From: Psococerastis gibbosa
Taxonomy: Eukaryota; Arthropoda; Insecta; Psocodea; Psocidae
DNA: 64,000 nt
Reading direction: 5' to 3'
Assembly (NCBI GenBank): GCA_963971405.1
Contig: OZ020487.1
Coordinates: 46,783,039 to 46,847,038, forward strand
The notes beneath the pieces are model-generated. The model was not told the DNA's origin. It was given only the letters and a program-made list of their open reading frames with translations, and ran no database searches. The position numbers and the translations under genes were made by a program. Positions 1-64,000 of the stretch are shown one piece after another. Every line of letters begins with the position of its first letter. Within the stretch, counting starts at the first letter, position 1.

Positions 1-2424
1 ACCAGCTGTCGAGCCTAAGTCCCTCATCCTGCTGTCGTGCCACACCTTACTGTCATTTTGGGAAACAGGGGTCAGTAGAATTCCCCAAGCTTGTGTAAAA
101 ACCAGAGAGAGTTAAGGAAAGCTACTGTATACGCAATTAGTCGACATACCTTAATAATCAAATAACAATCATTTAAGAGGTGAGAAGTTATATATTTAAT
201 TTAAACTATAGTAGAACTCCAATCATCGGATAATTGTAGTTCAACTATACCATGTAACTGTAACTGGTGTACCGTAACAATCAATCAATCAATCAAGTTT
301 ATAGTACATTACACCGGTTGACACCCCCCACCCCTTTACTTGTAGGAAATTTTCACAGTAGATCCAAACACCCTTAAATGCAAGAAACTGGGGCCTCGCC
401 CCCATCTCGATCAGTAAAGACGAAACATCATGATAACCTGATGTATCTGCTCAATTTTTACCCAAATGTAACGACACTTTCATAGGTCAAAGCATGAGGT
501 CCTGTGCGTTAGCCTAATGGAGCAAAATTTCCATTCTAGAATCATCATATTTCACAGCTCAAAACCTCAGGGAAGTCGAGACAACATCCCAAATCACAAA
601 GATATGCTGAGACGGATCAAATGTGAACGATTGACTATGTACATCCAAGACGTTCATGATAAAATTAACTCTTCTCATATATGTATTTTTTATGAATTTC
701 TACCTGGAAATACCCCCATTTTTAAGTTTTTCAGCAGCCAAAATCTAAAATCTTAAAACTTACCTATTAATTCGTGTCGTCCGAAAACACCACAAGGGCT
801 TCAACAAATGCACACCCAGTAGGTTGAAAGCTGTGCCTGATACTGTGCTGACTTCAGCAACGCACTACAGAGGTCTCTCAAACACAAAATACCCCACCAA
901 TAGGAAGGCAGCAAAGTTTTGCCCGGCGCTTGCTTCAGGATCGATACCGGAGATGGGAGCACACTAAAATGACTACTTTCTCCATACTGTCTTATGGCAT
1001 TAATGGGATTTAATGTTGGCCAAATGATAAAACACAATGGTAGAGTAGGTAGAGATTTTGTGTAAATTCGCTGAAACATTTTTGCAATGTCAACAAAGAC
1101 TTGTTTACCTTTTCCCATCCCCCGAAATTAGTCTGCTGATATTTGTGATGTCTTAATGCTTAGCGGTAATTTTGAAATGTTTATTAATTGTTTTTTTGTT
1201 TATGTACCTCGCTTCGTTGGAGCAAATGACGGCTACTTTGCTTGGTTTACTGGATAAATACCGTAATACTGAAAAAATAAAAATAAAAAATATCCTGTTG
1301 GAATGCACCTTGGCCCTTTCACAATTTCACCATTGGCCCTTTCACAATGCCAACGACCCCATCATTTGGTATAGTTTCCGTATGCATTTTTGGCCATTGA
1401 AATGTTCCACTACAATACATTTTCCACTACTTTTATTGTTATAGGTCTATCTAAGGCGAACATACAATTAATTATTGTGAATTAAGCATCTTTATTATAA
1501 TCATAGCCTCCCATGTAAAATAGACCATAACACAACCATTTTTAATAACTTTTTTGCATACAATGCAATTTTACAAGAAGTATTTATTGCAGAGCTATCA
1601 TTAAGGATTTAATAGATAGAAGAAATATTCCTCTACACTTGGAATAGAGCATGTTTCTTTCCCTAACACAGTTGCCCTCAGTTATGAATGGTAGTTGTCA
1701 GTAGCATTGCCAATTTTTCGACATTTCCATAACTGCAGCTAATCGATATTAGTGACGGCCACGTACTGAAAATCAAAATGTAAGTAAGTAAGTAAACGTG
1801 TATTGAAACGTAAAACAATCAATACACAATAATTTTCAGAACTATAACAATGTAAGTGGCGGAACATTTAATTTAGTTTATGTAGTGGAGCATTTCTTCT
1901 ACCTATGGTCCATGGTGTCCTCAAACCCTGTTCTTCAGTTCTCAGGTAACTTTTTTTGACCAAATCTCAGATAGTGGTGGTGATGGATAGAAAAGGGTAG
2001 CTCCTACGATCGATTGAAAAGTCTGCGTTGAGAATACTATTGTACAAACGGTACCGCCATTCATCCAACCGTACCGTCTCGTGTCCTTACCAAGGCTTTT
2101 CAAAAGGTTGTGTGACCAGGCCTAAAGGGGAAAAAAAGAAAATAACGCCAACGGGGGAGGGGGAGAGAGCTAAAAGCATTGGAAATGAAATCATTCATTG
2201 TTAAATCTAACCGAACAGAATTAATGCTCAGTACATGGCTAAATAAATAACTAATGAATCCGTAAAGAGTTAACCAGCAACCAAAAACCTACAGAAAGCC
2301 CCCAGAGGGGAAAGGGGGTGACGTCACAGCAAAAATACGGGTGCTGCATTTGAAAGTTCCCGCGTGGGCTTCTGGATGAGTCATTCTTTTTAACATCCTA
2401 AGAAGGTATTAGAAACTATTTCAA
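1..2424. other. No gene seen
   Basis: AT-rich, low-coding sequence. It holds a family D fragment (1300-1420), a foldback-family fragment (1580-1740), a short (AATC)n run at 282-296 and GTAAGTAAGTAAGTAAAC at 1781-1798. ORFs of 79-105 codons here resemble nothing and overlap repeats. Confidence 0.6.
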
Positions 2425-2700
2425 ATGTTGATGCAAAGCTATCATTTCAGTTTAGTGACGGGATTTTCCAAGTTGACTTTTACAAAGTATAACTGCTATT
2501 TGTTGCTGCTATAGGAGTTTTAGTTTTCTTATATTTTATTGTTATTTAATAACGTTAGAAGACACTACAAGTCTCCTTACATTTTAATGCAAAGCTAGTA
2601 TTTTAAGACATTTTAAAGTTTTTTTTTAAATTGAGTTCTACAAAGGATAGCTGTTTAGGGTTGTTGCTGTAGGGGTTGCAGTTTTCTTATATGAGGTTGT
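2425..2700 (+). repeat. Diverged tandem duplication, unit about 159 bp
   Basis: ATGCAAAGCTA plus TACAAAGtATAaCTGctatttGTTGCTGcTATAGGaGTTttAGTTTTCTTATAT occurs at 2429-2536 and again at 2588-2697. Confidence 0.5.
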
Positions 2701-3256
2701 TCCTTTGGGGATCCCACAGAGACTTTCATTGAGGCTTTTGATTCAAATAGGGAGTGCGGGTTATTACTTGGTAATCTTATTAGGGAGACAAGCATAGGAA
2801 TTATGGGGTAGTATTGGTATTGGCAGTTAAAATTTCTTAATTTGATGTTAGATGATTTAGTACTGGTAGCGGTAGGTTTTGGTACTCTGTGTAACACCTA
2901 AAACATACCTCAAGTAAGAAAGCATCGATAGAAAAGTTCCGCAGATAAAAATTGAGCCTATTAGCAAAAGCAAGCCTGTCCACCCATAGGTCGATTTTTC
3001 AGAAACCGCAAAAAACTGCTGTCCCGCAACGCCATGATGCATAACATTATAGTTTTTAAAGCTAATTTTAACAGTATTAGAATTGCTTTTGCGTCTCAAT
3101 ATCTGATTCATCGGGTAGAGTATTGAAAAATAAAAAAAATGGCGCGAGTATCTCAAAACTGAAAAAATAGAGAGGATTGCTTTTGCTAATAGGCAACTCA
3201 AATATTTGTTTGTCATTTTTCATGAAAATTGAACTAGAAGCAATATACCAGATTAG

Positions 3257-3440
3257 TCAGGACATATAGTGGTCCAGACTCTTCACCCGAAAGGTTGTTG
3301 GTTTAAGTTTCACGCTTGCTACATTTTCTAGCCATGCTTCGGAGGGCATGTAAAGGCTGGCGGTCGGGTCTTCCTTGTTGATTGTCAGAGTGGGCTTTAT
3401 CACCCTAACCCCGCTAGTTAGTCCAAGTTTGCCGCAGTTT
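3257..3440 (+). mobile_element. tRNA-derived SINE, family A
   Basis: CAGGACATATAGTGG, CACCCGAAAGGTTGTTGGTT and CATGCTTCGGAGGGCATGTAAAG are shared with the other family A copies. The B-box region is mutated (GTTTAAGTTTC), so it is probably inactive. Confidence 0.65.
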
Positions 3441-5599
3441 GGAACAGGTTCTGTTCTCGTGGATTCAACTTGGTATGCAAAGATAAATTTAGCGTCGGAC
3501 TTCTTTAATATTCTATATTCTATATTATTCTTATTATTATAATATAAATATATTATATTCTACTATAATATATTATATTGTTTATATACCTAATTCCCTT
3601 ATTCCCTAAGTTTAGCTGACCTATTTGCTGGACTACCCAATTTCTCTTGAGGGTCAACTGCCCCTTCAAAGGGCGTAACGGCCCCGGCTCACATGTGTAT
3701 TCTTTAGAACACTGTTTCCGCCAATAAAAATAGGGGGCTCAACCACAATACCCAAATCTCCGTGATCAATCGCTGTCAACTCTATACAAATCCAAAATTC
3801 GTATAAAATTATCACTCTCCCCCAGATCTTGCACACAGACGGAAAACCCATCAAAAATATATTCGAAGACGTGTCAAAGGAGGGATGTGTACCACAGACA
3901 ACGGAAAAAAGAAAAGCCGACAATTTCCATGCGTCAAACGCACATGGTGCCCCAAAATGGGCTTTATTTGGGGGGGTGGGGAGGCTGCGGCAGATGCACC
4001 CTCGCCTATGCGACTTCTCGCGGAACCCACAAATCGTTAGGGGCACGAAGCAGGGGGTCCAACGTAGAGACAGGGGAGTGTGGGGGTTACAGCCTGAAGG
4101 GTACATGCAATCAAAACCGGTTTGCATTTTCTTTTCCCTTATTTTCTATTCTCTTTGTCCATTACCTTCGGTTTTCTGCATATGGGAATGAGCATATTTT
4201 ATTATTTGTCTTATATGGCGGAATTAGTTGCTATTCCCAACCCGCGACCTGTTCCGCAGTGTAAACATCTGTCCCATCCCGTGTCCCGTCTCGTATCAAA
4301 AACTACTGTTATGCACCTAACCTATTCTTCCTTAACCTATTTCATTAATACTGTCCTGAAGGTCTTTTTTTCGGTTATTTATAGTGGCCAATTGGTATTA
4401 TCCCAATACCAACGACCCCATGGATTTTCGTGATATTGTTCCCGTATGAATTTCCTGTCATTGGCAAACTGATACCCCCCCCCCCCTCCCGAAATATTTT
4501 TTTATGTAAACCTGTATTGTTTGAAGAATTGGAATAAATTTATTTGAGTTTGAACACTGGATAGAATGGTCTTTCATTAATAAATTACGTAAAACAAAAT
4601 TTGGACCCCCCCCCCCCGAAATCAAAACCTGGGGGTTTCAGGCATATGCAAGACTTCACTAAGTTCGGATGCGAGTCAAACCTTACCTAATACTACATCG
4701 TCTATTGCGTCAAAAAAGTACCTATCTCTACAGGGCCTATGTAATACAAGCAGCCGAACATTTAAGAACATCCAGCATATAATGTATTCGATAAGGGAAA
4801 GCAAAGAAAACTGCAGTCTGTACCATTCTATAAGTGTGATATTTACACTCTCCTTAGAACTAAAGTCATACTCAATACGCAAGTCCTATTTAAATGCTTC
4901 AGATTTTACTTATTTATTTATTTATAACATTGAAAACAAAACAAACAAAACGCTGCGAAAGTTCGCAAGGGTTTCTTTTTAATTTCCCTTTTTCGGTTGG
5001 GTAGGTATACGGTACAGTACGCTCTATCATTTTATCAAATATAGCATTTGTCTCAAGACGCAAACAAAGCTGTGGTAAACAAGACAACACCCCGTGTAAC
5101 ACCCCATAAGCCCGTTTTACGTATACAAGCCTAAGTGCATCAAAAACAACAGCCGCAGTCTGGAATACCAACTTAACGGCGTAAAACCCCACAAGATCCT
5201 TTCAAGAAAATTTGAATATGTTAGCCCCTGCAACTCCCCCCCCCCTGGCTTTTTCCTCCCCTTTTTCCGTTTACAGCCCCTTCATGGATTTCCACTTGAT
5301 GCTCTTTTATTATAACGGGTGAGCCAAGACCGCTCCCCCCTCCCCGCTCAGCAAGGCTCATTTATTTTCAGGTACTACAAAAGTCAGCTAAAGCTTCTGT
5401 GTGCATGAGACTGTAGGGGGGGGGGGGCAGCTTTCTTCTTGCTTATGTATTCTGCCCGTTATTCCTGGTATTATTTTATATTATTACATATATTAGCTAT
5501 GGGGCCAGGAAATTTATTTTTGAAATACTTGTCTTATGAATTTAAATTACAATACTATATTGGACTTAATAATGAAAATGTTATGAGGATATTAATGTT
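3441..5599. other. No gene recognised; AT-rich stretch then GC-richer unique sequence
   Basis: An (ATAT)-rich stretch lies at 3505-3595. 3666-4264 is unique in the window and open in several frames on both strands (153 codons minus, 120 and 125 plus), but none is recognisable. 4640-5600 holds scattered poly-C/G runs (near 5230 and 5416). Confidence 0.5.
4475..4640 (+). mobile_element. Partial hAT-like MITE of the 27634 family
   Basis: Two poly-C runs flank TTTTTTTATGTAAACCTGTAT and ATAAATTACGTAAAACAAAATTTGGACC. The right end CCTGGG is preserved; the left terminus is missing. Confidence 0.55.
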
Positions 5600-5922
5600 A
5601 AGTAAAAAATTGGCACCCCAAAATTAAATACTTTTTAATTTTTATTTCATTAACTCAGCAAGTTATTAAAAATTTGGCTCATTTAAGTTGTAGAAGACTA
5701 CTTCGCACATCATATAATCGAGTGCCGGAAAGTAAAATTCCGGTTTTGTATTTTTTTCAAAAATCCCAGATTACGCGAAAATATCACCACCACTAGTTTT
5801 TATGAAGGAACTAAGGTACATGAGCCAAATCTTTATTAACTTGCTTTGTTAATTAATTAAAAAATAAAAAGTCGATAAAAACAACAAATTTTGGGGTGCT
5901 AATTTTCTATGTCCTTTAAAAG
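5600..5922. mobile_element. AT-rich MITE with GCACCCCAAAATT ends
   Basis: AAATTGGCACCCCAAAATTAAATAC at the left and ACAACAAATTTTGGGGTGCTAATTTTC at the right are inverted. A second complete copy is at 26065-26438 and a left half at 62945-63070. Those copies extend the left end to CTACGTAGAAAATTTGCACCCC. The interiors share TTGTAGAAGACTACTTCG and TTAATTAATTAAAAAATAAAAAGTC. Confidence 0.7.
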
Positions 5923-6202
5923 TAAATCAATGTTTTTACATAAAGAAACCGAGTGGAGTAGCCTAAGTAGTGTTATTAATATACATATTTCATTTTTTTT
6001 TCATTTCCAAAAAATATTTGTAGACGGGGGTCCGTGTAGTTGTTTAAATTGTGAATGTGGTCTGAGACTGCAAAAATTTTAAGAAACACTACAGTATTAG
6101 AGAAAGAAATATATTGAAAAAATTACTTTTTAAATACCTCAATTTTTCCAAATCTTTATTTTAATAATCAAATATGTCTGGACTTTTTTTTGTTATTGTT
6201 AT

Positions 6203-6380
6203 AAAAAAGGTTAATCGCGTGCAAACAATTTAATGAATGTATCCGATTAACCTCTTCAATCGCCTGACTAAGTAACCTAATAGGTACTTGTGCCGAGTTA
6301 CGACACGTCTCCGATCGCAAGGTGTGTTGAGGCTCAAACAAGTACAAGTACGCTACCCCCTTGCCACCGAAGTCGCTTAA
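6203..6380 (-). mobile_element. SINE-like repeat, family B
   Basis: Family B in its forward sense reads GGTGGTAGCTTGTACTTGTGCGAG, then GCGATCGGTGAC.TGTCGTAACTC, CAGAGGCGACTGAAGAGGTTA and TGCGATTAACCTTTTT. This copy is the reverse complement. Others lie at 10490 (-), 14580 (+), 25365 (+), 38720 (+) and 63300 (-). No convincing A and B boxes, so its class is uncertain. Confidence 0.6.
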
Positions 6381-6634
6381 AAGAACTAAAAGACTATATC
6401 CGGTTCTGACTGTCTTCACGGCAATTTTCTGGAATATTCTACAGGCCATCGAGAGTTATATTTCAGGGGGGAGGGGAAGGATAATATTCTATTTCACGGA
6501 TGAACGATAGGCCGTTTCGGCTTTTGACTGTTCAGGATATCTCGCAATGTCACTTACATGAAGCTTTGTCATGTGTCTTGAAAATATTGTCTCTTTTAAA
6601 TGTTTATTTTTTCTAAGTTTTTTAATGCAATTCA

Positions 6635-6636
<2 letters not shown>

Positions 6637-6673
<37 letters not shown>
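6637..6673 (+). repeat. (AAAT)n microsatellite
   Basis: TAAATAAATAAATAAATAAA tract of about 9 units that abuts the 3' side of a reversed family A SINE. Confidence 0.9.
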
Positions 6674-6881
6674 GGACTTTTTATTGTTTCTATTACTAAG
6701 CCAACCTAGCGGAGTTAGGGCTATAAAGCCCTCTCTTACACTCAGGATGGCCCGGGACCGCCTGCTTTACATGCCCACCGAAGCATGGCCAGAAAATGTA
6801 ACCAGTGTGGGACTCGAACCAACAACCTTTCGGGTGAAAGTCAGAGTCCATACTCCATACCACAACGCTACATGTCCTGAC
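6674..6881 (-). mobile_element. tRNA-derived SINE, family A
   Basis: On the minus strand the element runs from TCAGGACATGTAG..GTGG through CACCCGAAAGGTTGTTGG, TTCGAGTCCCACACTGG (a B-box-like promoter) and CATGCTTCGG.GGGCATGTAAAGCAGGC to a 3' end AGCCAACC..TTAGTAATAGAAACAATAAAAAG. It is followed on its 3' side by a (TTTA)n run (6637-6673). Family copies lie at 3257, 14135, 22861, 30592, 49984 and 63098, with a fragment at 9560. Confidence 0.7.
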
Positions 6882-7067
6882 ATTCAGCCGCAGCCATTTC
6901 AATGGTGGATGATGGAGAGATGGAGAAACGTGAAATCATATAATTACAAAGACTTTCGCGGCTGGAGTCAGATGCCAATAGGCTATAGGGTTGATGGTAA
7001 ATAAAATAAAATAACTTTTACAAGTGTTAATAAAAAATATTAAAAGTTTGGATGTTTTTTATTATTT

Positions 7068-7215
7068 ATTACAAAGACTTTCATGGCCGGAGTAACGTGA
7101 TGAAGCAGTGGAATCCTGGATGATAGGCCGTGGACGTTCTGAAAGCGTAAGTAGTAAGTATTTAGCGGAAGTACGACCAAAACGACCACGGCCTATTATA
7201 CCGTATACTACTGGT
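7068..7215. mobile_element. Repeat family E copy
   Basis: ACAAAGACTTTCATGGCCGGAGT..GTGATGAAGCAGTGGAATCCTGGATGATAGGCCGTGG, then a partner CCACGGCCTATTA. Confidence 0.55.
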
Positions 7216-7689
7216 TCGTCATGCTCTGATTCTACTATGTTGAACGTTTTGAACTTGTTGGCCATAAGCTAAATATTGCGCCTTTCTGTTCTAGCCTATT
7301 CCCATTCCAAAATCATAGAATAAATCCAATCTATCTCAGAACCACCCCCGAAACCCATCCCAAAATGTGTTTTCAATAACGGACGGAAGGCTGGGAATGT
7401 AAACACAGCAGGGAGATGTTGTAAATAACAAAGAAAATGAAGGTTCTAGCGAGTAGTCAAAGAAAATTTCAATATTTAGAGGGTCCCTGGTTATCAGGGG
7501 TCAGAAATTGAATAGTCTTTGACAAGTTGGAGATCGGGAAGCGCCATGGGACCGAGTAGGCGGTGGGAGTATCTCTGTACTCTGGCAGGGGCGGGTTGGG
7601 CATGAGTCAATGCAAATCAGAAATTTATCATCATGAATTTATAATAAGTGGAACTATTGCAATCTCAAAAATGTAAAAATGTGAAGAAA

Positions 7690-7910
7690 AGAATATCTGC
7701 AGGAAGCGATGGAGGATATAGGGGCCAATACATAAGTGGAGCTGAAGAGGCCGTGCCAGGATCGAGGGGAGTGGAGGCATCGATACCACATGTTGCTGCC
7801 AACCAGCCAGCCGGCTGTAACTCGAAGGAGAAGAAGATGTATACTACCGACAGCAGCCTACGGATGCCGTATAGAAATTTCTCGAATTAGTTGCCAAGTT
7901 CTGCAAAACT
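7690..7910 (+). mobile_element. LINE ORF2 extreme C-terminus
   Basis: The frame GANT(stop)VELKRPCQDRGEWRHRYHML, then LPTSQPAV, resembles the 'QDR..WR..' tail at the end of RTE/Jockey-like LINE ORF2. It is short and decayed. Confidence 0.5.
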
Positions 7911-8017
7911 TAAAATCACGGATCTGTTCTCCCATAGAGAGAAGGAAATTGGTAAAGTGGCCCGTCTTCTGTTTGGGGTGTCCCAATAAGCTACTTGACA
8001 ATTGAATTGTTCCCTCG

Positions 8018-8190
8018 AAGCAAGTTCTAACACTATTTTTTTTCAAAGCTAAGTCAATTGCAAAACAATGATTTACAGGAAATTCCTCACCAACCAGTAC
8101 TTTCAGTTCGTGAATACTCCGTCTAATGGCAACTCAATCTTCTCTACAACATAGGCGTGCGCGGAAGATCATAATAGCCTGTCTTTGACA
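8018..8190. repeat. Dispersed repeat, pair with 22085-22240
   Basis: GTTCTAAC.CT, AACAATGATTTACAGGAAATTCCTCACCA, CCAGTACTTT.AGTT and GCGGAAGA.CATAATA are common to both. The order is conserved with many changes, so it is an old repeat of unknown class. Confidence 0.5.
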
Positions 8191-9632
8191 TTTTCTTCAT
8201 TCCTGAACATTTATGAAAAAAGTGTTAAAACGTTATTCGAGGGAGGCATTCAATTGTAACAATAAAATATGCAAGATAAGATTATTTATACGTTAACAAT
8301 AATGAAGGCATTTAGTTTTTGCATGAAAACAATAATGTTATTATTAAGAAAACTGACACTTACACTGCAGTCCGTGAATCACTTGATGAACAGTAAAAAA
8401 GAGCCAAACTCAAGCCACACCGGTCCTGTTATACCTATTTCCGGTCTATAAGTAGCGTACAGATGAACAGTAGTTTCCCCAAGTTGGTATAAAAAATAGT
8501 GATGTGTAGCTCCAGGTGGAAATAATTCCTACGGACTACCTCTCTCGACCGCGGATGCAAAGTCCACTAGTCAGGCTTGTTCCGACTCCAGTTCCAGTTC
8601 CATTGCATCCACCTCAGAAAAATCATGAATTGAAAGTCAAATAGAAAGTGGAGTGTCCTCCGTCCATGAATACTAAAACTGGAGCCACACCGCCCCTGTC
8701 ATTTCTATTTACGGTCTACCAGTAGCCTACGGATGCTGTGTAGGAGTTTTCCCATATAGGACGTTTCGGTCTGTTGACTTAACAACTTCGTGCACCCATT
8801 TTCGGGTGGGAGAGGGTTGAAAATGTCAGTTCGGCAAATACACAACTTCTCATGTACGCTTATGCAAGTGTGGAGTGGGTAATGGTAAGGGGTGGTGTGT
8901 GGTTTCGATTTTTTACGCATTCACACGGCTGTGTTCAGGGATGGGGAGGTTTTTGGAAAATATGCTGAAAAATGGAGTGCTTATAGATTTGTGTAGAATT
9001 GGGTAGCAATGACTGTTGATTGGTTAATTTAATAAAGGTTTGTTTTTGGATGAGTTTGAGTGAACAATTGGAAAGGGAAGCATAAGAACGGTTTTAGAAG
9101 TTCAGCTCCTGCAAAAACAAAGCTATGCAATCAAGTAAGAACGTGGGCATTTTAGTGAGATTCATCTACATATTGTTAAAATTAACTTTGTATAGTTTTT
9201 AACAATGAGTGACAGCAAGTTTTACAAAGTTACTAAGGAGACTATTATGTTTATCTACACATCAATGAGGCGGCGACCAATGTTCGACTTCCGGAAAATT
9301 TATTCACAAATTTTCATTGCACGACTCCCTGAGCTTAAAACCACCCAATAGACTAAATGTACATAATTATATATTTATATATTATATAAACCTCGCCACA
9401 GGAACGGCAGAACATCTCACAACCTGCGACGGCCTTAAGGACGTCATCTGCGAGACAAATTTGGAGGGACGAGCTTCTTTATACCGGGCGGCACGGCGTC
9501 GGATGGCCGAAAGGCCACGTACGGGCGTTGGCTGAAGTAATTTGTTTCTTTTACTGAACCATAAACGACCTCGGGACCACCTACTTTGCATGCCCTCCGA
9601 TAATTGGCCGAAAATATAATGAGACTTAAAGG

Positions 9633-10180
9633 CAGTGGCGTAGCCAGAAATATTTTTTGGGGGTCCAGTTTTCATAATGTTTGCCCGCTTTCGATAGGTT
9701 TTTGGTTTTTTAGTGGGGTGGTGTTTCATTTGACGCTACCCCCCCCCCCCCCCCCCGGGGATTGTTTTTTAAAAGTTAGGCCTGAAATAGTTTGTCGGCA
9801 AAAAAATTTGATCTTTCAGACGATAAGTTTATTTACAAAACTGGAAAAGGGGGACTTTTTTTCAGATAAATATCTAAAAAAAAATTGCTATTTTGCTAAA
9901 TTTTGGGGCAGAAAGTCGCAGTCTTTCTCATCAATACAAAACATTAGGATAATTAATTTGTATTATTGTATTTTATTGTAGGGATACACAAATTTCGGGC
10001 GCAAAAACGTGAATTCTGATGACACAGACCGCCCCCCCTCCCCCAAATCCCTCTTTCCAAACAAATCGTTAAGGAAACTCAAGAGAAAATAATCCATTTC
10101 AGAAGGTTTTGAGTTTAGAGGAATTCTAAAGCATTTTCTACGTATTCTAACGGCTAAAGCAAACGAAAATAACAACGGAC
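9633..10180. mobile_element. hAT-like element end and poly-C tract
   Basis: CAGTGGCGTAGCCAGAAATATTTTTTGGGGG at 9633 is a typical hAT terminus (compare ACCGTAGCCAGAAATTTTTTTTC at 47658 and TTCTGGCGACGCCACTG at 58547-58561). Poly-C lies at 9740-9756. I could not place the other end. Confidence 0.45.
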
Positions 10181-10489
10181 ATTGGATTTAATAAATCGTC
10201 AGCAGTCGATTCTTACATCTAAATCCAGCTATTCTCAAAAATCTGGACAATGGCACGGAAAGCCCCCTTCAAAGGGGAATAATCCCCAGTAGCTTCCCAG
10301 CATCCCCGAACAAAGTCCACTAGCGCTCTAGGGGGTGGTTCGCACCCCTCCATTTTTTACCCCCGAAGATTGAACTTTATGTGGAGCTATCGACACTAGC
10401 TTGGGGGTTGGAAAATATAGCACTCTTGTACCACCTGGTTTAGTCGTCTTCTTCTCACAAAAATGTTTGTAGAATGCAACATTTTTTTT

Positions 10490-10645
10490 TTTAATTATTC
10501 GCTTACAAACAATTTAATGAACGCATCCGAATAACCTCTTCAGTCGCCTCTATGGGTAATACCTGTGTTGAGTTACGACAGGTCACCGATCGCGTGATGT
10601 GTAGAGACTCGCACAAGTACGAACAAGCTACCACTATGCCATCAA
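10490..10645 (-). mobile_element. SINE-like repeat, family B
   Basis: TTCGCTTACAAACAATTTAATGAACGCATCCGAATAACCTCTTCAGTCGCCT on the plus strand matches the reverse complement of the family. Confidence 0.6.
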
Positions 10646-11039
10646 ATTCCTCTAAGTGCTGGTAACAGTCAAAATACTCCAGTATTATAATATGTTATCA
10701 TATAACAAGGGACTATTTATTTAATTATTTTTTTTTTGGGAAAAATATACTACAGCAGGATAATTTTTGGCAGGGGGGGGGGCTGAATTAGTGGATGGCA
10801 AGTCTATAGTCAGGAGGTTCTACGATAGTGTGAAGACTATACAGTAAGCTAACTTTAATAACTTGTATTGTAATGTATGGCTTACAATAGCCTATAAACT
10901 ATTTAGCTATTCAAAGTCCAGTTGCATACCAGTTGCGTACTCCGCCGTCACGTGGACATCTCTATGAAGGTATAGCGACGCTAGGCCGTTCTAACGCTCT
11001 GCGCCTATGGTAGCCCGATGCGTGGCTGCCGTAGGGTGG

Positions 11040-11800
11040 GACAATGCCTAAATACAGAAATACTAATGATGGTATACCACGCACTAGTACAATCTATATT
11101 ATCATACGGTATAACCGCATGGGGAGCAGCAAACCAAAATGTCATAGAGAAATTAAATGTAATACAACGGAAAACGTTACAAAATCATTCATAGGAAACC
11201 AAATAGATACCCCACCGAAGACCTATTACAACTAGCAAACGTACTATCAATCAAAAAGCTATACATAAAAGAATCTATTTGCAACACCTACAAAAATATA
11301 CATAAGCAAGACAGACCCACACATCAACACAACACTAGGTACAAACAAACAAACCCACTATCCATACAAACGGTCTCGACAAGCTACACGCAAAAGCAAA
11401 CCTCTTATATAGGCAAAAAGTACTATAATAAACTTCCTCTGAAAATAAAAAACCAAACAAACTATAAAGTATTTAGAAAAAATATCAAAAAATGGCTTAT
11501 TGATCTCGAAATTACATAATAAAAAATAATAATAATAACAAATAAATAAATATTAATAATCTTCCATATACCACCAACACACACATATACACACCACTAC
11601 ACTTATATACATATTCACTATATTTTTAAATTTGACACAAATTTTGTATTTTAACTGCATGCATTCATTGTATTATACTAGTATTTTAGAATATTGTAAA
11701 ATTTCCACCCTAGAACGGGCCTAGCCCATAGGGAAGTGACAAAAAACTGTAAAAATTTTATTTTGGAAATAAATTTTGATTGATTGATGATTGATGAGGG
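11040..11800 (+). mobile_element. 5'-truncated Jockey/CR1-like non-LTR retrotransposon: RT C-terminus and 3' UTR
   Basis: From 11069 the frame reads MVYHALVQSILSYGITAWGA, the typical reverse-transcriptase tail motif (LxxSxLxYGIxxWG) of Jockey/CR1/I-like LINE ORF2. It stops at a TAG near 11188. A frameshift there moves the coding to another frame, which reads NRYPTEDLLQLANVLSIKKL and later YYNKLPLKIKNQ and FRKNIKKWLIDLEIT before TAA at 11517-11519. This is the usual thumb/connection end of such proteins. A 3' UTR of about 280 bases follows and ends in AATAAATTTTGATTGATTGA, a short tandem tail typical of these elements. The copy is 5'-truncated and frameshifted, so it is dead. Confidence 0.85.
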
Positions 11801-12187
11801 TGCGTGAAAATTGGAAACAATTGAAAGTGACTTATATCTAGTGTGAGTTAGGTTAGAGAGGGGGGGGGGGCTCATTAGCCCATAGCTGGATCAGCTAGCC
11901 AATACATACGATGACTACTCCCACTCCATTATGCGCAAATAAATATATTAACTAGAATGGCAGGAGCTATAATATCCCTTACGGGGCTCCCGATAACCAA
12001 AAGCCAACTATCAGAGATAAGAACCAATTTATAAAATATCGAAGTCTTAAACATTGCAGCACAGCAGAACGGATACCGGGACCCGGTCAAAACTGTACTT
12101 AGCTTGTGCAGGCCCACTAGCCGCCATAATGATAACGGTCTGTACTCTGGGGCTTAAAATGCAAACAGAACAGAATTGAAAATATAA

Positions 12188-12392
12188 TTACAAAGGCTTT
12201 CACGGCCGGAGTTTCGTGATGAAGCAGTAGAATCCGGGATGTGTTGCTGCTGAGTCTCCGAGATACAATCTTAGAAGTATACGCAGTTCCACTGAAGATG
12301 TCGACCGCAGATGTTGACGAAACGTTTGGAAGTACGCTTTCAGAACGACCACGGCTTATCATCCCGGATTCTACTGATTCGTCCGAAAATGA
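12188..12392. mobile_element. Palindromic repeat family E (CGGCCGGAGT / GACGAAACGTTTGG)
   Basis: AGTAGAATCCGGGATG at the left pairs with CATCCCGGATTCTACT at the right. Between them lies GAAGATGTCGACCGCAGATG, then TTGACGAAACGTTTGG. Other copies are at 7068-7215, 15050-15170 and 15738-15870, with a short piece at 6947. The short ORFs over it are not genes. Confidence 0.6.
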
Positions 12393-12789
12393 AAATATTC
12401 GCTGTCACTGTCATCCCAATGGGCAAATGGGTTAGACGAATAAAAGTGTTAGCCTTTTTTTTTAGTGCTTCTGGAATGCTAAGTTTAAGGGATAAGGCTA
12501 AAGGAGGAAGTAAAAGTAATCTGGTTCTTTCCAGTTATTTCCAGACGTTGGTGGCTGAAAGTGATTGCTGACCTAAATAAGATCGATATCCAGCTGTTTT
12601 TATCTGGCTCCGCTGCGACAATGCTTTCTTACGTAAATTAGAACGTACACGTGGGTAGTTAAAAAATCTAGCACGCGAAGTTCGTAATTATTCATATTGG
12701 ACACTACTTTCTTATGAAAACCCAAAAAAAAACAATACATTTAATTTTACCAGCTCCAATTTTCAACCGATATTAGAGGATATATGACA

Positions 12790-12900
12790 AACTGGACTTG
12801 GCGGGATTCGAACCCACGATCTTCGCCGGTTTCTATATCCTCTAATTTTGGACATAACGAGGTTACCTCTTCAGCCAAAGTTAATTTAATGTCAGTGTTA
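12790..12900 (-). mobile_element. tRNA(Ser/Leu)-like SINE head or pseudogene
   Basis: The minus strand shows an A-box-like TTTGGCTGAAGAGGTAAC and, about 65 bases on, GTGGGTTCGAATCCCGCCA, a perfect B box. The cloverleaf is not clean and the spacing is that of a long-variable-arm tRNA relic. I call it a tRNA-derived retroposon head rather than a functional tRNA. Confidence 0.45.
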
Positions 12901-12944
12901 TATATAGCACCATATATAATACTGTATATAATCCAATTTTCAAA

Positions 12945-13075
12945 ATACACGTGTGTTCCTGTGGCCTGCTGTCATCAATTGTGCGTCATCATTATCCAAT
13001 CAGAGCGCTAGATACTTCTCTTTTAGACTGCTGATGGGCAGGCTCCCTGAAGCGACAAAAGACTTGGAACGGCGA
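12945..13075 (+). repeat. Dispersed repeat, pair with 31728-31860
   Basis: ACACGTGTGT.CC.GT, GCCTGCTGTCATCAATTGTGC, ATTATCCAATCAGAGCGCTAG and AGGCTCCCTGAAGCGA.AAAAGACTT are shared with 31728-31860. Confidence 0.55.
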
Positions 13076-13210
13076 CATAGAACGGCGACTTGTAACGGCG
13101 ACTTGTAACGGCGACTTAGAGGGCAATTCCTAGGCAACTCTCAAGAAGAAAAGGGAGAGAGAGAGAGAGAGGGCAATTCTCAGACGACAGCAGACGATTC
13201 AGAAGAGCGA
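13075..13210 (+). repeat. (ACGGCGACTTGTA)n mini-array and (GA)n
   Basis: Four copies of ACGGCGACWTR spaced by 12-13 bases are followed by GAGAGAGAGAGAGAGA (13151-13173) and purine-rich sequence. It is low complexity with no gene. Confidence 0.6.
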
Positions 13211-13299
13211 GAGAGCAGGGATGCTAGGGTAAGTTTCTGTAATATTTTAATTTATATATTTCGAACTGTATACGTTTTACGAAGTATTTTATGATCATA

Positions 13300-13685
13300 G
13301 GTGCCCATTCCATTGACCGGCTAGGGCTATTTCCAAAAACAGTGACGTGGTAGCAGACATTCAAGACTTAGGTGTCGTTTCCACCAACCTCGCATTGCAG
13401 AATTGACGGAAATGTTTATTTTCCTCTGTGCCATAGTTAAAATTGATCAATGATCATACAGTAAAATCACAAACAAACAAACTAAAATTAAAAAATGGCG
13501 TCATGGGATATGTTAAGTACAAACATTTTAATAGATTTCTATAAAAAGAAAAATTCTAATTTCCGTCAATGTCATTTGCATTCTGCAATGCGCGAGATCG
13601 GTGCAAACGCAACGTAAGTCTTGAATGTCTGCTACCACGTCACTGTTTTTGGAAATAGCCCTAGCCGGTCAATGGAATGGGCGCC
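13300..13685. mobile_element. 386-bp element with about 120-bp inverted repeats
   Basis: The left arm GGTGCCCATTCCATTGACCG to about 13420 and the right arm (about 13560-13685) are reverse complements with few differences over 120 bases, including the long block CTAGGGCTATTTCCAAAAAC. The AT-rich loop of about 140 bases is unique. Such long arms make a strong hairpin. The flanks give ATA and TTA, hinting at a 3-bp target as in PIF/Harbinger, but this is not conclusive. Confidence 0.75.
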
Positions 13686-14134
13686 TTAGCCACCCAGCTT
13701 GACTATTAACACAACAGCTTTAATGAAATAATATTACACCATTGTCACTAGCCTTTACCAAAAGACTGATTCACCATGACTGAGCCATAAGTAATTTTGG
13801 GCAGCAAGATATCTTCCAAGTTCCACCAGCAGGGGGGAGGTATATGACGAAGCACGGGGGACATTAAAGCTTTTCGAAAATGAGTGTTCCACCAAGTGTA
13901 CACTAGCCCCCCATAAATCTAAGCTTCCGTCACAATTTACATTTGCTAAGTTCGTAAGAAGACCGGGGGTGGTTACTGTTTGGAATGCGTCTTCACAGTT
14001 ATTGTTCCAAGGGGGGTGAAATGCCCATAATTCAACCAGGATTTAGGTCCCTTTCTACCCTTGGCTTACTTCAAAACCATTTTGAGATCATCTACAATTT
14101 CTGTTAGTGGTATAAACAATATAAATTCTGTGGG

Positions 14135-14275
14135 GACTGGTTCGAGTCCCACCCGAATGCCAAAATTTTCTAGTGGTACAATTATTTATCTTCTGACTAC
14201 CATGCTTCGGAGGGCATGTAAAGCCGGCGGTCCCGGCAGTCTTCCCTGACTGTCGATAGGTTAAACAGGAGGCTG
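14135..14275 (+). mobile_element. tRNA-derived SINE, family A, diverged
   Basis: GGTTCGAGTCCCACCCGAATG carries a perfect B-box match, and CATGCTTCGGAGGGCATGTAAAG follows. The 3' part differs from the other copies. Confidence 0.55.
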
Positions 14276-14579
14276 TTGATGCAACCTGAAAACTCCTGTA
14301 CCACGGGTAGTACCACCCCGACACGAATTTACTTATTACTGTGGGGACGCGGGCTATGGTAGTCTGCCTACAATTTATATTGATAATATGATAAATTTCC
14401 AATACCAGTGTACAGTTACTTTTTTGGAATAGTAAAACTACGTTGAGTTGAACGATACTTCTTCTTCCTCCACCCTCTTAGTGTCACATGCGCAGCCTGA
14501 AAGGGTCTTCCCAGACGCATTTCTTATACTCCACTGAACCGAACGTTGCAGAAGAATAAATCCCGGTCATCGACTTCAA

Positions 14580-14720
14580 TAGCGAGGTGGTAGCGTGCTT
14601 ACACTTGTGCGATCTGAGACGTGTCGTAACTCATCATAGGTACTAACCTACAGAGGCGACTGAAGAGGTCAATCGGATACATTCATTGAATTGTTAGTAT
14701 GCGATTAACCTTTTTTAACA
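14580..14720 (+). mobile_element. SINE-like repeat, family B
   Basis: GAGGTGGTAGCGTGCTTACACTTGTGCGATC through CAGAGGCGACTGAAGAGGTCAATCGG to TGCGATTAACCTTTTTT. Confidence 0.6.
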
Positions 14721-15049
14721 AACAAGAAATCAACAAACAAGAAGTTGACTGACATAATATGCAAGTGTTACGCGAACAACCGCTATCTGACAAATAAATG
14801 GAAGTCAGACAATTCTTAATAATTATTTATTCGTCAACCGGTCATCAATGGTTTTCACAAGCACTAAATTTCTTGGACCGTCAATTACAGGCGAGACATG
14901 TTTCAAGATAATGACTTAATATGCGCCTATTTTTTTTTTTCAAACATTCAGTGGACCTGCGCAGATTACTAAGATTAGGTATATCTCGGAGGCTCGACAG
15001 CAGGGAGTTCAGTTGCAGCTGAGCCAGTTGCAATCTGATACAGTGTACA

Positions 15050-15170
15050 CAGATCCACTGAAGATGACGACCGCTGATGTTGACGAAACGTTTGCAAATA
15101 CGCCTTCAGAACTACTAAGGCCTATCATCCCAGATTCTACGTCATGTAACTCCGGCCGTGAAAGTCTTTG
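15050..15170. mobile_element. Repeat family E copy
   Basis: CACTGAAGATGACGACCGCTGATGTTGACGAAACGTTTGC through CTATCATCCCAGATTCTACG to CTCCGGCCGTGAAAGTCTTTG. Confidence 0.55.
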
Positions 15171-15737
15171 TATTTATATTACACTATAATTATCTGCTTA
15201 CCGGCCTATTCCAACTCCACTCAATATATTATCTCTTCTCATAGCAGATAACAACAACCATAGACCTACAATATCCCATAATAACCCGAAATAATGATGC
15301 TGACTCAGCACAAAATCCCTTTTCCGTAACGATCAGCCCATAAACTCTCATTCACTCCATCGGCATGCGATTAGGGGTTGTAGCCTACAGCAATGCACCC
15401 CACTCCCACCTCAAAATCCCTCCTGTTGGATGTAATTTTTGCATTGACGGATCCCCTATGATCCGCAGCAATTAGAATTCCCCAGGCGATTCAGCAATAT
15501 TGACCACAAGGGCTCGTTACCGTACGTGGCTGTGCTGACGTCCCTTGTGTTATAAGTAGTGGGAGGGGAGGGGCTTACAGGCGTACCAGTAATGAGGGAG
15601 GATTTGCGTCGAAATTTCAATGCTGAGAATATGCGAAAATGGTTAGGTAGCCTAGCTTGATAGTTTATCAAAATTCATAGAATCTCCTCATACCAGTTCA
15701 GTTGCATTAAGTAAGCGCGTTCATCATCCCCACTCAC

Positions 15738-15870
15738 CACTGTCACGAAGCGGTACAATCCGAGATGATAGGCCGTGGTTGTTCAAAAAGCGTACTACCA
15801 AACGTTTCGTCAACATCTCCGGTCGACATCTTCAGTGGAACTGCGTAGACTTCTAAGATTTTATTCATTT
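15738..15870. mobile_element. Repeat family E copy
   Basis: GAAGCGGTACAATCCGAGATGATAGGCCGTGG through AAACGTTTCGTCAACATC to CATCTTCAGTGGAACTGCG. Confidence 0.55.
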
Positions 15871-16364
15871 ATTTAACACTAGTTACTAACTCCTGTTTAC
15901 TGTTACAAATGGTAAACATAGCGTATATTAAGTTTAAATTTTTGTAGTAATAACAAAAAAAAACCTACGACACAATTTTCCAAAAAGTTCCTTCATCATT
16001 CTCTTTTCATGAACTCTTACAAAAGCTATTTTCATCAACACCGCGACTTTAAAGGGGTATAAGCTAGAAGGTGTTGATGGGTTCTGGCGGGAACGAGCTT
16101 GAGAGATAAGAGGTAAGATATAAAGATAAAAGATAGAGGTGACAGGAGCAACACACCTGAGGCCCTTGCTGTTCATCTTTTATGTAACAAGCCTTGGGGG
16201 AAGGTTTATTACGCCAAATAAGAGTTTATGACGCCTAGCAGATATAGTGTAATGTACCGACTCTGCGGTTATTTCAATCAAATCTTTGCCCTTTTTTATA
16301 CACACGGAGAATAGAGAGGAATACTCACATTCAATTACTCAAAGTACCTACCCGTAAAATATAT

Positions 16365-17015
16365 TAAGAACTAGTCCGAGTTTACTCGAACATGCTTTCC
16401 AATTTATCAATTAGTAGTTACAGATAATAAGTTATTTCATAGTAAATAATTTAATAATAATAGCAGGTATTGGGGCGTGAATTTTATAGGATTTCTTCAA
16501 AAAATAATATTTTGCACTAAACTAAATACTTTTTTGGGGAAGCAACCTGTTCGGTATTGTTACTCTATTTAACACCTAAAACACACCTGAAGGTAGAAAT
16601 CATCGATAGAAAGGTTCCGCAGAAAATTATTTTTTAGCCATTTTTCATGAAATTTTAGTTATTTTTAATTTTTTACCCTTAGAAGCAAACTATGAAGGGG
16701 CAATTGACCCATTGCGTATTGTTAACATTAATATCGACTACAATATGTGTAAATGTAAAAGAAATCGTTGAAGCCATTTTTGAAAAATAATTTTTTTAGA
16801 CGTTTTTTTGGAGTTTTTTGAGAATAAAACTCCCCCAAATTGAGCTTGTCCAAAATAAAAATAATTGGTCTCGAGGTATGATTTTTGTTAACCTAAATGT
16901 CAAATTTCATCAAAATCGACCAAGTAGTTTGCCCGAAAATCGATGAACAGACAGAACTACAGACGTGTAAATCCGTTGAAATCTCGGAATCGAACATTTC
17001 GACCATCACAAAGCA
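16365..17015 (+). mobile_element. Copy of the 1-kb hAT-type element, internally deleted
   Basis: TAGTCCGAGTTTACTCGAACATGCTTTCC starts the copy. The poly-G and CRE-like (TGACGTCA) block is missing. Core sequence continues from about 16545 to CGACCATCACAAAGCAAG. Confidence 0.7.
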
Positions 17016-17049
17016 AGTGTAGCATTTGATAATAGCCTATGCACACTTT

Positions 17050-17430
17050 TCCACGGACTGCCAACGGCTTTACCAAGTTGAATCCATGAGAGTACAGCGT
17101 GTTTCAAACTGCGGCAGACTTGGTAGTGTGCACAGCGTTTGCAGGGGAACATTGTGGGACACGATAACGCGCTGAGACTATACCAGTCAGTCTACGCACG
17201 TGGCAAGTCCGGGTCACCTTAGCATTAATCGTGTGACTTTACTATGTTCCCCAAACGGTTCGGAATCCACTATAATCAGGAAGTCCACCCTGTCCCTGTC
17301 AGTCAACCCCCCTTCTCCCCGAGGTGTAAGAGTCTGCCCTTAGGGTGCCTAATAAACAAACTCACTCCCCCCACAAGGCTGACAGGGTTGCTTAAAGCAG
17401 AAATGCTGAAAGCAGCCGTTGAAGAAAAAA
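17050..17430 (+). repeat. Unclassified interspersed repeat, family C
   Basis: Shared landmarks are CCAAGTTGAATCCATGAGAG, GTGTGCACAG.GTT.GCAGG, CTAATCGTGTGACTT.ACT.TGTT and GTGGTTCGGAATCCACTATAATCAGG. Other copies, all on the same strand, are 20925-21300, 38385-38645 and 55903-56170. No protein or pol III promoter is evident. Confidence 0.6.
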
Positions 17431-17814
17431 AACATTTCCACTGACTCCCACCTTCAAAACACAAGACTCCTTCTTAATCCTACAACCAAATCATCCACTT
17501 CATAACAAGCTTCTCTATACAGTTTTACAAAGGAATAAACAATTCCATTTATAATCTGTCGCTTATGAAATGCTTTTATATTCGTTTTGATAATTTTGAT
17601 AACTTGCATCATTAATCAAATTGATCGTTACAATAACGAATGATTTATTCCTCTATTTATTAGCCCTCGAGTTCGTTTGCGGATATTCCGATAAAATCTC
17701 GTGAAATAAAACTGTTGATAAATTTTAGAAATTTTTATGTCTTCATGTTTTCAGTAAAAACAAGTTGGCTAGATATGTTTGCTCCTAATCAGTTTTGCCA
17801 ATTCTTAAGAGGAA

Positions 17815-17912
17815 GCTTACCCTAGAATCTAGTGTTTTTAGTTTAGTTATAATTGTATTGTATTGCATTGTTTTGTGTGTTTCAATATAATTATTCATTC
17901 ATTCATTCAATA
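17815..17912 (+). mobile_element. LINE-like 3' tail with (ATTC)n end
   Basis: A TTGTATTGTATTGCATTG-rich UTR ends in ATTATTCATTCATTCATTCAAT. The form is that of a LINE or SINE 3' end; no coding part is visible. Confidence 0.4.
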
Positions 17913-17914
17913 TC

Positions 17915-20900
17915 TAGGGCCTATAGCCTATAATATCTAGGGCTTAGATACTAGCCTCCCCCCCCCCCCCTGGATAACTCCAAACTCTTTTCCGAATAAA
18001 CAAAGTTGTGTCACCTACTGTACATATATGCCTGTTAGAGAGCAAAATGTAGAGGAACATTCCCTTTAAGGAATATGACCAGGCCCGACCTTGGGATTTC
18101 GCCACCCTGGGCAACAAGTCATCCAGCACCCCCAACCCCATTAAAACAAAATGTTTCAAAAGGAAATTGTGAGAAATACGACCATAGTATAAGGTGAAAA
18201 CTCTCAAGGTTTACCTTAATTAACATGGGTAAACACCAATGCCATGAGGTATTTTTTTATTTCGACTGGCGCCCCCCCCCCCCCCTCAAGCTTGGCCCCC
18301 TGGGCAAATGCCGAGTCTGCCCCCTATTTATAGGACAATAAGACCTCATGCCTTAAACCTCAGCAACCAATACTTCTTCTTGGTAAATTTAATATTTCTC
18401 AAAATGTAGTCAACAGCATTTTTGGAAATAAGAAACGTCAACGTTTCACAGCATTTTGAAAAATTCTACGTTCCAGATTAACACTTCTTACAATACTTTC
18501 ATGTGCGGAAATTTTCAGGGGTCTTGTGTTTTCGATAAATAAGGGTGAAGAAGTAGAGGGGGCGGGGGGTGTGAAAAAACACCATTAACCAAGGAGAGAC
18601 AGAGGGTGCAAAGACAACGCGGCACCCTTCATATGAATTATTCAATGATTAGTGGCTTCTCAAGATTTATACTATTATTCCCCGCATTTCTCATTCGACG
18701 AAGGTTGAAAGCTTTGTCGAAAAATATATGAAAAATTATTGAAAAGTCATGAAAGTATCTTGCCAAAATCGTAAGAGTCGTACCGGATCTTGGCTGCTAA
18801 GTATGTTACATTGTGTCAATGAAGAAAGAAGAAAGAAAGAAAATTGTCTTTATTTTCCATGTGGGCGAATTTTGGGCCTTTAGGCCCACTCTTACAACTA
18901 ACAAACTAACCCATGGTGAGCTGGGCACAGCAGCTGTGCCACAGCTTGTCTATTATCGCTTGTAGCCTGTGTAGGTTGGCATGTAAAGCAGTTTGCCAGC
19001 AGCAAAAAATTCGTCGATTAGAATATTTAGAACTCTAATTATAATGCGTATGCATTCCAGTACAGTTATAAAGCGTAGGCCGACTGTATCCGTTTTACCG
19101 TGTTAGCCGGGTCGTACTGGCAAGGCGAGCAAACGGTAATCCACTCTACTGGTTCTCTTGGAAATTCGAAGTGTTACCTAATTCCGGGATTTTTCCCTAA
19201 TTCTGGGATTGTTGACTGGCCCGTTCTTTATTTTGGGATTCCGGGTATTTCCGGGATTTTTTAATAAGTAGAAACATTGAGATAAAACATTGTATAATTG
19301 ACTTAATCCATGAAGTTTTTCAGAAATTTGATGGAAAAGAATAATCAATGCAATTTTCAAATTCAAAATGAACCATTTAAATTACAATTTACAATATGAA
19401 ATTTTTAAAAATGGCATAATAGAATCTTTTTTCCATAAAATATTTAAATTTAAAATTTAAATAGATAGATAGAAAAGTCCGGGAATTTTCGGAAAAGTAT
19501 GGCGGGAAAATTTTCTTTGTACGTTGGCAACGCTGCTCTTGGTAGCCAGATACATGCTTTACCTCATAAAGTTATAAATAACAACGAGTATAAGTCTTAT
19601 GTCACAGCCCTTTAGGACTAAGCAGACGCCAGGCGCACCAGATTTTACCATGATTTTTTTTTTTAATTCCTTTTTTTTCCTTGTGAAGTGAATTTGATGG
19701 ATGGAATTTGAAGGTGTACAGAGTAGTAGAAACGCTAACCATTTTAAGCTTTTCACGCCTTCTAGCGGAATCATCATTAACTAACAACTTCTGTTAAGTC
19801 AGCAGAAGAGGCTGTCCTTATACCGGTTTAAACATTTCCCACTAATTAGAAAGTCTCAGAGTGAGCACTTGTCTTTTATGACTTTCCTTCCACTTTAGAT
19901 GAATATATTCTAGAGAAATGTCAAAGTTCAAGGTTTTTCCTCCCCTGGAGAAATAAAGCAATTATAACCGTTTTTGCATTCTTGTTAAGTAAAAAGTAAA
20001 AAAGTAAAAGTAAATTTTATTTATCGAGGAATACATTCTACATACATTTCATTAGTGGTTCAGAGGGGCACCTTTGGGAATTCCCGTGATGGGGAAGTTT
20101 TTTTTTAAAGTCTTTCTCGTCAGCAAGAAAATGGTAATGCAAACGACACAGAGTTATCTTTCCATGGGAGCATACTAGGGTTAACGGGGGGGGGGGCGGC
20201 AGAAAAGATAAAGTAAATGTATTTCAAAATTTTCCTACATCATATACATTAGTAAAAATATGGGGTCCGTTAGGCTAGGTCCGTGACTCCATGATGGGCC
20301 CCTAAACAGTGTCTAAAACAAGGAATATAAATACACTTATTTCATTTATAAATCACTATAAACACAAAAAAAAAATATTAGTAAGTAAGCAAGGAAGAAA
20401 CAATAATAATAATGGTAAGTACAATGCAAATCGATTATATAATGTATAATATATAAGTAGAAAGATTAAAATCAAATCAACAACTTGAGCTAAACTGAAT
20501 TGTGTAGAATTGTGATAATTATTATCAAAACCTTTACAGGTTTGTAGGTCGTCATTCCATAGGGTTGTTTATACTTTCTACGACACACTGCGTATCCTGT
20601 AAAAAAGACTCTCTCCATGACAAAAAAAGAACAATAGAAAAGTCAAGGTTCATAATGAAAGTGCTAGAGGGTAACAGACTGAATGGGGGGAGGCGGTGTA
20701 GAACATGTTCCCACTCTGACTGGAAAACACAAAAGATAATGGAGAAAAGAATGTGGTAATCATCGCAGCACCGCCGAAGAAAAAGAGTTAATATCCGGAA
20801 GCAACATATGCACCCCTCGCCCACCCCATCTTATCACATTGTTGGGAAACCCATAATATTGCAATGTAACATACTGTACGTAATGTTGGCTCATTCCTCT
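17915..20900. other. No gene seen; repeat debris
   Basis: 18070-18330 starts CAGGCCCGACCTTGGGATTT and contains a C-run then CCCCCTGGGCAAATGCCGAG, probably another hAT-like remnant. 19140-20900 is AT-rich with no motif I recognise. Confidence 0.5.
18815..18910 (-). mobile_element. LINE/SINE 3' end, (TTTC)n-tailed family
   Basis: The minus-strand copy begins with a GAAAGAAAGAAA tail on the plus strand and has the GGGCCTTTAGGCCC hairpin. A fragment of the 'AATGCCAACGACCCC' repeat family follows to about 19010. Confidence 0.6.
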
Positions 20901-20924
20901 AATGATTTCGAACCAATGAGTGAT

Positions 20925-21300
20925 GGTTTACGTCATTGGGAAGTATTTCTGAACGGCCAATGGCCTTACTATGTTGAAACCATGAGAGCAGAGCGTGTTT
21001 CAAACTGCGGCAAACTTGGTAGTGTGCACAGCGTTGGCAGGTTAGCATGGTCGGCTTTGATAACGCGCCGAGACTTTACCAGACAGTCTATGTGCGTGTC
21101 GAGTCCTGGTCACCTCCGAAGTAATCGTGTGACTTTACTATGTTCCTCAAGTGGTTCGGAATCCACTATAATTAGGGGGTTCACCTTCACCCTGTCAGTC
21201 AACTCCCCTTCTACCTGAGGTGAAGGGGCTTGCTCTAAGGGTGCATCAAGTTAATAAACAGACTGACCGGGTTGCTTAAAGCAGAAATGCTGAAAGAAGA
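20925..21300 (+). repeat. Unclassified interspersed repeat, family C
   Basis: GTTGAAACCATGAGAGCAGAGCGTG to GGTTGCTTAAAGCAGAAATGCTGAAAG. This is the most complete copy with 17050, sharing the 3' end GCTTAAAGCAGAAATGCTG. The 136-codon ORF here is a repeat shadow. Confidence 0.6.
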
Positions 21301-21769
21301 AAAAACAGTATTTCTGGGCTATTTTGTAAACATTTCTGCAGAATATAGGTTATGCAATAAAATGTTATTCAATAGCACCGTTTGTTTGATGACATATCAT
21401 AGGTCGCTGGTTCATATCCGGCTCGAAGTACCAAAATGTTTGATGTATAGGAGAATATTAGACTCATTAGTCTTATTATTAAAAGCATTAATTCCTTTAT
21501 TCATAAGTGAACCGCACATGAACAAATTAATGAACTTGTTATATCCTGAAATATACTGGTCTCGGAATGCTGTAACGCATGCGCTTTAACACCTTTGTCC
21601 GATGATTAATCTATTCCATTGCACAATAATTCCCTTCCATACAATATTGAGGACTCTATCAGCATGACCTGTTTAATAAAAAGTAAATTACTTAATATTT
21701 TCCAATCCCGAAACTATCACGTTCTTGCTTCGCCACTAGTTTTACTGCAAATTGGGATCTATACTCTAT

Positions 21770-21995
21770 AAGTGTATGTTCTCTCAGTGTCGAATGTCAA
21801 CCATTATTTTATGTATGCACAATCATTTTTCGTAATTTTTAATCTTTATTTGTTTTGACACTAATTTTACTTTTACTTATATATTTGTAAATGGGGGACT
21901 TGTCCTTTGTGCCCCCATTCATTTGTAATATTGTAGTAATTAATTGATGTCAATGTTGTTGTTTTTTTAATAAATTTGAATTTGAATGAAGAGGA
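21770..21995 (+). mobile_element. LINE 3' UTR with AATAAATTTGAATTTGAATG tail
   Basis: The segment TTTTTAATAAATTTGAATTTGAATG after a T-rich tract is the typical short-repeat 3' end of Jockey/CR1-type elements. Upstream sequence (21300-21770) gives no convincing RT motif, so only the 3' end is called. Confidence 0.5.
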
Positions 21996-22860
21996 AGAGG
22001 ATGATTTAATGTAATGTTTCAAAATGAATTGGTCTTGGTTCAGGCAGAGATTTGAAATATTTGAACAGCTCCCGCGAATAACGTTCTAACCCTCATTTGC
22101 TTCAAAACTTAATCAAATGCAGAACAATGATCTACAGGGAATTCCTCACCAGCCAGTATTTTTAGTTTATGAATATTGCCCCCGATGGTAGTTCAACCCA
22201 CTCTGCAACACAGGTGTCTGCGGAAGAACATAATAACCCAACTGGCATTTTAAAATTGGTATCAATTTTGTATTCTATGAAAAAGAGGCTATTAACCGAC
22301 ACCCATTGGCCAAAGTTCTTGAACTCAGTCCTCAGGACTACTAGACCAATTGGTTTTGCACAAATCAACTTCAACTTATCATGCATATCAAAATGCTCGG
22401 AAAAATTTCTTCTGTTGGTCCTAATATCGTTGACAGCTCTGGGATTGATATTTCATGAGATATTACGTCTTGTTTACACTTATAAAGCTTCTCTCTCCGT
22501 CCAATTGTCTCGTAAGATTTAATATCTAGAGTCTCATGTGGGTTACCTCAGTTCGGATCCTTAATCAAAATTTAAATTACAACAGAAACTCCTTGAAATA
22601 GAAGGAGAACGTGATTATAACGGGTTTGCATACATGACCACGAACTGGAGTGATGTGCACCCCATGATCTTCCGTCATCCCTCATATAGTACATGCAGCC
22701 CCAAAGGTGTTCATTATTCACGTTCTCTCTAATAAGGTGAAGGGTGCGGGTGTCAAATGACGTCATAGTGTTTTGTAATAACATGGGGGGAAGGGAAGAA
22801 GCAGATGTGCCCATTGGGATTGCACCCCGTGACAGGTTCACAAGTTTTGCTGAATGACAA

Positions 22861-23030
22861 ATTCTGACTCTCACCCTAGATGTCTTTGGTTCGAGTCGCA
22901 CGCTACATTTTCTGGCCATGCTTCGGAGGGCATGTAAAGCAGGCGGTCCCGGGTCTGCCTAGTTGAGTGTAGGAGGGGCTTTACAACCCTAACTCCGCTA
23001 GGTTGGCTTAGTAATAGAACCAAAAAAAAA
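22861..23030 (+). mobile_element. tRNA-derived SINE, family A
   Basis: TTGGTTCGAGTCGCACGCTACATTTTCTGG and GCTTCGGAGGGCATGTAAAGCAGGCGG lead to a GTTGGCTTAGTAATAGAACC end, as in the other copies. Confidence 0.65.
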
Positions 23031-24779
23031 TGCAATATTTATTTTATTTTATTTATCAGGAAAACTTAAACAGAAGAGGTCATTTTGTCATATTGAATTT
23101 CTGTTAGACAGCTTCTCATTGAATTTCGCTATATTGTCGCTCTAAAGTCAGAAGGGTGTAGCCAAAATTGTTGGCGACATTTAGTTATGATCATATTAAG
23201 TAGCCTAAGTAAGTTCTACCTCTGCATGTGCCGAATAAAAATCATACGTGAAAAATAAGGCGGGCATTGTCAATTAGGAGGGCGTATCTGACTGATTGTT
23301 ATGAGCAAAAGCAGATCTTTATAAGCAATTAGGTCGACATTTTGTTTTTGATGGTACCCCCTTCTGACTTTAGGGTGACGATATGGTGGCCACCCCTAAA
23401 ATGGGCGATTGTCCCTTGGAATTTGACAGTTAGTCCATTGAACGCCTTACCGCACTTTATTCGAATTCCTAGCCTTAGGAAGGTGTTGCATTGATCAGTA
23501 TTACATGTACAAGTCAGAAGAGGAGTGGGAACAATTGCTGGAACTGGACTCTTCAGAGGAATTCCAGGCGGAACGTGTTGAGACTCGACAAACCGGAAAT
23601 AAAGGGGACGATAATGAGACAAAGAAAGTCTCCGCTCTCGACATCCTCCACTTGCCCCCCCCCCCCCCCCCATTGGGCGGAGAAGAGTTTTTCAATTTCG
23701 TATTCCAGACATCCGTTCAGCAATAACAGTGTAGACATCTAGAATGATGGAATAACAAGACATGCATTGCTGGATCACCAACTAGGCACACTAGACAACT
23801 AAGGGCCCAAAGCTGCCTGAGGGCCCACAACTTTTTTAAAAAAAAAAGTTAAGGCCAAACCGGAGGGGGTCACGTGACTGGCCTGGAAATGTCTTTGCAG
23901 GGGGTTCCTAATTTCCGTTTTAATATGGAATTTTTCACAACTATTCATAATACCTTGAAAAATGTGCTTTTCCTAATAATGTAAAACTCAAATTTTTAAA
24001 ACAGAAAGTTTTCCCGCCAAAACTTTTTAATTTGCTATGTTGGCGTTGCATGTAGATGCATTTGGTCCAGGCCCTGAGCTAAAGGGGCGGTAAAATAATT
24101 CCGTTGAAAATTATCAAAACAGGCCACTCGAAGGAAAACGTTATACAGTAACCAGAAACAGGTTTCCGGGTGGTTGTTTGGCACTAAAAACAGGACAGTA
24201 ATCAGGATGCAAAATGAGGGGGGGGGGAATTAAGGTGAAGTAGGGGCGCCAATCGATAAATTTGCCCCCCCCCCCCTCCCGAAGAAATCGTAGCTTAGGA
24301 TATGCACTTTCATAGCCAAATTTCAGAAACATCCCTCTTCCTAAGTCCGAAAGGGGTCCAAATATGCAAGTGAAATTCTTACAACCCGTTATTTCACAGT
24401 TGAAATTTAACAATTTTTCCCCTTCCGACAGTTACAACCGTATGTATTGTGCCTTGTTTGTAATTTTAGTTGCCAAAGTTAATTAGAAATAATTAATAGG
24501 AGTAGTGTAACTGTATTCATTCAATAGGAATAGTGTTTCCAATTTCCTCCGCTGACAGATTACCTGGATCTGCCCCTTTCTTCTCTTCTCAACCCCTTCA
24601 CTACATATTAAGGACATTCATTTTCCCAGCAACAAAAATTCATTCATTCATTCATTACTTCAGGCAAATCGATTACGATTACTCCGTAACCAGGCAACGC
24701 CTGCAAAACCAACAACACGCGAAACAAAGTATATACACGCCTGTACACACATTGCATAACCAACAATTTCAAGGCGTAC
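23031..24779. other. No gene confirmed
   Basis: 23505-23640 is open on the plus strand with an acidic reading (SEEEWEQLLELDSSEEF...) and on the minus strand in two frames; it is unplaced. Poly-C runs are at 23646-23662, 24218 and 24265. If 24780-25166 is a first exon, this is where its next exon would be sought; I found none. Confidence 0.5.
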
Positions 24780-25166
24780 CTGTCGTGTCCCGTCGTCTTC
24801 TCTATCGAATTTCTCAAACCTGAAGCTGTTGCTCCTATACAGTTCATTATCAGGTTTCCTGTTGCAAAGCCTGCGCGCAAACGACCTGTCTAGGAAACTC
24901 CCTGTCGTTGCAGTCCACAGGTCAAGGCGGAATTGTAGGCTTTGTAAGAGGGTCATTTGCGGACGGTGTCTACTCCGCCTGGGGCGATGCGCCCTGCCTG
25001 ATCGCCTCGTGCACACGTTGACCAGGTCACACACTCGCGCACAAGCCACCACAGAGTCGTCCTGTGGGCCTACAGGTAGTCTGCCTACACCACGGTCCTG
25101 CCCATTCATACCGTTTTCCCTATTTTTACCACCGAGACCCACTTTTCGTAAAACCGTCGCCATCAT
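24780..25166 (-). CDS. Candidate first coding exon of an unidentified gene
   Basis: I do not recognise this protein. From the first ATG at 25164-25166 (context GAGCCATGATGG) the frame is open for 129 codons, and it reaches a strong splice donor, ACAG followed by GTACGCC, exactly in phase 0. The predicted piece is basic in its middle (RRSGRAHRPRRSRHRP, about residues 55-69) and then has LDLWTATTGSFLDRSFARRL and an acidic-aromatic end, SNSFRFEKFDREDDGTRQ. The exon and about 200 bases upstream are distinctly GC- and CpG-rich compared with the window and are not repeated elsewhere in it, which fits a promoter with a first exon. It lies about 1.8 kb downstream of the EFL1 stop on the same strand. 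No following exon was identified. The opposite strand is also open for 126 codons, which lowers the weight of the ORF itself. Confidence 0.35.
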
Positions 25167-25364
25167 GGCTCAAAGGGCGCCACTAGCGCTGGGGGTGGCT
25201 GATTTTTGAAGTAGCGGAAAAGTTGGGGATCCAGCTAGTGCTGCTGGGGTGGGGGTTGGTGGGAACTTTGAGTTTTCCCCGGGTAGTTGTGGGGTTTTCC
25301 GATAGTTGCGCTGACGGGTGGTTAGACAATTTAGGGTGGAGATGGGGGAGATTATTTTATCGTT

Positions 25365-25530
25365 GGCAAGGTGGTAGCATGCTTGTACTTGTACGAGTCT
25401 TTACACACCTTGCAATCGGAGACGTGTCGTAACTCGACACAAATACCTATAAGGTGACTTAGTGAGGCGATTGAAGAGGTTAATCGGATACATTCATTGC
25501 ATTGTTTGTACGCGATTAACCTTCTTTCAT
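25365..25530 (+). mobile_element. SINE-like repeat, family B
   Basis: CAAGGTGGTAGCATGCTTGTACTTGTACGAG to ACGCGATTAACCTTCTTT. It sits directly upstream of the GC-rich candidate first exon on the other strand. Confidence 0.6.
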
Positions 25531-26064
25531 AATAGAATAGAAGAGAACCTGTATTATTTTTGAATTCACAAAAGTAGTTAATGGTCTACATAGTAGTAGT
25601 AAATTTGGCAGTCTTCGTCACCAGGTGAGGGCCTACAGGACGCATCGCCTACCTAAATCATTATTTATCATATACCATTATTATGTGACCAGCTGTACGA
25701 TCGTTTGAAATGATTTGAAGAAGAGTCTATAACTATTTACATGCCTAAGTTAAATATCGAACAAGACCATCAAATGGCAAGGTTTTCTAGATTATATGCT
25801 GGATGAACCCTATTTAATATCATCAAAAATTAAGAATTTTCAGTATGAAACATGGCACAAATTCTGAGGAAGTACAATAGTTAGTAATTAAATAAAAATA
25901 CCATTATGGCTAGCTTATAACACGGTTTTAACCTCGATTTAAATTGCGGGGCACGCTGCAAATTTACGGATCAAATTGTCATGTAGGACAATTATTATAT
26001 TGAAGAATATCGGCGATTGACTACGTAAAACGCACAATAACGTTATAGGGACACCTTAAGAGGA

Positions 26065-26438
26065 TATGCTACGTAGAAAATTTCCACCCCAGAATTAAAT
26101 ACTTTTCATTTTTTATTTCATTAACTGAGCGAGTTATTAAAATTTTGGCTCATTTATGTTGTAGAAGACTACTTCGTGCACCATATAATTATGTATTTTT
26201 ACATTTCGGTTTTATAGTTTTTCCAAAATCCCAGCTTACGCGAAATTTTAGTCCCCATTGATTTTTATGAAAGAACAAAGGTACCAAAAACTTAATATTT
26301 CCTATTGAATGATGCATGAAATAGTCTTTTACAACTTACATACATAAGCCAAATCTTAAATAATTTGCTTTTTCAATTAATTAAAAAATAAAAAGTCAAT
26401 AAAAACAACAAGTTTCGGGGTGCTAATTTTCCTCTTAA
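26065..26438. mobile_element. AT-rich MITE with GCACCCCAAAATT-type ends, second copy
   Basis: It has the same end motifs and interior as the copy at 5600, with an extra segment near 26285-26340 (ACTTAATATTTCCTATTGAATG). It lies between the candidate first exon and EFL1. Confidence 0.65.
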
Positions 26439-26496
26439 GAGACAACCGTACATCCCCTACGTATTTTCTTTTTTTAATTTGATATGATTAAATTTA

Positions 26497-26778
26497 ACAT
26501 GAAATAGCGATTGTAGAGCCATAAATTAGATTTTATGAAGCAGATGAAATGTTCCTCTACAGTTTGATTTAATAGTAACTGGGCGTCAATTACTCCAATT
26601 GGCCACGGTTTTTTATCTCTCCCGACATGACATCCAGCGTTCGTTATTTTATTACAAATCAAGTTCGATAACTGTGGCCGATCAACATAATGGGCAAAAA
26701 ATTTAGGGGAACATTTCTTCTGCTTTATGATATCTCATTTTAGGCTCTTCAGTCGATTTTTCCTGAGATATTAGATTT
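26497..26778. mobile_element. Foldback MITE, about 280 bp with about 60-bp arms
   Basis: The left arm AACATGAAATAGCGATTGTAGAGCC..GCAGATGAAATGTTCCTC is the reverse complement, with scattered changes, of the right arm GAACATTTCTTCTGCTTTATGATATCTCATTTTAGGCTC. Related sequence occurs at 1580-1740, 37130-37270, 43010-43200, 50613-50900 and 51000-51080. It lies immediately 3' of the EFL1 stop. Confidence 0.6.
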
Positions 26779-27010
26779 GTACACCTGTAGTGCTTTCACC
26801 CCTACGGCTGTCACTTAAGTAAGGGTGAATTTAAAGCCTCCCCGATTCTTGAAAAACTCTGTTGCAGGGCGCAATCCTACAATAATATAATTTCAATATG
26901 AGGCTCAATTAAAAAAATAACATTTAAAAAAAAACAAATTATTAGGACGTGTCGTTGTATTTTAGCCCCATTAATACAAAAAGTAGACAAGAAATACTTA
27001 AATGTACGTC

Positions 27011-27199
27011 CTATTTCTTTTTGTTGAGAGTTCTTTGTTTTTCGGCAAACTCCACAACCTTTTCCTCAACGGCCAGGCCTTTCCTTCGACGCACAGCATC
27101 CATGTATCTTCTTGCACGAATTTCGGAGTCTGCCTTCTCGCCAAAGTGCAAGTATTCCTCCTCGGTTCTTGGCACCCAGAAAGGATCAACGTCCAATAC
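27011..27199 (-). CDS. EFL1: EFL1 (elongation factor-like GTPase 1), last coding exon
   Basis: This exon encodes 62 residues plus a TAG stop and matches the extreme C-terminus of EFL1/EFTUD1/RIA1, the cytoplasmic GTPase that with SBDS evicts eIF6 from pre-60S ribosomal subunits. The reading starts [20 protein letters not shown] and continues through the family's GEKADSE, an [13 protein letters not shown] stretch and a terminal [11 protein letters not shown], all close to the animal consensus as I know it. The exon begins right after a pyrimidine-containing acceptor ending TTGTTGCAG (minus strand), giving exactly 63 codons in phase 0. That phase fits the donor of the exon at 42283-42467. There is no frameshift or internal stop. 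An open frame runs on upstream to 27316, but that part is intron. I see no clear AATAAA just downstream, so the 3' UTR end is undetermined. Identity is near certain. Confidence 0.95.
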
Positions 27200-27633
27200 C
27201 TGCAACAACGAAAGTGGATTGTGTGGACAAAAGTAGCCTCCATATAGACCCGATAGGAACACATACGTATTAAATAAATTAATAAGTAAGTAAATAATAT
27301 ATGACCGTTTTTTCACATACAGTTTTCAATATCTACCCCAGTACTAAGTAGATAATCAAAGAGACTTGTATCACTGGGGCAATTTCAAGTTTACATTTAT
27401 TTTATAGATTAATTTGAGAACAATTTCTTACGGTCAAATATAAATGCATATACAATAATAATAATATTAATTGTGCATTGACCAGAAATTTTACATCTAC
27501 ATTTAAGATAAAATAAATAAATTTCCGGCAATACAATACAATAAAATTAAAAAGTTATTGAGATAAGTCAAACATGGCAGGTGCCATCAGCTATTCAAAA
27601 ACATCTAGCACGATAATGAATGTCCCATCTCTT

Positions 27634-27803
27634 CATGGCCGTGCCCAGGGGGGTGGTCCATGGGGTCCGGACCCCCCCCCCCCCCGAAATAAATATTTAT
27701 GTAAACCTGTATGTTTTGAAAAATTTATTCAGTAATAATTTACGTTAAAAAAATTGTTGGACCCCCCCCCCCCGCCGAAATCAAAGCCTGGGCACGGCCT
27801 TGC
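27634..27803. mobile_element. hAT-like MITE, GGCCGTGCCCAGG ends
   Basis: The ends GGCCGTGCCCAGG and CCTGGGCACGGCC are exact inverted repeats flanking about 140 bases with two poly-C runs. Relatives lie at 4475-4640 (partial) and 43662-43810 (minus strand). The flanking 8-mers agree at only about 5 of 8 positions, so the duplication has decayed or I have misplaced an end. Confidence 0.7.
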
Positions 27804-27839
27804 ATCCATATCCAGAACTCTAGAATTGACATCTGAACT

Positions 27840-28200
27840 TTGACAAAAGCTATGGAGAACAGAATCAGTGCATTTTAAATGTGGATTTACAGACGTATAC
27901 TGCGCATATACTGGAGAAATCGTGAGGCCTATGCTGATGTCCTGAGGCGAATGGATACAGAAGCCGAGTTCCTGCTGTCGGTTAAGAAACGAAAACTAAC
28001 ATACTTCGGCCATGTGATGAGGAACGAGAGGTTTCGCCTTTTGTATGTAGTACTCCAAGATTCAAAGGAAAGATTGAAGGACTGTTCAGTTAGAAAAACC
28101 TGACGCAGTGGTATGGCAAGAGCGCAACTTCCCTTTTCAGAGCAGCAGCCTCCAAGGTCCAAACTGCCATGATGATCACCAATCTTCATTAGAAGAGGTA
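27840..28200 (+). mobile_element. RTE-like LINE fragment: ORF2 C-terminal tail
   Basis: The translation MWIYRRILRIYWRNREAYAD, then VLRRMDTEAEFLLSVKKRKL and YFGHVMRNERFRLL, is the familiar post-RT tail found in RTE-like LINEs and in proteins misannotated as craniofacial development protein 2-like. After a frameshift it continues WYGKSATSLFRAAASKVQ, and then MMITNLH before a stop. It lies in the EFL1 intron in the opposite orientation to the gene. Confidence 0.8.
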
Positions 28201-28679
28201 TTTAAAAAAGAAAGGAATTGACGACAAAACCTCTTGAGCAAATTCTTATTAGCCGACTCTGTGGCGCTGAGTTGAAAGGATATCCGTCGGAATCAGGCAG
28301 GCTGTACCTTAAACCTGTTACCAATGATGGCTACAAGAGGAAACCATGTAGTGATATGAAGAGATCTGGGTGTGTGTAAAACAGGTAGCTGGTGAGGCCC
28401 GGTATGGTAATCCAGTGCCAAGTTAAAAATAGCCACGTGCAATTATAACCTGCTGCGCGAATTTCATGGCCCAAACTGTGTCACCAGAAATGAACCAAAT
28501 TCTTCTTCCTCTTCATCCTCGTTACTACCCTCTTCAGGGTGACTTTCAATCCATATATAATACATTCTCTGTCGTTCACACGATTGCTCGGGCATGGGTT
28601 CGTTCTATGGAACTAGCGCCAAAACGTGCTATTATATGAATTTTAATTTTTTTTAAGGACTTTTATTGACCCAGGCCTA

Positions 28680-29095
28680 CTTATAGTGGTCCATAGGTCC
28701 CTTGTCCAATGCCAACGACTCCATGGATTTCGGACATGATTTGATTTTTTCCATATGAATTTTTGGCCATTGCCAAACTGGTATACCTACACCGGCTACA
28801 AGTGATAATGAACAAGCTAACACAAGCTTATCATTGCCGCATTGAAGCAGGCGAAAGTCTTATCATATGAAAGAGGGGATACTGAAAGAGGGGATTTGAA
28901 AGAGGTCCCCTGCCCAATTCCAACGACCCCATGGATTTCGAGCATTATTGTTTCTGGATGGATTTTTGGCCGTTGACAAACTCATATGCGTCCTCAATGT
29001 CAAAGCGATACTAGACAAGCTGAGACAAGCTTAACATTGACGCAATGACGAAACAGGCGAAAGCATGACTTAACCAAGTACAGATACGAGTCAGC
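28680..29095 (+). repeat. Two adjacent family D copies
   Basis: CCAATGCCAACGACTCCATGG (from 28707) and CCAATTCCAACGACCCCATGG (from 28915) begin two copies. The second ends AAGTACAGATACGAGTC. Confidence 0.55.
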
Positions 29096-29222
29096 GATTC
29101 AGTAACTTCAAATTATAATAAAACATAGATTACATTGAAAATATCATATCTGGACTAATAGAAGCTTTAAGTTAGTAATAATCTACCGTATTTTATATAT
29201 CTAAAACGTCTTTATCTCACAC

Positions 29223-30236
29223 CAGGCCCGTACCCAGGATTTAATTTTGGAGGGGGCCAAGAACCAATTTTTGCTTTCCAATTTATACGTAGTATAAGGA
29301 AAGCTTTGTGATGGTCGAAATTTTCGATTCCGAGATTTCAACGGATTTACACGTTTTGAGGTCCCAGGAACCCAAAAAAGTGGTTTTTACAAAATGTCTG
29401 TCTGTCGGTCGGTCTGTCGGTCTGTCGGTCGGTCTGTCTGTTCGTCGATTTCCGGGCAAACTACTCGGTGGATTTGAGTGAAATTTGGCGTGTAGGCTCA
29501 CAAAAATCATACCTCGGGACCATTTTTTTCTTTAGGCTAACTCAATTTGGGGGGGTTTTATTTTCAAAAAACTAAAAAAAAACGTCTAAAAAAATTATTT
29601 CTCAAAAACGGCTCCAACGATTTCTTTTAAATTCCCGTAGATTGTAGTCGTTATTAATGTTGACAAAATGCGGGGGGTCGCTTGCCCCTTGATAGTTTGC
29701 TTCTGGGGGTAAAAAAATAAAAAAATAAAAATTTTAATGAAAAAATGACTAAAAAATGCGAAACCTTTCTATCGATGATTTCTACCTTCAAGCATGTTTT
29801 AGGTGTTAAATTGAGTAACGAAACCGGATAGGTTGCTTTCCCAAAAAAATATTTGGTTTTGCCCAAAAAATTATTTTTTGAAAAAAATGATAGAAAATTC
29901 GCGCTCAAATGCATTGCATGCCCTGCCATTATTGCTGTGTGGTAATTAATGTGTTTGTTTGACCTATCGAGAATTTACCTCACTTCCAGTGACGTCAGGT
30001 GGACAACCGCCCCCCCCCCCCCCCCCGAGATATCGGAAATTTAACCATAGGAAAAATATTTGCCATAAAATTACTAATTTTCTCTATCTAATAATTTTGA
30101 TAAATTGGAAAGCATGTTCGAGTGAACTCGGACCGGTTCTTTTTATAAATGATAGGTACATCCGTAGTGATTTTAGTAGTTTTAGCTATAACTGTTACAT
30201 TATTTATTATTTTTTATCCCCTTGGGTACGGGCCTG
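29223..30236. mobile_element. Complete non-autonomous hAT-type DNA transposon, 1,014 bp, perfect 8-bp TSD
   Basis: The left end CAGGCCCGTACCCAGG and right end CTTGGGTACGGGCCTG form a terminal inverted repeat whose first 14 bases (CAGGCCCGTACCCA) match perfectly. The element is flanked on both sides by the 8-mer TCTCACAC (29215-29222 and 30237-30244), the duplication size of hAT transposases. The interior has no transposase. It contains a GTCTGTCGGTCG microsatellite, (poly-G) tracts and a poly-C run near 30010-30026. Cores of the same element recur at 16375-17020, 33560-34415 and 56780-57620 and, cut by the window end, 63565-64000. It lies in the EFL1 intron. Confidence 0.9.
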
Positions 30237-30591
30237 TCTCACACACCTGTAAACCCTATTCGACCAATCTCGGAGGGGTTTGAAAGGGAGCATTAAAACT
30301 ACTGCTGATGTCCAGCAAAGGCATTATGCCCTACGTTAGACCGTTGGGGAGTAGGGATTATTATTTTTGTAACAATTCTATCATAGTCAAGTAACGCATA
30401 GGAAATGTATTGGAAAAATGTCCACCTACTTGGCCCTTTACAAAAAAATGTGCTGGTTACGGGCCTGGCTCCAATACTCTTACACTCAGCTTTTTGGAGT
30501 GAAACTTCATGCGGGGGGCTTTGAAGTTCTAATCCGTGACCTTTCAGTGTGACGCAACACCACTAAATTTTGTTATTTGGACTTATTTAGC

Positions 30592-30812
30592 CAGGACATG
30601 TGAAGTAGTGGTACGGACTTTGACTTCCACCCGAAAGGTTGTTGTTGTTGTTGTTGTTGTTGTTGTTCGAGTCCCACACTTGCTACATTTTATGGCCATG
30701 CCATGCAGGGCATGTAAAGCAGTCGGTCCCGAGCCTTCCTAGTTGAGTGTAAGAAGCCCTAACTCCGCTAATATCGGACCGCTATGTACGCTTAGTAATA
30801 GAACAAAAAGTC
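30592..30812 (+). mobile_element. tRNA-derived SINE, family A, with internal (GTT)n expansion
   Basis: Family A sequence, but the GTTGTTGG step just 5' of the B box (TTCGAGTCCCACAC) has expanded into about nine GTT units (30640-30668). The 3' end has a duplicated or inserted segment before CTTAGTAATAGAAC. Confidence 0.65.
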
Positions 30813-30832
30813 ATTTTTATTTATTTACTTAC

Positions 30833-30912
30833 ATAGGTTAGTTGTAAGAGTGGGCCGAAAGGCTCAAAATTCACCTACATGGAAAATAAAGACAATTTTC
30901 TTTCTTTCTATA
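30833..30912 (+). mobile_element. LINE/SINE 3' end, (TTTC)n-tailed family
   Basis: TAAGAGTGGGCCGAAAGGCTCAAAATTCACC..ATGGAAAATAAAGACAATTTTCTTTCTTTCT. Two further copies lie at 53150-53222 (plus) and 18820-18905 (minus). GGGCC.AAAGGC.CA is a small hairpin, and AATAAA precedes the TTTC tail. Confidence 0.6.
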
Positions 30913-31727
30913 AGCTATGGTTCCATATAAAATAAAATAAATAAACGGTACCAAGTATATTGAACCATAAAAAAGCCTAAGTAGTGAAACAGAACTGGTA
31001 TCTTGAGGCTATGCTACAAATATAAGAGCCAAGAGGTTGCCCCGTATCTACCAGGCAGACAGGTAGGAATTAATAGGTGAACGCGCCTAAAAAAGCGCAA
31101 CACATAAATCGGAATAAGGGGCATGAAAAAGGTCGGGTGATGAATGTAAATGTCGGCCAGCGGTAACACCGGTAGCGCGCACCGCATGGGGTACCTAGGC
31201 CCGGTTGCACCAGCCACCGTCTTACACCTTCTTCTTCTAATTCTTCTTCTTCTTCGCCTAATGCATTATCTCTTCCATTCGTCGACGAGCCTCCCAGTAC
31301 AGACGCACGGGGTTTCTGTCCTGGTAGACGGAGACAGCTGCGCAATCCTGTAAGTGTAGACCCTCCATTCTATCGAAGATTGGCCATAATTTTTGGCACT
31401 TGTAGTCATGATGACTGTACTAGGGAATTGTAATGTAGTGGTTTCCCGTTGCCTTCTGCATCCTTATGCCGTTGACTCTTCATTGAGTTCCTCCGCCGAC
31501 GGAGCCAGTTTCCCCACCCCACGACAAAAGAGTGCTGTTTTTCGCTTTTCCCGGCTCAATCTCTGTCCCCTATCTGTTCATTACGCGCTTCCAGCATCAT
31601 CACCTTCAGGAGTCTTCGCCTCTGAGACCACAAAGCATTACGCAGAAGCTCAGCTACTTTGTTTTATTGTGCTGACAATTGTCCTTAATTGTACAATAAT
31701 GATTCACTATGGACAGCTAGGTCTAAA

Positions 31728-31862
31728 GGTAATACACGTGTGTACCAGTGTACCTATAGCCTGCTGTCATCGATTGTGCTTCATTATTATCCAATCAGAG
31801 CGCTAGTTGAATGTCTTTTAGACTACTGAAGTGTAGGCTCCCTGAAGTGATAAAAGACTTCT
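31728..31862 (+). repeat. Dispersed repeat, pair with 12945-13075
   Basis: AATACACGTGTGTACCAGTG to AGTGATAAAAGACTTCTAAC; see the partner. Confidence 0.55.
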
Positions 31863-31903
31863 AACTCCCAGGGAGAAAATCCTTTTATTTGGTCAGCCTC
31901 CTA

Positions 31904-32074
31904 CAAGGCCGTAGCCAGGGGGGGGGTTCATACTCCCCCCCCCCCCCAGAAATTAAATAGATTGACACTAGATAGAATCGGATTTTGGGAGGAAAAATAA
32001 AAGCAACTATGTAATATCCAATGAAATTTCTGAAACCCCCCCCCCCCCCGAAGAAAATTATAGTTACGGCCTTG
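31904..32074. mobile_element. hAT-like MITE, CAAGGCCGTAGCCAGG ends, 171 bp
   Basis: It begins CAAGGCCGTAGCCAGG and ends TTACGGCCTTG. Flanking 8-mers GCCTCCTA and GCCTCATG agree at 6 of 8. It contains three G/C runs. Same family as 46691-46855. Confidence 0.7.
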
Positions 32075-32744
32075 GCCTCATGTATCATCAAATAAACCTT
32101 AACAAGATGCACCTATCTTATATTACTCTGAGAAAATCGGAGTTGGAAACTCCTTACAAAAACCCATTTGCTTTCCTTGACAAATTTTTCAGCGTTTGAA
32201 TCGCACGTGTGCACCGGGCCTTAAATCGTTACTAGAGACACATATACATAAAGTATAAAATGACCATATACGATGAAGCAGAACGAGCGAAGTTGTAAAC
32301 AAGGCAGGCAAGACTAGAGTAGTACGAGGTAAAAGTACCTACTTGTGTTATGAATGAGACAGAATGAATGAATGAACGTAATCATGCCATTCATTAATTT
32401 CTGCACAGGTTATGACGCAATCATCTTCATAGAATGCCTAGCTCCAATAGCTAGGCATAGAGGAAATACTATACTGATTTAAAGGAAAAGAAAAAAACGC
32501 CGTGGAGGGTTTAAGACAAAGGAATGTAAGAGGATTCTGCTAGCCAGTGGCATAGCATCTGGAAACACAGTGTTTCTTGTTGGAAATATTCGACTTGCAC
32601 CATGCAGTCCGAGCAATTTGAATACAGGGAAACCTATTTCAGGTATGTGTAAGGGTCCCAACGACTCTGTATATGATAGAGATTGCCTAAACCTGTCAGA
32701 AGCCAAAGACTTGCTATACTGCGGGCCTACTATAGCGATAGTAT

Positions 32745-32842
32745 TAACTTATTCCTGGGGTTGAAAATGTAAACAAAACAATTTTGAATAGAACTTTCCA
32801 TTCCAAAATTGTCTTGTTTACATTTTGAAACCCAGGTTAAGA
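32745..32842. repeat. 98-bp palindromic MITE
   Basis: TTGAAAATGTAAACAAAACAATTTTG and its near-complement CCAAAATTGTCTTGTTTACATTTTGAAA are framed by TTAAC..CCTGGG and CCCAGGTTAA. The arms are over 30 bases with a loop of only about 15, so it would fold completely. Confidence 0.7.
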
Positions 32843-32994
32843 TTAAAAATATTTGACCCGCTGATAGGATTGGCAATTGTGTGAGACGCTGCCCATGCTC
32901 AGAACGGGGGAGGCGCCGACGCGACGAGAAGTAACCGTGCGAGGTGGCGCCAAATGGATGCTGATGGTCGCATGCTAGTGCGGAGAAGTGTACA

Positions 32995-33275
32995 GGATAT
33001 ATCCCACCTACGCGACGAATGAAAGAGTGCTATTGAAGAACAGAGACAGCGGGTACCTCATATAATATAAGAAGTAGAACTTAGAAGAGTGAAATAGGTA
33101 GGGAATTCATTAAGATACGAAAATCTGGTACACTCCATCATTTAGGGCACAGTGGAAGGAACCAATAGAAGAGGGCGGCCGAAGAAGAAATTCGTGGATC
33201 AACTGAAGGAGGACGCAGGAGCTCGAACGTACCAAGAGCTGAAGAGAAAGGCGCAGGACTGAGAGATCTGGATTA
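32995..33275 (+). mobile_element. LINE ORF2 C-terminal tail, decayed copy
   Basis: The segment shares ACGAATGAAAGAGTGCTA and GGGCGGCCGAAG..AA..TTC.TGGATCAACTGA with the copy at 52690. It ends KKKFVDQLKEDAGARTYQEL, then KRKAQD and a stop, the classic end of these elements. Confidence 0.75.
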
Positions 33276-33559
33276 TCTAATAGCTAACCTATTTTGGGTT
33301 ACAAATTATTTTTAAAATTAATAACATAACATTTTTTTCTTGAAAAAAAAATCATTCTTCTTATTATTTTCGAAAATTTTCCTCAAAATATTCTCAGAGA
33401 CAATGCTCAGATTTAAAGAATTTCCTCGCCCTATAATGCATCAAGTAAAAGAAATGAAATGGCACGTGTTTTTATTATTGTTTTTAGGGAGATTCATCCA
33501 CCTATTGAGATGGCGACCAATGTTCGACTTTCGGAAATTTCATCTTCACCTCATCAAGT

Positions 33560-34415
33560 AAAAGAACAGGTCCGAGTTTAACTCGAACATGCCTTACAAT
33601 TTATCAATTAGTAGATAGGGAAAATGAGTAATTTCATGGTAAATAATTTTCCTATGGTTAAATTTCGGATATCTCAGGGGGGGGGGGTTGACCACCTGAC
33701 GTCACTGGAGGTGAGGTAAATTCTAGATAGGTCAGACCAACACAATACCATTCATTTATAATGGCAGGGCACGCAATGCATTTGAGCGTGAATCATTTTT
33801 TCCCAAAAAATTATTTGTACAAAACCAAATAGTTTTTTGGGAAAGCAACCTGTCCGGTTTCGTTACTCAATTTAACACCTGAAACATGCCTGAAGGTAGA
33901 AATCACCGAAAGAAAGGTTTCACAGAAAAATTATTTTTTAGTTATTTTTCATTAAAATTTAGTTATTTTTATTTTTTTACCCCCAGAAGCAACCTATCAA
34001 GGGGCAAGCGACCCACCCCATTGTATTAACATTATCAACGACTACAATATATGTGAATTTAAAGAAATCGTTAGAGCCGTTTTTGAGAAATAATTTTTCT
34101 AGACGTTTTTTTTTAGAATAAATCCCCCCCCCCCAAATTGAGTTAGCCCAAATAAAAAAAAATTGTTCCGAGCTATGATTTTTGTGAACCTACATGCCAA
34201 ATTTCATCAAAACCGACCGAGTAGTTTGCCCGAAAATCGATGAACAGACAGACAGACAGAGCGACAGACAGAGCGACAGACAGACATTTCGTAAAAACCC
34301 CTATTTTGGTTCCTGGGACCTCAAAACGTGTAAATCCGTTCCGTTGAAATCTCGGAATCGAACATTTCGACCATCACAAAGCTTTCCTCATACTACGTAT
34401 AAATTGGAAAGCTAT
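33560..34415 (+). mobile_element. Copy of the 1-kb hAT-type element, termini lost
   Basis: From GGTCCGAGTTTAACTCGAACATG to the ACTACGTATAAATTGGAAAGC segment it matches the reverse complement of the 29223 element. It includes the poly-G run, the TGACCACCTGACGTCACTGGAGG block and a (GACA)n tract. The CAGGCCCGTACCC ends are absent. Confidence 0.75.
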
Positions 34416-36119
34416 AAATGAAATGGCTCGTCCGCAATGTTTTAATTTTTATTTTTTGAGAGACTCATCTACCTATTGAGATGGCGACAAATGTTCGATT
34501 TTCGGAAAATTTCTTCACAACTTTTCATTTCATGACCCCCTGAGCCTAAAACCACCCTCCGTTCAAAATGTTATGTATATAAAAATATGAATGTATATAA
34601 TCGATCGTATGAGGCCCTAGCACAATGACAATGACAGAACTACCTGATTTTGACGATACTCTGACGATTTTATCTTATACTTTACATGTATTGTACAGTA
34701 TATATTTATGCATGCATGTATATCGATTTTAAGAAACACTCTAACTTCCGTAAATATTTTCCGATTTTGATTAGACTTGGCACAAAAATTGATCACACAA
34801 ATGTCTTGATCGAGTTTGATAACCAGCTAGATCTACTTTTTAGTTACAAGATGACCGCCGATTGAAATCTAATATAATTCATATCTCAGTTAATATTGGT
34901 CGCAGAGGAATGAATTAAAATCTGACTGAAAGCCCGTATTATTATCTACAATAATGGTAGTGAAAAACTTTTTACTGCAAATCAACGATAACATGATGGC
35001 GTCCAGTCAAAGTGAAAATAATTTGATAAGTAAAAGTTCATAGTCGTCATTGTGGTTCGAAATTTGGAACACAAGAGTGTTTTGTATGTTGATGTTGCGG
35101 TCGGGAAAATAATGCAGTCTTTTTTATTTTTTATTACACACATAGCGTAGGTAGCGTAGAGGAAAAGCAGGGTCTGCGGAATCTCCCTACACCTGATCGG
35201 CCACAGTCGAAAGGGATTTTTTCATTTGTAATATTTTCTTTAAAAAAATTTCAGAATGTAATTCAAAATATTCCCCCGCCCAAAATGCATCAGAAAGTGG
35301 AACAAGTCAAGATGGCTTCATAGAACATCTTATTTCGTAGACGCACTTCAGTGCCTCACGTTTAGTGGCACCATTCAGACGGCGCCATCCGCAAATTTTT
35401 CAATGAAGTCCCTCAAAATGAAATAAAAATCTGTTTTCACGGCGCCAGGGTAGTGCACAAACACGAGAAAACCGAAAAGGCTCTCCATATGAAGACGATA
35501 AGCCGTAATCTTACAAAATGCATTTTCAGGTAGAACGCCTATACCTTAATTGAATGACAACCTTTCATTCATATAGTCACGAAATCTCCTCCAAAGCCTA
35601 CTGTCTAGACTCTTTGCAATTTAGTAGCGCCAAAAACAAATGAATAGAGAGTAAGTTGAAGAAACTAGATATCTGCATTAGCACATATGGACGTGTCAGT
35701 TCATAGATTCGCTAAGTTTACAGAAATAAGGGATAGGAATTTTGCATTAACAGGGCGAGACGGGTCCGGGATCTTGGCGTGCCGTAGGTGGCAAAAAACG
35801 TCGCCATTCGCCGGCATTTTTAGGGGCAACGCTTTAACCACGTAGGCTCTTTAAGCGAGATTTCAACGGATTTCCACGTTTTGGGGTACCAGGAACAACC
35901 CGTACATAGTTTTCTAGTGATCAGTAAGTACAGGTAACATGACTTGAAATTCGGATGCCCAGATTTTCCCAATCCTAAAGCACTGGATTGATCGATGGAA
36001 CAATTATGCATAGCATAGAATTAGCAGAAAAATATAATACTTGTATTAACCTACTATAGCCTATTTTGTATATTTATATACTGTATTTTGCGAATATGCA
36101 ATGCTTGGGATCGATTATC
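34416..36119. other. No gene seen
   Basis: Mostly AT-rich, unique in the window, with a minus-strand hAT core fragment at 35848-35897. 35370-35440 (GGCGCCATCCGCAAATTTTTC) is GC-richer but short. Confidence 0.5.
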
Positions 36120-36485
36120 CATTTTTTTTTTACAAAAAAAATTCTTCTCAAAACCAAAATTATGTTTGGGAAAGTATAACCTGCTCGGGCTTGTTACTGT
36201 GTTAAAGTTAGAAAGATGAATTAGACATTTTTCATGACATTTTCTTCTTCTTTGCTTCTAGACTCTAGAGAGTAACTCCCCCCCCCCCCCCCAAAAAAAA
36301 AAAGTCCAAAAGAGAAAAAAACAACTCGAGATATCATTTTTATGAACTAGTATGATGAATGTCATGAAAATCTAGTAGTGAGTCAAAAAATCGACGAAGA
36401 GACCGACAGGCATCCTGTTAAAGCCAAATATTTTGGGTCTTCAAAAACGATGAATTCTCGAAAACAAAAATTACAAAGGTTGAAA
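36120..36485 (+). mobile_element. Old relative of the 1-kb hAT-type element
   Basis: GGGAAAGTATAACCTGCTCGGGCTTGTTACTGTG, a poly-C run and ATCATTTTTATGAAC..GTCATGAAAATC..GTAG follow the order of the core with strong divergence. A short minus-strand fragment is at 35848-35897. Confidence 0.5.
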
Positions 36486-37689
36486 TTAAATTTAGAGTAT
36501 TGAATGAATATTTGCAGATAAGCGTTATGGGCGGTTACTCAGGGGGTGAAATCTTAAAGCCCTGCCATGTAAAATGAGATTAGACACAATTAAGGTGAAC
36601 AAGCCGATATTATGGCGTCGCGTCGGGATGGGAAAAATGAATGAGAATATGTTTTTAGATTTTATTTGTTGTAGGTGCCGAAACTGATTAAAATCTACTT
36701 GTATTCGTTTTGTCGTAGATTTTTTTTGTTGGTACTCCAATTTTAAGGTATAAGGCTTCAGAGAGCATTAAGGGGTGCGTCCAAAAGGGTTATCATTAAG
36801 ACTTTTGAGAGACGTACACAAACCGGTAGTTGGAAATATCTGACAAGTATTGATACTTATGACTGTTTTTTGGTGCGATTCTGCTGTACTTAATATTACG
36901 AAATTGTATCATTTAATTGTGAATAAAATAACTTTATTTTGCGTCATAGAATTATTTATCGATACTCTAATTAGCGAACCGGTTAACTAAAAAAAAATCG
37001 TAAATGAGTTGTTGGTATCCTCGTGTTTGGGAAAACAATCCTTTACCAACTCTATCATTGAAATAGATTTTTTTCCAAATTGGGCAAGAAGGTAACGAGG
37101 GCTGAACTGGAGGGAACCTTAGATGGGAGAATTTTCAAATTTCACAAGAAATAACGATCGTAGAACTATCAATTAGGTCACATCTTTTAGAAGAAATGTT
37201 CCTCCACGTTTATATTTATCGTTTGTGGCCGTCAGTAATGCCGATCGGCCACATTTGGTTGAACATAAAAGAAGATGAGGATTCAAACATTTCGAATATA
37301 GATTCCTAAAAGGATATGTATAATTATTCACAAGTATCGATGGTCTGCCTGGAATAAATTGGAAAAAACCAGATCAATTTGTTTAATCACTGATAATTGG
37401 CAGAAGGCAGCCAGCCAATCAGACAATCGGAAGGCAATTAGCCTAATGGCTCAACCAGACGCGCCCACATATACCTACAGGTATTTGTAAGGTACACTGA
37501 ATAACAGTAGAAAAAACACTGGGTTGGATTAATCGAATTGTAACGATAGTCAACGACGTAGGAAGTGGGCAGACAAAACAACATTTCCATAAAGATAATT
37601 TTATACGTCAGTGATGTGAGCCACCCACTGCTATAAATAATGTATGCAATATATAATAATATAAATATATATATATATAATAGAGCAAT

Positions 37690-37895
37690 AAAGGGTCCCT
37701 TGTCTAATGCCAACAACCCCATGTATTTCGGGCATTATTTGTATTGTTTCCGTATGAATTTTGGGCCATTGGCAAACTGGTATACGTTCTCGATGTCAAC
37801 CTACACCGGCTACAAGCGATAATGGATAAGCTGTGACAAGCTTACCATTGATGCAATGAAACAGGCGAAAGCATGACTTAACCAAGTACAGATAC
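37690..37895 (+). repeat. Unclassified interspersed repeat, family D
   Basis: Landmarks are AATGCCAACAACCCCATG.ATTTCGG, CCGTATGAATTTTGGGCCATTGGCAAACTGGTA and GTCAACCTACACCGGCTACAAGCGATAATGGA, then AAACAGGCGAAAGCATGACTTAACCAAGTACAGATACGAGTC. Copies or parts lie at 1300-1420, 4385-4475, 28680-28860, 28905-29095, 39510-39690 (-), 41000-41440, 53225-53440 (-), 54345-54530 (-) and 62310-62515 (-). It is the most frequent repeat in the window. Confidence 0.6.
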
Positions 37896-38290
37896 GAGTC
37901 TGGGGTGTCATATTGTCTTTTAATAATCCATTGATTGATTGTCTTACAATAAATGAAACAGGTCAATTTTCGTGGTCTACCAGCGTACCTGTCTGCTAAG
38001 GCTCCAGGGTTTCCATACAAACAAAACTACAAGATAGGAAGATCGATGAAGCGTGTCCATCCAACAAAAGAAATCAAGAGGTGGCGATTCTTCAAGATTA
38101 GTGGAACTTAACTTTAGTTGTTTTGGATCCAACGAAACGGAGGCTGTGTAGAGAACCTTCACGTAGAGATGAGGCCGCGCGAAATATCAAACGTGGTTCC
38201 TGAGACTTACTTTACATTTTCGTGTCCAGAATCTGGTGAAATTGAAAGCAGCGCTGTTGGCCTCCCACGGGTCATCTTGCGGCCAATGGA

Positions 38291-38366
38291 CTTTAGAATT
38301 ATTTCATTAGACTTACTTACTTACTTTGCTTGTAAGTAAGTAAGTCTAATGAAATATTTCTAAAGC
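38291..38366. repeat. Perfect-looking small inverted repeat
   Basis: CTTTAGAATTATTTCATTAG..TTACTTAC and its complement GTAAGTAAGTAAGTCTAATGAAATATTTCTAAAG are separated by about 10 bases (TTTGCTT). The segment TTACTTACTTTGCTTGTA recurs right after it. Confidence 0.6.
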
Positions 38367-38384
38367 TTACTTACTTTGCTTGTA

Positions 38385-38645
38385 GCCGGCCGCCATACCA
38401 AGTTGAATCCAGCAGGTTGAAAGCTGCAGAAAACTTGGTCATGTGCACAGTGCCGGTAGGGAAACATGGTAGGACTTGTCCTGGTCACCTCCGAACTAAT
38501 CGTGTGACTTGACTGTGTTTCCCAAGTGGTTCGGAATCAACTATAATCAGGAGGTTCACTGTCCTATGGGCTGGGGCATAGGACAGTCAAGTCGGGGTCG
38601 CTCTATGGGCCCAAATATGAGGCCTAAGTCGTTATTAACCCGACG
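38385..38645 (+). repeat. Family C repeat, short subtype
   Basis: AGCCGGCCGCCATACCAAGTTG to TATTAACCCGACGAACACTACT. It lacks the middle segment present at 17050 and shares GGACAGTCAAGTCGGGGTCG with 55903-56170. Confidence 0.55.
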
Positions 38646-38719
38646 AACACTACTTACTACTACTACTTTGCTTGTCCAGGGAGACACGTATTTAATGGGT
38701 TGTCCAAAATCCAAAAATT

Positions 38720-38898
38720 AAAGGACTTCGATATCATAGTGGTAGCTTGTTAATCTTACTTGTGCGAGTCTCTACACAACATGCGATCGGTGACCTGTCG
38801 TAACTCAACACAGGTATTACCTACAGAGGCGACTGAAGAGGTTATTCAGATACATTCATTGAATTGTTTGTATGCTAATAATCTTGTTAAACATTTAA
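38720..38898 (+). mobile_element. SINE-like repeat, family B
   Basis: AAAGGACTTCGATATCATAGTGGTAGCTTG to TTAAACATTTAAAAAAAAAA. The A-rich 3' end supports retroposition. Confidence 0.6.
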
Positions 38899-39509
38899 AA
38901 AAAAAAATCGAGCAGCTTGGACGGCTCTGTCGTTTGCTTCATGCAGGTCGTCAGGGACCAGAATTAGTGGGACTTAGCATTAATATCGTATATTATAACA
39001 TAACAATCTTACTGTAAATATAAAAAGAACAACTTTTTTATTCGAAGGCTCTTATCAGTATAGCTATAAAATTTTATGACATAGGCCTACTATGAAATAC
39101 ATTCAAATCCTTATGTCTTGAAATAAATATAAAAGCCAGCTACACTCTTTTTTTTGTAAAACAATCTTTCTATACAATTGAAGAATCAGCTCACAACTCA
39201 AGCGATATATTTTATATATTTATAAGATAGCAGCCTAATACAGTTTTTATTTGTGTGAATGCGTGTAGGTACGATATCTGTTATTTTGAATGCTAGTGTG
39301 AATGTAACGCCATTTTAACTAAGGTATGGCTTTCATGATTTTTATTATATGTAACTCTTTTTGTACCTTAAGTTAACTTACTTAATATAGTGACTATTTA
39401 TTTTCATTTATTTTATTTAATGGTGTAGTAATGGTGATATCCAGATTAGAATAGTACAATGCTTGTTGGAATCGTAGTAGAAGTATTTAACTTTGTGGAC
39501 AGCCTCTAC

Positions 39510-39700
39510 AGGACACGTATCTGTACTTGGTTAAGTCATGCTTTCGCCTGTTTCATTGCATCAATGTTAAGCTTCTCTCACCTTGTCCATTATCACTTGT
39601 AAACGGTGTAGGAGAAAGTTTGCCAATGGTTAAAAATCCATACGGAAACAGTACAAATAGTGTCCGAAATACATGGGGTCGTTGGTATTGGAAAAAGGGC
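39510..39700 (-). repeat. Family D repeat
   Basis: CGTATCTGTACTTGGTTAAGTCATGC, CACTTGTAAACGGTGTAGG and CCGAAATACATGGGGTCGTTGG are the reverse complement of the family. Confidence 0.55.
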
Positions 39701-39779
39701 CTAGGTCGAAAAAGTCCTTCAAAAAAATTACAATTACAATAAGCCTCTACAGGCAGGGTAACTAGAGAAAACAAGAAGT

Positions 39780-39870
39780 GGGAAAATGAACGGAAACGGG
39801 AATCGAACCCGAGTCTCTACCTTACCAGGGTGGTATGCAGACCATTGCACCAAGTTCTTCAGTTTTGAAG
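39780..39870 (-). mobile_element. tRNA-like SINE head, different family
   Basis: The minus strand reads CTTGGTGCAATGGTCTGCAT and then ACTCGGGTTCGATTCCCGTTTCCG. A and B boxes are present, but there is no complete acceptor stem. Confidence 0.45.
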
Positions 39871-40014
39871 CGAACGAAACGGAGGTTGCGTAGAGAACCT
39901 TCACTAAGAGAAGAGACCATGTGCAATATCACTGTCGATGGCGATTCTTTTGAATTAGGGGAACTTAGCTACAGGTGTTTTGAAATATCTGCCCAACACA
40001 GGTCTGTATTATAA

Positions 40015-40240
40015 TGGAGCCCTCCAGAATCAGTGCATTTGAAATGTGGACACACAGACGAATGGTGCCCGTATCCGAGAGAGACCGTGTCCATAATGCT
40101 GATATCTTGAGGCGAATGGATACAGAAGCCGCAGTTGCTGCAGACAGTTAAGAAACGGAAACTAACATACTTCGGTCATGTGATGAGGAGCGAAAAATAT
40201 CGATTTCTACATGTAATAACCCAAGAGAAGACAAGTCCCC
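40015..40240 (+). mobile_element. Second copy of the RTE-like LINE tail
   Basis: EPSRISAFEMWTHRRMVP and DILRRMDTEA are followed by a frameshift into KKRKLTYFGHVMR-like sequence. It is the same family as the copy at 27840-28200 and is more decayed, ending in a poly-C run near 40230. Confidence 0.7.
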
Positions 40241-40999
40241 CCCCCCCTGCTAAAGCTGAAATTACGCCACTGGCCACGCTCTAAAAACCACAAAATCTCA
40301 ACACCAAAATCCTATGTCTCCAGCTGTCCCATCTCTACCTGAGGCATCTCTAAATTAAGGGTGTGTTTCTACCTGGGGATAATCGGAGCTGGGAGCACCA
40401 GGTGCATTTTATTGGTTTTACGTAATGATAGGAAAAAAGATAAGACGCATGGCCACGAATTGATTTTTTTCTGGTGGGCACATCTCCAGCCTCCATAGGC
40501 CGAGCCCGTGCATTACGGAGCCCTGTGCCGCTCAGATAGACAATCAGAGATAATGCTACTGTTCGTGTCTCGGGAGTTTTTTACGTATGAACAAATTATT
40601 ACCTTGGTTTTCATTCTGATAATAAAAAATGATATTATTTTGTTTTCGTATACACAAGGCTGTGTGGACCGAGTTCGGGATTCGTGCTATTAGCTCTAAT
40701 GAGATGAATGGCAATGGTGTAGTTCATTGGGTACAGGACAGGAGTATAAGGAACGCAGGATCGAGGTTCGAGGCGAGGTGCGAGGAGGAAAACTTCCCGC
40801 TGGGCCTGGGTCTACCCAGGGACGGATCCAGCCCATTTTTTGGGGAGGGGTGGTAGCTGAGGGTCAAAATAGGAAAAACTTACGTAGGATCCACTAAATT
40901 AGAGCGTAATAACTTAATTTACAATAGATTTACCAAATTTTGGGGGGGGGGGGCGGCAGACTACAGTCTACCCAGCCCTAATGGCTAATATTTTTTGAA

Positions 41000-41440
41000 G
41001 GCCTTTTTATGGCCTGCTTGTAGTGGCTTATTGAACCTTGCCCTGTCAATGACTCCATCGGATTTTTGGGCATTAATAATAATGTCTTCAAAGTAGCTGA
41101 ACTTCTGAGTAATGCCTTCTGGTCTCAGAGGCGAAGACGCGGAAAGCCCTAATCGGGCCTAATCTGTACCTCCTCGTGGTCAAGATGGAAGCTCGTAATG
41201 GCGACTGAGCAGATAGGGAACCAAGTTTATGCCGGGATAAGCGAAAACGCAGTCTTTTCTTTGCAGGGCATTAGAAGAAGAAGAAGAATAGTATCGTTCC
41301 GGAAGAATTTTCGAACGTTGGCGAATTGGATGTTAACCCACACCTACTACTAGTGATGATGAACAAGCTGAGACAGGCTTACCATTTGCATTGTTACAGG
41401 CGTCAGCTTGACTTAACACAGTACGGGAACGAGTCCCCTA
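41000..41440 (+). repeat. Family D repeat interrupted by another repeat
   Basis: TAGTGGCTTATTGAACCTTGCCCTGTCAATGACTCC begins family D, which resumes at 41320 with CGTTGGCGAATTGG and ACCTACTACTAGTGATGATGAAC. The inserted 41095-41290 is the reverse complement of 31490-31645 (GTCTTCGCCTCTGAGACCA shared). Confidence 0.5.
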
Positions 41441-41934
41441 ATGGTAGGGTTACCAGACGTCAGGGATTCAGACTCCCAGGAATGGCCGGGTGAATGTCAG
41501 GAAATTTACGATGCAAAAAAAAAAATGGATTTCATAACGTTAAAAATGTGAAATTAAGACTGAAATGAAAATCTCTTTCGCGCTTTAATTTTAATTCAAA
41601 ATTTGGCGGGAACTTACGACTTTATTTTATTTCTAACAAAGCCGTTTTTAACAGTGAAATGCACCAGTATATATTTTACACTAGTTTAAATTATAATGTG
41701 ACACTTCAGAAGGAAATTTACACTATATAGAATGACATTTTGGCTCAGGTGTCAGGAATAGAGCTTTCTGTAATCTGGTAGCCCTACCTAATGGGTAAGT
41801 AAGTCATTGGCATGGCTTTTGTCTTCAAAGTATCTGAGCTTCTGAGTAATGGTTTATGAATATTCACCTCAGGACATCAGCATCAGAGACACAAACTTTT
41901 CAAAATATACGCAACATTCGTCTGTATACCTTCT

Positions 41935-42145
41935 TCTTCTTCCTCTTATTATTGCCGCGTACGCAGCGTGAGAGGGTCGCCCGGAGCCATTTCTTACCTA
42001 TACTCGTCCCGGTCGGACGCTAACGCCTTGAGCTCGGCCATTGCTGTTTTCCTTCTTGCTCCGGCGAGTTTTTGGACTCTTTCCTCGAGGGTTGTCCTCG
42101 GTCTGCCGATGGGTCTTCTACCTTGTGGCCTGTCTGTATAAAAAC
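41935..42145 (-). mobile_element. LINE ORF2 C-terminal tail
   Basis: The minus strand reads DRPQGRRPIGRPRTTLEERV, then QKLAGARRKTAMAELKALAS and DRDEYR with a stop. The RPRTTxEExVxKLAG...ALAxDRxxxR pattern is a common LINE ORF2 terminus. It lies about 140 bases from the EFL1 exon at 42283, inside the large intron. Confidence 0.75.
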
Positions 42146-42282
42146 ATTTAAAATACACTGATTCTGTTCTACATGGCTTGAGTGAAAGTCCGTCCCCATA
42201 ACAGTAGGTAATCAAGAGTTTAAACTCTGATGAATTACAACAGTAAAATTATTTAAAAAACGTTCGGATGTACTGTACATAC

Positions 42283-42467
42283 CTCCCAGTGGCTGAAAAC
42301 AAGTTGCGGACTAGCCAAGCCAGAAGTCTGCTTTCTCATTTCCGGTGCGAATGAAAAACTTTCGACGACCGGAAGAACAGCAGTCACGGAGAATGTCGCC
42401 GAGCCTTGCGTCATGTCGCCGTGCAGTACGCGCCCGTGGCGGCGACCCAAGACTGCGTACATTTTAC
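42283..42467 (-). CDS. EFL1: EFL1, penultimate coding exon (domain V, EF-G C-terminal-like)
   Basis: This exon of 185 nt carries 61 complete codons, from [18 protein letters not shown] to [14 protein letters not shown]. This is the C-terminal EF-G/EF-2 domain V equivalent of EFL1: the [16 protein letters not shown] stretch and the [14 protein letters not shown] block are hallmark segments. The acceptor on the minus strand is a pyrimidine-rich tract ending CCGCAG. The first two exon bases, GT, complete a split codon, which as GGT would restore the glycine expected before KMYAVLG. The donor after GAG is GTATGT, so the exon ends in phase 0, matching the start of the last exon. GC content is clearly higher than in the flanks, as expected for a constrained exon. 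The preceding exon, which should end in the first base of that glycine codon, was not found up to 64000. Confidence 0.95.
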
Positions 42468-42639
42468 CTGCGGAGAAAAAGTTAGTAATAAGTCTAGAAA
42501 CTGATTAGGAAACAAAGGGAGGGGAAAACCTTGTATGTGTAAACATCAAATATCCCATGTAAAACCAATCAAAAATATCAGGATAAACAGAAGACATGTT
42601 TCTGAACATTTTAATAAATAATATGATCAGGTATTTATT

Positions 42640-43008
42640 TACATTACAGGTATTTCCACGACAAGACTGTGGAACCTACTCTCTGCTGAGATTAGGGCGG
42701 CTGGATCACTCAATCAGTTTAAAACTAAAAGTAAAATTATATATTTTCGATAGCACCAAAACCCTGTTATCTGGCCTCGTAGCAGTACAAACAATGGACC
42801 CCCCTTTTTCCCCTCCTATACCCTCCCCCTTTATTACCTTCTTTTTTTCCCGCCTTCCATATAATTTAAGTTATATTATACTATGTTAGGTATACAGGTA
42901 TACTGCTATTACCTATGGTTAACATAAAATAAAGACTTTATAGTCTTATTGTTCGCCAATTGTATTGTTACAATAAAGTCGTTATACATTCATTCATTCA
43001 GGTACCTT
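42640..43008 (+). mobile_element. Jockey/CR1-like LINE 3' end
   Basis: TRLWNLLSAEIRAAGSLNQF, then KTKSKIIYF, is the 'R.WN.LP..IR.A.....FK..LK..L' end of a LINE ORF2. A 3' UTR follows, ending CAATAAAGTCGTTATACATTCATTCATTCA, that is, a poly(A)-like signal plus an (ATTC)n tail. The element lies just upstream of the EFL1 exon at 42283-42467, in the opposite orientation. Confidence 0.75.
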
Positions 43009-43009
43009 A

Positions 43010-43205
43010 TTCTAACACAGACTGGCCACAATTATTTAATTTGAATATACAAACAACGATTGGTATGGCAGTCACGAGAAAAGAGTTCAAGAACTGTGGC
43101 CAATTGGTGTTAGTAATGGCCACAATAATCATGTCATATATCAAAATGTAGAGGAGCATTTCTGCTAATGTAATGGATATTTTAACGGCTCAACGATCGA
43201 TATTT
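43010..43205. mobile_element. Foldback MITE fragment
   Basis: ACAGACTGGCCACAATTATTTAATTTG..., AACTGTGGCCAATTGGTGTTAGTAATGGCC and GAGGAGCATTTCTGCT match the interior and right arm of the family. Confidence 0.45.
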
Positions 43206-43661
43206 GCTGTGAAAATCGACTTCATACAAAAAACGCGTAGTGGGGTACTCCCGATTTGCTGTTCAGGTTGGATTGTAGATTTTTTCCAGTAATGAATTCT
43301 TTAGATCTCTCTGTACCGGTCACTAAACTTCACAACGAGTTTGTATTTATTTAAAAATTGAAAAAAATAATCACAAAAACATGCTATAAACAATGTTAAT
43401 ATTTGCTATCGTGCCGCCGACCCTCCATGAGGATAAAGCGCAGTAAAAGGTAAAAGTAAGTGAAAAAAATACAAAATTCTAGTTTTAAACATTTCAGGTG
43501 AAATAGTGAGAAATTAAATAAAAATTGATGGAATAACAGAATAGGTTCGGCGTGAATGTGAGGTGCCAAACGTTTACGTCGCGGCTGCAGTGAGCTTCTT
43601 CAGTGGCACCGAGTATAAGATTGTTTCTAGTAGACTCACAAGCAACAGTAGCTACAGACAA

Positions 43662-43810
43662 GGGGGGGGGGATTCAAATTATTTTTTACGTAATTTATTA
43701 AAGAATTAATGGACAAATTCTTCAAACCATACAGGTTTACACACAAAATTCATTTCGGGGGGGGGGGGGGGGGTCCGAACCCCATGGACCACCCCCCTGG
43801 GCACGGCCAT
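43662..43810 (-). mobile_element. hAT-like MITE, copy of the 27634 family
   Basis: Poly-G, TTTTTTACGTAATTTATTAAAG, CATACAGGTTTACA, a long poly-G run and GGACCACCCCCCTGGGCACGGCC form the reverse complement of the element at 27634. The far end is not clear. Confidence 0.6.
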
Positions 43811-45109
43811 GGCTACAGATCATAGTGAGTGTCTCCAAAGTGACTTTGTGAAACTTGAACATACTTCTAAATTGAAAAGACGCAACTGATCCACAATAAA
43901 TTTTTGCTAAATAAGTTTTTAGTGAATCAGTTGCATTTTTTAAATTTTATGTTTAAAAGTAGCTACAGAACCTTCGAATTGACGAGGTACGACTAATACT
44001 TAACTTACAGAGCCAGCAGCCTACTCTTTAATTAATGACTTAGGTACAAGGTACCCACCATAAAAAGATGGCTCTAATTAGGTAGTCGCCCAATTAGTAC
44101 GTAAATACCGGAGGCTTAATGATAAAACAAGTAAATCTGGAGACAGTAGCTAAAAACAAAGCACCTGCCCATACCAAAAACAGCTCGCTTCTTAATGGCC
44201 CTAATCACTAGATTTTATAACGTATTTCTCGACCCTTTCTTTAGTCTTTTTATTTTAGTTTATTCAGTTTATAAAGTTAATGGACTATAAACTTGGATAG
44301 CAGTTAGGGTTATCAATTATAAAAACGTTGTTTGTGAATACTCGTTTCAATGGTTAACTTATATAACTGGAGATTGAGTTGGTCTTTGATCTTTTCAGTT
44401 ATAGAAAACTAGATTTAATGGAATTGTTATAGTAGGTATGATAGGTATACAGAACTTTCCTTTGATAATTTCTACAATGTCTTCTCACTTCATCTAATTG
44501 TGAGCCGTTCTCAAGGGGCACAATTAGAAGGCGTCGGGAACACCTAGCTCCGGAACCAGCCCCAGACTGTCTGAAGCCGGGTCTGACATGATAAGTAGGC
44601 TACCACAATTTATATTAAACATTGCTGATCAAATCGGGAAAAAAATAAATAAAACAGTGAAAATTAATTCAAAAGTGCATTTCTAAATGTTGCTAGGAGG
44701 GGGGGGGGGCAGCTGACCTTTAGCATGGGCGACCGCTGGTTTCACCCCTGAATCGAGGATATAGAAAACCACAGGGCAGTGCACCGATTGGAACGACAAG
44801 TTCGCGGGGGATGGAACATTGTAGTGGTGGGTGGCGGCGGCCTTCCAGAGTAAGATGGTGGAATGAGTAGCCTGGAGGAACTGGAGAAAGTGGCCAAAGC
44901 TCAGCTAGCGCAAGATGAAGAAAATATTGGAGATTTATATATAGAGATAACGTAGAAGATAATGAAGATGCAGTACCATGAAGAGGCAGACTTGCTTTTG
45001 TAACCCTCATCTTTCCCAGAAAGAAGGTTGATTTGCCGAAGAAAGCGGAAAAGGCCACCCCTGATACTTCTCTACTCATAGGTCATACATAGGCTTTTAT
45101 TTAATTATT
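43811..45109. other. No gene confirmed
   Basis: A plus-strand frame at 44870-44990 reads LEELEKVAKAQLAQDEENIG, possibly another LINE tail. The minus-strand 119-codon ORF (44720-45079) overlaps it and looks like a shadow. Confidence 0.4.
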
Positions 45110-45420
45110 GATATAGACAGGCTACGGCTATCTAACCAGTTACTTCGCGGCTCGCTAGCACTAGACGCAGATATGCTGGCCTTAAGGCACCCTAGATACT
45201 CCCTTGCTACAAGGTCAACATTTTGCACTATTGCATACATAATTAGTGTGATGGGTCTATCTGCGGCTACCTAGCTACTTCGCGGTCCACAAGACAGTGG
45301 ATATACTGGCCTGAAAGCCACCCTAGATACTCCCATGCTACAAGGTCAGAGGCTCTTAATGAATTATTGCGTATACAATTAATGGGATGGGACTATCTCC
45401 GGCTACCTAGTTACTCTTTA
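45110..45420 (+). repeat. Tandem repeat, unit about 134 bp, about 2.3 copies
   Basis: CTATCT.CGGCTACCTAG.TACTTCGCGG occurs near 45127, 45258 and 45393. The units carry GATATRCTGGCCT.AAGGCACCCTAGATACTCCC.TGCTACAAGGTC. Confidence 0.65.
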
Positions 45421-45514
45421 TCTCGTTGGGCCCTAGCGTCTTATATCATCCGCTTCCGCTTGTTTACAATCGACACCGGCCAATTACGCTATCACCGCCA
45501 TCTATTAGTTTACG

Positions 45515-46200
45515 ATCTCAATGACTCCACATTTCCTTCATCAATAGGATCTCGCTTTGCCGCGTCCGAAAAAATTCCATTTGTTTGTATTTCTTTTGCT
45601 CTCTGTGTTCCTATATTTTCTCCCTTTCGCTGCAGTTCGAATTATAACATTCCAGCTATTCCTAATTCTACTTCTCTTACAGATTCTTAATTTCCACGCA
45701 TTTCATTTTTAGTCTCATCAACAATAGGATCACGTTTTGCCACGTACGAAAAAATTCCATTTGTTTGTACTTCTTTTACTCTCAGTGTTCCTATAGTTTC
45801 TCCCCTTCGTTGCAGTTGGAATTTTAATATTCCAGCTATTCCTAATTCTACTTCTCTTACCTCTGTGCCAGATGCTTAAGGTCCCCGCATTTCGTTTTTA
45901 GTCTCATCAACAATAGGATCTCGTTTTGCCACGTATGAAAAAATTCCATTTGTTTGTACTTCATTTGCTCTCTGTGTTCCTGTAATTTCTCCCCTTCGTT
46001 GCAGTTGGAATTTTAATATTCCAGCTATTCCTAATCCTACTTCTCTTACCTTTGTGCCAGATTCTTAATTTCCACGCATTTCATTTTTAGTCTCATCAAA
46101 AATAGGATCACGTTTTGCCACGTAGGTACGAAAAAATTCAATTTGTTTGTACTTCTTTTGCTCTCTGTGTTCCTATAGTTTCTACTTCTTCTGCCTCTGT
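45515..46200 (+). repeat. Tandem repeat, unit about 180-194 bp, about 4 copies
   Basis: The anchor AAAAAATTCCATTTGTTTGT occurs at about 45569, 45749, 45937 and 46131. Units run ATCAACAATAGGATC.CGTTTTGCCACG through CTCTGTGTTCCTATAGTTTCTCC to TTCCAGCTATTCCTAATTCTACTTCTCTTAC. A decayed fifth start is near 46318. The ORF at 45367 spans it and is not a gene. Confidence 0.75.
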
Positions 46201-46364
46201 GCTGCTCCTATGCTTTCTCCCCTTGGCTACAGCAGGAATTATAACATTCCGGCAAGTCCTAATTCGACTTCTCTGTGCCTGATTCTCAAAGTCTCTGCAT
46301 TTAATTTTTTAGTTTCATGACTAGGATATCGCTTTGTCGCGCAGTAAAAACTCCAGACGGTTTT

Positions 46365-46510
46365 AGGAGTTGGGAGACTGGAACCAGACGAAGTGCCGAA
46401 TGGTCAGAAGGGGTGGAGGAACAGGGGGAGCAGAGGGAAATGAAAGAGGCGAGGCTCAAACAACATACATGGTCTATAGGGGATGACGATAGTGATAATC
46501 TTGCTGTACC
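46365..46510 (+). repeat. Dispersed repeat, pair with 47135-47270
   Basis: GAATGGTCAGAAGGGGTGGA and GAGCAGAGGGAAATGAA, then GGCTCAAAC..CATACA, are shared with 47135-47270. The coding-like frame (EEQGEQREMKEARLK) is common to both, possibly a LINE remnant. Confidence 0.5.
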
Positions 46511-46690
46511 ATTGGATTGAGACAGTGAGCAGGAGATTGCAATGATGGTTCGGGCATAAAAAGAGGGTTAACACCAGTCGGTGCATGAAGAAGTCGGTGG
46601 AAGAGAAGACAGAGGGCACAAGAAGGAAAGAAAGACGGCTGTACAGGAACCGAATTGAAGACGATTTTAGGAGTTCGGGGTGGGCGGGCC

Positions 46691-46855
46691 CAAGGCCGTA
46701 GCCAGGATTTTTTTCCGGGGGTGGGGGGTTTACGAAATTTCATTGGATATTACATAGTGGTTTTTATTTTTCCTCTCAAAATCCGATTCTATCTAGCATC
46801 AAGCCATTTCATTTCAGGGGGGGGGGGGTTGAACCCCTCATTGGCTACGGCCTTG
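46691..46855. mobile_element. hAT-like MITE, CAAGGCCGTAGCCAGG ends, 165 bp
   Basis: The ends CAAGGCCGTAGCCAGG and TTGGCTACGGCCTTG are inverted repeats. Flanking 8-mers GGCGGGCC and TGCGGGCC agree at 7 of 8, supporting a hAT-type 8-bp duplication. The interior shares AATTTCATTGGATATTACATAGT with the reverse complement of the element at 31904. Confidence 0.8.
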
Positions 46856-47689
46856 TGCGGGCCTACTTTCCCTGTGATGAGTAGCTCGCACAAATCAAGT
46901 CATTTGACAGGAACCCTGCTGCTGTGGGTCTCAGATGCCTGAACCAAATGCATGGCGTATAGTGTTTATTGATTAGTGTTTAGCATATAAGGCATTGACT
47001 CTTCTTGTATTGTTTTTTACTTACAGTAGGTTACGGTTTAGAACTTAAATGCAGTCTCTAGCTCAAGCCTCTACTTTTGTTACTTGTCTTCACCTTGATA
47101 CTAACGCCTCAACAGGGAAAAAAACAGGAGGAATCGAACCATACGAAGAGTTGAATGGTCAGAAGGGGTGGAAGAACAGGAAGGAGCAGAGGGAAATGAA
47201 GGAGGATTGGAGGCTCAAACATCATACAAGGTCCGCAGGGGATGATTATAGATGATGATATAGCTGTACCATATACGTACTATTAATTGCCAATGAACAG
47301 TGTAGTACGATACACCGTAGATCCTTTATTGCGCGCCAAAAACATCAACACAATTAGATACAATGACGCATTGAAATTCGCGATAATACTATTATATATG
47401 AATTGGGCTATCCCAGAAAGGGTTAGCTGTGTGTGTGTGTGAAAGGAAGTGCGTTCATTGAGAATTGCAACGCTCCAACGTGTTTTATTTCTTCCATTCA
47501 AATGAGATCGGCTCTAGCTGAGCCTGTCAATCAGGGGTTCAGGGCCACATTATATATTTTTTTAATGAATATGGTTCCTTGGTGGAGACTGGAGAATCTT
47601 GTATGTATGTAGTATGTACGAGAATGTATGCCTAATGCATGTATTGATTCAAGACCGTAGCCAGAAATTTTTTTTCAGGGGGTGGGTAC

Positions 47690-48110
47690 ATCTGACGTAA
47701 TATTTAATAGGTTTTCTTCTCGAGTTGCAATCCAACGAATGTTGTATTCTTCTCCTCCACTCTTGTCTGTTTTATGCGGTCCTTTTCAGTCTTTATAGGT
47801 GTCGCACCCTGGGTCCTTCATGACATCCTCTAGGTATTCCTTCCTCTGTCGTCCTCTTCAGTTGGTGCCTTCAACCATACCCTCAATTATGTTCTTGAGG
47901 AGCCCTTCGTGTCTCAGAAGTCAGAATATGCCCCATCCATTTGCCTCTTCTTGTTGAAATAGTGGCCATAATAGCTCTTTTTTCGTTTATTCTATGGGGC
48001 ATTTCATCGTTGGTTACGTGGTCTCTCCATGGGATTTTCAAGATTCTTCTGTAGCACCACCACTAAAAGGCTTCCAGTTTTTGATATGCAAAAATTCCGT
48101 TCTATCTACT
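47690..48110 (-). mobile_element. LINE ORF2 C-terminal tail, frameshifted
   Basis: Frames on the minus strand join to give KRRRQMDGAYSDFLRHEGLL, IEGMVEGTN, RGRQRKEYLEDVMKDPGCDT and finally Y(I)K..DRQEWR-like sequence. This is the 'RRGRQR..YL..V..D.GC.TY..LKR.A.DR..WR' tail of a non-LTR retrotransposon. Several frameshifts mark it as old. Confidence 0.7.
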
Positions 48111-48979
48111 AAAATTTTACGCATTGTAAAAGTTCATGAAGAAATGGCAGCCTATACATTATTATTGTATATAACACTAATGATTAACTAACTTCGGTTG
48201 AAGAGGTAACCTTCTCTAATTTCTGTTAAAAAGCACAAATAGCCTACTCAATGATATTGTGTATGAACTAGTTTCCTTCAACATGGATAGACCAAATCTT
48301 TATAGCTCACATAGTATATTAATTTAAAAAAAAATACAAATGAGAACCCTCGGTCTCTCACCGGATGATACCCAAGACATCCGAAAGATGAAGATCCTCA
48401 TAAGAACTGTGGCATCTCTCCCAAGACAAAGAGTCGCTGATACAGCAATACTTACACTACGCACACATTCATGCACTGTATTCCCAACTTATTTGCCAGC
48501 AAAATTGAAGGATTGCAAGCATTTAGTGAACTATCTAGCATTTCCTTTGGTGTAGTAATGTCGTTGAATGGCTTGGTCTATTGGTCAATAACTCTAAATT
48601 GAATTCATCCCGTCAGTCCCCTCGTATATTACATCAAACCACCTGCAGAGGAAACGACCTCTTAAAACCCTTATTAGCTTAAGAAAAGACCCCAAACAAA
48701 ACACGACGCAGAAGCGGAAATTATCGTAATTCGCGCAATACAAGAGAAAAGCGAAAAACCCCATTCATTCGTCGGTCAGCTCAGCCAGGAAACTTCTGTC
48801 AGGCATTCCGAGATGCGGAGGGACACCCCAGCCTGCCTGCAGATAAGATGGCATCCTGTTGCCGAGACAACAGGTTGTAAGGGGATATACAAAAGAGTTG
48901 TAGGGGGGTTCAGGAAGGGCAAGTTATTGACCCAAAAACCCGAGAGGTTGGCAAGGACATTCCCACGGTGCTGGAGAGT

Positions 48980-49905
48980 AACACCTGGCTGGTGGCTCAC
49001 AGGTGCCAGCATGTGGCTTCCACGCTTCTTCTGCAGGGGCGGAACCTCGAAGGTCTTGTGGCACCCACGCTTAATACAGGGCCGTAAGAACCTCATATTT
49101 GCCTTGTATGTAGCTCGGGGTAAGGTATCGGTAAGCTGATACTGCAGTGCTGGAACTTCTAACTTCTGCCACCCACGCCACGCTTTAAACAGAACCGTCA
49201 AAACGCTATAAGCAGTCAAGGTTCTCCTATTCATCCAGGGGGATGGTGGTTGTAAGACGCAAGACGTCCTATTGAGCCAGCAAGCAGTTTCCAAGATTCT
49301 CCTGCAGGAGTGGCACCTCAAAGTTCTTGTGGCACCCGCGCTTGCAAGCTGTCCTGAGCTGCAGCCGTACAGGCAATACAGTTGCAGAACTTCTCACTTC
49401 TGCCACTTACGTCACGTTTAAAACAGGGTCGTAAGAACATTATGAGAAGTAAAGGTTCTCCTATTCATCCAGGGGGAAGGTGGTTGTAAGATGCAATATA
49501 TCCAATTGTGCCAGCAAGCGGTTTTCACGTTTCTTCTGGAGGAGTGGAACCTCAAAGGTCTTGTGGCACCCACGCTTAATACAGGGCCGAAAGAACCTAT
49601 TCTCTTCAACTAACGGTAAGCTGTCATGGGTTGCAGACACTGCAGTGGTGGAACTTCTAACTTCTGCCACCCACGCCACTCTTAAAACAAGGCCATAAGA
49701 ACGTTATGAACAGTCAAGGTTCTCCTATTTGTCCAGGGGGAAGGCGGTTGTAAGATGCAAAATGTCTTATTGTACCAGCAAGCAGTTGGCACGTTTCTTC
49801 TACAGGAGTGGAACCCCGAAGGTCTTGTGGCACCTACGCTTGTGAGCTGTCCTGGGGTGCAGGCGCGTGCAGTGGCAGAACTCACGCTGCTGCCACTCAG
49901 TGATT
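48980..49905 (+). repeat. Tandem repeat, unit about 235-265 bp, about 4 copies
   Basis: AGGTTCTCCTATT..TCCAGGGGG occurs at 49220, 49454 and 49718, and CTTGTGGCACC.ACGCTT near 49058, 49328, 49564 and 49826. Each unit has TTCTTCTG.AGGAGTGGAACCTC and AACTTCTAACTTCTGCCACCCACGCCAC. GC content is higher than in the surroundings. Two minus-strand frames are open in several units (FHSCRRNV.TACW, GCHKTFEVPLLQKK), giving an ORF of 181 codons (48776-49321), but the frame is not maintained across units. Confidence 0.75.
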
Positions 49906-49983
49906 GTAAGATGGCCTATTCTAGGGCACCACTAATTAGCATTCACCCGTCTTCTCAATATATAAATAAATAAATAGATGAAT

Positions 49984-50160
49984 TTTGGTTCTAGTAGTAA
50001 GCCAGACTAGCTAAGTTAGGGCTATGGCTATAAATGTCAACTAGGAAGGTCCGGGACCGCCTGCTCTACTTTCCTCCGAAAATGTAGTAAGTGTGGGACT
50101 CAAACAACTAATCTTTTGGGTGAAAGCTGGAGTCCGTACCACTTCTCTACATCTCTATCT
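49984..50160 (-). mobile_element. tRNA-derived SINE, family A
   Basis: It reads TTTTGGTTCTAGTAGTAAGCCAGACTAGC to GTGTGGGACTCAAAC.AACTA and GGGTGAAAGCTGGAGTCC on the plus strand, the reverse complement of family A. The B box carries one change. Confidence 0.6.
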
Positions 50161-50612
50161 GCAGGATACGACGAACTTGTGGCACCCGCGCTTAGAACCT
50201 CATCAATTCTTAATTTTTTTGGCCAAGGAAGAAGGTGCTAGTAAGCATGCAAAATATCGAAACACGTGTGGGAAAAAACATCGAAAAAATTTCACAGAAA
50301 AACTAGCAGACTGCAGAGGCGGAGACCCGCTTCTACGGTATACGGTATGGTATGGTATCGTATAATGTACTGTACGCAGTGTACTATATAGGTACATTTC
50401 ACGTTATAGTGGGAGTTTCAGATGCTGCCACTCCAGGTAGGGCCCATATCAGATAGGCACCTGTTTCAAGACCACCTGGCACTGCCTTCAAAACCATCCC
50501 TTCTCGTTATATTTAATGTGCGCCCTTCCTGTGCAGATGTCTCATTGATGCATTGTCTGTATTTGGGTAAACGGAGTCCCCCACTTTCCATGTTTTGTGC
50601 AAAGTCAAATTT

Positions 50613-51082
50613 CTCATGAAATATCGATCGGTAAATGAGACGTAATAAACTAGAAAAAATATTCCTCTACACTTTGAGGAACATTATGTAGTTACTAGCA
50701 CTGATCGGCCGCAGTTATTGAACTTGATTTATCAAAAAATAGCGGTAACTGAGAATGTCAGATCGAAGGAGTTCCAAAACTGTGGCCAATTGATGTTAAA
50801 CACGGCCCCACAATGTTTATGGAAATGAAGAGGAACATTTTTTTCTGCTTTATGACACCGCACTTATGACTATACCATTGAAATTTTATGAGAAATCTGA
50901 CTTTGGGCAAAATATGGAAAATGTGGGGGTCCATTTGTTTTGCACAATTCTAATTCTTTTTCTTGTGAAAGCTGACTTCATGCAGGGCGACAGTCACATT
51001 TCATATAACACAATGTACAGGAACATTTCTTCGACGTTATGACATCTCATTTATGGCTCTACCATCGATATTTCCTGTGATT
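50613..51082. mobile_element. Foldback MITE copies, one nested or tandem
   Basis: CATGAAATATCGATCGGTAAATGAGACG to GAGGAACATTTTTTTCTGCTTTATGAC, and a second right arm GGAACATTTCTTCGACGTTATGACATCTC at 51011-51080, belong to the family at 26497. They contain ACTGTGGCCAATTGATGTTA, as at 43090-43115. Confidence 0.5.
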
Positions 51083-52690
51083 TTTTTTAACGGACTGTGG
51101 GGTGTTCTAATGTCTTTTGACGGCGGAAAGTCGCCGACCGCAAAAAAAATCTGCGAAAAATATTTAACGTCCGTACCTTAGCACTGCACCACTGCTTGTG
51201 GTGGCCTAATAAAGACAATATTGAAGAACCGTGGCAAAAGACGAAAATTGTCTCGTCATCACTATTGAGGCTTGTGGTACCTCAACTACGAAGCCATTCA
51301 TTCAAACCGTACCATTTTCTTTCTATATTTCCTTTATTGTTCCGTGAATATTCCAATGAAATCAACATGTTAAGCATTTTTTCCTGGTTCAATAGGAACG
51401 AAATAAGAAGTCGGGGATCTAGAAAACATTTTCTGTGGACTGTGGGTCCACCCAATCCTTATCTCATGCTGTTGCTGACCACAGCAACCCAAATAGAGCA
51501 GTTAATTCAGTCGAAATTAGTTTTAGTTATTGTAGTTTAAGTGTTGTTGTTGTTGTTGTTGTTGTTAGTTGTTCAGGGCTACCCTTGCACGCCGCTGTTT
51601 TTACCCGATTCAACCCCCTTTCACGGTACCTAGTACCCTACGAGAGTACGTATTTTCTTTTTAAAACATTACATACAGTTAGTAAATTCATAAAATATAA
51701 AAAACGCAGTCTTCCGATTCTTGGCCGCACTTCTTTTTCTTTTTTCTTTTGCCAAATTTTGCGCATTTTTCACATAGGTTTTTCACTCAGTAAGCCATCC
51801 ATTGAGTAGAATAATAAATGCAATGATTGTGTAAAAACATTATACCAGGTCATTAACAAATTATAATTGAAACAACTTGTTTAAGGAAAAGAAAACAATT
51901 AGGTAAGAGCCTAAAAAGAATGATGATTGTGTAAACATTCTTGTAAAACCTCACGCAAATTACAAGAGCTGACTCAGCCGTGTATTGTGGCACTGTGGCT
52001 TGTTTAGTAGGGAGCCTGTCAAATATAGGAAATCAAATTATTCATGATTATACTTTATTATAGCAGTAACAGCGTTCAATATTATTATGCGGCAGCTCGA
52101 TCGTGTAGATAGGCCCAGTTGGTGCACAATAGCAGATCCTACAGCAACAGATACGCAGCAGATCAGACACATTAAAGCAGATGGGCTGGTACACAAAGGC
52201 AGATTCTATTGCAGCAGATTTTACCGATGTGGGCGTCACTGGGAATCGGAACCCTTTATGAATATCTAGTGAGTCATTTCGGTTTTGCACAACACTCCAC
52301 GAACTCCCAACACCCAGAAATCAGTTTCCAGCGATTTCGTGGACGTCCCAGTAATCGTCTTGCTTGCTTATTTGCAGATCTTCTTCAGCATGTGATTTTC
52401 TGACGTTGCGCTTTTATAAAACGGACAATGTCCTCTCCATTGAGTAAAGAGTTTAAGTTACATTGGCAGTGGTAGTGTATTTGTACACGTTAGAAATTAG
52501 AATTGAGACACGTGCCGTATAAATAGGATCAACACGTGGGAGGGTAAAAAAGACGAAGCCTGGCGGGCCGTAACGACGACACGTCGCAACCCGCAGATGC
52601 GTCGTTTACGGACAAGTCGAGCGGAAAAGGGACATGTCAAACAACGTGGGGAAACCACGTGGTTTGCACCAAAGATCTAATAACAGAATC
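51083..52690. other. No gene recognised; GCAGCAGAT-rich segment
   Basis: 52080-52270 has several CAGCAGAT/ACAGATACGCAGCAGAT motifs that give a short repetitive pattern and open frames on both strands (80 and 60 codons). None is recognisable. Confidence 0.4.
51542..51570 (+). repeat. (GTT)n microsatellite
   Basis: GTTGTTGTTGTTGTTGTTGTTGTTGTT. Confidence 0.9.
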
Positions 52691-53025
52691 GGAATGGATG
52701 GAGTGATGGAGAACATAGCTTGTGGACATAATAGCACCCTGGACTATAACAGATAAGAAACTGAAGAGGCTAGAAGCGATTGAAATGTGGTGTTACAGAA
52801 AGATGCTTCAAATCAGCTACAGAGACTACGTGACGAATGAAAGAGTGCTAGAGGCTATCGAGGGAGATTGGCAATTGCTACCTCACATAAAAAGTAGAAG
52901 AGCGGTAGGGCTGCTGTTAATCACGAAAATCTAGTAGACACCATCATTGAGAGCACTGTGGAAGGAACAAATAGAGAGGGCGGCCGAACAAGGAATTCAT
53001 GGATCAACTGATAATATGTAGGGAG
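52690..53025 (+). mobile_element. LINE ORF2 C-terminal tail (second subfamily)
   Basis: WTITDKKLKRLEAIEMWCYR, then KMLQISYRDYVTNERVLEAI and LLPHIKSRRA, is the conserved tail of an RTE/Jockey-like reverse transcriptase. A frameshift leads into a remnant of HENLVDTIIE..TVEGTNREGGR type. No upstream RT palm motifs are present, so the copy is 5'-truncated. Confidence 0.8.
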
Positions 53026-53144
53026 TTGCTGCCAACCAATCAATGAGATTGTGAAGAAGTGAGCACAGCATCCACCGCCACCCCCCCCCCCCCCACCCCA
53101 TAAATACGAGTACTTGTTTAACAATGAACTCCTATAAGATGTGG

Positions 53145-53222
53145 GTTCATTGTATGAGTGGGCCGAAAGGCCCAAAATTCACCCATATGGAAAATAAAGA
53201 CGATTTTCTTTCTTTCTTTCTA
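53145..53222 (+). mobile_element. LINE/SINE 3' end, (TTTC)n-tailed family
   Basis: It is nearly identical to 30833-30912, with the GGGCCGAAAGGCCC hairpin intact, AATAAA and then TTTCTTTCTTTC. Confidence 0.6.
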
Positions 53223-53224
53223 TA

Positions 53225-53440
53225 AGAACTTGGTTAAGACACACCCACCTGTTACTTTGCGTCAATGATAAGCAAGTCTCAGCTTGACCATTATAACCCG
53301 TACCCAGAGTAGGTTGACATCAAGGAATTGTAGCAGTTTCCAAATGGCCAAAAATGCATACGGAAGAAAAGCCTATAATGTCTGAAAATCCGTGGGGTCG
53401 CTGGCATTGGGCAAATTCCAATAGGCCGCAATAAGTAGGC
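53225..53440 (-). repeat. Family D repeat
   Basis: ACTTGGTTAAGAC..CACCTGTTACTTTGC..CAATG to TGAAAATCCGTGGGGTCGCTGGCATTGG. Confidence 0.5.
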
Positions 53441-54344
53441 TTAGGTCCATAAACATCCCTTCAAATATAACAACTGGACTACGCTATAATTCTATTTAGA
53501 ATTTCCCGCCAAAAATATGCTTTTGAATTTCAGGGGCCGCCTTCCACGTCTCTTCACCTATGATCTGCCATGGAAAACACGTGGCAGGTTGCCCTATCTC
53601 TCCTTTGATTTGCCAACTGTTCAAACTGCAAAATGCTAACTTTTTGGGAGAGCGTTCTAAATTTTTTTCGGTGTTTTTAATCTACAATATGTATCTCCTA
53701 CACTTCAGCCAAGAAATTTTCAATTCTTTTACAGGATTGCAGATACGATGATTGATGTAAAAAAAAGAGGGGGAAAAAATTAATGCAATAAAAAAAATTA
53801 TTTGAAGTTACAACAGACAGTGGAGTTGGCATTTGGCAAATCATGGAGCGATATATACTAGTAGTACATCTAGCTAATCAGGGTAATAGTCCATAACGAG
53901 TACGCTATCATTTACGCTGACTCAGCGGCTAGACCACTCCACAGACAGTTCATCCTTTAAGCTTTCAGTATTCAGTACAAAAACATTGAAGTCAGCAATA
54001 CCTCTTTATACGAGTAATTCCATTTGCAATTTAAGGCTTCCACACTCAACGTAAGGTTTCTGCTGACAAGGCAAACGCATGCTGTTGTTTGAGCAAACAC
54101 AACAGCAAGGGTTTATTGCCCTTACAGCCCCACCCCCTCCCTCTGGGTCAGCCGGGAAACCCTTATGAGTCAGATGTATTTATTATGAGACACGTCATCT
54201 TTTTTTCCTCTTTCTGGGAAAGTTTTTGAGTGGTGTCATCTTACAGACGGAACAACGATACTTATTATAAGTTTGAACAAGTTTTCCAACTAGGCGATAC
54301 AGTAAAAAACACTTTTAAGGTGAAGATTTTTTAAAGAAAGTCAG

Positions 54345-54530
54345 GACTCGTTCCCATACTCGGTTAAGTCGAGCTAACGCCTGTTAACAATGACAATGAT
54401 CAGCATGCCCGAGCTTGCCCACTGGCACTTGTAGTCGGTGTGGGTTGACCAGTGAACCAGTTTGCTAATGTCTAGAAATTAATTCAGAAACAATACCAAT
54501 AATGCCCAAAACCAATGGAGTAGTAGGCAG
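54345..54530 (-). repeat. Family D repeat
   Basis: GACTCGTTCCCATACTCGGTTAAGTCG to AATGCCCAAAACCAATGGAGT. Confidence 0.5.
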
Positions 54531-54610
54531 GGCAAATAAGAAGCTCTTGAATAATAATAAAAAATTAAGTTTATTCGATAGAGAAATATGAGCCGTATGA
54601 TAGGTTGAAT

Positions 54611-54794
54611 TTAACAAAGGGTTAGTTGGACTTACATTGCCTGTTGTGTTAATAGTCATTAGAAGCACTCACGAAACGTCGCCCCCTTCCCCTGACAATG
54701 GGCTCCGCCCTAATTGTTCGATGACCATGAGGCCCATGCCTCTAATGACTATTAACACAACAGACAATGTAAGTCCAACTAACCCTTTGTTAAA
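54611..54794. repeat. 184-bp hairpin element with 53-bp arms
   Basis: TTAACAAAGGGTTAGTTGGA (from 54611) pairs with TCCAACTAACCCTTTGTTAA (to 54793). Arms of about 53 bases differ at very few positions, with a loop of about 77 bases. The sequence after the right arm (AGTATTACACCATTGCCATTAACCTTTAC) has a partner at 13706-13765, just beside the 13300 inverted repeat. Confidence 0.75.
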
Positions 54795-55239
54795 TAGTAT
54801 TACACCATTGCCATTAACCTTTACTAAAAATGGGGGTTGAAGTTCAACATTTGAGCAAAAGTTGTACTATTCCGTCGGGTCTGGGTCAACCAAATGCTAA
54901 TGAATACCTTAACGTCACAGGTATAGCATACAAGAAAAAACGCGGCTACTGGGCATGTTGCTGACCACACTAAATAAAACCGTGATTAATAAGGAGGATC
55001 AGCGGCAAATTCTAGGACCTACGCCTACCATGGGTTGTCGTATCAGGAGTTTTTTCCGGGTCCACTCAACTATACTGAGTACTTACACTGACAGGGGCAA
55101 TGTGAGGCGGCCGGACATGTTATTTAAACACAAAATGCCAAGAAAAACGATCTTCTACCAGTGCTCAGGCCTAGACATCAATAGGCGTTTTAAAAACAAT
55201 AACGCCCGGTGGGCGATTTTGGCAGTCGTGATTTGCCGA

Positions 55240-55590
55240 CTTCTTTTCCATTGTAGGAATACGGATTGGTGGATTAACCCTGGCAGACAGGCGAAGAAAC
55301 GACCAGATCAGAGCTGAAAACTGCCGAAATCACACTCAACCCTAAAGAAAAACGCCTGTTATGGCATGCGCATGTCAAAAGGCGAGGCGAGACTCAACTA
55401 CGGAAAATGGTCCAGGACACAGGAGAAGTCAGAAGAAGAAGACTGAAGAAGACGTGCCGAGAAAGGTCCAGACAGATATGGACCAGCCCACACTAACACA
55501 CCAGGACGCCTGATAGGGGGCTGTGGAGGCGCCAGTGCCTTACAACCGACCCTCCGTAGGGGATAAGGCACGGAAAAAAGTAGAATAGAC
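55240..55590 (+). mobile_element. LINE ORF2 C-terminal tail
   Basis: Pieces in alternating frames read GGLTLADRRRNDQIRAE, then TLNPKEKRLLWHAHVKRRGE, RRRLKKTCRERSRQIW and DRGLWRRRCLTTDPP. These follow the order of the RLRWFGHVxRR...DRxxWRxxxRxxDP tail common in LINEs. The open frame 54955-55317 covers only its start. Confidence 0.65.
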
Positions 55591-55902
55591 CTTGGCGAAT
55601 GGTTGGTGCCAGTCCACAGATAGAGGCTACTTCAGAAGATTTCTATGATCTGGCGAGTCCAGGGGAAGACAGTACACTTTCATGAGGTCGGCTTGACGCC
55701 AGCTTCGGAAATCGTCAAGAAATCTTCAGCTAGACCAGTAGTTCCCAAGTGTAGGGTCGCGAACCTTTTACATTCTCTAGTGTCGCAAAGACACCAAGGC
55801 AAATTATGTAAAGTACCTAGTATCAAACATCAAAATTATTAAAAAAAATTAAATGCTATTGTATTTGTATCATTCTATTTTGGTTTATTATTTACTTTGA
55901 TG

Positions 55903-56180
55903 TTAGCCGCCATACCAAGTTGGATCCAGCGGACCAGTGCAGATTCAAAGCTGCAGATAACTTGGTCGTGTGCACAGTGCTGGTAGGGGAACATGGTAGG
56001 ACTTGTCCTGGTCACCTCCGAACTAATCGTGTGACTTCACTGTGTTTCCCAAGTGGTTCGGAATCCACTATAATCAGGAGGTCCACTGTCCTATGGGCTG
56101 GCGTAGGACAGTCAAGTCGGGGTCGCTCTATGGGTCCGAATATGAGGCCTAATTCGTTATTAACCCGACGAACACTACTA
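55903..56180 (+). repeat. Family C repeat, short subtype
   Basis: TTAGCCGCCATACCAAGTTGGATCC to CCCGACGAACACTACTACC; closest to 38385-38645. Confidence 0.55.
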
Positions 56181-56764
56181 CCACTACTGATGTTAGTTGG
56201 CTCATATTAAAAATTGGAAGATGGTGGAACAGTGGTGGGTCGCGAACCCACGAGGAGCAGAATTTTGGGTCGCAGTAACGTTCCTGTTGAGACCCATGGC
56301 TACAATGAAAATGACGTCAGCAAATCGAGACTGCGAAAATCGTCCGTGTGTACGGAGTTTTATAATATGATATATAAATACTCAACAGATTCAGAACATC
56401 TAGAAAATGAATGAGCGACCACTATTAACTAGCTAACACTGCAAATTTGTGGACAGCATGAATGGTCGTAGTACAATACATGCAGGCACGAGATCAGCAG
56501 TTTGCGCCGTCAATTCACATGAAGTATATGAATGAAATTGAGCACATCAGGTTTTAAGGAATATAAACCGAGGTACATACAGAACCAGGTTTCTGAAATA
56601 ATATTTATATATTTCTATAATATAATATAGGGAACGCACATGGTAAAAGTAGAACAGGTCATCACGGATATCGAAATAAAAAGTAATTATAAATATACTC
56701 TACATGAAATAAGTTGAGTATTAAAAATCTAATATAACATGAAATATCGATCGTAGACCGGTCA

Positions 56765-57622
56765 AAACTATAAATAAGAACCGGTCCGAGTTTACTCGAA
56801 CAAGCTTTCCAATTTATCAAAATTAGTAGATAGAGAAAATGAGTAATTTCATGGTAAATAATTTTCCTATGGATAAATTTCCGATATCTCGGGGGAGGGG
56901 GGGGGGGGGGTTGTCCACCTGACGTCACTGGAGGTGAGGTAAATTCTAGATAGGTCAGACCAACACATTACCACACAGCAATACTGGCAGGGCATGCAAT
57001 GCATTTCATTTTTTCCAAAAAACATTTTTTTTTACAAAACCAAATGCTTTTCTGGGAAAGCAACCTGACCGGTTTTGTTACTCAATTTAACACCTAAAAC
57101 ATGCCTGAAGGTAGAAATCATCGATAGAAAGGTTTCGCAGAAAAATTATTTTTTAATCATTTTCATTAAAATTTAGTTATTTTTATTTTTTTACCCCCAG
57201 AAACAACATATCAAGGGGCAAGCGACCCCCCGCATTTCGTTAACATTAATAACGACTACAATATATGTGAATTTAAAAGAAATCATTGGAGCCGTTTTTG
57301 AGAAATATTTTTTTAAACGTTTTTATGGAGTTTTTTGAGAATAAAACCCCCCCAAATTAAGTTAGCCCCAAATAAAAAAAATTATTCCGAGGTATGATTT
57401 TTATAAACCTACATGCAAAATTTCATCAAAATCGACCAAGTAGTTTGCCTGGAAATCGACGCACAGACATACAGACAGACAGACAGACAGAGCGACAGAC
57501 AGACATTTCGTAAAAACCACTTTTTGGGTTCCTGGGACCTCGAAACGTGTAAATCCGTTGAAATCTCGGAATCCAAAATTTCGACCATCACAAAGCTTTC
57601 CTTATACTACGTATAAATTGGA
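56765..57622 (+). mobile_element. Copy of the 1-kb hAT-type element, termini lost
   Basis: From AACCGGTCCGAGTTTACTCG to ACTACGTATAAATTGGAAAGC. It has poly-G at 56895-56912 and a (GACA)n tract at 57460-57510. The ORFs at 57409/57413 are shadows of it. Confidence 0.75.
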
Positions 57623-58626
57623 AAGCATTAAATAAATAAATTGAAAAGCAATAAATGAAAAAAAATTTTGTTAAAAAATCAAGTAATGGACAAGAAAGTA
57701 TGAAGTAAAATCGTCATCACATCCTACGGTCGTGGCATCACTACGATAGGGGGACTGTGGACTGCTACCCTATTTAGTGTAAAAAAATCCTTGATAACTT
57801 AATATTGTACGATATCTAGTGCATTCTTTTGTTATGGTACTAATCGTAGTCTTTTCGTAGATGAGAGCATAGGCAAATCAAGAGTCAATTATAGCTAATG
57901 TGTTCAGTGGCGGACATACAATAGCTTTTCGTGCGGACAGATAACATTCTGTGAACATTTGGAATAAATTATAATTATAAATAAACATAAATGTTGCAGT
58001 TACGAATTATGTACGACAAACAATTACGGTTTAAATTGCATAGAAATAAACACACCATTGGATGTTTTATATATTTTTTTTAAATAGGCACGAAATAGTG
58101 GTTTTACTTATTTTAACAGCAGTAAAGTTAGATTTTACAAAGCTTACTGAGGAGGGAGTACGTCAAACATGGCTTGGGGGTGCCCACATGAGGTAATTTT
58201 TTTAAAAATAGCTACTAGTAGGATTTTACGCGTTTTAACGGCAGTAAAGTTTAGAATTTGCAGAGGAATTTTCCATTTTTTTGGGAGGGTGGTTACAGAC
58301 TTACAGCCCAATAACTACGGGCCATGCCAGGACCTCAAAACGTGTAATTGCGTTGAATTCTGGAATTTTGAGATATTTTACATGTTATATAGCAGAATTT
58401 TTGCAATTCAAAAACGTCAGGATTAAAACTGGTTACAAGACTGCAAGTTGCTTACTTTCATTATACCTACTCCCAGTGAAAAATGTTTTGTTTTTTCATT
58501 GGCCCCCCAGATAGAAGTCATGCCCCCCCCCCCCGACTTAAAATTTCTGGCGACGCCACTGTTCACCTGAAAATAGGGAGGGAAAAATTAGTCCAACACG
58601 CTAACAATATGCGTACATCAACACGC

Positions 58627-58632
58627 TTTATT
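58627..58632 (-). promoter_or_regulatory. Poly(A) signal AATAAA after the 58652 stop
   Basis: The canonical hexamer lies on the minus strand 20 bases downstream of the TAA that closes the candidate terminal exon. By itself AATAAA is common in AT-rich DNA; it only gains weight from its position. Confidence 0.3.
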
Positions 58633-58651
58633 AGTAGGTAGGTAAACAAAA

Positions 58652-58895
58652 TTAATTAATCATGTTGAAAAGCTTGGGGTGGCGGAATGAGTGGTTAATT
58701 TGGTTGTTTGCGTGGTTCGCATCATATGATTCAGCTATATTGATTTGTCTGATTACTGCTGACGGTGAGTCATCCAAGGGAATCCCACTTGTTGAATTAC
58801 AGCTTATTGTCTGGTTTATTACAGGGTAGTCAGAGGGGGTGGGTGAGGACGCAGAGCCGTAGGAACGACAATCCTCGGAACGGGTTAGGACAGCA
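58652..58895 (-). CDS. Candidate 3'-terminal coding exon of an unidentified gene
   Basis: I do not recognise this protein. On the minus strand an acceptor-like CAATTCAG precedes an open frame of about 80 codons. It contains AVLTRSEDCRSYGSASSP, then NQTISCNSTSGIPLDDSP, and ends HPKLFNMIN before TAA. It is rich in Ser, Asn and Pro, like many cytoplasmic tails. A poly(A) signal, AATAAA, lies on the same strand 20 bases after the stop (58627-58632). The segment is not repeated elsewhere in the window. Against it, the acceptor has a poor pyrimidine tract, no upstream exon was found, and the frame also has its own ATG at 58906. If real, it would lie within an upstream EFL1 intron or in a gene beyond EFL1. 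Confidence 0.28.
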
Positions 58896-58974
58896 CTGAA
58901 TTGCATAATTTAATTTTTTCAGAAAAATAGTTATTCATCGGTAGATTAGGCCTCTTAAAACGCTGGAAGGATGA

Positions 58975-59095
58975 GTTGGAAATTGACCTTCGCGAGTAGG
59001 GAGTCCGTAGATGGTGGAGCGTTGTACAGAACCGAGATGACTGGAGGAGTGCCGTCGAGCAGGCAAGGGCTGTACAGCCAGAAGAAGAAGATTAC
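58975..59095 (+). mobile_element. LINE ORF2 terminal fragment
   Basis: RRWWSVVQNRDDWRSAVEQA, then RAVQPEEED, resembles the end of a non-LTR retrotransposon ORF2. Only about 100 bases are recognisable. Confidence 0.5.
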
Positions 59096-59512
59096 ACCTT
59101 TTGGGTGATCCTCGTCAAAGAAATGCGTTCTTCCCCAAAATATTTATGAAGTATTTAACATTGCATTTTTATTAAAAAGTGTACAGAAACACAAATCATG
59201 TCCCGTTTGTTCAATTTGTCTGATTAACAATTTTTCCCCGACATTCCGAGTGGCAAGTTTTTAAATAAGCAGACATAGATGAAAACGAGGAGTGGCACAT
59301 GACTGTACTTGCCATAATGCTCTGGTTTTGGGGGGGGGGGGGTAGCTACCCCCTGCCCCTTCAAACTGCCCCACAGGCGCCCCCCCCCCCAACAAATCAC
59401 GCCCCGGCTTGACATTATGCCAACCATAACTGCCTCAACACTACCACCAAAAATGACAAAAAACAAAAACAAAGAACCCCCTCCCAACTTTAAATCCTAG
59501 CTACGACACTGA

Positions 59513-60110
59513 GCAATTAGCAATCAAGAAACTGAGTCGATGAAAACTACAGTTTCAAGGACCAAAACCAGCCAAACCCAAAGATAAAAACATAAACACA
59601 CCCGCAGTGCACAGTCTCTCCCCCTTATCCTAAATCCTAGCAACTCCCCTCTTAACGTCATCAATCAGCAATCAAGAAACTGAATCGATAAAAACAGTAG
59701 TTTGAAGGACCAAAACCAGCCAAACCCAAAGATAAAAACATATACACCCACGCTGAGTACACAGTCTCTCCCCCCTTATCCTAAATCCTAGCAACTCCCC
59801 TCTTAACGTCATCAATCAGCAATCAAGAAACTGAATCGATAAAAACAGTAGTTTGAAGGACCAAAACCAGCCAAACCCAAAGATAAAAACATAAACACAC
59901 CCGCAGTGCACAGTCTCTCCCCCCTTATCCTAAATCCTAGCAACTCCCCTCTTAACGTCATCAATCAGCAATGAAGAAACTGAATCGATAAAAACTGTAG
60001 TTTGAAGGACCAAAACCAGCCAAACCCAAAGATAAAAACACCCACGCTGAGTACACTGTCTCTCCCCCTCATCCTAAATCCTAGCTACTACACTGCGCGA
60101 AGAAGCCCGC
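59513..60110 (+). repeat. Tandem array, 150-bp unit, 4 copies
   Basis: AATCAAGAAACTGA.TCGATAAAAAC starts units at 59522, 59671, 59822 and 59971 (spacings about 149-151), with a decayed fifth near 60131. Units end CCTTATCCTAAATCCTAGCAACTCCC. Units 2 and 3 are almost identical, so the expansion is recent. The first and last edges carry ATCCTAGCTACGACACTG and ATCCTAGCTACTACACTG, which look like a hAT-type terminus. Confidence 0.85.
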
Positions 60111-60284
60111 GAAACGTCAACATTCACCAACGAAGAAACTGAATCGAGAAAATGAATGAGAAAAATTGGAGTTAGCCAGTTCTGGATGAGTGACGGTGAT
60201 TCCAGTATGGAGATGTTCGGTTCTGGATGAATGGCTCGCGAGCCTGGCTAGCGTAGGGCCACGTTCTTCGAACAAATCTTCAGT

Positions 60285-61075
60285 GGTTCGTTTTGCTCGC
60301 ACCTCTTAGGTTCCTGTGTCTCACGCCCCCCAAAACATCAAGACTTGCAGCGCTGCGATCTTTTCGCTTCTACGTATTTGGACTACCTAACTAATGTAAG
60401 TTTTGGTGTTTTTCTACTTTTTTTTCTTGGAGTTTAGTTTTGTTATGGTTTTGGTTTAGATTGTACGATAGTCTAGGTTTCTATGATATCAGCGCCTTAA
60501 CTCATGACTGCATGCTCAGTTTTCCCTCCATTTTTTTTGCTTACGTAGGCTACAGGTTCGTTTTGCTCGTCCCTCTTTGGTTCCTGTGTCTCACGCCCTC
60601 AAAAACTTAAGACTTGCATAGCTTCGAACTTTTCGCTTCTACGTATTTGGACTACCTAACTAATGTAAGTTTAGGTGTTTTTCTACAGCTCTTGGATTTT
60701 GATTGTTTTAAGGTTTTGGTTTAGATTGTAGCCTAGAATGTCAGCGTCTTAACTCATGCCTGCACGCTCAGTTTTCCCTCCATTTTCCAGGCTATAGGTT
60801 CGTTTTGCTCGTACCTCTTTAGGTTCCTGTGTCTCACACCCCCAAAAACATCCAGACTTGGGTTTCAGTGATCTTTTCGCTTCAACGTCTTTGGACTAAT
60901 GTAAGTTTTGATATTTTCTAATGGTTTTTCTTGGAGTTTAACTGGTTTACGGTTTCGGTTTAAATTTCAGCATTGGTATTGTATGCTCGCCTCAGCTATC
61001 AACTTTTTTGATTATGGGCATAGTTTTCCCTTTTCGCTTCGTTTTCTTCGTACCTCATTGAGTCATAGCCTCATA
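60285..61075 (+). repeat. Tandem array, 242-270-bp unit, about 3 copies
   Basis: GGTTCGTTTTGCTCG.ACCTCTTTAGGTTCCTGTGTCTCAC starts units at 60286, 60556 and 60798, with a worn relative at about 61040. Units include TTTTCGCTTCTACGTATTTGGACTACCTAACTAATG and CTCAGTTTTCCCTCCATTTT. Confidence 0.8.
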
Positions 61076-61559
61076 GGTCTATATTTCGCGTCCCTCAAAA
61101 CATCAAGAATTCCATCGCTTCTATCTTTAAGGTTCTACGTGTTTGGTTGCAGCGTTGGACCAACTAATAATGGAAGGTTTAGTATTTTCTCGAGGAGTAT
61201 TACAGCATTTTTTTTAATTTTTTTTATGGAAGACAAGGCTACCATCGTCGCGATTTTAGAGTTGGGTATTTGGACTACCTGGTTTTGCATAAGATTTGGC
61301 TTTTCAATTTCTCATGTGTTCGCGCACCTTTTTGTATTAGATTTTCCAGCTTCAGATCTTCAACATTTTAACATTGGTAGCCAAACAACATGCTCATCTG
61401 TCAGCAGAATTCGCACACTTAATTTAACATTTTCAAATAGGCCTACTGTGGTCAGGTTAGGGCCTACAATGCATTTTATAGAAGACTGAAGTGGGCATTT
61501 CTTCCAATACTTCTACTACTCATTTATTGCACACTTTCTTCTTTAAATGTTTCTTCTAT
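61076..61559 (+). other. Longest ORF of the window (end of 60908-61489), no known match
   Basis: The 193-codon frame starts inside the worn end of the 60285 tandem array and runs on through unique sequence. It is rich in Phe, Ser, Leu and Ile and predicts hydrophobic stretches, as T-rich DNA does by chance. I see no domain, splice context or promoter that supports it. Confidence 0.35.
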
Positions 61560-61785
61560 CGCAGATAGGCGAATATCATGGCAATTGGAGACTACTGCTC
61601 TGAAAAGGGAAGTCGTGCTCGTGCCAAACAATTGCCACATTCAACCAGGATGTTCTTCTGCCGGGAGCAGTCCTTCTATCTTCCCTTGGATTATTGCGTA
61701 CAGATATTTCTCGTTCCTCATTACATGGCCGAAGTTTGTCAGTTTCCGTTTCTTATCCGTCAGCAAGTTAATGCAATACCTGTAG
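61560..61785 (-). mobile_element. RTE-like LINE tail, minus strand
   Basis: The minus strand reads LTDKKRKLTNFGHVMRNE, then a KIEG-like segment and, after a frame change, TSLFRAVVSNCHD. It is homologous to 27840-28200. Open frames on the plus strand here (61578 and 61585) are shadows of it. Confidence 0.7.
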
Positions 61786-62034
61786 GTAATGTACTGACGC
61801 ATGTGTATTATTGCTTGTCATCCTACTTGAAATAAGAGAGGGCCTTATCTTCGCTGTGATGGCAGGTTTATATATTATTGTTGCTGTTGTTGTTCTTATT
61901 ATAAAGTCAATAAACTCGGCGTCAGTATCCATTATCTATTGCTGTATGATCTGTATTGTGATGACATATTTGACATTGTACAATAACCGTCAAAAGGGGT
62001 GCACTATTATCTATTAATGCCATTATCTGATTAT

Positions 62035-62278
62035 CAGTGCCGGATTAACCCCAGTGGGGGCAGTGGGCACATAAGACATGTCCAAAATTCATAAATGCTC
62101 ATGGCGCTCTCTTCTCATTTCCCGCCAATTTCAAAACTTTGTTTGCAAATTGTTTTCAACTTTTTATTCTATTTTATTTTTATCAAAAAAAAATTTCGTT
62201 TGTGGGGGGGGGGAGGGCGGAATTATATGAATTTTTGTGGTGGCCGTGGGCCTGTGCCCATGGGTTAATCCGGCACTG
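62035..62278. mobile_element. hAT-like MITE, CAGTGCCGGATTAACCC ends, 244 bp
   Basis: CAGTGCCGGATTAACCC at the left and GGGTTAATCCGGCACTG at the right form a perfect 17-bp terminal inverted repeat. The interior has no coding capacity and one poly-G run (62202-62212). The 8-mers outside match at only 5 of 8 positions. Confidence 0.8.
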
Positions 62279-62309
62279 GCCATTATTCTCTGATAATATA
62301 AAAGAATTT

Positions 62310-62515
62310 GACACGTATCTGTACTTGGTAAAGTCATGTTTTTGCCTGTTACATTGCCTCTATGGTAGGCTTGTCCCAGCCTGTCCATTATCACTTGTAG
62401 CTGGTGTAGGTTGACATTGAGACGCATACCAGTTTGCCAATGGCCGAAAATACAGATGATGTCCGAAATTCATGGGGTCATTGGCAATGGTCAAGGGGGC
62501 TGAATGGGCTAGTAG
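62310..62515 (-). repeat. Family D repeat
   Basis: GACACGTATCTGTACTTGGTAAAGTC to GATGTCCGAAATTCATGGGGTCATTGG. It abuts the hAT-like MITE at 62035-62278. Confidence 0.55.
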
Positions 62516-62944
62516 GCCTAGGTTTATAAAAAATAAACTTCAGGACTATATAGCCGTCAAATGGGGTGTCCGATTTTCTATTAATCCTACTCTCTGACAA
62601 CCTACAACAATCAAGTCATTATTTATTATGATCAAGGTTAGTTGGTCAGTTTGAAAAAAAATGTCAATATATAAAAAACAATTTAATTAAATACGCCAAC
62701 TGCCTATGCATAGCTTTAAAAAGAGTACAAGATCACCTTGCAGCCCGCCCACGTTCTATTTGACTAGCCTACTTTTTTCCCAATGGCAATGAGGCACAAA
62801 TGGACATTGTATAGGTATGGTATGTTAGCGCCAACCTGGCTTGTTTACGTTCAGTTATTTTGCATGAGGAAGTGGGCAGCATGCCAGCTGGTTTATTACA
62901 CGCACAGTGTTCATTAACAAACTATAACATATTGTATATTTTTG

Positions 62945-63070
62945 AAGAGGCTACGTAGAAAATTTGCACCCCAAAATTAGTTGTTTATATTGATTATTTA
63001 TTAATTTAACAAAGAAAGTTATTAAAGATTTTGCTCATTCAAGTTGTAGAAGACTATCCATGCATCATAT
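62945..63070 (+). mobile_element. Left half of the GCACCCC MITE
   Basis: GAGGCTACGTAGAAAATTTGCACCCCAAAATT to TTGTAGAAGACTATC.ATGCATCATATAATA; it is then interrupted by a simple repeat and a family A SINE. Confidence 0.6.
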
Positions 63071-63097
63071 AATAAATAGATAAATAAAAATATTGAC

Positions 63098-63275
63098 TTT
63101 TTTTATTACTAAGCCAACCTAGCAGAGTTAGGGCTATAACCCTCTCTCTTACACTCAACTAGAAAAGCCCGGGACTGCTTGCTTTACATGGCCTGAAAAT
63201 GTAGCAAGTGTGGGACTCGAACCAACAACCATTCGGGTGAAAGTCGGAGTCTGAACCACTACCCTGTCGTAATAG
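63098..63275 (-). mobile_element. tRNA-derived SINE, family A
   Basis: Reverse-complement copy with GTGTGGGACTCGAACCAACAACCATTCGGGTGAAAG (read on the plus strand), an intact B-box complement. It is preceded by TAAATAGATAAATAAAAAT, a simple tail. Confidence 0.65.
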
Positions 63276-63299
63276 GGTGTCAAAATAGGGTGTAATTTT

Positions 63300-63475
63300 A
63301 TTTATTTATTAAAAAAGGTTATTCAATTCAATGAATGTGTCCGAATAACATCTTCAATCGCCTCTGTAGGTAATACCTGTGTTGAACTACGATATGTCAC
63401 CGATCGCATGATGTCTGGAGACTCGCACAAGTATGAACAAGTTACCTTAATACCATCGAAGTCCTTTTTTGGCAC
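63300..63475 (-). mobile_element. SINE-like repeat, family B
   Basis: TTTATTAAAAAAGGTTATTCAATTCAATGAATG to TACCATCGAAGTCCTTTTTT on the plus strand. The CGAAGTCC end matches the start of the copy at 38720. Confidence 0.6.
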
Positions 63476-63564
63476 CTTTTGGTACCTTAGTTCTTTCCTT
63501 AAACTGCATTTTTTCAAATGCCAGATTCAAAATAAAATATGAATCTATGGACAAAATCCACGAA

Positions 63565-64000
63565 AATACCCGGTCCGAGTTTACTCAAATATATGCTTTT
63601 GTAATGCCCCGAAATGGTTAAGGGTGCACTACGAATGGGCAAGGAGTTCTCCAAGAAGACTAATTAACTAGTCAGAGGATCCGAACTAAATGCTCTATAA
63701 TAGTGGTGGTTCAATCGTTTTATACATCAATGTTACATTAGACAGAGGCTGGTTCATAGTTAGGTAATCACACAATAGGATATACTATTATAACTATCGT
63801 GAGAGTCACACATAAACGGACGTACCAAAATATATGAATATACATACACACGGATATTGTAACACGGATATTACACGCCTTACCCCTTATTTCATAGTAA
63901 ATAATTTAATAATAATGGCACGGCACGCAATGTATTGGAGCGTGATTTTTATATCATTACCTCAAAAAATATTTTTTTTTTTTTTTTTTTTTGCAAAAAA
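63565..64000 (+). mobile_element. Partial 1-kb hAT-type element running off the window
   Basis: It starts CCGGTCCGAGTTTACTCAAAT and resumes at 63890 with TTTCATAGTAAATAATTTAATAATAATGG and GCACGCAATGTATTGGAGCGTGA, as in 16435-16490. About 300 bases in between are unlike the other copies. A T20-plus run lies at 63970. Confidence 0.6.

Follow-up and report, generated by a model that had tools for sequence, protein, structure and literature searches.

Terminal inverted repeats starting CAGG are typical of hAT transposons, and non-coding repeats with hitchhiking (GTCY)n microsatellites have reportedly been described from Lepidoptera as MITE-like elements (a 2011 report by Coates et al. is said to use the name MINE-2). 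HINE/DINE-1 (INE-1) elements are non-autonomous Helentrons, for which Thomas et al. (2014, PMC4067079) give subterminal inverted repeats (subTIRs) of 12–15 bp, the 5′ one near the end of the element, a 3′ palindrome and T-rich insertion sites, together with a subTIR-to-3′-end distance of 38–60 for mite families. The locus described here, in a 64,000-nucleotide stretch of a Psococerastis gibbosa contig (OZ020487.1; hereafter the window), very probably brings both kinds together through two insertions that were independent of each other: first that of a hAT-type MITE about 140 bp long and later, within the MITE, that of an 871-bp HINE/DINE-1-like element (hereafter HINE). Two transposon families that had been read as one are thereby separated, and a repeat library entry built on the whole interval would put the hAT label on HINE copies by the thousand. 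The nested pair is real but ordinary, consisting of new members of known transposon kinds. Among the literature matches listed there was no account of either family; in literature text the 10-mer CAGGCCCGTA was found only under titles unrelated to transposons, and the other two end strings were absent.

The interval is bordered on both sides by the 8-bp duplication TCTCACAC (29215–29222 and 30237–30244, a perfect match), inside which CAGGCCCGTACCCA occurs exactly at 29223–29236 (+) and 30223–30236 (−) as 14-bp inverted terminal repeats, confirming at both ends the terminal repeats and exact duplication that the original prediction had reported. When up to three mismatches were allowed the window held 12 matches to CAGGCCCGTACCCA against a shuffle mean of 2.10, with none of 100 shuffles reaching 12. 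The placement in an EFL1 intron, also claimed beforehand, is supported because two minus-strand exons bracket the element: the translation of the frame at 27011–27325 matches the C-terminal 72 residues of 5anb_K (E 7e-27), a chain of a solved structure titled “elongation factor Tu GTP-binding domain-containing protein 1”, which we take to be an older name of EFL1, and an exon with an EFG_C domain (E 8.9e-9) lies at 42274–42471.

That the interior is a free-standing repeat follows from matches that cover it alone, copies that lack the shell and flanks that are unrelated. The search of the 409 Mb genome with the whole interval (query of 1,030 bases), proposed in the original prediction, went against a single element: with the best 40 of 5,762 candidates scored as full-length matches, 39 of the 40 (all but the window's own) covered only the query from positions 45–57 to 927–941, at 97–98% identity, and four further matches were short pieces. 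Seven interior copies (L002–L008) were retrieved together with 1.5 kb of sequence to either side; none gave a BLAST match to the shell, and their flanks were unrelated by eye. Genome matches, an alignment with sister MITEs and the junctions place the 871-bp HINE at 29271–30141 (+); both ends sit in T-runs, which leaves an uncertainty of about 3 bases in their position. With up to three mismatches allowed, its 5′ 33-mer was found at 14,467 genome places and its 3′ 42-mer at 13,464, against 0 for each pattern reversed as a control. The seven fetched copies, which were picked as best matches, are 98.6–99.3% identical among themselves and sit on different chromosomes, and the nested HINE shares 98.0–98.5% identity with them (gaps ignored). 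Two further full-length copies lie in the window on the minus strand, at 33562–34412 (84.9% identical by BLAST) and 56776–57627 (87.1% by BLAST), sharing 89.9% and 91.1%, respectively, with the nested copy when gaps are ignored. BLAST also recovered a broken minus-strand copy, in pieces, at 16360–17014, and short fragments occur besides. The “four more copies, mostly missing ends” noted earlier are therefore copies of the inner HINE, and those at 56776–57627 and 33562–34412 are complete by the HINE's own ends.

The outer shell is, with good support, a non-autonomous hAT-type MITE of about 140 bp. Repeats and the sister alignment delimit a left arm at 29223–29270 (+), starting with the terminal repeat, and a right arm at 30142–30236 (+), with the terminal repeat at its end. 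Uninterrupted copies were found with the joined flanks of the window's interior as query (the best 40 of 714 candidates scored), and the left end, as a 28-mer at ≤3 mismatches, matched 594 genome places against 0 for the reversed control pattern; the great abundance first ascribed to the whole family holds mainly for the HINE, with more than 13,000 ends, but far less for the MITE. Copies were counted over 60 loci (L009–L068) from the joined-flank and left-end searches, several of which repeat one place, and end pairs were accepted only at 100–260 or 1000–1020 bp apart. Nine of the 60 loci were without such a pair; in one of the nine, L067, the two ends are separated by 375 bp and 4 of the 8 flanking bases do not agree. 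The count gave 46 distinct both-ended copies including the window's, of which 45 measure 145–201 bp and the window's alone 1,014 bp, so the size first given to the element is not that of the MITE. The 8-bp duplication is perfect in 27 copies, while its two halves differ at a single base in 13 others and at two or more bases in six. This tabulation of ends and duplications, likewise proposed beforehand, upheld the non-autonomous hAT-type assignment, as dozens of places show CAGGCCCGTACCCA-type ends with a duplication of 8 bp, and in 40 of the 46 copies that duplication has no more than one mismatch. The shell resembles hAT-superfamily MITEs in its CAGG-starting terminal repeats, 8-bp target duplication, lack of coding sequence and, in 45 of 46 copies, length. 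A perfect duplication does not in itself mark an insertion as young, since 27 of the 46 copies carry one, and the fairly recent insertion first read from it does not follow.

Aligned with 12 sisters, the window's MITE is broken within a T-run, with AACCAATTTTT before the break and TTTTTATAAATG after it, and the T-run of the sisters is unbroken, so that the uninterrupted MITE serves as an empty-site control for the HINE insertion. We infer the following order of events. A hAT-type MITE with CAGGCCCGTACCCA ends entered the EFL1 intron and duplicated TCTCACAC, a step shown by the ends, the duplication and the sisters, presumably by cut-and-paste movement through a hAT transposase. Later the 871-bp non-autonomous HINE of DINE-1 type entered the T-run inside the MITE, its later arrival being indicated by its position within the MITE, and probably did so via a single-stranded rolling-circle intermediate that an autonomous Helentron or Helitron would have provided, a mechanism suggested by its anatomy and by the published account of the family (PMC4067079). 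The six of 46 MITE copies with two or more duplication mismatches count against the reading of two insertions, as do the shuffle-level folding of the 3′ palindrome and the failure to find, among the enzyme genes compared, an autonomous partner for either element. The original view, in which all of this is one non-autonomous hAT family of 1,014 bp and the remaining copies were stripped of their ends, could appeal to the intact ends and duplication, but interior copies stop at constant points of their own within unrelated flanks, shells exist without the interior, and interior ends are more than 20 times commoner than the shell's left end (a rough ratio, as the pattern lengths differ); shell-less interiors and interior-less shells together rule it out, leaving it a negligible probability. 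Also improbable is a course in which the HINE had already joined the MITE at another site and a hAT transposase afterwards carried the 1,014-bp composite to the EFL1 site as one unit. Such a jump would account for terminal repeats and a duplication that are both intact, and cut-and-paste need leave no second copy, but no second composite was present among the 46 both-ended shells or the best 40 interior matches scored, and it needs one step more than insertion in place. Entry of the HINE at the EFL1 site, rather than arrival with the MITE, is the simpler course.

The interior has the layout of a HINE. A 15-nt 5′ subTIR, TGCTTTCCAATTTAT (29272–29286, +), is repeated with 100% identity in inverted orientation as the 3′ subTIR ATAAATTGGAAAGCA (30100–30114, −), and the 5′ copy pairs with the GGAAAGC just after it in a hairpin (GCTTTCC...GGAAAGC; 29273–29304, +) whose DNA fold gave z −6.88, with 0 of 200 shuffles as strong, in a stretch picked to contain the hairpin. 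A GTCT/GTCG microsatellite tract (29396–29447, +) and a 17-base C run (30010–30026, +) were recognised from the sequence and copy comparison, and TGACGTCA lies at 29990–29997. The 3′ palindrome GTTCGAG-TGAA-CTCGGAC (30116–30133, +) falls inside the 42-mer found at 13,464 places; it folded no more strongly than shuffles (z −0.10, 0.13 and −0.47). The GTCT-type tract and TGACGTCA were both present in all 10 HINE copies compared and in none of seven tested MITE bodies. The internal blocks first listed, namely a GTCT/GGTC tract, TGACGTCA and runs of C and of G, do exist, but they do not belong to the element with CAGGCCCGTACCCA ends: because the interior is a separate repeat, these features, like the copies said to miss their ends, are the HINE's and not the hAT element's. 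By stop-to-stop frame length the HINE is apparently without coding capacity, the longest frames that overlap it being of 106 and 100 aa. Junctions were read in 30 copies, of which 28 were correctly anchored and two (L121 and win57) mis-anchored and left out; in the 28, the two bases beyond the HINE core were almost always T on either side (27 copies at −1 and 28 at −2; 28 copies at +1 and 27 at +2), the assignment of these Ts to element or target being ambiguous. The junctions are T-rich, in keeping with the two or more Ts expected on both sides of a HINE, and show no constant longer duplication.

Measured against the published description of HINE/DINE-1 elements (PMC4067079), the inner element shares the subTIR length of 12–15 bp, the position near the 5′ end, a 5′ inverted repeat nested in the subTIR, the 3′ palindrome, the microsatellite, the T-rich insertion sites and a very high copy number. 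It differs in that its 3′ subTIR lies about 27 bp from the 3′ end at the inner edge and about 41 at the outer edge, and its sequence has here been matched to no named family. A GTCY-type microsatellite in a non-coding repeat is also a point of likeness to the lepidopteran (GTCY)n repeats reported by Coates et al. Such GTCY-bearing repeats are said to have been described once as MITEs, which lends something to the reading of the inner repeat as a MITE with long terminal repeats mobilised by a DDE transposase, as do its perfect 15-bp inverted repeats. We consider that reading unlikely, as the inverted repeat stands at the 5′ end but on the 3′ side sits some 27 bp in from the end and is followed by a palindrome, the junctions are T-rich with no constant longer duplication (a TT duplication in T-runs being possible), and the asymmetric layout is that of a HINE in the published account (PMC4067079). 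Keeping the HINE assignment, we tentatively suggest, at a little short of even chances, that the inner repeat represents a HINE family not described before and exceptionally successful, with more than 13,000 ends in 409 Mb. The 98.6–99.3% identity among copies on different chromosomes would then point to a recent rolling-circle burst, driven by an autonomous partner that is now rare in this assembly or gone from it.

The genome holds enzymes of both kinds, as shown by matches to the hAT dimerisation domain and to Helitron_like_N. The Helitron_like_N search returned 20 matches from 26 candidates, 19 of them above the cut-off. A 1671-aa frame on C14 combines Helitron_like_N (Rep) with a PIF1 helicase, and two further copies of this element match it over 3,537 bp at 99.97% and 99.94% identity; three Rep-element copies were noted in all, on C1, C14 and C15 (L073, L074, L075), and in the C14 copy the frame runs on into PIF1. 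Pfam gave no endonuclease domain in the two parts of the 1671-aa frame scanned, the first 81 residues lying outside them. Upstream of the frame on C14 there is a piece 70% identical to HINE positions 1–391. C14 and C1 agree at every base for 1,113 bp outside this piece and for 1,701 bp on the downstream side of the frame, the identity running past every stretch compared, and C15 looks identical in the 90 bases outside the piece, the only stretch viewed there. Because the C14/C1 identity continues for 1,113 bp beyond it, the HINE-like piece is internal to the Rep/PIF1 element, and this Helitron is not shown to be the HINE's partner. DUF6570 and Helitron_like_N domains also occur together in another long open frame (L080; C15:2836273–2839554, −), which is a different Rep lineage from the 1671-aa frame; its other genome matches are partial, several with stop codons. 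A HINE 5′ end lies about 0.4 kb upstream of this frame and is directed away from it (97 bases viewed), a neighbourhood accounted for by the sheer abundance of HINEs, so that it does not mark L080 as the partner. Among the Rep elements compared (C14/C1/C15 and L080), no autonomous Rep/helicase element with both HINE ends was found.

For the hAT dimerisation domain, the best 150 of 913 genome candidates were scored, and 61 of these share one E-value; an open frame of 836 aa contains 59 of the 61. The 61 equal matches (G000; e.g. C12:41927925–41928143, +) are spread over ten or more contigs. The family with the 836-aa frame looks very recent or active. Further hAT families have frames of 735 aa and 826 aa. 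The search for a full-length hAT transposase with the MITE's ends, also put forward in the original prediction, came back empty: comparing the 150 of 913 domain candidates with 100 of the 594 end matches gave none within 11 kb, the nearest pair being 11.6 kb apart. Similarly, no transposase was recognised by eye in frames of more than 110 aa at eight MITE loci that at first lacked a second end, and, for one copy taken from each of three transposase families, the 3′ flank held no match to the MITE end, though one of these flanks holds a related CCGGGCCTG stretch.

Two other ends of hAT type were observed. About 200 bp to the right of the MITE, at 30454–30467 (−), the end CAGGCCCGTAACCA is the sole other window match to the MITE end at ≤1 mismatch. 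Forty bases there are 77.5% identical to the MITE's left end, and no partner end with the same 8-bp flank was found for it in the window (pattern at ≤2 mismatches, CAGG required); it apparently belongs to a different element. On C1 (L091; C1:421600–422400), on the downstream side of one copy of the hAT frame of 826 aa, CGGGCCGGGCCTG follows a G run and is possibly the 3′ end of that 826-aa element, related to the MITE end and distinct from it.
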